Source: an uncultured archaeon
GTDB lineage: Archaea > Nanobdellota > Nanobdellia > Woesearchaeales > UBA583
NCBI GenBank assembly: GCA_937138345.1
Contig: CAKZOW010000021.1
Location: 1 to 32,484, forward strand
Direction: 5' to 3'
Length of the DNA stretch: 32,484 bases
Shown: positions 1 to 32,484 of the stretch, piece by piece
How the letters are laid out: each line of letters starts with the position of its first letter
Numbering within the stretch: position 1 is the first letter of the stretch
Notes under the pieces: model-generated
What the model saw: the letters and a program-made list of their open reading frames with translations, nothing else
Databases searched by the model: none
What the model was told of the DNA's origin: nothing
Made by a program: the position numbers and the translations under genes

Positions 1-369
1 ATAAACTTAAGTCAACTCTATATAGCAAATAGAGATATTTCATTTAGAAATTTAGATATTTTTAATCCTGATTCTGAGAGATATAGACTTTTTTCTAATT
101 CAATGAGAATCTATGATACTAATTCTGATGACACGATTAGATTTGAATTTAATTATAGTGAAATTTTAGAAAATCTTGATATTGGTATTGGATATTATGG
201 GCCTTCTGGATATACTTATGAAAGAGAAATCATTCCCGTCACCCAAGTCCAAAATGAAGCTGTTAATGTAAGCGAACCATTTGGACTTGGACTTTTAGGG
301 CTTGGACTTTATTGTATGTATAGACAAAGAGAAGATAAGTCTTATGAAAAACTTAGAAAAATGACGTAA
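1..369 (+). CDS. 3' part of a probable secreted protein with a PEP-CTERM-like C-terminal signal (5' truncated)
   Basis: The reading frame is open from base 1, so the ATG at 103 in the ORF track is probably internal and the gene begins before the window. About 122 residues are visible. Most are polar and beta-rich (for example DTNSDDTIRFEFNYS), with no domain I recognise. The last 35 residues are distinctive: Glu-Pro (VSEP), a short Gly/Leu stretch (FGLGLLGLGLYCMY), then basic RQRE and a charged tail. That order (EP motif, short hydrophobic segment, basic residues) resembles the PEP-CTERM and PEF-CTERM sorting signals cut by exosortases and archaeosortases. The hydrophobic part is only about 14 residues and the charged tail after it (about 15 residues) is longer than usual. 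The gene overlaps the convergent nreA gene by 17 nt, and its TAA lies at the edge of a weak AAAAAT/ATTTTT inverted repeat. Function unknown; surface location is an inference. Confidence 0.7.
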   Translation: MNLSQLYIANRDISFRNLDIFNPDSERYRLFSNSMRIYDTNSDDTIRFEFNYSEILENLDIGIGYYGPSGYTYEREIIPVTQVQNEAVNVSEPFGLGLLGLGLYCMYRQREDKSYEKLRKMT

Positions 370-1573
370 TTTTTTTTTGAACTTTTTGTTCTTTGAGAAG
401 CTTTGAGTTTATGAAATGATAATGATGTCTTGGTGAATATTGTTTTAAAAAATCTTCAACTTCTCTTTGAGATGAAGATTTGAAAATGCAATTCTCAAGA
501 GCTTTTCTTGCACATTCTCTAACAAAGACAACTCCTAAAGGAATTTCATAGTTGTCGATAAATCTAATTGAAATGTAAGATGCCTGTTTTTTTCTTTTAT
601 CCAAAAACCTATTGATTGGTGATTTTGTTGCCCAATATCCCCCTGCACACTGTGGTTCTGGATATCCTAACTTATTGTTATGGCCGACATAATCTTGTTC
701 AATAATAATATTGTTATGATTAATTGTCTCTTGTCTATCTTTGTCACTTAGAACTTCTGTCGCATTTAGGTCCCATGTCTCTACTATCTCTGCCGAGTAT
801 GTATCTGGAAGTAAGATAATAATAAAATCATTTCCTTTGTCTGTGTCTTGGTATATCTCATATTGATTAATAGCTGAATAATTTTGAATTTTTTTGTATA
901 AGTAATTATCAATTGTTTGGTCATATGCGGAAATTGCCCATTTTGTTGGAACAAGTTTTCTATTTATTTCTATTCCAAAAGAACCTAGAGCTAGAAGATT
1001 TATTATTTGATGTTCGCTGACTCCTTTTTCATATAATGATATAATTGCTTCTCGTGCTTTGATATCATTTTGAGTAAATTTTTCAATTTTCCATGATGTT
1101 TTTGTATTTTCTTGGGCTTCTAATTTTGTAAGTTCATTTTGAGAACCCATCACACCTGCAACTTTTGAGGAGAGTATTTTGTTAAAGGATAATTCTTTTT
1201 CAAAACTTGATTGCATCTCAATTGCAGTTTTTGATTTGTAAATATCTCTGAGTTCTTCTACTATTCTTGCTTTTGGTTTTTTGATATAATTTTTTTGAGT
1301 TGAACCTAAAATTGATTTTGCTTTCAAAGGAAGAATTTCATTATAAGATTTTTTAACTAATTTTCCTGTTTCAAAAAAAGAGGTTTTTTTATCCTCATTT
1401 GAAATATTATGGGTTGCTAGAAAAGGATAATTTTTTTCTCCAACAATTGGTGCTGATCCAAAACCCACTATTTCTTTAGTTGGTTTTAATGTTTGCTGAT
1501 ATGCTTTTATTTCTTCATAGAATTTTCTTTTTGTCTGACTTAGAAATTCTTTTTTTGAAGTAGCATTGTTCAT
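353..1573 (-). CDS. nreA: Nre-family archaeal DNA repair protein with C-terminal PCNA-interacting motif
   Basis: This 406-residue protein matches the archaeal NreA/NreB family, which works with PCNA in DNA damage repair. The C-terminal half carries the family signature: PQCAGGYWATKSPI, then NRFLDKRKKQA and EIPLGVVFVRECARKAL. The protein ends in QKKITSFF, a textbook PIP box (Q-x-x-I-x-x-F-F) for binding the sliding clamp. The N-terminal FGSAPIVGEKNYPF fits the Nre_N region. Unusually, the N-terminal cysteine cluster (zinc finger) of many Nre proteins is absent: only three Cys occur, all in the last third. An in-frame TAA lies one codon before the ATG, so this is not a start-site error. An A/T-rich box about 28 nt upstream (1592-1606) implies a leaderless transcript and is shared with the divergent small gene. 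The gene converges with and overlaps the truncated gene at 1-369. Confidence 0.85.
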   Translation of the reverse strand: MNNATSKKEFLSQTKRKFYEEIKAYQQTLKPTKEIVGFGSAPIVGEKNYPFLATHNISNEDKKTSFFETGKLVKKSYNEILPLKAKSILGSTQKNYIKKPKARIVEELRDIYKSKTAIEMQSSFEKELSFNKILSSKVAGVMGSQNELTKLEAQENTKTSWKIEKFTQNDIKAREAIISLYEKGVSEHQIINLLALGSFGIEINRKLVPTKWAISAYDQTIDNYLYKKIQNYSAINQYEIYQDTDKGNDFIIILLPDTYSAEIVETWDLNATEVLSDKDRQETINHNNIIIEQDYVGHNNKLGYPEPQCAGGYWATKSPINRFLDKRKKQASYISIRFIDNYEIPLGVVFVRECARKALENCIFKSSSQREVEDFLKQYSPRHHYHFINSKLLKEQKVQKKITSFF

Positions 1574-1591
1574 AAATTAATTAGTTACATT

Positions 1592-1606
1592 ATCTTTTTA
1601 AGTATA
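1592..1606. promoter_or_regulatory. Shared TATA-like element between divergent nreA and the small coiled-coil gene
   Basis: Only 51 nt separate the two divergent ATGs. The single T/A-rich stretch CTTTTTAAGTATA lies about 26-28 nt from nreA's ATG and about 23-25 nt from the ATG at 1625, so both genes could be initiated from one element read in either direction. This is inferred from position and composition only. Confidence 0.45.
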
Positions 1607-1624
1607 GGTGTTATTAAGTATATT

Positions 1625-1777
1625 ATGTCAGAAAAAGAAGTAAAAGCTTTAATTACAAGACTTAAAATTGAGCTAGAAAAAATAAAAAAAGCTGAAGAAA
1701 ACAATAAACGATTTGATTCTTCAAGAAAAAGAGAACTAACAAATGATATTGCAAATTTAGAGAGAGAATTACTTTAA
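1625..1777 (+). CDS. Small coiled-coil protein (50 aa), missed by the ORF track
   Basis: The ORF runs from ATG to TAA and encodes 50 residues starting MSEKEVKALITRLKIELEKI and ending ANLERELL. The composition is almost wholly charged and helical (K, E, R, L, I) with heptad-like spacing of hydrophobic residues, so a short two-helix coiled coil is likely. It falls below the track's 60-residue cutoff. Support for it being a real gene is a sensible ATG, coding-like base use, a TATA-like box 23-25 nt upstream and a good fit between flanking genes. No domain is recognised; a small structural or partner protein is possible. Confidence 0.6.
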   Translation: MSEKEVKALITRLKIELEKIKKAEENNKRFDSSRKRELTNDIANLERELL

Positions 1778-1800
1778 TATTGTTTGAAGTTATCGTCCTA

Positions 1801-1810
1801 TTTATAAATA
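1801..1810 (+). promoter_or_regulatory. TATA box of the membrane wHTH gene
   Basis: TTTATAAATA is centred 29 nt before the ATG at 1835. That spacing places transcription start at or just before the start codon and supports 1835, not the TTG at 1820, as the start. Confidence 0.6.
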
Positions 1811-1834
1811 TGAAAATCATTGTTTTTCTATAAT

Positions 1835-2434
1835 ATGAAAACTAAAAAAGAGTCCTCCCAATTTGTTCTTCTTAATTTAGATGATGAAAACACTAAAGAT
1901 GTTGCTAATGCTGTGAGTTCTAAGTCTGGTAAAAAAATCCTTAGTTTTTTAGAATCACATGACAAAGCAACTGAGAGCGAAATTGCAAAGGCTTTGAATA
2001 TTCCAATGTCTACTGTAAATTACACAATTGAACAACTTGCTAAAGCTAATTTAATTGAAAATACTCACTATCATTATTCTTCAAAAGGAAGAGAAGTTAA
2101 ACATTGGACTCTTGCAAATAAACTCATTATTATTGCACCTAAAAAAGCAGATGGTCTCTATGATAAAATAAAAGATTTACTTGGTATTTTTTTGTTAACT
2201 GGAATTGGAAGTTTGCTATATTCTTATTTCACTTCAATTTCTACAAGTAGTGTTCAAACAATGGCGATGCCTCAGACGAGAAGTTATGCTTATGAGAGTG
2301 ATGTTATGATGGCAAAAAGTAGTCCTATGATAGAACCTATTTCTTCAGAACCAAATATGGCTCTTTGGTTTTTTTTTGGAGTTTGTTCTGCTTTGGTTTT
2401 AGTTTTTTTACTTAGACTTTGGAGAAGAAAATGA
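1835..2434 (+). CDS. Membrane-anchored winged-helix regulator
   Basis: The ORF track begins at a TTG (1820). The ATG at 1835 fits the upstream TATA box and gives 199 residues. Residues about 28-100 form an ArsR/MarR-like winged helix: KKILSFLESHDKATESEIAKAL, the recognition-helix region IPMSTVNYTIEQLAKANLIE, and a wing ending VKHWTLANK. Two hydrophobic segments follow (about 114-132 and 176-194), and the protein ends in RLWRRK. The DNA-binding domain and the C-terminus should both be cytoplasmic, with a loop of about 40 residues outside. That loop holds six Met in about 34 residues (TMAMP, DVMMA, SPM, PNM). The family of wHTH proteins with C-terminal membrane helices is common in archaea and acts as one-component membrane transducers. 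The next genes encode exported proteins, so control of the envelope block is plausible but unproven. Confidence 0.7.
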   Translation: MKTKKESSQFVLLNLDDENTKDVANAVSSKSGKKILSFLESHDKATESEIAKALNIPMSTVNYTIEQLAKANLIENTHYHYSSKGREVKHWTLANKLIIIAPKKADGLYDKIKDLLGIFLLTGIGSLLYSYFTSISTSSVQTMAMPQTRSYAYESDVMMAKSSPMIEPISSEPNMALWFFFGVCSALVLVFLLRLWRRK

Positions 2435-2448
2435 TATTGATATATTTT
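2428..2448 (+). terminator. Stop-codon-spanning hairpin of the wHTH gene
   Basis: AAAAT-g-ATAT pairs with ATAT-ATTTT around a TG loop (9 bp, one bulged G). The gene's TGA is inside the 5' arm. It is A/T only apart from the bulge and loop, so alone it is weak evidence; it gains weight from the same arrangement at other gene ends. Confidence 0.45.
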
Positions 2449-2486
2449 GTGTATTCTTTCAAATTCTTTTTATTTTGATACAAAAA

Positions 2487-2496
2487 TATTTAAATT
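2487..2496 (+). promoter_or_regulatory. TATA box of the small lipoprotein gene
   Basis: TATTTAAATT is centred about 26 nt before the ATG at 2517, the leaderless spacing used across this window. Confidence 0.6.
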
Positions 2497-2516
2497 AATT
2501 TGCTGCTAAGATTTTA

Positions 2517-2705
2517 ATGAAAAAGATATTGTCTATTTTATTACTATTAATTGTAACTGTAACTATTTTTAGTGGATGTTCATCAGAAGTAGTTATTGCT
2601 AATGATGAACCTTTAAGTTACAATGAAGAAAGATATGCAGAAGAAACTTCTGAAAATGAATTGGAAGAGACTAGACTAACTCCACCAGCTTTACCTGAGG
2701 ATTGA
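2517..2705 (+). CDS. Small lipoprotein (62 aa)
   Basis: MKKILSILLLLIVTVTIFSGC is a lipoprotein signal: basic start, hydrophobic core, and lipobox F-S-G-C with the acceptor Cys at position 21. The mature part is only about 42 residues, very acidic (EEERYAEETSENELEE-like composition) and ends in Pro-rich TPPALPED. No domain is recognised. The next gene starts 2 nt after the TGA, preceded by GAGGATTG at ribosome-binding distance, so the two are co-translated. A tethered acidic spacer or a partner of the secreted protein encoded next is possible. Confidence 0.7.
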   Translation: MKKILSILLLLIVTVTIFSGCSSEVVIANDEPLSYNEERYAEETSENELEETRLTPPALPED

Positions 2706-2707
2706 AA

Positions 2708-3685
2708 ATGAAGAAAATTTTTATATTAATTATGACTTTAATTATTTTTTCAACTTCTACTTTTGGAAGTGAATTTAGAGTTGAAAAAGGTTGGAATTTA
2801 GTAAATCCATATTTTCTAGAGGAATTAGATAGTTTTAATGAAAATAATATTTTTATTTTTGAAAATAAGGAAAAAAAATATTATAATTATAATGAATTTT
2901 CTGAAGCTGCTAAAGCAGGCGAATTTGCTGATGATGGTACATATTTTAACGGTATTTCTATTTGGTATTATTCTGAAGTAGAAGACTCTTTTGATAGTGA
3001 CTTTAAAATTCAAGACTTTAATACTCTTATTGAAACTCAACTTTACCAAGGATGGAACTTTTTATCAGTTAATGGTGGAATGTTAACTAGTTTAAAAGAA
3101 TATAAGGGAACTTGTAATATTGAAAAAGTTCTGACATGGGTTAATCAAGAATGGATTATTATTGATGAAGCATTTTTAAAAAGTGAAAATAATATTGAAC
3201 AATTTGAAACAATGGGTGATGTAGTTCTTTTTGATAATCCTTCAGAAATTGGATTAGGATTCATCGTTAAGGTCTCTAAAGATTGTACATTTGGAAAACC
3301 TTCTTCTGTTGCACCACCACAATTCCCATCTACAGATTTGGAAAAAGAAATTAGAGAAGTATTATATGAAATGAGTATTGATAACTATGAAGCATTTCTA
3401 CCAGCTGAAGTTATTGAGATGATAGAGGAAGAGAAAGGAGAAGATATTAATTATGTAGACTCTTTAATAAAAACTTCCTCTATTTTAGAAACATATTCTG
3501 ATGAGTTTAAAGAAACAGGAGATGTTAATTTAGTTGAAATTAACTCTATTGAAAAAATAGCCGTAAATGAATGTTATACTGAATTCTTTAATTTGGAACT
3601 TTGTGGAACATTTTATAGTGTATCATTACAAGATGATTTAATAATATATGAAGATAATAATAATGATTTTTATTTTATCGAATAA
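2708..3685 (+). CDS. Secreted protein with two GWN motifs
   Basis: The track's start at 2702 is a TTG; the ATG at 2708 follows a Shine-Dalgarno-like GAGG with 7 nt spacing and gives 325 residues. MKKIFILIMTLIIFSTSTFGS is a signal peptide with a likely signal peptidase site after TFG. The mature protein is acidic. It contains two copies of a short motif, EKGWNLVNPY near residue 30 and YQGWNFLSVNGG near residue 115, like the GWN(L/F)(I/V)S repeats often seen in archaeal and bacterial extracellular proteins. The C-terminal part (about 210-325) is helical and acidic, ending in VSLQDDLIIYEDNN. It shares a transcript with the upstream lipoprotein gene. Function unknown; extracellular or pseudoperiplasmic location is supported by the signal peptide. 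Confidence 0.7.
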   Translation: MKKIFILIMTLIIFSTSTFGSEFRVEKGWNLVNPYFLEELDSFNENNIFIFENKEKKYYNYNEFSEAAKAGEFADDGTYFNGISIWYYSEVEDSFDSDFKIQDFNTLIETQLYQGWNFLSVNGGMLTSLKEYKGTCNIEKVLTWVNQEWIIIDEAFLKSENNIEQFETMGDVVLFDNPSEIGLGFIVKVSKDCTFGKPSSVAPPQFPSTDLEKEIREVLYEMSIDNYEAFLPAEVIEMIEEEKGEDINYVDSLIKTSSILETYSDEFKETGDVNLVEINSIEKIAVNECYTEFFNLELCGTFYSVSLQDDLIIYEDNNNDFYFIE

Positions 3686-3696
3686 ATAACATATAG

Positions 3697-3718
3697 CTTC
3701 AATACACTTTGAAGTTTT
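3697..3718 (+). terminator. Hairpin plus T-run after the secreted protein gene
   Basis: CTTCAA pairs with TTGAAG around TACACT and is followed by TTTT, 11 nt past the TAA. It resembles an intrinsic terminator with a weak stem. Unlike many others in this window, it does not include the stop codon. Confidence 0.45.
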
Positions 3719-3725
3719 AAAGAAG

Positions 3726-3735
3726 TATTTAAATA
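3726..3735 (+). promoter_or_regulatory. TATA box of the beta-propeller lipoprotein gene
   Basis: TATTTAAATA is centred about 26 nt before the ATG at 3756, predicting a leaderless mRNA. It begins 12 nt after the preceding terminator hairpin. Confidence 0.6.
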
Positions 3736-3755
3736 ACATAGATGTATATATTGTT

Positions 3756-5894
3756 ATGAACAAATATAATATTTTAATTATCGCTCTTTTGAGTATGCTT
3801 GTTTTTAGTGCATGCTCAAATGAGACTAGCGATGTTGAGCTGGAGACTGGAGAGGCAGTGCTTACTAGTGAGTTTGAATCTCAGGGAAGAACGCTTCTTG
3901 AGAGAGATAGTCTGAAGAAGGTTTCTTCAAGAGATGAACTTGAAGAGCTTTTGGCAAAATCTCAGTATTCTGAGAACTCTTTTTTTTCTTATGGAAGAGG
4001 TATGAAATTTGATACTTTTGCTTCAAGTGATATGGCATTATCTGAGAGTTCTTTTGCTAAAATTTCTGGAGATTCTTCTGGAGCAAGTGATTTTTCAACT
4101 ACTAATAATCAAATTGAAGGAGTAGATGAAGCAGATATTGTAAAAAATGATGGTACTTATATTTATTCTCTTAGTCAAAATAGGTTAGTTATTTCTCAAG
4201 CATTTCCCGTAGATTCAGCTAAAGTTGTAAGTGTTATAGAATTTGATGAAGAAGATAATGTTCAAGAATTTTTTATATCAAATAATGAATTAATTGTATT
4301 TACAAATACTTATTCTGAGAGTTTGAGAGTATCTGAGAGTACATTAACTCCATATCCTCATTATGAAGATCAAACTAAAGTTTTGATTTATTCTATTAAG
4401 TCAAGAGAGGAACCTGAGATTATTAAATCATATTCTCTAACTGGTTCTTATTTTGATTCTAGAATGATTGGAAATCAAGTATATTTTATTTCACAAGAAA
4501 ATATGTATTCTTATTCTGGACCTATTTTCCCTATTTTATATAAGGATAATTTAAGAATTGCTGAGCCAGATATTTATTATTTTAACTTTGATCCTGAATC
4601 TACATATTATTCTATTGGTTCAATTAATGTAGATAATGTAGATAGTTATAATGTTGAGAGTTATTTACTTGAGAGAGGAGCTAGTTTATTTATGTCTGAA
4701 AATAACATGTATATTAGTTATAATAAGCAATTTAGTCAAGATTATGTTGAACAATTCAGAGAAAATGTTTTTCCTTTAATTAAATCTGAAGAAAGAGGGA
4801 TTTTTGAAAAACATATTGATAAGCAAGACAAAGAGGCTATTTCAATTACTTTTGAGGAATATCTCAGTAGATTATCTGATGATGAGTTAGAAGAATTTAT
4901 GGAAAATTATCAAAGAAATTCTGATGAGTATTACGAAAAAATTCAAGCTGAAGAGAGAAAAACAGTTATTCATAAATTATCTTTAGGAGAAGATGGGCTT
5001 CTTTACTATGAGACAAAAGGGGAAGTTGATGGACATTTACTTAACCAATTTTCAATGGACGAAAAAGATGAAAATTTAAGAGTTGCTACAACAACATCTT
5101 TTTGGATTAGAGGTGAGGGTTCTCACTCTTTTAATAATGTCTATGTTTTAGATTCAAATTTAGAAACGATTGGAAGTTTAGAAAAACTAGCAGAGGATGA
5201 GAGAATTTATTCTACTAGATTTTTAGGAGATAAATTATATATGGTAACATTTAAACAAGTTGATCCGTTATTTGTTATTGACTTGTCAACACCAGAACAA
5301 CCAAGAGTTCTCGGTGAATTGAAAATTCCTGGATTTAGTTCTTATTTACATCCCTATGGAGAGAATTTTCTTATCGGAGTTGGAAAAGAAACTAAAGAAA
5401 ACGAATGGGGAGGATTTGAGACTATTGGACTTAAATTATCGTTATTTGATGTAAGTGATGTTAATAATCCAAAAGAGGTTGACAAATATATATTTAATGG
5501 AAAATGGTCAGATTCTGAAGTTCTCTATGACCATAAAGCATTTCTCTTTGACCCATCTAAAAGATTACTTGTATTGCCTGTAAGAGAAGCTAAAGGGGAT
5601 GATGATGACTATTATCCTAGTTCATGGTTTAGGGGTGCTTATGCATTTGAAATTACTGAGAATGGATTTGAATTACTTGATACAATCTCTCACTTTGATG
5701 GTGTTGACAAAGAAAGATATTATTGGAATAATCCTGATGTTGTAAAAAGATCTCTTTGGATGGATAATGTATTATATACAATTTCCGAGGGTAAAATCAT
5801 TGCTTCTGATTTAGATAATGATTTAGAAGAGTTAGCTGAAATTGATTTAGGATATGAAGTTCAGGATAATTATTATCCTGAAATTTATTATTAA
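3756..5894 (+). CDS. Lipoprotein with C-terminal beta-propeller domain (COG4880/Beta_propel type)
   Basis: The protein has 712 residues. The N-terminus has a lipobox (LVFSAC, Cys 20), so it should be lipid-anchored outside the cell. The signature TTNNQIEGVDEADIVKNDG near residue 115 followed by YIYSLSQNRLVI is the hallmark of the secreted beta-propeller family distantly related to WD40 repeats, found widely in archaea and some bacteria. Later blade-like stretches include LYMVTFKQVDPLFVIDLSTP, then LLVLPVREAKGDDDDYY. A long helical insertion (about residues 330-410, rich in E, K and R) interrupts the propeller. The first 60 or so mature residues are a low-complexity Ser/Glu linker whose codons look slightly more G-rich than the rest. 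The family's biochemical role is not established; a protein-binding or enzymatic surface propeller is plausible. The transcript is monocistronic. Confidence 0.8.
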   Translation: MNKYNILIIALLSMLVFSACSNETSDVELETGEAVLTSEFESQGRTLLERDSLKKVSSRDELEELLAKSQYSENSFFSYGRGMKFDTFASSDMALSESSFAKISGDSSGASDFSTTNNQIEGVDEADIVKNDGTYIYSLSQNRLVISQAFPVDSAKVVSVIEFDEEDNVQEFFISNNELIVFTNTYSESLRVSESTLTPYPHYEDQTKVLIYSIKSREEPEIIKSYSLTGSYFDSRMIGNQVYFISQENMYSYSGPIFPILYKDNLRIAEPDIYYFNFDPESTYYSIGSINVDNVDSYNVESYLLERGASLFMSENNMYISYNKQFSQDYVEQFRENVFPLIKSEERGIFEKHIDKQDKEAISITFEEYLSRLSDDELEEFMENYQRNSDEYYEKIQAEERKTVIHKLSLGEDGLLYYETKGEVDGHLLNQFSMDEKDENLRVATTTSFWIRGEGSHSFNNVYVLDSNLETIGSLEKLAEDERIYSTRFLGDKLYMVTFKQVDPLFVIDLSTPEQPRVLGELKIPGFSSYLHPYGENFLIGVGKETKENEWGGFETIGLKLSLFDVSDVNNPKEVDKYIFNGKWSDSEVLYDHKAFLFDPSKRLLVLPVREAKGDDDDYYPSSWFRGAYAFEITENGFELLDTISHFDGVDKERYYWNNPDVVKRSLWMDNVLYTISEGKIIASDLDNDLEELAEIDLGYEVQDNYYPEIYY

Positions 5895-5957
5895 TTATTT
5901 CCTGACAAATCCTTATTTTTTATTATTTTTTCTTATTTTGATAAAAAAATTCGTAAT

Positions 5958-5968
5958 ATTTATAAATA
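5958..5968 (+). promoter_or_regulatory. TATA box of dnaK
   Basis: ATTTATAAATA lies about 100 nt before the dnaK ATG. With normal archaeal spacing, transcription should start near 5988, leaving a leader of about 75 nt, whereas most genes here appear leaderless. Confidence 0.55.
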
Positions 5969-6004
5969 AAAAAACCTTAATAATTTTTAACAAAATCTAA
6001 AAAA

Positions 6005-6049
6005 CTTATCAATTATAAGATTTTGAGATAAAAAACATTCATTTGAATG
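6005..6049 (+). promoter_or_regulatory. Two short inverted repeats in the dnaK leader
   Basis: CTTAT-caatt-ATAAG (6005-6019) and CATTCA-tt-TGAATG (6036-6049) lie between the predicted transcription start and the ATG at 6064. They could be weak RNA hairpins in the leader (a thermosensor-like role) or protein-binding sites. They do not match the bacterial CIRCE element. Role is inferred only from their place in a chaperone gene's unusually long leader. Confidence 0.35.
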
Positions 6050-6063
6050 GATATTAATTAAAA

Positions 6064-7959
6064 ATGTCAGAAACAACAAAAAAAGAAAAAATTTTAGGAA
6101 TCGATTTAGGGACAACTAATAGTTGTATTTCCATTATTGAAGGTGGAAAAGCCCAAGTTATTACAAACTCTGAAGGTGCTAGAACAACCCCTTCAGTAGT
6201 TCACATTTCATCCTCTGGAGAGAGAATTGTTGGAGAACCTGCAAAAAAACAAGCAATTGTTAAACCAAAAGAAACTGTAGCTTCAATTAAAACTCACATG
6301 GGTGAAGATTACAAAGTATCAATTCACGATAAAGAATATACTCCTCAAGAAGTTTCAGCTATGACTTTAGCTAAGTTAAAAAAAGACGCTGAATCTTACT
6401 TAGGAGAAGAAATTAAAAAAGCAGTAATTACAGTTCCTGCTTATTTCACTGATGCTCAAAGACAAGCTACAAAAGATGCGGGTAAAATTGCAGGATTTGA
6501 AGTTGAAAGAATTATTAACGAACCAACTGCAGCTGCTTTAGCTTATGGAATTGATAAAGAAAATGCACATAATGTATTAGTGTTTGACTTTGGTGGAGGT
6601 ACATTTGATGTTTCAGTATTAGAACTTGATGATGGAGTTTTTGAAGTTAAATCAACTGCAGGAGATAACCACTTAGGTGGAGATAATGTAGATAAAGTAT
6701 TAATTGATTATATTGCTGATGAATTCAAAAAAGAACATGGAATTGATCTAAAAGCTGACCCTCAATCAAATCAAAGAATTAAAAATGCTGCTGAGAAAGC
6801 AAAAATTGAGTTATCATCTAAACTTGAAGCTGATATTTCAGAACCTTTTATTACTGCTGATGCTGCTGGACCTAAACACCTTGAGATGAAAATTACAAGA
6901 TCTAAGTTTAATGAATTAATTTCAGACATTTTAGCTAAGTTAAAAGTTCCAACACAACAAGCAATTAAAGATTCAGGATTATCACAATCAGATATTGATA
7001 AAATTATTTTAGTTGGAGGTTCAACTAGAATTCCTGCTGTTCAAGAATTAGTTAAAGAAATTTCAGGTAAAGATGCAGATAAATCAGTTAACCCTGATGA
7101 AGCTGTTGCAATGGGAGCTGCAATTCAAGGAGGAGTTCTTGCGGGAGAAGTTAAAGATGTTCTACTATTAGATGTTACACCTCTATCTTTAGGTATTGAG
7201 ACTCTTGGTGGAGTTTTCACTAAAATGATTGAGAAAAACACTACAATCCCTACTAAAAAATCACAAGTATATTCAACTGCAGAAGATAACCAATCAGCTG
7301 TTACAATTAGAATTGCTCAAGGAGAGAGATCAATGTTTGGAGATAACAAAGTATTAGGATCTTTCAACTTAGAAGGAATTCCACCTGCACCTAGAGGTGT
7401 TCCTCAAATTGAAGTTACATTTGATATTGATGCTAATGGTATTGTAAATGTTTCAGCTAAAGATATGGGTACTCAAAAAGAACAATCTATTAAGATTGTT
7501 GCGTCATCAAATCTATCAGACGAAGAAATTCAAAAAATGCAAGAAGATGCGGAAAAACACGCTGAAGAAGATGCAAAAAGAAAAGAAGAAATTGAGACTG
7601 TAAATTCAGCTGAGCAAATGGTTTATCAAACTAAAAAAACATTTGAAGAAAACAAAGATAAAGTTGATCAAGGAAAAGTTGGTCCAATTATGTCTAAGTT
7701 AAATGATTTAGATGCTGAACTTAAAAAAGAGAGCAGAAATGTTGAGACTATTAAAACAATGATGGATGACATTAACAAAGATGCACAAGCAGTATTTGCT
7801 GAGATGTATCAAAATATGTCTCCTGAAGAACAAGCAAAAGCAGCAAGCGAGGCAGGAATGGATCCAAGTCAAGCAGGTGGACAAGAGTCCGGGAACGCTA
7901 ATGATGAGAAAGTTGTTGATGTAGAAGCTTCTGAAAAAGATTCAGAAGATAAAAAATAA
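6064..7959 (+). CDS. dnaK: Chaperone DnaK (Hsp70)
   Basis: The 631-residue protein is a complete Hsp70. The nucleotide-binding domain (about 8-390) has [10 protein letters not shown] (phosphate 1), [14 protein letters not shown] (phosphate 2), [10 protein letters not shown] (connect) and the adenosine motif [14 protein letters not shown]. The interdomain linker is DVLLLDVTP, followed by the substrate-binding domain and a helical lid, then a low-complexity tail rich in Gly, Asp, Glu and Lys (EKDSEDKK). It is a bacterial-type DnaK; archaeal copies are generally attributed to transfer from bacteria. No dnaJ or grpE lies in this window, so it is transcribed alone here, unlike the usual cluster. 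It has its own TATA box, a long leader and a strong 3' hairpin. Cytosolic ATP-dependent protein folding is the expected role. Confidence 0.98.
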
Positions 7960-7988
7960 ACCTAAAAAATATTATTTTTTAGTTTATT
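7955..7988 (+). terminator. 16-bp stop-spanning hairpin of dnaK
   Basis: AATAAAC-c-TAAAAAATA pairs with TATTTTTTA-GTTTATT (16 bp, one bulged C, minimal loop T). The TAA stop lies in the 5' arm. The first 9 bp would probably open to a larger loop in RNA. Confidence 0.6.
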
Positions 7989-8207
7989 ATTAATTTCTCA
8001 AATTAATATATAATTTTTTCTTTAACTTTTAATTTTTTAAATTATATTAAAAAACTATTTTTAACAACTTTTTTTAGTATTTCCAATAATTTTCATTCTA
8101 TAACTTAATTTACTTTGATTCTTATATTAATTGAATTAGTTTGTTTTTTCTGAAATCAGTAAATTTTTTCACTACTTTTAGTAACTCCTTTAATTTTATA
8201 TGGTTTA
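7989..8207. other. AT-rich intergenic stretch, nothing supported
   Basis: About 220 nt between the dnaK hairpin and the surface-protein promoter. It is made of T- and A-runs with frequent stops on both strands. I see no ORF of note, no RNA gene and no strong inverted repeat beyond CTGAaaTCAG. It may be decayed sequence or hold upstream control sites for the surface-protein gene. Confidence 0.4.
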
Positions 8208-8211
8208 TTTT

Positions 8212-8236
8212 ATAAAACGTACTTAGTACGTTTTAT
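8212..8236 (+). promoter_or_regulatory. Perfect 11-bp-arm palindrome from TATA box to start codon
   Basis: ATAAAACGTAC and GTACGTTTTAT are exact reverse complements around TTA. The left arm overlaps the TATA-like TTTTATAAAA (8208-8217) and the right arm runs into the ATG at 8235. A dimeric regulator bound here would cover the core promoter and transcription start. In RNA, if transcription began further upstream, the hairpin would bury the first start codon and leave the second ATG at 8256 free. Confidence 0.6.
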
Positions 8237-11147
8237 GAGAAATAAAAATATACAAATGGAGTTGAACTTTTCATTATTGAAAAGATTTTTTTACTTACAT
8301 GTATTTTTATTATTTTTTGTAATTTCATATTCAAATTCTTACGCTACTTGGTATGACCCTAATTTTCAATTTAAACTTCCAATTGATTTAAGTGTTAGTT
8401 CTGGAACCACTCAGGCAAACCACTCAGTTGAAATAGTTATTAATTCTTCTATGGTGGGTCCTAGTTTTATTTGGTCAAATGAGTGTAGTGATAATTCATT
8501 TAGAGGAAGATTTGTAAATAGTTCTCAAGATGGAGAACTACCACACTTTGTTTCTAATTGTTCTATTTCTAATCAAAGTATGACTGTTTGGGTGAAGGTA
8601 GAGGAGGTGATCTCAACTAGTCCAATAACAATATATATGTACTATGGAAATACTGGTGGAACATATAGTTCTAATCCTGAGAATACTTTTACTTATTATG
8701 CTAATTTTAGCGAGTTTACCTTTGGTTCTGGATCTAGTCAAGATGCTGATGGATTTTATAATGTTTTAGATAATGGTAGAGCTGTAAATGTTTATGGAAA
8801 CACGTGGAAATCACTCTCAGGTCAAACTTGGAATATTGATAATAGTGGAAATGAAATTTTAGAAATAGATATGATTGCACAAGATTGTGGAGAAATTGTT
8901 GGATTTGGACTTTTAACTACTGATGGTATTTCTTCTCCGAGAACATATAAATGGTGTGGTAGTCAAGGATGGGGTGTTGCTCCTGAAGTTACTTATAGTG
9001 GTCTTGGAACATGGCAAAGAGTACAAGCAATTTTAAATGATTTTACTGAAGTTGCTACAAGACTTCATTTAGCTGCTGATGATGATGCAGATGGGTCTAC
9101 AAATTATACTTATAGAGATGTAAAAATTAGAAAGTACCATAGTGTTGAGCCTAGCTATAATTTTGGAACTGAAGAGGTTGCAAATGTTTCTTTAATTTAC
9201 AAGTCACCTGTAGATAATTTTAGAACTAGAATGACAACATTTCCAATTAGCTGTGGTGGTATTACAATTAATACTTCTAGTTTGGAAAATGTATCTCTAT
9301 ATGGTAACTTCTCTGGGACTTATGAACTCTATGACACTGAGAACCTTTCAGGATTAAGTGATAATGCTACATTTTCAGTTACTGTTCCAAATGTTGATGC
9401 TAGTTATTTATGGAATTGTGAAGTTTATGACAATGCAGGAAACAGTGATTTTGGTGATACTAATTATACTATTGAAGTTGATATTACTCCTCCTAGTGTT
9501 ACAATTATTTCACCTCAAGGATTAGTTAATGATGTAACGCCAAGACTTAATGTTTCATTTAATGAGAATGTTAGTTCTGCTTGGTATAGTATAAATTCTA
9601 GTAATAATATTTCTTTGTGTACTGAGTGTAATTTTTCTTCAGAGAATTTTTTTCATCTCTCAGAGGGAAGTTATTCTATAGAAGTGTTTGCTCAAGACGA
9701 TGTAGGTAATGTCAATTCTTCAACTGAATCATTTATTGTAGATATGAACTCAACATATTTTGATGATTTTAGTGATAATTCTTCAATTGATATTTTTTCA
9801 GAATCTAAATGGAATGGTTCTGCTATCACTTTTTCTGGCGGATTTGAATATTATGAAGGTATTGCTGTAGGTATTGGGCCAAATGATTTAACATTTGTTG
9901 CCAATCAGTTAAATGGAGCTCCAAATGCAGGTGATGTTGGTACTGATTGTAGTGGATCTTGTTGGTTTATTGATCCTTTTGGAAATAATAGATCTGTTTT
10001 TGCAGGAGATATGGATATTGTAGCTTTAGATGGAGATTTTACTACGCAAGGTTTTATTGTCTATTCAAATACTGATGTTGAGACTCGTTTTGCAGGAATT
10101 AACCCTGAGAGTGGACCTTATTTTTTTGCTGCATGTTTTAGTTCAGGACAGTGGTTTTATGATGATAATGATGGATGTACAATTCCTTTTACTCCAAATG
10201 CTGATGATGTAATTGTTGCAAATTTGACTTGGGGAATTACAAATGTTAGTGAAATTTCTATTAGTGGAACTGGTAGTTCACTTCTAACTTCAAAAGAAAT
10301 TAATACAACACTTCCAATTTATTCTATAGAAAATATTACTTGGAATGAGCTTAACACTGATGCAAATAATACTATTGCTGTTGAGTTATCCCTTGATTCT
10401 GGAATTACTTGGTACAATGTTTCAAATGGAAGTAACTTAACTAATATTACTCCCGGAAATAGCTTAGTTTATAGAGTAAATATGACTTCTGAGAATCAAA
10501 GAGAAATTGGTATTGATTCAATTCATATTACTTGGTCACATATACAAGTTGGAGAGCCTACTATTGTATTACTTTCTCCTGAAGATAATGCAACACTTAT
10601 TAGAGGAAATGAACTTGAATTTTTATTTAATGTGAGTGATGATGATACTAATTTAACATGTAATCTTTTTATTGATGGTAATTTGACTCAAAGTAGATCT
10701 TGTTCTTCAAATAGTTCTGTTTCATTTAATGTAAGTGATCTTGGTATTGGTACTTATAACTGGAATGTTCAAGTAGTTGATAATGATAGTTTTATTGTTA
10801 ATTCCAGTACTAGATATTTTAATGTTGAGAGAAGTATTTTTATTGATGTTGATAAGTCTCTGAGTTATTTGTCTTCTAATATGTATTTAGTTGAGTTAAA
10901 AATTGAAAATAAATTTGATACTCCATATAATGGAACATTACTTGACTTTATCGATGAGGATATGAGTTATGGTTCATTTAGTAGAATTAATGATTTTAGT
11001 GATACAATCACTGGTTTAAAATATAGTGGGGATATTATTGGATGGGATATTTCTTTGAGTGGAAATGAAACTCAGTATATTAATTATTCTCTCTCAGGAG
11101 TTGATAATTATATGATAATTGATATTTTTATGCTTGGTTTTGAATAA
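8235..11147 (+). CDS. Large secreted surface protein with DUF2341-type N-terminal domain and Ig-like modules
   Basis: The protein has 970 residues. A signal peptide (RFFYLHVFLLFFVISYSNSYA) follows either Met 1 or Met 8 (ATG 8256). The mature N-terminus TWYDPNFQFKLPIDLSVSSG through ITIYMYYGN is typical of DUF2341 domains of archaeal and bacterial surface proteins. Beta-sandwich modules follow: one near residue 320-420 with DITPPSVTIISPQG after it, and a further one from about 785 (TIVLLSPEDNATLIRGN). The last 110 residues resemble a DUF11-like module. N-x-S/T sequons are very frequent (about forty by eye), which fits AglB-type N-glycosylation. No C-terminal membrane helix or sorting motif is visible, so the mode of retention is unclear. 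Probable S-layer-associated or adhesive protein. Confidence 0.75.
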   Translation: MRNKNIQMELNFSLLKRFFYLHVFLLFFVISYSNSYATWYDPNFQFKLPIDLSVSSGTTQANHSVEIVINSSMVGPSFIWSNECSDNSFRGRFVNSSQDGELPHFVSNCSISNQSMTVWVKVEEVISTSPITIYMYYGNTGGTYSSNPENTFTYYANFSEFTFGSGSSQDADGFYNVLDNGRAVNVYGNTWKSLSGQTWNIDNSGNEILEIDMIAQDCGEIVGFGLLTTDGISSPRTYKWCGSQGWGVAPEVTYSGLGTWQRVQAILNDFTEVATRLHLAADDDADGSTNYTYRDVKIRKYHSVEPSYNFGTEEVANVSLIYKSPVDNFRTRMTTFPISCGGITINTSSLENVSLYGNFSGTYELYDTENLSGLSDNATFSVTVPNVDASYLWNCEVYDNAGNSDFGDTNYTIEVDITPPSVTIISPQGLVNDVTPRLNVSFNENVSSAWYSINSSNNISLCTECNFSSENFFHLSEGSYSIEVFAQDDVGNVNSSTESFIVDMNSTYFDDFSDNSSIDIFSESKWNGSAITFSGGFEYYEGIAVGIGPNDLTFVANQLNGAPNAGDVGTDCSGSCWFIDPFGNNRSVFAGDMDIVALDGDFTTQGFIVYSNTDVETRFAGINPESGPYFFAACFSSGQWFYDDNDGCTIPFTPNADDVIVANLTWGITNVSEISISGTGSSLLTSKEINTTLPIYSIENITWNELNTDANNTIAVELSLDSGITWYNVSNGSNLTNITPGNSLVYRVNMTSENQREIGIDSIHITWSHIQVGEPTIVLLSPEDNATLIRGNELEFLFNVSDDDTNLTCNLFIDGNLTQSRSCSSNSSVSFNVSDLGIGTYNWNVQVVDNDSFIVNSSTRYFNVERSIFIDVDKSLSYLSSNMYLVELKIENKFDTPYNGTLLDFIDEDMSYGSFSRINDFSDTITGLKYSGDIIGWDISLSGNETQYINYSLSGVDNYMIIDIFMLGFE

Positions 11148-11157
11148 ATTAATTTTT

Positions 11158-11187
11158 AAAAACCTAATAAATCAAGATTTAGTTTTT
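11158..11187. terminator. Bidirectional hairpin between the surface protein and HAD genes
   Basis: AAAAAC-ctaa-TAAATC pairs with GATTTA-GTTTTT around AA (12 bp, a 4-nt bulge). The HAD gene's TGA (read leftward) lies across the loop. The surface protein's TAA is 11 nt before it. The T-run on each strand lets it serve both convergent genes. Confidence 0.55.
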
Positions 11188-11780
11188 TGAATTATTTCAA
11201 GTAGTTCTTCATAATTGTCTACAATTGCAATTGTTTCTCCTTGTTTTAGAGTTTCTCTTTTATGAACTCCCCAAGTTACCCCAATTGATTTGATTCCAAC
11301 TTCTTCTGCCTCCCTTAGGTCTCCTAATGTGTCTGTTACAAATAAACACTCTTCTTTTTTTAGATTATATTTTTCTAAAATCATTTCGAATTTTTTTACT
11401 TTTGATACTTCGATATCAAATCCTAAAATTTCTTTAAATGAATGTTCTTTTTCAATTAACGATAAGAAATGTTTTACATTATAGGTTGGTGCTGATGTAT
11501 TTATGAAGAGAGAATAATTTTTTTCTAGTTCTTCTATTAATTCTTTTGCTCCATTATAAAATGAATCTTTTGTTGTATCGTTTAGGAAAAAAGCGTCAAT
11601 TTCTTCTCGATGTTCTTTTACAAATTTCTTAATAATTGGATGTGAATGTGCATTTCCATGGAAAATTTCTTCAATTTCATTCTCTGAAATATCTGGATGA
11701 TGAATTAAAGTAAATTTATGAAGAGTTTCTCTTGAGTCTATGAGAACTCCATCGAAATCAAAAATAATACTTTGTATCAT
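11172..11780 (-). CDS. HAD-superfamily phosphatase, phosphoglycolate-phosphatase-like
   Basis: The 202-residue protein has all four HAD motifs: FDFDGVLIDS (nucleophile and acid/base Asp), INTSAPT (motif II Ser/Thr), the Lys in KVKKFEMIL region, and FVTDTLGDLREAEEVGIKSIGVTWG (motif IV acidic residues). The small helical cap between motifs I and II fits the Gph/beta-phosphoglucomutase type. Its substrate cannot be read from sequence. A Shine-Dalgarno GGTGA lies 6 nt before the ATG, and the gene begins 45 nt after topA on the same strand, so it is the second gene of a topA operon. This contrast between an internal gene with a ribosome-binding site and leaderless first genes is typical of archaea. 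Its end lies in a shared hairpin. Confidence 0.85.
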   Translation of the reverse strand: MIQSIIFDFDGVLIDSRETLHKFTLIHHPDISENEIEEIFHGNAHSHPIIKKFVKEHREEIDAFFLNDTTKDSFYNGAKELIEELEKNYSLFINTSAPTYNVKHFLSLIEKEHSFKEILGFDIEVSKVKKFEMILEKYNLKKEECLFVTDTLGDLREAEEVGIKSIGVTWGVHKRETLKQGETIAIVDNYEELLEIIQKTKS

Positions 11781-11813
11781 TTTTGGTCACCACTCAAAGT
11801 TCGTAGAAAGTCG

Positions 11814-11836
11814 AAGATAATTGCTTTAATCATCTT
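11814..11836 (-). terminator. Stop-spanning hairpin at the topA 3' end
   Basis: On the coding strand AAGATGATT pairs with AATTATCTT around AAAGC (9 bp, one G-U). The T of topA's TAA is in the 5' arm and the rest is in the loop. It lies within the topA-HAD operon and ends just before the HAD gene's ribosome-binding site, so it may attenuate read-through or shape translation rather than end transcription. Confidence 0.5.
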
Positions 11837-14264
11837 TTTTCTTTGTAGTTTTTTTTGCTGTGGTTGTTTTCTTTTTTGTAGTTGTTTTTTTCTTTGCTGG
11901 AGCTTTTTTTTTTGCAACAGTTACAATTGGATTTTCTTTGTCTACTTTTCCATCTGAGATTTTCATCATTGTTTTACATTTTGGATAATTATCACAACCT
12001 AAAAATTCCCCATAAAATGATTTTCTGAGTTTCATGTGTCCTTCATTACAAGTTGGACAAGTCATTCCTTCTTCTTCATATTTTTTATGACCTAGTTTTG
12101 CTTCTTCTTCCTCAGGAGTTTCTGGGTTAATACATACTTTTCTCATATTTCCTTCTGTTTTTCCATTTAAAATCCAGATTTTTCCATCTTTGTCTACAGC
12201 ATCTTCCTCAAGACCCCTAATTACTCCTACTGGTGCGTTGAAAATTGTTTTACAATCAGGATATTTATCACATGCAATAAAGTATTTTTTGAATTTCTTA
12301 GATTGTTTTAGCACTAAGGTTCCTTCTGAACATTGAGGACATGGAGCAATTCTTGCCATTGCTGCTCTTGCAAGTTTTGCAGCATCTGCAAGCCTCTCAC
12401 CTAGTTTGATTTCTTTTGATTTAATATCGTCTAAAATTTTTCCCAATTCTTCTTTTGCAACATTTAACACTTTTTCAGGAGTTGATTTTTCTTCTCGAAT
12501 TTCTTCCATTTCTTCTTCAAATTTTCGAGTAAGTTCTTCATCAACTAAAGTTGGCATCTCATCTGCAATTACTTCATCCATTTTAATTCCAAGTTCTGTT
12601 ACTTTAATGGATTTGTCAATAATATATCCTCTTTTTCTAAGGTTTTCTAAAATATCAGCTCTTGTTGCTTTAGTCCCTAGATTCCTTTTTTCTAACTCCT
12701 TAATAATGGACGCATCTGTGTATCTTTTTGGAGGAGATGTTTGTTTTTTATTTTCAGATATTTTTTTATTAATTACTTCTTCTCCTTTGTCCAGTTTTGG
12801 AAGTTCAACATCCTCAAATTTCAAATATGGTTCATAAAGTAGATGCCATTGGGGGTCAATTGTTCTTGTTCCTTTTAGAATGAAATTATGATTGTTAATG
12901 TCTACTGTAATTGTATTTGTCTCTCTTGTTGCTGGTTTTCCAAATACTGCGAAAAATCTTTTTACAATTAAATCATATACTTTTTTTTCTTGGTCTGTTA
13001 AGTTTCCTGCAAGCTCACCTGTAGGATGTATTGCTGGGTGTGCAGGATCTGATTTTTTACCTTCATTTGGTTTTAAGTCTGGATTAATTTTTTTAACGAG
13101 TTGTGCCTTTTCTCTGTAGTTTGGCATTTTCTCTAATTTTTCTAATTTCTTATCTAACTCTAATTCTTTTGGTAATTTTTGAGATGATGTTCTTGGATAT
13201 GAAGTAACTCCAGAGACATATAATTTTTGAGCAATTTCTAATGTTCTTTTAGGAGAATAACCTAGATGATTTGATGCCTCCATTTGAAGAGATGTTAAAT
13301 CAAAAGGAGTTGGAACATTTTGTTTAAATTGTCTTGCAGTAATATCTTTAATTGTTCCATTTTTTCCTTTTGTTTCTTCTACTACTTTTTTCTTGAAGTC
13401 TTCATCAAAAATTTTATTTCTATCAACTGTTTTTTTCTTTTCAGTTTCAGTATTTTTATCATCATCTTCACCTTCTAAATCTTCGTCTGCATTAGCATCT
13501 TTTTTTACTAATTGCTGTTCTTTTGCAATATCTAAAGGTAGTTCATACTGTGCTTTAATATCTGTTGATTTGCATGTTCCATCTAGAAATACTTCCCAGA
13601 ATGTTTCTGGATTAAATGCTTCAATTTGTTTTTCTCTTGTTGCTAAAAAGTGAAGTGCTGGCGCTTGAACTCTTCCTGTTGAGAGTACTTTAAATTGACC
13701 TGCTCCTTTTTTAATTGACTCTGTAAATGCTCTTGATAAATTAATACCATAAAACCAATCTAAATGGTGCCGAGTGTCACCTGCATTTGCCTGACCCCAT
13801 TCTAAATGTGGTTGCTTATTATCATAGGCTTTTTGTAGATCTCCTTTTGTAAGTGTTGAGAACTTCATCCTATTTGCATCTTTTCTTCCAAGTGCAAATC
13901 TTACAACGTTGAGTCCAATTACTTCTCCTTCAATATCAAAGTCTGAAGCAACAGTTACTTCATCCGCGTTCTTTCCTAGAGTCTCGAGACATTTGACATA
14001 GTCTTTTGTGTAAGCTAAATCTTTTGAGGTTTTCCAAGTTGCTTTCCATTCAGTATCAAAAACAGGATATGTCCAAGATTCACCTCCTTTTTCTCCTAGT
14101 CCATAAAGATGACCTACTGCAGAGGCAACTAAAATATTTTTTCCATTTCTAGTTACTTGATAATAATTTACTCCTGATTCTTTGAGTTTTTTTGCTGAAC
14201 CTAGGGCTTCTGCAATTTTTTGAGCTGCTTGAGGCTTTTCAGATACTATTAATTCGTAGGACAT
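11826..14264 (-). CDS. topA: DNA topoisomerase I (type IA), archaeal, with zinc ribbons and Lys-rich tail
   Basis: The 812-residue protein relaxes negative supercoils by single-strand passage. Order of domains: TOPRIM (YELIVSEKPQAAQKIAEAL with the catalytic Glu, and VASDFDIEGEVIG with the metal-binding Asp-x-Asp), the type IA core with the active-site Tyr in SGVTSYPRTSSQKL, then two C-terminal four-Cys zinc ribbons (CPQC...CDKYPDC and CPTC...CDNYPKC). It ends in a repetitive Lys/Thr/Ala tail (KKKAPAKKKTTTKKKTTTAKK). An acidic insertion (about 255-285, DEDLEGEDDD) interrupts the core. There is no helicase domain, so it is not reverse gyrase, which suggests a non-hyperthermophile. A TATA-like TTATAAAAAAC sits about 36 nt before the ATG. 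The HAD phosphatase follows in the same operon. Confidence 0.95.
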   Translation of the reverse strand: MSYELIVSEKPQAAQKIAEALGSAKKLKESGVNYYQVTRNGKNILVASAVGHLYGLGEKGGESWTYPVFDTEWKATWKTSKDLAYTKDYVKCLETLGKNADEVTVASDFDIEGEVIGLNVVRFALGRKDANRMKFSTLTKGDLQKAYDNKQPHLEWGQANAGDTRHHLDWFYGINLSRAFTESIKKGAGQFKVLSTGRVQAPALHFLATREKQIEAFNPETFWEVFLDGTCKSTDIKAQYELPLDIAKEQQLVKKDANADEDLEGEDDDKNTETEKKKTVDRNKIFDEDFKKKVVEETKGKNGTIKDITARQFKQNVPTPFDLTSLQMEASNHLGYSPKRTLEIAQKLYVSGVTSYPRTSSQKLPKELELDKKLEKLEKMPNYREKAQLVKKINPDLKPNEGKKSDPAHPAIHPTGELAGNLTDQEKKVYDLIVKRFFAVFGKPATRETNTITVDINNHNFILKGTRTIDPQWHLLYEPYLKFEDVELPKLDKGEEVINKKISENKKQTSPPKRYTDASIIKELEKRNLGTKATRADILENLRKRGYIIDKSIKVTELGIKMDEVIADEMPTLVDEELTRKFEEEMEEIREEKSTPEKVLNVAKEELGKILDDIKSKEIKLGERLADAAKLARAAMARIAPCPQCSEGTLVLKQSKKFKKYFIACDKYPDCKTIFNAPVGVIRGLEEDAVDKDGKIWILNGKTEGNMRKVCINPETPEEEEAKLGHKKYEEEGMTCPTCNEGHMKLRKSFYGEFLGCDNYPKCKTMMKISDGKVDKENPIVTVAKKKAPAKKKTTTKKKTTTAKKTTKKKDD

Positions 14265-14334
14265 TTTTTAATCTAGTAAAAATAGGGTATTGTTTTTTAT
14301 AAGAGTTTGGTACTAAAGGTGTAGAAAAATAAGA

Positions 14335-14580
14335 CTACATATCTCCTATAAATAAATCTTTTCCATCTACAACAGAAACTAGGTACATTACATTATCTGC
14401 TCTTAATGCGTTAAAAATTGTTTGAGAAATAAATTCTAAGTCTTCATCTAATTGGAATGTTATAATTTCTTTACGTTTTGAAAGATTTATTCCAAAATGT
14501 TTTTTAAATGAATTTTTAATTCTTAAAAAATCTCCCTCAGAAACTTTTCTATCAATTTCTAAAGTAATTTTTGTAACCAT
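14335..14580 (-). CDS. Small conserved-looking protein of unknown function (81 aa)
   Basis: MVTKITLEIDRKVSEGDFLRI opens an alpha/beta protein of 81 residues. The pattern (strand, helix with KNSFKKHFGINL, strand KEIITFQL, helix, strand MYLVSVV) could be a small ferredoxin-like fold, but I do not recognise the family. It has its own TATA-like AAATATAAAGC about 27 nt before the ATG. It is divergent from the 5'-nucleotidase gene and lies upstream of topA on the same strand, so it may read into topA. The TAG lies in a weak 5-bp inverted repeat (TGTAG/CTACA). Confidence 0.6.
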   Translation of the reverse strand: MVTKITLEIDRKVSEGDFLRIKNSFKKHFGINLSKRKEIITFQLDEDLEFISQTIFNALRADNVMYLVSVVDGKDLFIGDM

Positions 14581-14620
14581 AAATATAACTACTTTTTGTG
14601 CTTTATATTTTTTTGCTTAA

Positions 14621-14632
14621 GTTTTTATAGTA
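14621..14632 (+). promoter_or_regulatory. TATA box of the 5'-nucleotidase gene
   Basis: GTTTTTATAGTA is centred about 24 nt before the ATG at 14651, implying a leaderless transcript. Confidence 0.5.
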
Positions 14633-14650
14633 CTATTATTATAATTATTT

Positions 14651-15478
14651 ATGCAAGAATTATATAAGAAATTATCTCAATATAGAAAAGAGGATATTTG
14701 TATTATTTCTGATTTTGATGCAACGCTTACCCAAGCAATTAAAAAAGATATGTCAAAAGGTTCTGATAGTTTCTCAGTATATGAAAATAATCCTCATCTT
14801 TTAGGAGAAGAATATATTATTTTAACAAATAGATTGTTTGAGAAATATTATGCTATCGAGCAAGACCCTGAAGTGCCTGGAGACGAAAAGGAGCTGGCGA
14901 TGGTTGAGTGGTGGACAAAAGAATTTGAGTTGTATAAAGCTCATGGTTTAAATCAAGATGTTTTTATTGAAATTATTCAACATAAATTAATTGAATTAAA
15001 ACATCATGTTGAAGATTTTTTGAAATTAAGTCATTCTATGAACATACCTGTTGTTATTTTTTCTGCTGGTGTGTATAATTTAATTCATGGTTTTCTGCAA
15101 AAAATTAATGCTGATTTTAATAATGTACATGTTGTTGCAAATATCTTTGAGTTTGATAATTCTGGAAACTTTGTTTCAACTAAAGGAGATCTAATTCATT
15201 CACTTAATAAAAATTTTGAAGAGTTATCTCACTTACCATTTTATTCTGATTTGCGAGATAAAAAAGTTGCAATTATTTTAGGAGATTCCGTATCTGATAT
15301 GAATATGGTTCGTGGTGGAGATTTTGAAGAAGTGATTTCTATTGGTTTTTTCAATACATTGCCAGGACATAAAGATTATGAAAGAAGACTTAAAGCACAT
15401 CAAGAAACATTTGATATTGTTTTAGATGGAAGAGAAGATTTGGGTAAAGTTGTTGAGTTATTAAAATCAATTCAATAA
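14651..15478 (+). CDS. Cytosolic 5'-nucleotidase III-like (UMPH-1/P5N) HAD phosphatase
   Basis: The 275-residue protein is close to the length of the pyrimidine 5'-nucleotidase family, which dephosphorylates nucleoside monophosphates such as UMP and CMP. Motif I is ISDFDATLTQ (Asp nucleophile and the family's D-x-T-x-T), motif II is VIFSAGVYNLI, and motif IV is ILGDSVSDMNMVRGGDF. The segment after motif I (EYIILTNRLFEKYYAIEQDP and VEWWTKEFELYKAHGL) matches the substrate-selecting helical cap of this family. P5N-III is best known in eukaryotes and scattered bacteria, so an archaeal copy is uncommon. Substrate is inferred from family only. A second HAD gene follows 30 nt downstream on the same strand, but a palindrome and TATA-like box between them suggest separate initiation. 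Confidence 0.8.
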   Translation: MQELYKKLSQYRKEDICIISDFDATLTQAIKKDMSKGSDSFSVYENNPHLLGEEYIILTNRLFEKYYAIEQDPEVPGDEKELAMVEWWTKEFELYKAHGLNQDVFIEIIQHKLIELKHHVEDFLKLSHSMNIPVVIFSAGVYNLIHGFLQKINADFNNVHVVANIFEFDNSGNFVSTKGDLIHSLNKNFEELSHLPFYSDLRDKKVAIILGDSVSDMNMVRGGDFEEVISIGFFNTLPGHKDYERRLKAHQETFDIVLDGREDLGKVVELLKSIQ

Positions 15479-15479
15479 G

Positions 15480-15493
15480 TTTATAATTATAAA
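15480..15493 (+). promoter_or_regulatory. Palindrome TTTATAATTATAAA: end of one gene and promoter of the next
   Basis: The perfect 14-nt palindrome starts 1 nt after the nucleotidase TAA, is followed by TTTTC and is centred about 22 nt before the ATG at 15509. It could act as a weak terminator, as the TATA box of the next gene, or both. Confidence 0.45.
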
Positions 15494-15508
15494 TTTTCTA
15501 ATAGTATT

Positions 15509-16165
15509 ATGACAAAAATTCTTTTCTTCGACTGGGATGGAACTCTGTGCTCAAAGAGAGTTTCAGAAGAAGCAAATTTCCTTAGGACTCAAATGTTTGA
15601 ATCTTCTTTAGACAAAAAGGAACTGATAAGATTACAACATAATAACAATAATAATCATTACGCTTTAGTTCAATCTTATATTGCTTCATATCTTGGTGTT
15701 AATGAACCATCTTCTTCTTATGTTAAAAGTATTCAGGCAAACGTCTTTTGTACTCACTACATTCATTCTATTGCTAAAAAAGATCTTTTATTTGATGTTG
15801 ATGAGTTAAAACAATTCAAACAAAAGTATGATGTCAAACTTGTAATTGTAACGTCTCTTTGGGAAGGGGGAATCAAGTTAAGTCTTAATAAACTTGGGAT
15901 TAAAGATGTATTTGATGGAATTTATGGTTCTCCACATGATCTTTCAACTACAAAGCAAGAGAATCTGGAAAAAGCAATATCAGAAGTTGAGGGTGAACCT
16001 TTCCTTATGTCAGGAGATCGAGGTGAAGATATTGACGCAGGAGTTGCATGTAACTTGAAAACACTATTTTGCAATTATGGACATGGTTCCGTTGAGAATA
16101 CTGATTTCTCAATTGAAGAAGCTGAAGAATTACTTCCAATGCTTGAGAAAATTATTAATCATTAG
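15509..16165 (+). CDS. HAD-superfamily hydrolase
   Basis: The 218-residue protein shows HAD motif I FFDWDGTLCS, motif II VIVTSLW, a Lys-containing region around TTKQENLEKA, and motif IV LMSGDRGEDIDAGVACNLKT. A helical cap of about 100 residues lies between motifs I and II and contains a run of Asn (HNNNNNHY). The architecture fits a small-molecule phosphatase, with phosphoglycolate phosphatase and related enzymes nearest. Substrate unknown. It converges with asparagine synthetase, overlapping by 4 nt (TTAG serves as stop on both strands). Confidence 0.8.
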   Translation: MTKILFFDWDGTLCSKRVSEEANFLRTQMFESSLDKKELIRLQHNNNNNHYALVQSYIASYLGVNEPSSSYVKSIQANVFCTHYIHSIAKKDLLFDVDELKQFKQKYDVKLVIVTSLWEGGIKLSLNKLGIKDVFDGIYGSPHDLSTTKQENLEKAISEVEGEPFLMSGDRGEDIDAGVACNLKTLFCNYGHGSVENTDFSIEEAEELLPMLEKIINH

Positions 16166-17703
16166 TATTTAACTCTTTGAGGTAATTCTTTTCCTATTTT
16201 TTCTTTCCATAATTGGTCAAGATAATCTTGTTTTTGCATTTTTGCATTCTTTGCTAATCTTGCTAATCCTTTATCAAACTTTGAACCATATTGTGCTGCT
16301 TTTTTTTGTCTCTCTAAATATTTTTCTTCTAGTTTTGTATGTTCTCTTGTTGCATCTCTTAGAACAATTTTTGATCTTACTTCTGAATTTAGATAAGGTT
16401 TTGCTTCAACTTCATCTTTAATTTCTTCAATTTTTTCTAGATCTAATTTATATTTTGCTGGAATTGATAATGCGTAGTTGATAAGTTCTTTATCTAAAAA
16501 TGGAACTCGCAATTCTTGAGTAAAGTTCATTGTAATTACATCATCACGATAAAGGTCTCTTTGATGCATAATCTTGAGTCCCTCGTAACATTCTTGATTT
16601 GGATCTTTTGCTTGCTTATGTCTTCTATATCCTGCAAATATTTCTTCTGAACCAAGTCCTGAAAACATAACATCAATACCATCTTCTTGTGCTCTCATGC
16701 ATGCCAGATAAAATGGAAGTGCAACCGATACTTTGATATAATCATTATCTTCAATTAAATTCATCACATCAATTGTTTGTTGTTCTAGTTCATCAACATG
16801 AGTTGTTGCAACATGGAATCTTAAAAAATGTTTTCTTGATATTTCATCTGCATAAATTAAATCTTGTGCTTCTTCAATATTATTCCCTTCAATTTTTGCA
16901 GTGTATGATATGAAATCACATCCTAATTCTTTAAGTATCAAAGCAATTACCGTTGAATCAATTCCTCCTGAGAATAAAAGTCCAACTTTTTTATTTTTGT
17001 TTGTAGGTAGCCTTTTTCTTACTGCTTCTTTAAGTAATTTCCAAGTCTTATCTTTTATTGTATGATACTCATCTTGTGTTTCTTGTTCTGGTTTTTCTAA
17101 AATTCTCTCTTCAATCATCACTTCTTTATTTTGAGTATTGTAGTGAAGAATTTCTGTAGGTAAAAGTTCTTTTGCATGTTCGTTTAATACTTTTTTTTCA
17201 GATGCAAATTCTAACTTTGAATTTTCGTCAATAAAATACCAAAGTGGCTTAACTCCAAGCGGATCTCTTGCTAACGTTATGATTTTTTTTTTGAGATATG
17301 CGAATGCGTAATCTGCTGAGAGAGGTGAGAGGGTTTCTGCTGAGATTTTTTCATGTGAGTCAAGATAAGCAAGAAGAGTTTGAGTATCTGAGTCTGTCTC
17401 AATGTCGAGTTCTTTGTTTAATTCTTTATAATTGTAAATCTCTCCATTAAATACTAAAACTCCTTTACCTTGAATTGGTTGGGGTTGGAATCCTTCAATT
17501 GAGTGCAAACCATGACCAAAACACATCTGTGTTTTGGTCGAGTTGCTTGTGGGACTAAATGACTGGAGACTTGAGTGTATTTCAAGTTTATTTCCATCAT
17601 AGATTCCATAAGCATCTTTTCCTCTATTTTGTAATAAATTTAAAGCTTTGAGAGTTTTTTCTTTAGAATTTTCATGATTAACAAAACCAATTATTGAACA
17701 CAT
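16162..17703 (-). CDS. asnB: Asparagine synthetase, glutamine-hydrolysing
   Basis: The track starts at a GTG (17715). The true start is the ATG at 17703, because it gives Met-Cys (MCSIIGF) and Cys 2 must become the N-terminal nucleophile of the class II glutamine amidotransferase. The resulting 513-residue protein has NRGKDAYG and NGEIYN in the amidotransferase domain, and in the synthetase domain the ATP pyrophosphatase loop LLFSGGIDSTVI and SGLGSEEIFAGY. The latter usually reads SG.GADE, so the first acidic residue is Glu here. RVPFLD and the C-terminal RQKKAAQYGS are also family-typical. It makes Asn from Asp, Gln and ATP. The ATG lies 1 nt after the upstream gene's TAA, and GAGGGAG about 13 nt before it may act as ribosome-binding site, so translation is probably coupled. 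Confidence 0.93.
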   Translation of the reverse strand: MCSIIGFVNHENSKEKTLKALNLLQNRGKDAYGIYDGNKLEIHSSLQSFSPTSNSTKTQMCFGHGLHSIEGFQPQPIQGKGVLVFNGEIYNYKELNKELDIETDSDTQTLLAYLDSHEKISAETLSPLSADYAFAYLKKKIITLARDPLGVKPLWYFIDENSKLEFASEKKVLNEHAKELLPTEILHYNTQNKEVMIEERILEKPEQETQDEYHTIKDKTWKLLKEAVRKRLPTNKNKKVGLLFSGGIDSTVIALILKELGCDFISYTAKIEGNNIEEAQDLIYADEISRKHFLRFHVATTHVDELEQQTIDVMNLIEDNDYIKVSVALPFYLACMRAQEDGIDVMFSGLGSEEIFAGYRRHKQAKDPNQECYEGLKIMHQRDLYRDDVITMNFTQELRVPFLDKELINYALSIPAKYKLDLEKIEEIKDEVEAKPYLNSEVRSKIVLRDATREHTKLEEKYLERQKKAAQYGSKFDKGLARLAKNAKMQKQDYLDQLWKEKIGKELPQRVKY

Positions 17704-17704
17704 T

Positions 17705-18022
17705 TTACAAATCACACTCCCTCATTAAACCTGCAGGATAAACATACAAGGGAGTTACATCTTTTTCTTGTAGTTCTAATCTAGTATCATTTACTTTGTA
17801 CACATCAAAACCCGTATCTTGTGGTTTCATTGTATATAGATATCCTTCCTGAAATAATGTTTGAGTTGCATTTTGATCAATTGTTAGATGATAAGAATTC
17901 GTAGAATATACTCTTACATTATTGATAAGTATTGCATTTTCAATCATACAATCATGGACTTTCATAAATGATAGTTCTGGACTAGATGATAGAGCAAGAA
18001 GTGTAACTAAAGTAGTTTTCAT
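17705..18022 (-). CDS. Unknown 105-residue protein, translationally linked to asnB
   Basis: MKTTLVTLLALSSSPELSF opens a protein of 105 residues with no recognised domain. The sequence contains IENAILINNVRVYSTNSYHL and a C-terminal TPLYVYPAGLMRECDL, suggesting a small beta-rich fold. The first 13 residues are mildly hydrophobic but too short for a clear signal peptide. Its stop lies 1 nt before asnB's ATG, so the two share a transcript and expression is coupled. The A/T box CTTTAAAAATAAAAT about 20-30 nt upstream suggests that it leads the transcript without a leader. A role connected with asparagine synthesis is possible but has only positional support. Confidence 0.6.
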   Translation of the reverse strand: MKTTLVTLLALSSSPELSFMKVHDCMIENAILINNVRVYSTNSYHLTIDQNATQTLFQEGYLYTMKPQDTGFDVYKVNDTRLELQEKDVTPLYVYPAGLMRECDL

Positions 18023-18053
18023 AAAATAATAAGTAGTATTTTATTTTTAAAGA

Positions 18054-18785
18054 TTAATGTTTGAGTTTTTCTGAAATATAATACTCTAATAAGTCCTTCA
18101 AGTTTACTATGTCTTCAATATTATATTTGATTAATTTTTCTAATGCTTGCAGATCTCCTTGCTTGTATTTTTTCCAAAGCCTTACAGCTTCAAATCCATT
18201 CACATTTGCAACATCTTCTGGTCTTGAAATCCCTAGCTGTAATTCAATATTTTTCAACCCTCCCGAGTGGCCTAATTCTTTAAGTAAAAATCTTAAGTCC
18301 AGGTGAATTACATCATATTTGTAGTTTCCATGATGTTCAATAAAAGGCATATCAAATTGTTTTCCATTAAATGTTACTACAATGTCAAATTCTTTTAGTT
18401 TTTCATATGCTTCATGTAAGTCTTTTCCTTGAATATATACTTTTGGCTCTTCTCCATCATAAATACCAATTGTTGTAATTTGATGAGACCATCTAGATAA
18501 ACCAGTTGTTTCAATATCAACATAAGCAATTTTTCCTAGATCCTTTAGTTTCCAATGCTCCCTTTCTTTGAGTTTATTTTTGAAATAAGAAATGTCTTTT
18601 TCTTCATGTGCTTGCTGAGCAAAAAAAAGTTCTGTTTTTATTTTATCAAGTTTTGATTTTGGAAGGCAATCTAATTCATGATGGTTGTCTAAGAATTGTT
18701 GCCAGTTTTCAATTCCAGCTTCTTTGATTTTTTTCTCTGAAGATTCTGAAATTCCATCTATAAAAGAAAAGGTATTTTGTATCAT
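18054..18785 (-). CDS. YprB-type RNase H-like 3'-5' exonuclease with N-terminal HhH-like segment
   Basis: The 243-residue protein has an N-terminal helix-hairpin-helix-like region (FSFIDGISESSEKKIKEAGI) and a DEDD-family exonuclease core. Acidic motif 1 is YVDIETTGLSRW (Asp-x-Glu), motif 2 is VVTFNGKQFDMPFI (Asn-Gly...Asp), and motif 3 is YNIEDIVNLKDLL. This order matches the YprB/RNase_H_2 family found in bacteria and archaea. It probably trims DNA or RNA 3' ends; the natural substrate is not established. TTTAAAAATC centred about 26 nt before the ATG suggests a leaderless mRNA. The downstream 105-residue gene starts 31 nt after its stop. Confidence 0.85.
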   Translation of the reverse strand: MIQNTFSFIDGISESSEKKIKEAGIENWQQFLDNHHELDCLPKSKLDKIKTELFFAQQAHEEKDISYFKNKLKEREHWKLKDLGKIAYVDIETTGLSRWSHQITTIGIYDGEEPKVYIQGKDLHEAYEKLKEFDIVVTFNGKQFDMPFIEHHGNYKYDVIHLDLRFLLKELGHSGGLKNIELQLGISRPEDVANVNGFEAVRLWKKYKQGDLQALEKLIKYNIEDIVNLKDLLEYYISEKLKH

Positions 18786-18844
18786 AGATAATTCTATTAC
18801 TATTGATTTTTAAAGATTAGTTACTCTATGATCTAGATTATTTT

Positions 18845-20074
18845 TTAAAAATTTAATTTATATTTTCTTGTGGAAAAAACCATATATAAATATGCAATGA
18901 AATAGATTACTCCAGTTATTAAAAAACCAGAGTTATAAGTTAAAGTTTCATTAATTATTGCTCCTAATCCTAGACCTAGAATCGCACCTAAAGCAAATAT
19001 TAAATCAGATACGCTCACTACTCTTCCTAAATACCTTTTTTGAGTATTTGTCTGTATTAAGTAAATATATCTGATATATTGAAGGCCTGCAAAAATACCT
19101 ATGATAAAATGGAAAAAAAGGGCAGTATAATAATTATTTTCGAAATTTTTTAGGGAAAAAACAAATAAGAATAAAGTAATTGAACCAAATAAGTAAATAT
19201 ATTTTGTTAACGTTGACTCTCTAATTGATTGAGATAATTTCTTAATTACTGGTGATACAAGTGCTCCTGTTGCTATAAAAAATAATAAAAAACTAAAACT
19301 AGAACCTGGACTCATTCCAATAGATTGCGATATCCTAATTGAAAAATCTGTTGATGATGAAACAAAAAAAGCCGATGCAAAAAAATGAAAAAAAACTATT
19401 CCAATTAAAATTACTTTTAGCTCAATACTGTTTTTTATATAATGAATTCCTTCTTTTAATTCTTTTAATGTTGTAGGTTTTTCTTTTTTTTTCTTTGTAA
19501 TTGTCTCTTGTGTGTATTTTATAAAGACTAAAAGTAATGCTGAAAATAGATATGTAGATGCATCAAAAATTAATGCTACACTTAATGAAAATGCTTCTAT
19601 AAGATATGTTCCAAATAAGAACCCAACTAACAGAGCTATAATTTCTAATGATGCATAAATTTTATTGTAGAAAATGATTTTTTCTTTTGGAACTAAAAAT
19701 GGCATAATGGATTTTTTACAGGGTTCAAACATTGAAGTTAATACTCCAATTAAAAAAACACAACAGTAAAGATAAAGTAGAGAGTCATTGAAAAAAAGTA
19801 AAGATAAAATTAATGTAGCTCTTAAGATATCTGAGAGTATCATTAATTCTTTTTTCTTTTTTTTATCTGCTAATAACCCAAACAAATATCCAAATAAAAA
19901 TAAAGGAGCATATAATGTTGCAATTAAAAATGAAGAATTATATGTTGATTCTGTTGTTCCAATGATTGCAACTGCAATTGAAATAAAAACTGCTAAAGAA
20001 ATTTTATCTCCAATTAATGAAACAAATTGTCCTAAGGTGAGGAAATAAAAGTTCTTTTTTTCGTATTTTTGCAT
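18845..20074 (-). CDS. Major facilitator superfamily transporter
   Basis: The 409-residue protein has about 12 hydrophobic segments. It shows the MFS loop 2-3 pattern after TM2, GLLADKKKKKELMILSDILRA (compare G-x-x-x-D-R-x-G-R-R/K), and the similar GRVVSVSDLIFALGAILGLGLGA in the second half. The arrangement resembles the MFS-3/enterobactin-exporter-like branch of drug and solute efflux carriers. Substrate cannot be told from sequence. Lys and Phe/Ile richness reflects the low GC content. A TATA-like CATTTATATG sits about 30 nt upstream. Between it and thrS lies the duplicated hairpin unit at 20132-20255. Its TAA falls in a TTTTTAAAAA palindrome. Confidence 0.88.
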   Translation of the reverse strand: MQKYEKKNFYFLTLGQFVSLIGDKISLAVFISIAVAIIGTTESTYNSSFLIATLYAPLFLFGYLFGLLADKKKKKELMILSDILRATLILSLLFFNDSLLYLYCCVFLIGVLTSMFEPCKKSIMPFLVPKEKIIFYNKIYASLEIIALLVGFLFGTYLIEAFSLSVALIFDASTYLFSALLLVFIKYTQETITKKKKEKPTTLKELKEGIHYIKNSIELKVILIGIVFFHFFASAFFVSSSTDFSIRISQSIGMSPGSSFSFLLFFIATGALVSPVIKKLSQSIRESTLTKYIYLFGSITLFLFVFSLKNFENNYYTALFFHFIIGIFAGLQYIRYIYLIQTNTQKRYLGRVVSVSDLIFALGAILGLGLGAIINETLTYNSGFLITGVIYFIAYLYMVFSTRKYKLNF

Positions 20075-20131
20075 GAATAGAGATATATCATAAAATACGC
20101 ATATAAATGTAGTTATATAACTTTTTACATT

Positions 20132-20169
20132 GAGATATAAAAATTAATATGTAATTAATTTCTTATCTC
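20132..20169 (-). repeat. Second copy of the thrS tail/terminator hairpin unit
   Basis: This unit repeats 20220-20255, with 33 nt identical without a gap (20137-20169 and 20223-20255) and only an extra AT near one edge. Read leftward it still encodes the last seven residues of ThrRS (DKKLITY) and the TAA. The match begins and ends at the GAGAT and ATCTC edges of the hairpin, so the duplicated unit is the hairpin itself. It lies 58 nt upstream of the MFS start. Confidence 0.85.
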
Positions 20170-20186
20170 CACTAAACACTAAAGTT

Positions 20187-20220
20187 CTTGTGCATTTTGC
20201 CAAAGCAAAATGTTTACAAG
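20187..20220 (-). terminator. Composite hairpin between the two thrS-tail copies
   Basis: CTTGT-g-CATTTTGC pairs with GCAAAATG-ttt-ACAAG around CAAA (13 bp in two helices with a small internal loop). It is the most stable intergenic hairpin seen here because of its G-C pairs. On the thrS transcript it would form just after the stop-spanning hairpin. Confidence 0.65.
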
Positions 20221-20255
20221 AGATAAAAATTAATATGTAATTAATTTCTTATCTC
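20220..20255 (-). terminator. Stop-spanning hairpin of thrS (first copy of the repeated unit)
   Basis: GAGATAA-AAATTAAT pairs with ATTAATTT-c-TTATCTC around ATGTA (15 bp, one bulge). The thrS TAA (20230-20232) lies within an arm and the other arm is coding sequence. An almost exact copy is at 20132-20169. Confidence 0.75.
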
Positions 20256-22194
20256 TTTCTTCAGTGATTTTCTCAACAAACTCTTCTAAGGAACAAGTGA
20301 ATTCCTCATTTTTACCGTTTACAAATTTTCTGGATCTTACTGAGACTGTATTGTTTTCAATGTCTTTGTCTCCAAGAACTAGCATGTAATTTGGTTTATC
20401 AACTTCACGAGCCATTGCAATTTTTTTACCAACACCCTCATTTGAAAAATCAGTTTCAACTCTAAATCCTAAATCAAATAATTGGTCTCTTATTTTATTA
20501 CAATACTCTTTGTGTCTATCTGCAACATTAATTATTTTAATTTGAGTGGGTGCAAGCCATAGAGGGAATTTTCCAGCAAAGTGTTCAATCATAATTGCCA
20601 TGAATCTCTCTACTGAACCTAAAACTGCTCTGTGAATCATAACTGGTTGTTCTGGAGTTCCTTTATCTGATTCAAATTTTAACTCAAATCTCTCAGGTAA
20701 ATTGAAATCGAGTTGAATTGTTGGACATTGGTGAACTCTACCTAGACAATCTTTTAATCTAAAGTCAATTTTTGGACCATAGAATGCACCATCACCTTCA
20801 CAAATTTCAAATTCTTTTCCATTTCTTTTAATAGCATCCTCGAGAGCTTTTTCAGCTTTATCCCAAATTTCTTTTGTTCCAATTGCATTCTCTGGTCTAG
20901 TTGAGAGTTCAATTTCATAATCCATTTGAAATACATCTTTATACACATAATCTACAAATTGTAAGACTTTATCGATCTCATCTACAATTTGATCCTCAGT
21001 GCAGAAAATATGAGCGTCATCTTGACAAAACTTTCTCACCCTAGTTAAACCTGAGAGAGCACCCGAGAGCTCATTTCTGTGAAGTGCACCAAAGTCTGCA
21101 ATCCTAAGTGGTAGATCTTTATATGATTTAAATTCATTTTTGAAAATTAAACAATGAGATGGACAATTCATAGGTTTTAGAGAATACTCCTGATCTTCAA
21201 TTTTTAGAGAAAACATATCTTCCGCATATTTTGCAGCATGACCTGAGATTTCCCATAATTTTTTGTTAAACATATTTGGAGTCATTACTTCACGATAATC
21301 TTGTTCTCTATAAATTCCTCTAATAAAATCTTGAAGTTCTCTATAAATTGTATATCCTTTAGGTAGAAAGAATGCCATTCCTGGTGCAAATTCATGATTC
21401 ATGAATAATTTCATTTTTTTACCTAAAATTCTGTGATCTCTTTTTTTTGCTTCTTCAAGCATTGCATAATGTTCTTCCATCTCAGATTTTTTCCAAAATG
21501 CTGACCCATAGATTCTATTTAATTGTTTATTCTCTGCATTTGCTCTCCAGTATGCTTTTGTTACTCTCTCTAGTTTGAATGCTTTAATCATTCCTGTTCT
21601 TGGCAAATGAGGCCCCATGCAAATATCCTTAAATTCTCCTTGAGAGTAAAATTGGAAACCTTTGTCATCTACTTTCCCTTCACCTGCTTCATCTCCTGAG
21701 AGATTTCCTTTTTCAATTCCTTCAATGATTTCTAATTTGTATTCATTATCTTTAAAAAAATCTTTAGCTTCTTGTGCTGAGAGGTATTCTTTTGTAATCT
21801 CAAGATTTTCTTTAATGATTTTTTGCATCTCAACTTCTATTTTTGGGAGATCTTCGTCTTGAAGTGCATCATAATCTACATCATAATAAAAACCATGCTC
21901 AATTGCAGGACCAATTGTGATTTTTGCTTCTGGAAAAACCCTAAGAATTGCTTGTGCAAAAACGTGTGCTGTTGTATGTCTTAAAATGTCTAGAGACTCT
22001 GGTGTTCTGGACGTTATAATTTCTACTTGAGAATCCTCCGTGATGGTTGTGGTTAGATCTAAAAGTTCATTGTTTGCTTTATATGCTATTGCTTGTCTAG
22101 CTAAACCTTCAGAGATTGAACTTGCAATGTCTAAACCGCTTACTTCTTTTTCAAATGTTTTTTGTGTACCATCAGGTAGAGTAATTCTTACCAT
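20230..22194 (-). CDS. thrS: Threonyl-tRNA synthetase, bacterial type
   Basis: The 654-residue class II synthetase charges tRNA-Thr. It has an N-terminal TGS domain (about 1-62), the bacterial editing domain (HTTAHVFAQAI with the HxxxH motif, and DICMGPHLPRTG with the partner Cys/His), the catalytic core with motif 2 RNELSGALSGLTRVRKF, the zinc ligands in MNCPSH, DDAHIF and VMIHRA, motif 3 around HRAVLGSVERFMAIMIEH, and a C-terminal anticodon-binding domain. This is the bacterial layout, whereas many archaea have a different, DTD-like editing domain; a bacterial origin by transfer is likely. No Shine-Dalgarno is evident, and TTATTATAAAC about 25-30 nt upstream suggests its own leaderless start 31 nt after the unknown gene on the same strand. 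Its last codons lie in a duplicated hairpin unit. Confidence 0.97.
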   Translation of the reverse strand: MVRITLPDGTQKTFEKEVSGLDIASSISEGLARQAIAYKANNELLDLTTTITEDSQVEIITSRTPESLDILRHTTAHVFAQAILRVFPEAKITIGPAIEHGFYYDVDYDALQDEDLPKIEVEMQKIIKENLEITKEYLSAQEAKDFFKDNEYKLEIIEGIEKGNLSGDEAGEGKVDDKGFQFYSQGEFKDICMGPHLPRTGMIKAFKLERVTKAYWRANAENKQLNRIYGSAFWKKSEMEEHYAMLEEAKKRDHRILGKKMKLFMNHEFAPGMAFFLPKGYTIYRELQDFIRGIYREQDYREVMTPNMFNKKLWEISGHAAKYAEDMFSLKIEDQEYSLKPMNCPSHCLIFKNEFKSYKDLPLRIADFGALHRNELSGALSGLTRVRKFCQDDAHIFCTEDQIVDEIDKVLQFVDYVYKDVFQMDYEIELSTRPENAIGTKEIWDKAEKALEDAIKRNGKEFEICEGDGAFYGPKIDFRLKDCLGRVHQCPTIQLDFNLPERFELKFESDKGTPEQPVMIHRAVLGSVERFMAIMIEHFAGKFPLWLAPTQIKIINVADRHKEYCNKIRDQLFDLGFRVETDFSNEGVGKKIAMAREVDKPNYMLVLGDKDIENNTVSVRSRKFVNGKNEEFTCSLEEFVEKITEERDKKLITY

Positions 22195-22225
22195 AGAATA
22201 GATGAGAGAAAGAGGTTTATAATAA

Positions 22226-22792
22226 TTATGCTACTCTTTTTTCTAATTTGTGTTTTTTTACATAGAATGGTTTTTCAAATTTATTCCCTAATGATACAAA
22301 CAAAGATGATTGAAGTTGTTGTGTCAACTCAAAACTATTTCCTGTTTTAATTAAATGAAGGTAATGTAATAATTTTTTTGAAATTTCTTCAAACGAATCT
22401 AGAGAATTAGTTTTAAAGTAATGTTTCCTTTGAATTAAGCCAAGTTCTGAATCACTAATTAAAACTTTTGTTTTGTTTTCTGGAAATAATTTAGATAATT
22501 TATACTCAAAAGGACTTTTAAATAAAAGAGGTAGAGAAGATTTTTTTGTATCTCGTGTTAGGGCAAGATAAGGAGAAATTGTATGTTGCTCACCAAAATT
22601 TGTTAAGTCTGTACCAAACCTCATTGAAGAAATCATATTTGAACCTTCACATAATCTTCCACATTCATGTAATAGAGAAACTTGAAAATAACGAATATAA
22701 TCCCTTAAATTATCTGAAATATCTATAGTAGGGTGAGATAAACATGATTTTGCTTCCCAAAAAAATTGTTCTGGTTTTCTAACTCTTGCCAT
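22226..22792 (-). CDS. Unknown 188-residue protein upstream of thrS
   Basis: MARVRKPEQFFWEAKSCLSHP opens a soluble, mostly helical protein. Visible features are a central His/Cys-containing helix (IRYFQVSLLHECGRLCEG), a loop with FGTDLTNFGEQHTISPYLAL, and a basic C-terminus (KPFYVKKHKLEKRVA). No family is recognised. A TATA-like TTTAAAAAG about 30 nt upstream fits a leaderless mRNA. The promoter overlaps the area just downstream of the RluA gene's terminator. thrS follows after 31 nt, so read-through is possible but thrS appears to have its own box. Confidence 0.55.
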   Translation of the reverse strand: MARVRKPEQFFWEAKSCLSHPTIDISDNLRDYIRYFQVSLLHECGRLCEGSNMISSMRFGTDLTNFGEQHTISPYLALTRDTKKSSLPLLFKSPFEYKLSKLFPENKTKVLISDSELGLIQRKHYFKTNSLDSFEEISKKLLHYLHLIKTGNSFELTQQLQSSLFVSLGNKFEKPFYVKKHKLEKRVA

Positions 22793-22829
22793 TAGATGAT
22801 ACTTATGGAATTTAATCTTTTTAAATATT

Positions 22830-22855
22830 TGGAAAAACTTATTCCTGTTTTTCCA
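22830..22855 (-). terminator. Stop-spanning hairpin of the RluA-family gene
   Basis: TGGAAAAAC pairs perfectly with GTTTTTCCA (9 bp) and the 8-nt loop contains the TAA (22839-22841). Each arm ends in an A- or T-run, so on the coding strand the hairpin is followed by AATATTT. Confidence 0.65.
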
Positions 22856-23798
22856 TGTGAGATAAACAAATAGATAAATCGTCTAGGAGAGGTGCTTCAA
22901 ATTTGTGCCTTTGATTTTTATATTCAAATTCAATTGAAGTTGCATGTAAAAATTGTCGCTTTAAGATAGGTTCTAATTCTCTATTAATTACTGATTTTCC
23001 ATACATTGTATCTCCTACTATTGGATGTCCAATATGTTTCATATGAACTCTAATTTGGTGCATAACTCCTGTTTTAATTTCTACTTCAACTAATGAGAAG
23101 ATAGTATTGTTGTATTGATATTCTTCTAATACTTTGTAATTTGAATGGGATTGTTTTACCCACTCCGCTTTGTTTTTATTTGCATTTACAACTGATACTT
23201 TTTCTCTTTGATCTTGAGGATTTCTTTGAAGATTAACTTTTATTTCACCACTTGTTTTTGTAAATGAACCCTCGCATAAACAAAGATATTTTTTAATTAC
23301 ATTTCTTTCTCTAAATGCTTGGTTTAAATCTCTTAGAGATGTTTTGTTTTTTGCACATACTAAAATCCCTGATGTGTTTTTATCAATTCTGTGTACATGG
23401 AAATAATTAAATGGAGTTGTATCACTATTTTTATGTTTTAAAAATGCTAAATGTAATGATAATGAGTTTTGATTATCTTGAGACCCCTGAACAATAATGT
23501 TGCTTGGTTTGTTTAATACTAAAAGATCTTGATCTTCAAATATTGTGTCAATATGTAAATTCTTTCTCTCTTGAGGAACATATTGCTCTTCCCTAAGTTT
23601 AATCGTATCTAACCAAACTTTAATGATATCTCCAGTTTTTAGAGTAGAATCATCTTTGATTTTTTTACCATTTAAGGTAATTCTTTTTTCTTTTAGAAAT
23701 TTAATAAGCGAGTTAAAAGGAATATCTAATCTTTTTTTTAGATAGTTTTTTGGTTTAACTCCATTAAATTCATCTTCTATTTTTATTTCATATGGCAT
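22839..23798 (-). CDS. RluA-family 23S rRNA/tRNA pseudouridine synthase with S4 domain
   Basis: The 319-residue protein has an N-terminal S4 RNA-binding domain (FNSLIKFLKEKRITLNGKKI, then TLKTGDIIKVWL) and an RluA/RluC/RluD catalytic domain. The catalytic Asp lies in HVHRIDKNTSGILVCAK; other family motifs are VLNKPSNIIVQGS, KKYLCLCEG and the C-terminal MHQIRVHMKHIGHPIVGDTMYG. It converts specific uridines to pseudouridine in rRNA or tRNA. This family is chiefly bacterial and eukaryotic, so acquisition from bacteria is likely. Length and layout match bacterial RluC/RluD. A TATA-like TATATAAATAG lies close upstream, and a CAAAAATGT inverted repeat lies just beyond it. Confidence 0.9.
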   Translation of the reverse strand: MPYEIKIEDEFNGVKPKNYLKKRLDIPFNSLIKFLKEKRITLNGKKIKDDSTLKTGDIIKVWLDTIKLREEQYVPQERKNLHIDTIFEDQDLLVLNKPSNIIVQGSQDNQNSLSLHLAFLKHKNSDTTPFNYFHVHRIDKNTSGILVCAKNKTSLRDLNQAFRERNVIKKYLCLCEGSFTKTSGEIKVNLQRNPQDQREKVSVVNANKNKAEWVKQSHSNYKVLEEYQYNNTIFSLVEVEIKTGVMHQIRVHMKHIGHPIVGDTMYGKSVINRELEPILKRQFLHATSIEFEYKNQRHKFEAPLLDDLSICLSHMEKQE

Positions 23799-23822
23799 TT
23801 TCTATTTATATAAAATGGCGAC

Positions 23823-23846
23823 CAAAAATGTGTTTTTACATTTTTG
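23823..23846. promoter_or_regulatory. Inverted repeat CAAAAATGT / ACATTTTTG between divergent genes
   Basis: The 9-nt arms are exact reverse complements around GTTTTT. The site lies about 10 nt upstream of the RluA-gene TATA-like box and 120 nt before the nuclease gene. A related repeat, CAAAAATG/CATTTTTG, lies on the far side of the nuclease gene (24537-24559). Confidence 0.45.
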
Positions 23847-23944
23847 AGTATGACATTTTTTAGTTATATCTAGTAAAAAGAATACTTTGTATTTTATAAA
23901 TATGATATTTGTTGAATAAATGTGTTTATTTAGAATTGGAATTA

Positions 23945-23954
23945 TTTATAAATA
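23945..23954 (+). promoter_or_regulatory. TATA box of the nuclease-like gene
   Basis: TTTATAAATA is centred 19 nt before the ATG at 23968 but 25 nt before the in-frame ATG at 23974. The usual spacing in this window favours the second ATG as the leaderless start. Confidence 0.5.
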
Positions 23955-23967
23955 AGGAAGTTGAGAA

Positions 23968-24441
23968 ATGGATATGGATATTAAAGAAAGAGAAAAAATC
24001 CTAAGAATGGAACTTATGTGTAAATATAGTGAATCTTATTTTGAAAAATATTATCTGTCTCAGGGGTTTTCTGTGTATAAAATCATATACAATACTTCTA
24101 GAGACACTTATAGTTTAAATGAGGAATTTGAGAAAGCATATCATGGTTTTATAAGAGAATACCCTGAGGAAGTAAAAAAATATTTAGGAGATATATTTTA
24201 TAATTCTTCAAAACCTACACCATTATATGGTATTCCTGATTTTGTGTGTATTAAAGGCAAAGAATTATTTTTTTTAGAAGTTAAATCAGGACAGAGCCAT
24301 ATCAATAAAAATCAAAAAGAAATGTGTGAGTCTATTAAAAAAAGTGGGTTTGACATTTATATTTGTAGATGTGATATCTCTGGTGTAGATACTGATTTTT
24401 CTGAAATAAAAATTGTAGGTCAAACTATAACACAATATTAG
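23968..24441 (+). CDS. PD-(D/E)XK nuclease-like protein (VRR-NUC-like)
   Basis: The 157-residue protein (155 if the second ATG is used) carries a nuclease-fold signature in its C-terminal half: YGIPDFVCIKGKELFFLEVKSG, i.e. G-x-P-D then E-x-K, followed by a helix with a conserved-looking Gln (NKNQKEMCESIKKSG) and a strand DIYICRCD. This matches the PD-(D/E)XK superfamily and most resembles VRR-NUC and archaeal Holliday-junction-resolvase-like or orphan restriction-type nucleases. The N-terminal 80 residues are charged and helical (ILRMELMCKYSESYFEKYYL). No methyltransferase or other partner is adjacent. Inverted repeats flank the gene. Likely role: DNA cleavage in repair or defence; specificity unknown. 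Confidence 0.7.
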   Translation: MDMDIKEREKILRMELMCKYSESYFEKYYLSQGFSVYKIIYNTSRDTYSLNEEFEKAYHGFIREYPEEVKKYLGDIFYNSSKPTPLYGIPDFVCIKGKELFFLEVKSGQSHINKNQKEMCESIKKSGFDIYICRCDISGVDTDFSEIKIVGQTITQY

Positions 24442-24523
24442 GTAAATAAATGGCCATGTTTTTAGATTTTATTTTCTTAATAGATAATTTTTAAATTTTT
24501 ACAAGGGATTTTTATTTACCCTA
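24439..24523. repeat. Long-loop inverted repeat beginning at the nuclease stop codon
   Basis: TAGGTAAATAAA, whose first three bases are the stop codon, matches TTTATTTACCCTA 60 nt away as a reverse complement with one extra base. The loop is AT-rich and empty of ORFs. It is the first of three inverted repeats between this gene and the convergent membrane-protein gene. Confidence 0.45.
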
Positions 24524-24536
24524 CCTCAAATATTCT

Positions 24537-24559
24537 CAAAAATGCTCCGATCATTTTTG
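24537..24559. repeat. Inverted repeat CAAAAATG / CATTTTTG
   Basis: The 8-nt arms are exact reverse complements around CTCCGAT. Sequence and form match the repeat upstream of the nuclease gene at 23823-23846, so the gene sits between two related sites. Confidence 0.45.
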
Positions 24560-24564
24560 GACAT

Positions 24565-24589
24565 CTTAAGTAAAATATTTTACCTTAAG
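24565..24589 (-). terminator. Stop-spanning hairpin of the 24580 membrane-protein gene
   Basis: CTTAAG-TAAAAT pairs with ATTTTA-c-CTTAAG (12 bp, one bulge, almost no loop). The TAA of the leftward gene lies in the stem, and the last codons (YLR) form part of one arm. Confidence 0.6.
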
Positions 24590-25137
24590 TATTCTTTTAA
24601 TCTTTTTTCTGCTGATTCTAATGTTGATTTATTTTGTTCTTGTTGCTTTTCTTTAATTGATGCTGAAGGCAAAACTTCAATGAGGTGTGTAATTACAGCG
24701 TAATAGAGAGGGAAAAGTAAGACAAATATAATTATTGATATAAAATTGTAAAAATAAGGAATATATACCATGATGGTAAAAAACATTAGCATAAATGTTA
24801 TTACTCTAATTCTTCCGTATTTTTTTGCAAATTCTCCGCTCTCAAATCCAGATGCTACTATTGCAAACCCATAGAGGATAATAAATAAAGTAAATAGGAG
24901 TTGAGATACTGTAATATCAATTGCAAATTCTTCTCCTCTTGTACTTATTAATTGAAGCCAGGAAAATGCTGTAAAAATAATTAATGCTCCATTTGAAATT
25001 GCATTACCTAGAGAAGTTCCAAATTCTTCTTGATATTTATCTGTAATAATACCTACAAAAAAAATAGGAATTAAAATCCATAGGATATTACTTTCTTGAA
25101 AAGCGAAAGCTAAATCTGAGATGTGGATTCTTGTCAT
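24580..25137 (-). CDS. Multi-pass membrane protein of unknown function, third gene of the NTase operon
   Basis: The 185-residue protein has about five hydrophobic segments (for example ILWILIPIFFVGII, LLFTLFIILYGFAIVASGF, and two adjacent ones from FMLMFFTIMVYIPY to FVLLFPLYYAVI). It ends in a soluble charged tail (EKQQEQNKSTLESAEKRLKEYLR) likely to form a coiled coil in the cytoplasm. No family is recognised. It starts 14 nt after the nucleotidyltransferase gene and has no evident Shine-Dalgarno, so it is the last gene of a three-gene transcript. The tail could link it to the coiled-coil protein of the same operon. Its stop lies in a hairpin. Confidence 0.65.
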   Translation of the reverse strand: MTRIHISDLAFAFQESNILWILIPIFFVGIITDKYQEEFGTSLGNAISNGALIIFTAFSWLQLISTRGEEFAIDITVSQLLFTLFIILYGFAIVASGFESGEFAKKYGRIRVITFMLMFFTIMVYIPYFYNFISIIIFVLLFPLYYAVITHLIEVLPSASIKEKQQEQNKSTLESAEKRLKEYLR

Positions 25138-25151
25138 TGTTTATGTTTCTT

Positions 25152-25979
25152 TTATAATTGAAAATTATCTTTTTTTTTTAGTTCTTTTTCGTTGTATTGT
25201 TTGAGAAAATCAATTACTTTTTGTGCTTTTTTTCTCATAGTATCATATTGAGATCCTGTTGCTAATGTTGAAGTATTATGCTCTAATTCTTTTGCTAAGG
25301 TGTAGAATTCTTCTATTGTTTTGGAGATCTTTTCTAAGTTTTTGTTTTGTTTAAATGTTTCTTGAAATATTTTTGGCATCTCTTTAGGTGAAGGAGGTAA
25401 TACATTATGAATCATAAGTGTTGCATGTGCTTGGTCAATGATTGCATAATATAGATCCATGAGCGCTTCTTTTATGTGGTAGTTTGATTCATCTAAAAGA
25501 GTTGTAGCTCTTGCAGTATAGTTATCAATACTTTCTTTTGTAGGTCTAATTTTTCCAATTTCTAATAAATACTGCATAGGCTCTACTAAATCTCTATCAA
25601 AAATTGGCATTCCATGTCTTAAGATATTAATGATAATTGGGTCTCCTTTTCTAGACATATCCCAAAAATCTGAGAGATTAACTGTTAAAATATGAAACTT
25701 ATTTGAAATTTCCTCGGATAATCTTTTTGTAATAATTTGGTATGCTTCTTTGAGTTCTGGAGTTACAAACACTGATACATTATTTAAAATAATCATTATG
25801 TCAATGTCTGAGTCTTTATGTAATGTATTTTGTGTATTTGAACCAAAAAGGACAACTGATCTTACTAATTCTCCCATTTCTTCAAGAAGTTTTTTTGTAA
25901 ATGTTCTAGTAGATCTTAAGTTTTCAATATGATATTTTTGCTCATTTTTTGGAAGTGGCTTTTCTTGTTTAAAATCCAT
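25152..25979 (-). CDS. MNT-type nucleotidyltransferase with C-terminal HEPN-like helical domain
   Basis: The 275-residue protein has a minimal nucleotidyltransferase domain: VVLFGSNTQNTLHKDSDIDIMI fits G-S-x10-D-x-D exactly, giving the two metal-binding Asp, with a possible third acidic residue in HILTVNLSDFWD. From about residue 150 the protein is helical (ALMDLYYAIIDQAHATLM, then PPSPKEMPKIFQETF), as in HEPN-type substrate-binding domains fused to such transferases. The HEPN ribonuclease motif R-x4-6-H is not visible, so the C-terminal part is probably structural. The family adds nucleotides to small molecules, proteins or RNA, and stand-alone relatives act in MntA-HepT toxin-antitoxin pairs. 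Operon partners are a coiled-coil protein (12 nt upstream) and a membrane protein (14 nt downstream). Target unknown. Confidence 0.75.
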   Translation of the reverse strand: MDFKQEKPLPKNEQKYHIENLRSTRTFTKKLLEEMGELVRSVVLFGSNTQNTLHKDSDIDIMIILNNVSVFVTPELKEAYQIITKRLSEEISNKFHILTVNLSDFWDMSRKGDPIIINILRHGMPIFDRDLVEPMQYLLEIGKIRPTKESIDNYTARATTLLDESNYHIKEALMDLYYAIIDQAHATLMIHNVLPPSPKEMPKIFQETFKQNKNLEKISKTIEEFYTLAKELEHNTSTLATGSQYDTMRKKAQKVIDFLKQYNEKELKKKDNFQL

Positions 25980-25991
25980 TTTTATTTTGTA

Positions 25992-26510
25992 TTAACTCCT
26001 ATTTGCTAATTCCATTTCTGCTTTAGCTAGTTCATTTACAATTTCAAATAATCTTTGATTTACATCCCTTAATTGCTTTACTTCAATGTCTTTTTCAATC
26101 ATTCTCTCTTTTAGAAGATACATTTCAAGTTCAATTGAATGGGTTTTATCTTTCATTGATTTTAATTCAGCATCATAATTTTTTGGTTTAGCTCTTGAAC
26201 TAATTTCATTTGCGACTTCATTATGGTCTTTTTCTAGACTTAAAATGTGCTTTTTTAACTCCTTTAATTCTTGTTTTAAATCTAAAACTTGTTTATCTGT
26301 TGCAGGTAGTTCGTGGATAATTGATTGCTTTGCATCTCTTAGGTGAGTTTGAACTTCATTTGAGAGTGCTTCTACTTGATGTGCTAATTTTTGATGGTGT
26401 GTCATAAATTCATCAAAGTTTTCTCCTATTTTACCCCTCATGAAATTCAGATCTTCTCTCACTCTTCTAAATGCATCACGTACTTTAGAGAGTTCATATG
26501 GTAAATTCAT
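25992..26510 (-). CDS. Coiled-coil protein, first gene of the NTase operon
   Basis: MNLPYELSKVRDAFRRVREDL opens a 172-residue protein that is almost entirely charged helix with heptad spacing (for example LKQELKELKKHILSLEKDH and LEMYLLKERMIEKDIEVKQL). No signal peptide, membrane segment or catalytic motif is present. It is likely a cytoplasmic dimeric coiled coil, perhaps a scaffold. GTTTAAAAATAC centred about 26 nt before the ATG is the operon's apparent promoter. The nucleotidyltransferase gene follows after 12 nt. Its last codons contain AGGAG, which may help start that gene. Confidence 0.65.
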   Translation of the reverse strand: MNLPYELSKVRDAFRRVREDLNFMRGKIGENFDEFMTHHQKLAHQVEALSNEVQTHLRDAKQSIIHELPATDKQVLDLKQELKELKKHILSLEKDHNEVANEISSRAKPKNYDAELKSMKDKTHSIELEMYLLKERMIEKDIEVKQLRDVNQRLFEIVNELAKAEMELANRS

Positions 26511-26597
26511 AGTTATTTCTTAGAATAAGTATTTTTAAACTAATGGAATTACTTATGAGTTGTGTGAGATTTAGTTTGGAATAAAGAAAAAGGTAAT

Positions 26598-26960
26598 TTA
26601 TATAATTAATAATAAAACTTGATGGAATATAGAGATTTCAAATACAAATAATACTACTTTAAATCCAACATTGTATGTTCTAAATACTGAGTGCTCGTCT
26701 TGAAGAGAAGTGTAAATACTTTGAGCAGTTAAAATAAATGAGAATATTAAAAGAGATCCTGCCCATTTCATAGATTCAATTGAACCCTGAAGTGCTTGAA
26801 TAAATAACACTAATCCACCAACAAATGCTAGAAAAGATAGTGTTAAAATTCCTGGTCTAATAAATGCTCCTTTGATAAGATTTTCTTTTGTAAAATCTTC
26901 TTTGGAAAATTTAGTTCTTACTTTTTCTTTATGTAGAACTGGTTTTTTTGGTTTTTTCAT
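26598..26960 (-). CDS. Small membrane protein (120 aa) of unknown function
   Basis: A basic soluble N-terminus of about 35 residues (KKPKKPVLHKEKVRTKFSKE) is followed by three hydrophobic segments (GILTLSFLAFVGGLVLFIQAL, WAGSLLIFSFILTAQSI, and VVLFVFEISIFHQVLLLII at the very end). No family is recognised. TATTATAAATTATAAAT about 26 nt before the ATG is a convincing promoter. It lies upstream of the coiled-coil/NTase operon on the same strand with an 87-nt gap that holds that operon's own promoter. Confidence 0.6.
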   Translation of the reverse strand: MKKPKKPVLHKEKVRTKFSKEDFTKENLIKGAFIRPGILTLSFLAFVGGLVLFIQALQGSIESMKWAGSLLIFSFILTAQSIYTSLQDEHSVFRTYNVGFKVVLFVFEISIFHQVLLLII

Positions 26961-27018
26961 AGTTAGTTTAAGAATTTATAATTTATAATATTAATGTGTA
27001 ATGGACAAGGAGAAAAGT

Positions 27019-27026
27019 ATTTAAAT
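27019..27026 (+). promoter_or_regulatory. TATA box of the 27047 gene
   Basis: TATTTAAA lies in a longer run of TTAAAT repeats and is centred about 25 nt before the ATG at 27047, predicting a leaderless mRNA. Confidence 0.5.
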
Positions 27027-27046
27027 TAAATTAAATATACAATAGT

Positions 27047-27616
27047 ATGAAAATTACCTATTCTGTTGAAGAATTAGTTACACAGAGACTTAATTTATTT
27101 GAATCTGGACTTCCTCACAATACTGATGTTTTTTATACTATTTCTACTAGAAATTCAATTACGTTTACTCCTAAAAAAACCTTGATATTATCTGTTTCTG
27201 AGGAAGGAAATTACTGCGATATATTAAATAATAGACAGGAGATAAGAGAATTCTCGTTTGCAGAATATCTTTCCTCATTAAAAACTAAACATGACGATTT
27301 TCTTTCTTCTCCATTATGGGCAGAGTTGATTCCTTCTATTGAAATTAGAAAAAATTATAAGAAATTACATCAAAGGTTTAGAAATAAATTTCTTGAACAA
27401 TATGATTTGCACCCTGAAATTGAGACTGCTACATTTGACAGCAAACAACAAAACTTCACAACTAATCAATCATTATCATCTTTAGTTCTAGGTGTCAATG
27501 CAATGGTCAATGGGGGGATGAAATTATTACATCACAACTCAGAGATATATCCGCCAAATCCAGAAGGACAGCGAAGATTAGCATTAAGGCCAAGTACAAA
27601 AAGTTTTAGAAAATAA
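27047..27616 (+). CDS. Unknown 189-residue soluble protein
   Basis: MKITYSVEELVTQRLNLFESG opens a protein with mixed strands and helices. Notable parts are a beta-rich first half (FYTISTRNSITFTPKKTLIL), a basic helix (IRKNYKKLHQRFRNKFLEQYDL), a Gln/Asn/Ser-rich stretch (FDSKQQNFTTNQSL) and a basic tail (GQRRLALRPSTKSFRK). There is no signal peptide or membrane segment, and no family is recognised. The basic helix and tail could bind nucleic acid, which is speculation. It converges with AMP phosphorylase; its TAA lies inside a hairpin that also holds the stop of the relic AMP-phosphorylase tail. Confidence 0.55.
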   Translation: MKITYSVEELVTQRLNLFESGLPHNTDVFYTISTRNSITFTPKKTLILSVSEEGNYCDILNNRQEIREFSFAEYLSSLKTKHDDFLSSPLWAELIPSIEIRKNYKKLHQRFRNKFLEQYDLHPEIETATFDSKQQNFTTNQSLSSLVLGVNAMVNGGMKLLHHNSEIYPPNPEGQRRLALRPSTKSFRK

Positions 27617-27633
27617 ATAATTACTTTATTTCT
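27608..27633. terminator. Shared stop-spanning hairpin of the 27047 gene and the relic AMP-phosphorylase tail
   Basis: AGAAA-a-TAAA pairs with TTTATTTCT around TAATTAC (9 bp, one bulge). The rightward gene's TAA (27614-27616) lies in the 5' arm, and the leftward relic tail's TAA (27621-27623) starts in the loop. Confidence 0.6.
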
Positions 27634-27671
27634 ATAATTTCGTCATGTTCTTCAACATAGGTTTTTGCATA
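27621..27671 (-). pseudogene. Diverged second copy of the AMP-phosphorylase C-terminus
   Basis: Read leftward, this 51-nt stretch encodes YAKTYVEEHDEIIEIK and a TAA. The intact gene next door ends YAKAYLQEHQEVVEIKK and a TAA. Ten of 16 residues are identical, with further I/V exchanges; codon-aligned nucleotides match at 34 of 48 positions by hand count. The frame is closed a few codons upstream by TAA, so it is a fragment. It lies 35 nt past the intact gene's stop and ends in the hairpin shared with the convergent gene. This suggests that it is the tail of an earlier or second allele left behind when the present gene was brought in or duplicated. Confidence 0.75.
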
Positions 27672-27706
27672 CAAGCAACAATCAGAAATTCTTTAGCATG
27701 CAAAGG

Positions 27707-29221
27707 TTATTTCTTAATTTCAACTACTTCTTGGTGTTCTTGTAGATACGCCTTTGCATATTTAACTTTTAACTTTGATTCTGAGTAGAGTTCCATTAAC
27801 ACATCTCCTTTTTTTACAGTGTCTCCTATTTTTTTGTGTAATCTAAGACCTGCTTTTTGGATTTTTGGAGCACCTAGGATAAATGCTGTTCTTGAGATGT
27901 ATTTGTTGTGCATTGATACTATTTTTCCTGATTTTGTTGCAAGTATTGGCTCTACAAATTTTGTTTTTGCAGAGAGTTCTTTTCTTCCTTGTGCATCTCT
28001 GATTTGATTGAATTTGTCTAGTGCTTTTCCAGATTCAAGTATTTCTTTTGCAAATTCATATCCTTTTTCTTTTGGAGTTACTTTTGCCATCTCAAAAATA
28101 ATTCCTGCCATTTGAAGTGATTTTTCAAGTAAATCCTGAGGTGCATTTTCTTTGTTTTCAAGAACTGAAAGTACATCAAGAGCTTCTTGGGTTGGACCTA
28201 TTCCATTTCCAATTGGTTCATCACCATTTGTAATGATTGCTAAAATCTCAAGTCCTATTGCTTTTCCTACTTTTTCAAATCTTCTCTTTAATTCAAGTGC
28301 TTTTTTATGTGAGGAGATTTTTGCTGTTTTTCCAATTGGTATGTCAATTAATACATGTGTTGATCCTGCACATTTTTTCTTTGAGAGAATTGATGCAATC
28401 ATTTGTCCTTCAGAGTCAATTTCTAAAGGGTGTTCAACTTCAATGATAATATCATCTGCAGGTGAGAGTGAAACTCCACCCCCCCAAACTAAACAACCGT
28501 TAACTTCGTTAACTATTGAGTGCATCTGAGTTAGAGGTACTTCAACATTTGCAAGTACTTCCATAGTATCTGCAGTACCTGCTGGGGATGTGATTGATCT
28601 AGATGAAGTTTTAGGAATTTTAAGTCCTGCTGCAGCAATAATTGGAATTACAATCATCGTTGTTCTGTTATTTGGAATTCCTCCAATACAGTGTTTATCT
28701 ACTATTATGTCGCTATTTTTTTGTTTAAAATCTAATACTTGTCCGACATTAATCATTGCTTTTGTTAGTGAGATTACTTCGTTATCATTTAAACCATGAG
28801 ATGCACATGCTAGAACAAAGAAAGTTTTTGTAACGTCTGAATATTTATTTTCTAGAATTTCTTCGATAATTAATTTGAATTCTTCTTCTTTAATTTCTCT
28901 TCCAGAATCAAATTTTTTTCTAATATATTCAAGTGATTTTGGTTTTGGTGCAGGAATTAGAGAAACTCTTTTTTTTGAAGAACAGGTAAGTCTTGCATAA
29001 GCTTCTTCATACAAACCTAACTCTCCTTTTTTTAGAGTTAGATTACAATGTTTGTCACAATCAAAAACTTCTAAATCACAAATTAAAAAAGCCTTTGAAT
29101 CATTACAAATTACTTTTACTTTATCTTTAGAAAATAATGATAATTCTTTTGCATCTGCTTCATGCATAAGTGCAATGAGACTATTACCATTTTGAATTGC
29201 AAATTTTTTTACTGAAAACAT
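27707..29221 (-). CDS. AMP phosphorylase (archaeal thymidine-phosphorylase family)
   Basis: The track's start at 29227 is TTG; the ATG at 29221 lies 9 nt after a strong Shine-Dalgarno (GAGGTGA) and gives 504 residues. The length, the extra N-terminal domain (about 1-85) and the phosphorylase core identify the archaeal AMP phosphorylase rather than the shorter thymidine phosphorylase. Core motifs: VDKHCIGGIPNNRTTMIVIP (phosphate-binding loop), SRSITSPAGTADTMEVL and WGGGVSLSPADD. It cleaves AMP (and some other NMPs) with phosphate to the base plus ribose 1,5-bisphosphate, which feeds the R15P isomerase/type III RuBisCO route; those partners are not in this window. It has an SD hairpin and an upstream palindrome. 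A partial duplicate of its tail lies downstream. Confidence 0.93.
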   Translation of the reverse strand: MFSVKKFAIQNGNSLIALMHEADAKELSLFSKDKVKVICNDSKAFLICDLEVFDCDKHCNLTLKKGELGLYEEAYARLTCSSKKRVSLIPAPKPKSLEYIRKKFDSGREIKEEEFKLIIEEILENKYSDVTKTFFVLACASHGLNDNEVISLTKAMINVGQVLDFKQKNSDIIVDKHCIGGIPNNRTTMIVIPIIAAAGLKIPKTSSRSITSPAGTADTMEVLANVEVPLTQMHSIVNEVNGCLVWGGGVSLSPADDIIIEVEHPLEIDSEGQMIASILSKKKCAGSTHVLIDIPIGKTAKISSHKKALELKRRFEKVGKAIGLEILAIITNGDEPIGNGIGPTQEALDVLSVLENKENAPQDLLEKSLQMAGIIFEMAKVTPKEKGYEFAKEILESGKALDKFNQIRDAQGRKELSAKTKFVEPILATKSGKIVSMHNKYISRTAFILGAPKIQKAGLRLHKKIGDTVKKGDVLMELYSESKLKVKYAKAYLQEHQEVVEIKK

Positions 29222-29227
29222 ACTCAA

Positions 29228-29244
29228 AAATCACCTCGTGATTT
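29228..29244 (-). promoter_or_regulatory. Shine-Dalgarno of AMP phosphorylase inside an inverted repeat
   Basis: On the coding strand AAATCAC-GAG-GTGATTT is a perfect 7-bp inverted repeat, and its loop plus 3' arm form GAGGTGA, 9 nt before the ATG at 29221. If the transcript starts upstream of the repeat, the ribosome-binding site is hidden in a hairpin. If it starts within the repeat (TATA candidates lie at about 29251-29268), the palindrome acts only as DNA. Confidence 0.55.
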
Positions 29245-29274
29245 ACTCCAAAATATAAAATATTTAAGGTATGC

Positions 29275-29293
29275 CATAACTTCTGAAGTTATG
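29275..29293. promoter_or_regulatory. 19-nt palindrome upstream of the AMP phosphorylase promoter
   Basis: CATAACTTC and GAAGTTATG are exact reverse complements around T. The site lies just upstream of the TATA-like TTAAATATTTTATA, where archaeal activators commonly bind. No other copy was noticed in the window. Confidence 0.55.
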
Positions 29294-29400
29294 AGCATTT
29301 GGTCGTCTAAAAAATATATTGAAAATAGTTTTTTATACATAGATATTTTTCTAGAATTTAGTATTTAATAAAATGTTAGAACTAAGCGGGCAAAAAAAGA

Positions 29401-30528
29401 TTAAAACATAAAATAAGAAGTCATTAAGATAAATAAAGGGATTGCATATGATAATGAAAATAAGGATACTCCTTCATCAACTTGTGAATTAATTGATGTT
29501 AAATCTGAAGTAAAAAATGGATTATAATCACAAATTACGCTCGTATTTGCAGGGTTGCAGGTTCCAGTTAAAGGAAATAGTAGCAAAGGTCCTGATGACG
29601 ATGTAATATTCCAATAATTAGAGTCTAGAGTGATATTTGATTCGCTTCCTCCAAACGTCAGTGTAGCACCATTTAAAAAGACGTTTTCTCTGAAAGTTAA
29701 TCCTCTTCTTCCATTTAAATTAATATCAGAAGTAATTGACATATTCTCAATATTTGCGGCATAATTATCGCCAAACCAGATATCTCTATCTATAGGTCCA
29801 CCATTTCTTAAAGTATTATTACTTCCTTTCATATTAATTTCAACATCATTAAATACTAAATTTTGAAATAAATTATTATCTGCTCCATAATTAAATTCTA
29901 GATATTGTGAAGAAAGATTGATATTTATGAAGATATTATTGTCCGAATCATCTACCATAAATGCACCATGGGAGGAATTATGATTTGAAAAATTAGAATT
30001 TGATATATTAAAAAGATGTATTTCAGAATATTGAATTAAGTCAATATTTTGATTAGAAAATGAATGATTAAAATATATTAGTTTGTTCATCCCTCCAGAA
30101 GTTGTATTTATAATTTTGATAGAATTATATCCTGGCTTATCTAAGTATATACCTCTAGCATTATTTACAAATTGAGTATTATTTATTATTAATTCTCCCG
30201 TAAATAAACCATATATCGAAGCCCAGCTTCCCCAATTATTGATAAAACAATTCTGAATAGTTATGTTATTTCTACCATTACCTAAATTAGCAAACATCCC
30301 ATTTCCAGCTCCTGTAATATTAAAACCTCTACAATCAAGTAAAACATTTGATTGAATATTAAAGCAATTACCTCCTGGATGTACTATAGTATCGTTTAGA
30401 CGATATTCATTATTAGATGTCAATGTCCCACAAGAAGTTATATTTGTGTACCCATAAGAAAGACTTGCAGAGATACATAAAAAAAATACTAATAGAAATA
30501 AAAATGATGGAATGTTTATTTTTCCCAT
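29401..30528 (-). CDS. Secreted right-handed beta-helix (NosD/parallel beta-helix type) surface protein with C-terminal anchor
   Basis: The 375-residue protein has a signal peptide (FLFLLVFFLCISASLSYG, cut before YTNITSC), then repeats typical of parallel beta-helix proteins: NCFNIQSNVLLDCRGFNITG, NNITIQNCFINNWG, NSIKIINTTSGG, DNNIFININLSS, ADNNLFQNLVFND. The opening CGTLTSNNEYRLNDTI and 'LDC.G' turns are common in archaeal NosD-like surface proteins. There are many N-x-S/T sites, so it is probably glycosylated. The end SLFSLSYAIPLFILMTSYFMF is a membrane helix that anchors it to the cell. TATATAAATAT about 26 nt before the ATG suggests a leaderless mRNA. The function is likely carbohydrate binding or surface structure; no catalytic residues can be assigned. 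Confidence 0.8.
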   Translation of the reverse strand: MGKINIPSFLFLLVFFLCISASLSYGYTNITSCGTLTSNNEYRLNDTIVHPGGNCFNIQSNVLLDCRGFNITGAGNGMFANLGNGRNNITIQNCFINNWGSWASIYGLFTGELIINNTQFVNNARGIYLDKPGYNSIKIINTTSGGMNKLIYFNHSFSNQNIDLIQYSEIHLFNISNSNFSNHNSSHGAFMVDDSDNNIFININLSSQYLEFNYGADNNLFQNLVFNDVEINMKGSNNTLRNGGPIDRDIWFGDNYAANIENMSITSDINLNGRRGLTFRENVFLNGATLTFGGSESNITLDSNYWNITSSSGPLLLFPLTGTCNPANTSVICDYNPFFTSDLTSINSQVDEGVSLFSLSYAIPLFILMTSYFMF

Positions 30529-30573
30529 AGTAAAAAATTGAAAATAGCATATATAAATATTTGTAAGAATAAA

Positions 30574-30596
30574 AACATAAATATTTTATTTATGTT
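30574..30596 (-). terminator. Stop-spanning hairpin of mscS
   Basis: AACATAAATA pairs perfectly with TATTTATGTT (10 bp) around a 3-nt loop. The mscS TAA lies across the 5' arm and loop. On the coding strand TTTATTC follows, as in an intrinsic terminator. Confidence 0.65.
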
Positions 30597-31398
30597 GATG
30601 TACATCCATTTGTGGATATGGAATTGAAATTCCTTCTTTATCAAATGTTAATTTAACGTTTTCTTGAAAGTCATGAAATACTGACCAGTAATCAGATGAG
30701 TTTACCCAGACTCTTACTTTGAAGTTAACTGACGAGTCTGCAAGTTCACCAACTGCTACTAAATTTGCTTTGTCTTGAAGTACTCTTGAATCTGCTTTTA
30801 CCATTTTTTCTAAAAGAGTTTTTGCTTTTTTGATATCATCATCGTATCCAATTCCAAATACCATGTCTACTCTTCTTGTATCTTCTGTTGAATAGTTTGT
30901 AATGTTTCCATTGGAGAGAGGTCCATTTGGAATAATTACTCTCTTATTATCTCCAGTTGTTAGAATTGTATTAAATATTTGAATATCTTTTACACTTCCT
31001 GATTCTCCTTGTGCTTCAATGAAATCACCAACTCTAAATGGTTTAAATAAAAGAATCAAAACCCCTCCTGCAAAATTACCTAAGGAACCTTGAAGAGCTA
31101 AACCAATTGCAAATCCTGCTGCTGCTAGAATTGCTACAAAAGATGTTGTCTCAACTCCGAGCATACCAATAACACTTACAAATAATAATACCTTTAAAAT
31201 AATTGAAACTAAAGATACTAAAAATGATTCTAGTGATTTGTCAATTTTTCTTTTACCTAATACTTTTTTGAAAGCTTTTGCTACAATTTTGATGATCCAA
31301 AGACCAATTATTAAAGTAATAATAGCTAAAAGTACTTTTGGACCATACTGAACAAGTAAATCCATAGCTTTTGTGGTGATTGCATTAATATCTACCAT
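30586..31398 (-). CDS. mscS: Small-conductance mechanosensitive channel MscS
   Basis: The 270-residue protein matches the minimal MscS layout: an N-terminal region with membrane helices (VLLAIITLIIGLWIIKIVAKA; SLVSIILKVLLFVSVIGMLG), the pore-lining TM3 with Gly/Ala packing (AAAGFAIGLALQGSLGNFAGG), then the beta domain (PFRVGDFIEAQGESGSVKDI, VIIPNGPLSNGNITNYS) and the C-terminal alpha/beta domain (WSVFHDFQENVKLTFDKEGI, IPYPQMDVH). It is about 15 residues shorter than E. coli MscS. It opens under membrane tension to release solutes after osmotic downshock. Promoter TTTATAAAT (leftward) is centred about 24 nt before the ATG, giving a leaderless mRNA. Its stop is in a hairpin. Confidence 0.95.
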   Translation of the reverse strand: MVDINAITTKAMDLLVQYGPKVLLAIITLIIGLWIIKIVAKAFKKVLGKRKIDKSLESFLVSLVSIILKVLLFVSVIGMLGVETTSFVAILAAAGFAIGLALQGSLGNFAGGVLILLFKPFRVGDFIEAQGESGSVKDIQIFNTILTTGDNKRVIIPNGPLSNGNITNYSTEDTRRVDMVFGIGYDDDIKKAKTLLEKMVKADSRVLQDKANLVAVGELADSSVNFKVRVWVNSSDYWSVFHDFQENVKLTFDKEGISIPYPQMDVHQHK

Positions 31399-31444
31399 AG
31401 TTTTTATAATAATTGTTTATTTATAAGCATAAGTTTTTCTCCAC

Positions 31445-31458
31445 AATATTTATAAAAC
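31445..31458 (+). promoter_or_regulatory. Rightward TATA-like box with no ORF directly downstream
   Basis: AATATTTATAAAAC is as good a TATA box as those of protein genes here, yet the nearest rightward ATG of a gene is 225 nt away. Transcription would start near 31480, just before three tandem inverted repeats. Confidence 0.45.
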
Positions 31459-31479
31459 AAATTTGATTCATTTTTCTTA

Positions 31480-31600
31480 CAGTTTATAGTAAATCAATAA
31501 GATTTATTGTAGAGGATCTTTAAAGATCTCATAATCTGTAGTGTGCGGAATTTGAATTAGTCACTCAAATTCCATAAATTATTCTCAAAACATAATAAAT
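31480..31600 (+). ncRNA. Candidate structured non-coding RNA or long eS6 leader
   Basis: Within about 80 nt lie three consecutive inverted repeats: CAATAA-gat-TTATTG (31495-31509), the 14-nt palindrome GATCTTTAAAGATC (31515-31528) and GGAATTTGA-attagtcac-TCAAATTCC (31547-31573). The third has a 9-bp stem with G-C pairs and a 9-nt loop. A TATA-like box is suitably placed upstream, and there is no ORF. It does not show clear C/D boxes (TGATGA is absent), and I cannot identify a known RNA family. It may be an independent sRNA or the upstream part of a long eS6 transcript. Confidence 0.4.
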
Positions 31601-31622
31601 CTGAATTGTGTTAATTCTACGA

Positions 31623-31636
31623 ATCTTTATAAAGAT
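31623..31636 (+). promoter_or_regulatory. TATA box of eS6, itself a 14-nt palindrome
   Basis: ATCTTTATAAAGAT is centred about 54 nt before the eS6 ATG, predicting a leader of about 30 nt. Confidence 0.5.
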
Positions 31637-31678
31637 ATTACAGTTCTTTTTTATTAGATAGAGCATCTATCTGTAATA
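31636..31678 (+). promoter_or_regulatory. Inverted repeats around the eS6 transcription start and in its leader
   Basis: TATTACAG (31636-31643) and CTGTAATA (31671-31678) are exact reverse complements flanking the predicted start site. Inside them AGATAG-agcat-CTATCT is a 6-bp hairpin that would lie in the leader, ending 11 nt before the ATG. The two pairings share two bases, so they could be alternative structures. Feedback control by a ribosomal protein, or operator function, is possible. Confidence 0.4.
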
Positions 31679-31683
31679 CTAAA

Positions 31684-32097
31684 ATGGCACTAAAAGTAGC
31701 ATTAGGTACAAAAACAGGGAAAACATTCCAAAAGGAATTATCCCAAGAAGAAGCTGAGTCTTTATACGGTAAAGTTCTCGGGGAAGAACTAAGAGGAGAA
31801 CTCTTAGGATATTCCGGAGTTACATTTACTATTACTGGAGGTTCAGATGCTAATGGTTTTCCAATGAGAAAAGATCTACCTGGAATTAATAGGAAAAAAA
31901 TTCTTATGACAAAAGGAACTGGATTTAAAGGAAAACTTAGAGGAAAAAGATTCGGTGGTTTAAGAATTAAAAAAACAGTTGCTGGTAATACAGTATATGA
32001 AAAAACACACCAATTAAATTTAAAAGTTGTTAAAGGGGACGAAGTTGTTGAAAAAGCATTCGCACCTGCTGAAGAACCAGCAGCAGCTGAAGAGTAA
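31684..32097 (+). CDS. rps6e: Ribosomal protein eS6 (S6e)
   Basis: The 137-residue protein is the archaeal/eukaryotic small-subunit protein S6e. Recognisable parts are FTITGGSDANGFPMRKDLPG, the basic loop KKILMTKGTGFKGKLRGKRFGGLR, and the preceding LGEELRGELLGYSG. The C-terminus is an acidic Ala/Glu/Pro tail (APAEEPAAAEE) added to the core of about 120 residues. It has no bacterial counterpart and is the clearest archaeal marker in the window. It is a single-gene unit with a structured leader and ends in a hairpin with its stop codon in the stem. Confidence 0.95.
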   Translation: MALKVALGTKTGKTFQKELSQEEAESLYGKVLGEELRGELLGYSGVTFTITGGSDANGFPMRKDLPGINRKKILMTKGTGFKGKLRGKRFGGLRIKKTVAGNTVYEKTHQLNLKVVKGDEVVEKAFAPAEEPAAAEE

Positions 32098-32111
32098 AAT
32101 TACTCTTTTTT
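32090..32111 (+). terminator. Stop-spanning hairpin and T-run of eS6
   Basis: AAGAGTAA pairs perfectly with TTACTCTT (8 bp, two-base loop) and is followed by a T-rich run. The TAA is the end of the 5' arm. It is the cleanest example in the window because it combines G-C pairs, the stop codon and a T-run. Confidence 0.7.
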
Positions 32112-32132
32112 ATTCTAGATTAATTAAATAAA

Positions 32133-32140
32133 TATTTAAA
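32133..32140 (+). promoter_or_regulatory. TATA box of the last gene
   Basis: TATTTAAA is centred about 25 nt before the ATG at 32162, the standard leaderless spacing. Confidence 0.5.
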
Positions 32141-32161
32141 GTTGTAATTTTATTATGTACT

Positions 32162-32484
32162 ATGGATAAATTACAAGAACTCTTAGATAAAACAAAGTAC
32201 CAAGTATTTATTTTGAGTTCTCCAGTACCATTTCCGCTGAACTATGGGATTCATTTATGGTTTGTTCTAAATCTGAAAGGTAAAATTCATAGAATCGAAT
32301 TTGGTAGATTTAATGGAAGTCCGCACAAAGAGGGAATTGGAGTTCTAAAAGATTTTTTACCCCTTACAAAAGGAATGAATATGTTTTTTTTTAGAAGAAA
32401 CCCTCGATTTACATCAAGAATTGAAGATTTTGTTGAAGGGCATAAAAATTCCGATGCATTCAAACTTGCAACTTTTATTTTAGA
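32162..32484 (+). CDS. 5' part of an unknown gene running off the window
   Basis: The ORF from the ATG at 32162 is open to the end of the window (about 107 codons), which is why the track lacks it. It opens MDKLQELLDKTKYQVFILSS, then PVPFPLNYGIHLWFVLNLKG and HRIEFGRFNGSPHKEG. The pattern is alpha/beta with several aromatic residues. No signal peptide is visible and I do not recognise the family. An earlier ATG at 32155 closes after four codons. A leaderless promoter is well placed. Confidence is high that it is coding and nil for function. Confidence 0.7.
   Translation, partial: MDKLQELLDKTKYQVFILSSPVPFPLNYGIHLWFVLNLKGKIHRIEFGRFNGSPHKEGIGVLKDFLPLTKGMNMFFFRRNPRFTSRIEDFVEGHKNSDAFKLATFIL

What the first reader, a model, noticed from the sequence alone, without database searches (positions are those of the whole stretch)
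32090..32111. Stop codons embedded in terminator-like hairpins at about a dozen gene ends
Many 3' ends in this window place the stop codon in the stem or loop of an inverted repeat rather than upstream of it. Clear cases: eS6 32090-32107 (AAGAGTAA/TTACTCTT), dnaK 7955-7988 (16 bp), mscS 30574-30596 (10 bp), RluA gene 22830-22855 (9 bp, stop in loop), thrS 20220-20255 (15 bp), topA 11814-11836 (9 bp), HAD 11158-11187 (12 bp), membrane gene 24565-24589 (12 bp), wHTH gene 2428-2448 and 27047 gene 27608-27633. Weaker ones: 357-374, the 14335 gene and AMP phosphorylase itself. Counter-examples: 3685, 5894, 15478, 16162/16165, 18054, 22226, 29401. The coding tail therefore doubles as a hairpin arm, so a terminating ribosome would melt it, which could link translation to transcript ending or mRNA stability. 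Archaeal termination is mostly described as T-tract driven, so a lineage-wide rule of this kind would be notable.
Basis: partly seen in the sequence, partly recalled or inferred. Interest (0 to 1): 0.8.

Follow-up and report, generated by a model that had tools for sequence, protein, structure and literature searches.

The report
Stop-codon hairpins and duplicated gene tails
In this AT-rich archaeon RNA hairpins overlap stop codons somewhat more often than chance at the ends of transcription units, but as a tendency of some genes and some species rather than a rule; following one of them (thrS) led to a family of tiny gene-less DNA elements that sit right after stop codons next to a second, mostly silently recoded copy of the host gene's last codons, which looks new.

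Summary
The hairpins exist, but only 4 of the ~13 listed (thrS, RluA, mscS, dnaK) clearly beat shuffled sequence. In 36% of the genome (521 gene ends), stems >=9 bp overlapping the stop occur 56 times, against 30 when each coding tail is joined to another gene's 3' flank. Resampling synonymous codons in the tail weakens folding (z -7.9), so coding tails really do serve as hairpin arms. The excess is absent inside operons, highest between convergent genes, present in one congener (G005), absent in two (G002, G004) and in another family (G015). It is not conserved gene by gene, far weaker than the E. coli terminator signal, and has no extra T behind it: a weak 3'-end feature, not a lineage-wide rule. 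Ribosome coupling is untested. Checking thrS exposed something more unusual: 3-4% of gene ends carry a displaced second copy of the gene's last codons 35-215 nt downstream, differing mostly synonymously, with a short structured insert between. One covarying 71-nt family has 21 matches in this genome, 12 in congeners, none in 34 other genomes of the order. I read these as miniature insertion elements targeting gene 3' ends; two such displaced tails lie in the window (thrS, AMP phosphorylase).

The parts
20218..20257 (-). thrS stop hairpin (stop 20230-20232); best-supported hairpin of the window
   Evidence: z -4.6, 0 of 200 shuffles as good
20137..20169 (-). displaced exact 33-nt copy of the thrS tail, stop and hairpin arm (left copy 20223-20255)
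   Evidence: absent in the thrS orthologues of four congeners
20170..20222 (-). 53-nt insert between the two thrS tails, with its own hairpin CATTTTGCTTTGGCAAAATG
27672..27706 (-). 35-nt insert after the AMP phosphorylase stop; starts with CCTTTGCAT, inverted copy of ATGCAAAGG at the start of the tail (about 27751-27759)
   Evidence: shares AAGAATYTCTGATTGTTG with the insert after the L077 14922-17201 gene
27621..27671 (-). displaced diverged copy of the AMP phosphorylase tail: YAKTYVEEHDEIIEIK* vs YAKAYLQEHQEVVEIKK*
   Evidence: protein-level score 64; shuffled pairs reach >=60 about 0.3 times per 530 ends
22830..22855 (-). RluA-family gene stop hairpin, 9 bp, stop in loop
   Evidence: z -3.3
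30574..30596 (-). mscS-like gene stop hairpin, 10 bp, 3-nt loop
   Evidence: z -2.7
7955..7988 (+). dnaK stop hairpin; hairpins of different sequence surround the dnaK stop in five congeners
   Evidence: z -2.3
11814..11836 (-). topA stop hairpin, borderline
   Evidence: z -1.9
32089..32108 (+). eS6 stop hairpin, 8 bp; not better than shuffles
   Evidence: z -0.7, 45 of 200 shuffles as good

Best explanation
Transcription units in this genome end close behind the stop codon, and a minority of genes carry a short 3'-end hairpin there; because the 3' flank is short, the hairpin uses the last codons as its 5' arm or loop. Its likely job is to mark or protect the 3' end of the mRNA (aiding pausing or release at the T-rich stretch behind the stop, and blocking 3' exonucleases), often shared by two convergent genes. 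SHOWN from sequence: excess over swapped, shuffled and synonymous controls, absence inside operons, orientation gradient, T-rich flank from the stop on. INFERRED: the function and where transcripts end. Some stop hairpins, thrS among them, sit at insertion points of miniature structured elements that lie between the stop codon and a displaced copy of the gene's own tail.
For: Swap control 56 vs 30 stems >=9 bp; synonymous resampling z -7.9 in G000 and -4.1 in G005, opposite sign in gaps <25 nt; intergenic hairpin excess per kb conv/co/div 3.1/1.3/0.65 in G000 and 3.7/1.4/0.8 in G005, none inside CDS; T fraction rises at the stop of transcription-unit-like ends in all five genomes, much less in operon-internal ends; ends with a displaced tail more often have a perfect short-loop hairpin of >=7 bp at -20..+50 (10/19 vs 14%, p 1.5e-4; >=8 bp p 0.006; >=9 bp p 0.29).
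Against: The signal is weak (about 0.5 kcal/mol on average) and absent or marginal in G002, G004 and G015. No raised T content directly behind the hairpins in G000. No gene-wise conservation. In G000 the excess is as strong at +45 as at the stop, so the stop itself is not the target. No RNA 3'-end data were available for this organism.
Confidence: 0.5

Rival explanations
1. Chance palindromes in a 28% GC genome: A/T-rich coding tails meet T-rich flanks, and the reader picked the best-looking of 28 ends.
Against: A genome-wide excess remains under three independent controls and vanishes inside operons.
Confidence: 0.3
2. Bacterial-type intrinsic terminators (hairpin plus U-tract) placed on the stop codon.
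For: Convergent/co/divergent gradient; T content after stop hairpins higher than matched control in G005 (5.44 vs 4.42) and G015 (5.59 vs 3.56, 17 cases). In H. volcanii hairpins lie upstream of 503 termination sites and one tested hairpin terminated 59% of transcripts (PMC7237163).
Against: No T enrichment behind the hairpins in G000; arms are 84-94% A+T in this genus; the E. coli signal is many times larger and peaks at +15 to +30, not at the stop; four archaea studied by Term-seq use U-tracts without preceding hairpins (PMC8716108).
Confidence: 0.2
3. Translation-coupled switch: the terminating ribosome melts the hairpin and so links translation to transcript ending.
For: Geometry; synonymous codons favour pairing across the stop. 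In E. coli, ribosomes at a stop codon repress a terminator a few bp downstream (PMC4824070).
Against: Hairpins are as enriched at +45 as at the stop in G000; not conserved between congeners; nothing marks the stop-spanning ones as a separate class.
Confidence: 0.07
4. The stop hairpins are by-products of the insertion elements or of template switching: the arm behind the stop is copied from the tail (e.g. C14 18102, GAATACTAATGGAT vs ATCCAATTAGTATTC).
For: Inverted copies of the tail behind the stop in AMP phosphorylase, L029, L080, C14 18102; enrichment of perfect hairpins at displaced-tail ends.
Against: Removing displaced-tail ends leaves the signal intact (z -5.8 swap, -7.9 synonymous); only 2 of 20 such ends have a stop-overlapping stem >=9 bp.
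Confidence: 0.15

Closest known systems
Archaeal U-tract terminators (PMC8716108, PMC7237163)
   Same: T-rich stretch starting at the stop of transcription-unit ends; hairpins upstream of some termination sites in H. volcanii
   Different: Here hairpins overlap the stop codon in a small subset of ends and are not followed by extra T in G000
Bacterial intrinsic terminators overlapping gene ends (some do, PMC4824070)
   Same: Inverted repeat at a gene 3' end, shared by convergent genes
   Different: A+T stems, no U-tract coupling in G000, position and strength unlike E. coli measured the same way
Fungal mitochondrial mORF insertions with carboxy-terminal replacement (PMC3630166)
   Same: Inserted element between a new, diverged, mostly synonymous C-terminal copy in frame with the gene and the displaced native C-terminal copy
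   Different: Those encode LAGLIDADG or GIY-YIG endonucleases in about 1 kb; here the inserts are about 35-170 nt without a gene, in many genes of an archaeal genome, and include a covarying structured family
Tyrosine-recombinase integrated elements and casposons in 3'-distal parts of archaeal protein genes (PMC6563490)
   Same: Gene 3' ends as target, direct repeats of the gene end, element-supplied stop codon, repeated use of one site
   Different: No integrase or cargo between the repeats; inserts under about 200 nt
Group IIC introns, which insert after terminator stem-loops (Robart 2007, cited in PMC7161350)
   Same: Insertion just behind a 3'-end hairpin
   Different: No match to any Rfam family at gathering score in the loci holding four copies; direct duplication of the gene tail

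Membership tests
Bacterial-type intrinsic terminator | stable hairpin directly upstream of a U-tract | tested here: not met
   T in the 10 nt after stop hairpins 4.42 vs 4.22 matched control in G000; raised in G005 and G015 only
Bacterial-type intrinsic terminator | located at transcription-unit ends, not inside operons | tested here: met
Bacterial-type intrinsic terminator | transcripts end there | not testable with these tools
   no transcriptome data
Archaeal U-tract terminator | T-rich stretch behind the gene | tested here: met
   T fraction rises from about 0.31-0.36 to 0.41-0.48 around and after the stop in G000 and congeners at transcription-unit-like ends
mORF-type C-terminal replacement element | two C-terminal copies diverged mostly synonymously, upstream copy in frame | tested here: met
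   34 synonymous vs 31 nonsynonymous codon differences (15 without one out-of-frame case) against 11 vs 62 in neutral simulation, 0 of 2000 runs
mORF-type C-terminal replacement element | endonuclease ORF in the insert | tested here: not met
   all inserts found are non-coding and short; LAGLIDADG and GIY-YIG genes exist elsewhere in the genome
Tyrosine-recombinase integrated element | integrase gene or remnant inside the element | tested here: not met
   none in the inserts; four integrase matches elsewhere in the genome, no link shown
Tyrosine-recombinase integrated element | direct repeats (att) at the 3' end of a gene | tested here: met
   exact repeats of 18-77 nt
Known Rfam RNA family | match at gathering score | tested here: not met

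The most novel reading that the evidence does not exclude
This archaeal genus carries miniature, gene-less mobile elements that insert at the 3' ends of protein genes, often just behind a terminator-like hairpin, and bring (or recombine with) a foreign, synonymously recoded copy of the host gene's last codons and stop, so that the gene stays intact while its own tail is displaced downstream. The stop-embedding hairpin would be part of the target or product of this insertion.
Probability: 0.45. Interest if true: 0.75.

Novelty: new variant of a known kind. Interest (0 to 1): 0.5.

Why it matters
For the hairpins: it shows measurable selection on synonymous codons for structure across the stop in an uncultured archaeon, and that such structure differs between sister species, so 3'-end signals can turn over fast. 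For the tail duplications: elements of about 35-170 nt that target gene ends without breaking the gene would be an insertion strategy so far described, as far as I could find, only for endonuclease-carrying elements in fungal mitochondria and for large integrated elements; it makes a testable prediction for every affected gene.

Tried and rejected
Ortholog test for conserved stop hairpins: negative; the first ortholog listing used the wrong strand for minus matches and was redone. T-runs beyond shuffled flanks: small excess in G000 only. Rfam: only a tRNA; permissive hits at E>5 discarded. Viral contigs: no element motif. A larger element with a nuclease or integrase between a gene and its displaced tail: none in the sampled contigs; all copies lie within about 215 nt. 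Simple target-site duplication followed by drift: rejected for most cases because differences are mostly synonymous. Assembly artefact: unlikely, since the same element family with displaced tails occurs in separate assemblies (G000, G005) with gene-specific tails. Terminator-like sites by consensus: 7 vs 5.9 expected. Literature searches on displaced tails or miniature elements in DPANN archaea found nothing direct.

Full report
WHERE IT IS. The window is contig 21 of a 1.8-Mb, 162-contig archaeal assembly of about 28% GC. The only close named relative found is 'Nanoarchaeota archaeon PBR18_bin24' (73% identical thrS). Five held genomes (G001-G005) share its genus and 34 others its order. Pfam confirms HSP70, topoisomerase I, a RluA-type pseudouridine synthase, AMP phosphorylase-like and eS6 genes. 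I read 640 kb of the own genome and 270-400 kb each of G005, G004, G002 and G015, and called genes as non-overlapping ORFs of at least 90-100 codons. ORF calling is crude and the own sample is 36% of the genome.

THE OBSERVATION. At genome scale the effect is real. Joining each coding tail to another gene's 3' flank of the same class yields 30 stop-overlapping stems of at least 9 bp; the real number is 56 of 521. Block-shuffled controls agree. The synonymous control, which keeps protein and flank and resamples codons of the last eight sense codons, gives z -7.9 at transcription-unit-like ends and a slightly opposite sign in operon-internal ends. So coding tails do serve as hairpin arms, in a minority of genes.

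WHAT KIND OF SIGNAL. In G000 the structure excess runs from about -15 to +50 and is as strong at +45 as at the stop; in G005 it is sharply centred on the stop (z -6.4; 24 vs 7.6 ends at or below -8 kcal/mol); in G015, of another family, it is absent; in congeners G002 and G004 the swap test shows nothing at the stop. Intergenic hairpins of at least 9 bp are in excess most between convergent genes, less between co-directional, least between divergent genes, and not inside genes; this gradient is seen in G000 and G005 only. Flanks become T-rich from the stop on in all five genomes at transcription-unit-like ends, much less within operons, in line with archaeal U-tract termination (PMC8716108). 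The hairpins themselves are not followed by extra T in G000. As a yardstick, 64 E. coli ends analysed the same way give z -10 to -11 at +15 to +30 and only -2.7 at the stop. Hairpins are therefore not the general ending signal here. Residual folding across the stop is uncorrelated between congeneric orthologues (rho 0.06; 10 shared strong cases vs 10.9 expected), though dnaK has hairpins of different sequence around its stop in the congeners.

MECHANISM. The most economical reading is a 3'-end hairpin on short 3' flanks, helping transcript ending or protecting the mRNA end, shared where genes converge. Excess, class dependence and codon effect are shown; the function is inferred. The ribosome-coupling idea is not excluded, but the only experiment I found (E. 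coli, PMC4824070) says a ribosome at the stop suppresses a terminator a few bp downstream, with full activity only beyond about 27 nt.

WHAT THE CHECK TURNED UP. The search with thrS returned a second exact match 60 nt behind its own stop. Asking for this genome-wide: exact copies of at least 20 nt of a gene's last codons and start of flank within 420 nt downstream occur at 11 of 510 ends in G000, 5 of 274 in G005, 3 of 309 in G004, none in G002 or G015. A protein-level search finds 16 of 530 in G000 against 0.7 in shuffled pairs, 5 of 279 in G005, 3 of 317 in G004, and none among 84 E. coli ends. Two are in the window: thrS, and AMP phosphorylase with a diverged copy 35 nt after its stop. The thrS duplication is absent in the thrS genes of four congeners, so it is probably a recent insertion.

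The two tails differ mostly synonymously. In pairs found by nucleotide identity alone there are 34 synonymous and 31 nonsynonymous codon differences (15 without one pair compared out of frame because of a nested insert), where neutral drift of a dead copy predicts 11 and 62 (0 of 2000 simulations). Striking cases are C19 8618 (8 synonymous changes, stop included, in 19 codons) and C14 30448, and C4 26435 and C3 18185 with three successive tails. Both tails must have been functional while they diverged, which points to a tail that came from another lineage rather than to duplication followed by decay.

Between the tails lie short inserts of several families. One was modelled: 71 positions, 19 pairs, nine with compensatory changes on both sides. 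It has 21 matches in G000, 4 in G003, 4 in G005, 3 in G004, 1 in G001, 0 in G002 and 0 in 34 genomes of other families at E <= 0.001. All 13 strong copies in G000 whose flanks I could read lie between a stop codon and a copy of that gene's tail; among congener copies, one has a clear displaced tail (L124), one a possible five-codon copy (L129), and one none (L161). No insert encodes a protein, no larger element was seen between tails, and no Rfam family matches at gathering score. Ends with a displaced tail have a perfect short-loop hairpin near the stop more often than other ends (10/19 vs 14% at >=7 bp, p 1.5e-4; weaker at >=8 bp and not significant at >=9 bp). Removing these ends does not remove the general hairpin signal, so hairpins and elements are linked but not the same thing.

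COMPARISON. The architecture is the one reported for endonuclease-carrying mobile ORFs in fungal mitochondria (PMC3630166): a diverged donor C-terminus in frame, the element, then the displaced native C-terminus. Large archaeal elements also integrate in 3'-distal parts of protein genes (PMC6563490), and group IIC introns insert behind terminators (cited in PMC7161350). What I could not find described is a gene-less element of about 35-170 nt doing this at about 3-4% of gene ends. How it moves is open; recombination in trans by a host or foreign recombinase, or homology-driven transfer between species with the displaced tail as second homology arm, are guesses.

VERDICT. Its best single case led to an insertion phenomenon that deserves more attention than the hairpins.

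Noticed in passing
window 20137-20257 and 27621-27760; own-genome loci L007, L021, L042, L078, L005, L040, L029, L080, L077, L198, L202-L206: Short structured inserts between a gene's stop codon and a displaced, mostly synonymously diverged copy of the gene's own tail; one covarying 71-nt family specific to the genus.
   Followed up: partly
L006+L091 (C4) 26435-27172 and L005+L090 (C3) 18185-19831: Three successive recoded tails behind one gene, suggesting repeated insertion at the same gene end; the C3 gene holds a GIY-YIG domain.
   Followed up: partly
G005: L128 about 1445-1650, L129 6095 gene end, L124 10571 gene end: A two-hairpin motif (about ACTTTGTGAAA..TTTCACAACGGCTTAGAAATTT..AAATTTCTTG) recurring at displaced tails in G005, once nested inside a displaced tail.
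   Followed up: no
L030 (C29) 3420 gene end and L089 (C29) 53177 gene end: Two displaced-tail inserts share GCTGTGGGTG..TTCAGCAGAAGCAC, a further insert family.
   Followed up: no
L007 3646-4842 end (G000) and its match in G002: Very stable stop hairpins (-18 kcal/mol) with different sequences behind permease genes that are only 27% identical.
   Followed up: no
operon-internal gene ends (gap <25 nt), G000: Slightly less structure across the stop than controls (z +2 to +3), as expected if the next gene's start must stay open.
   Followed up: partly
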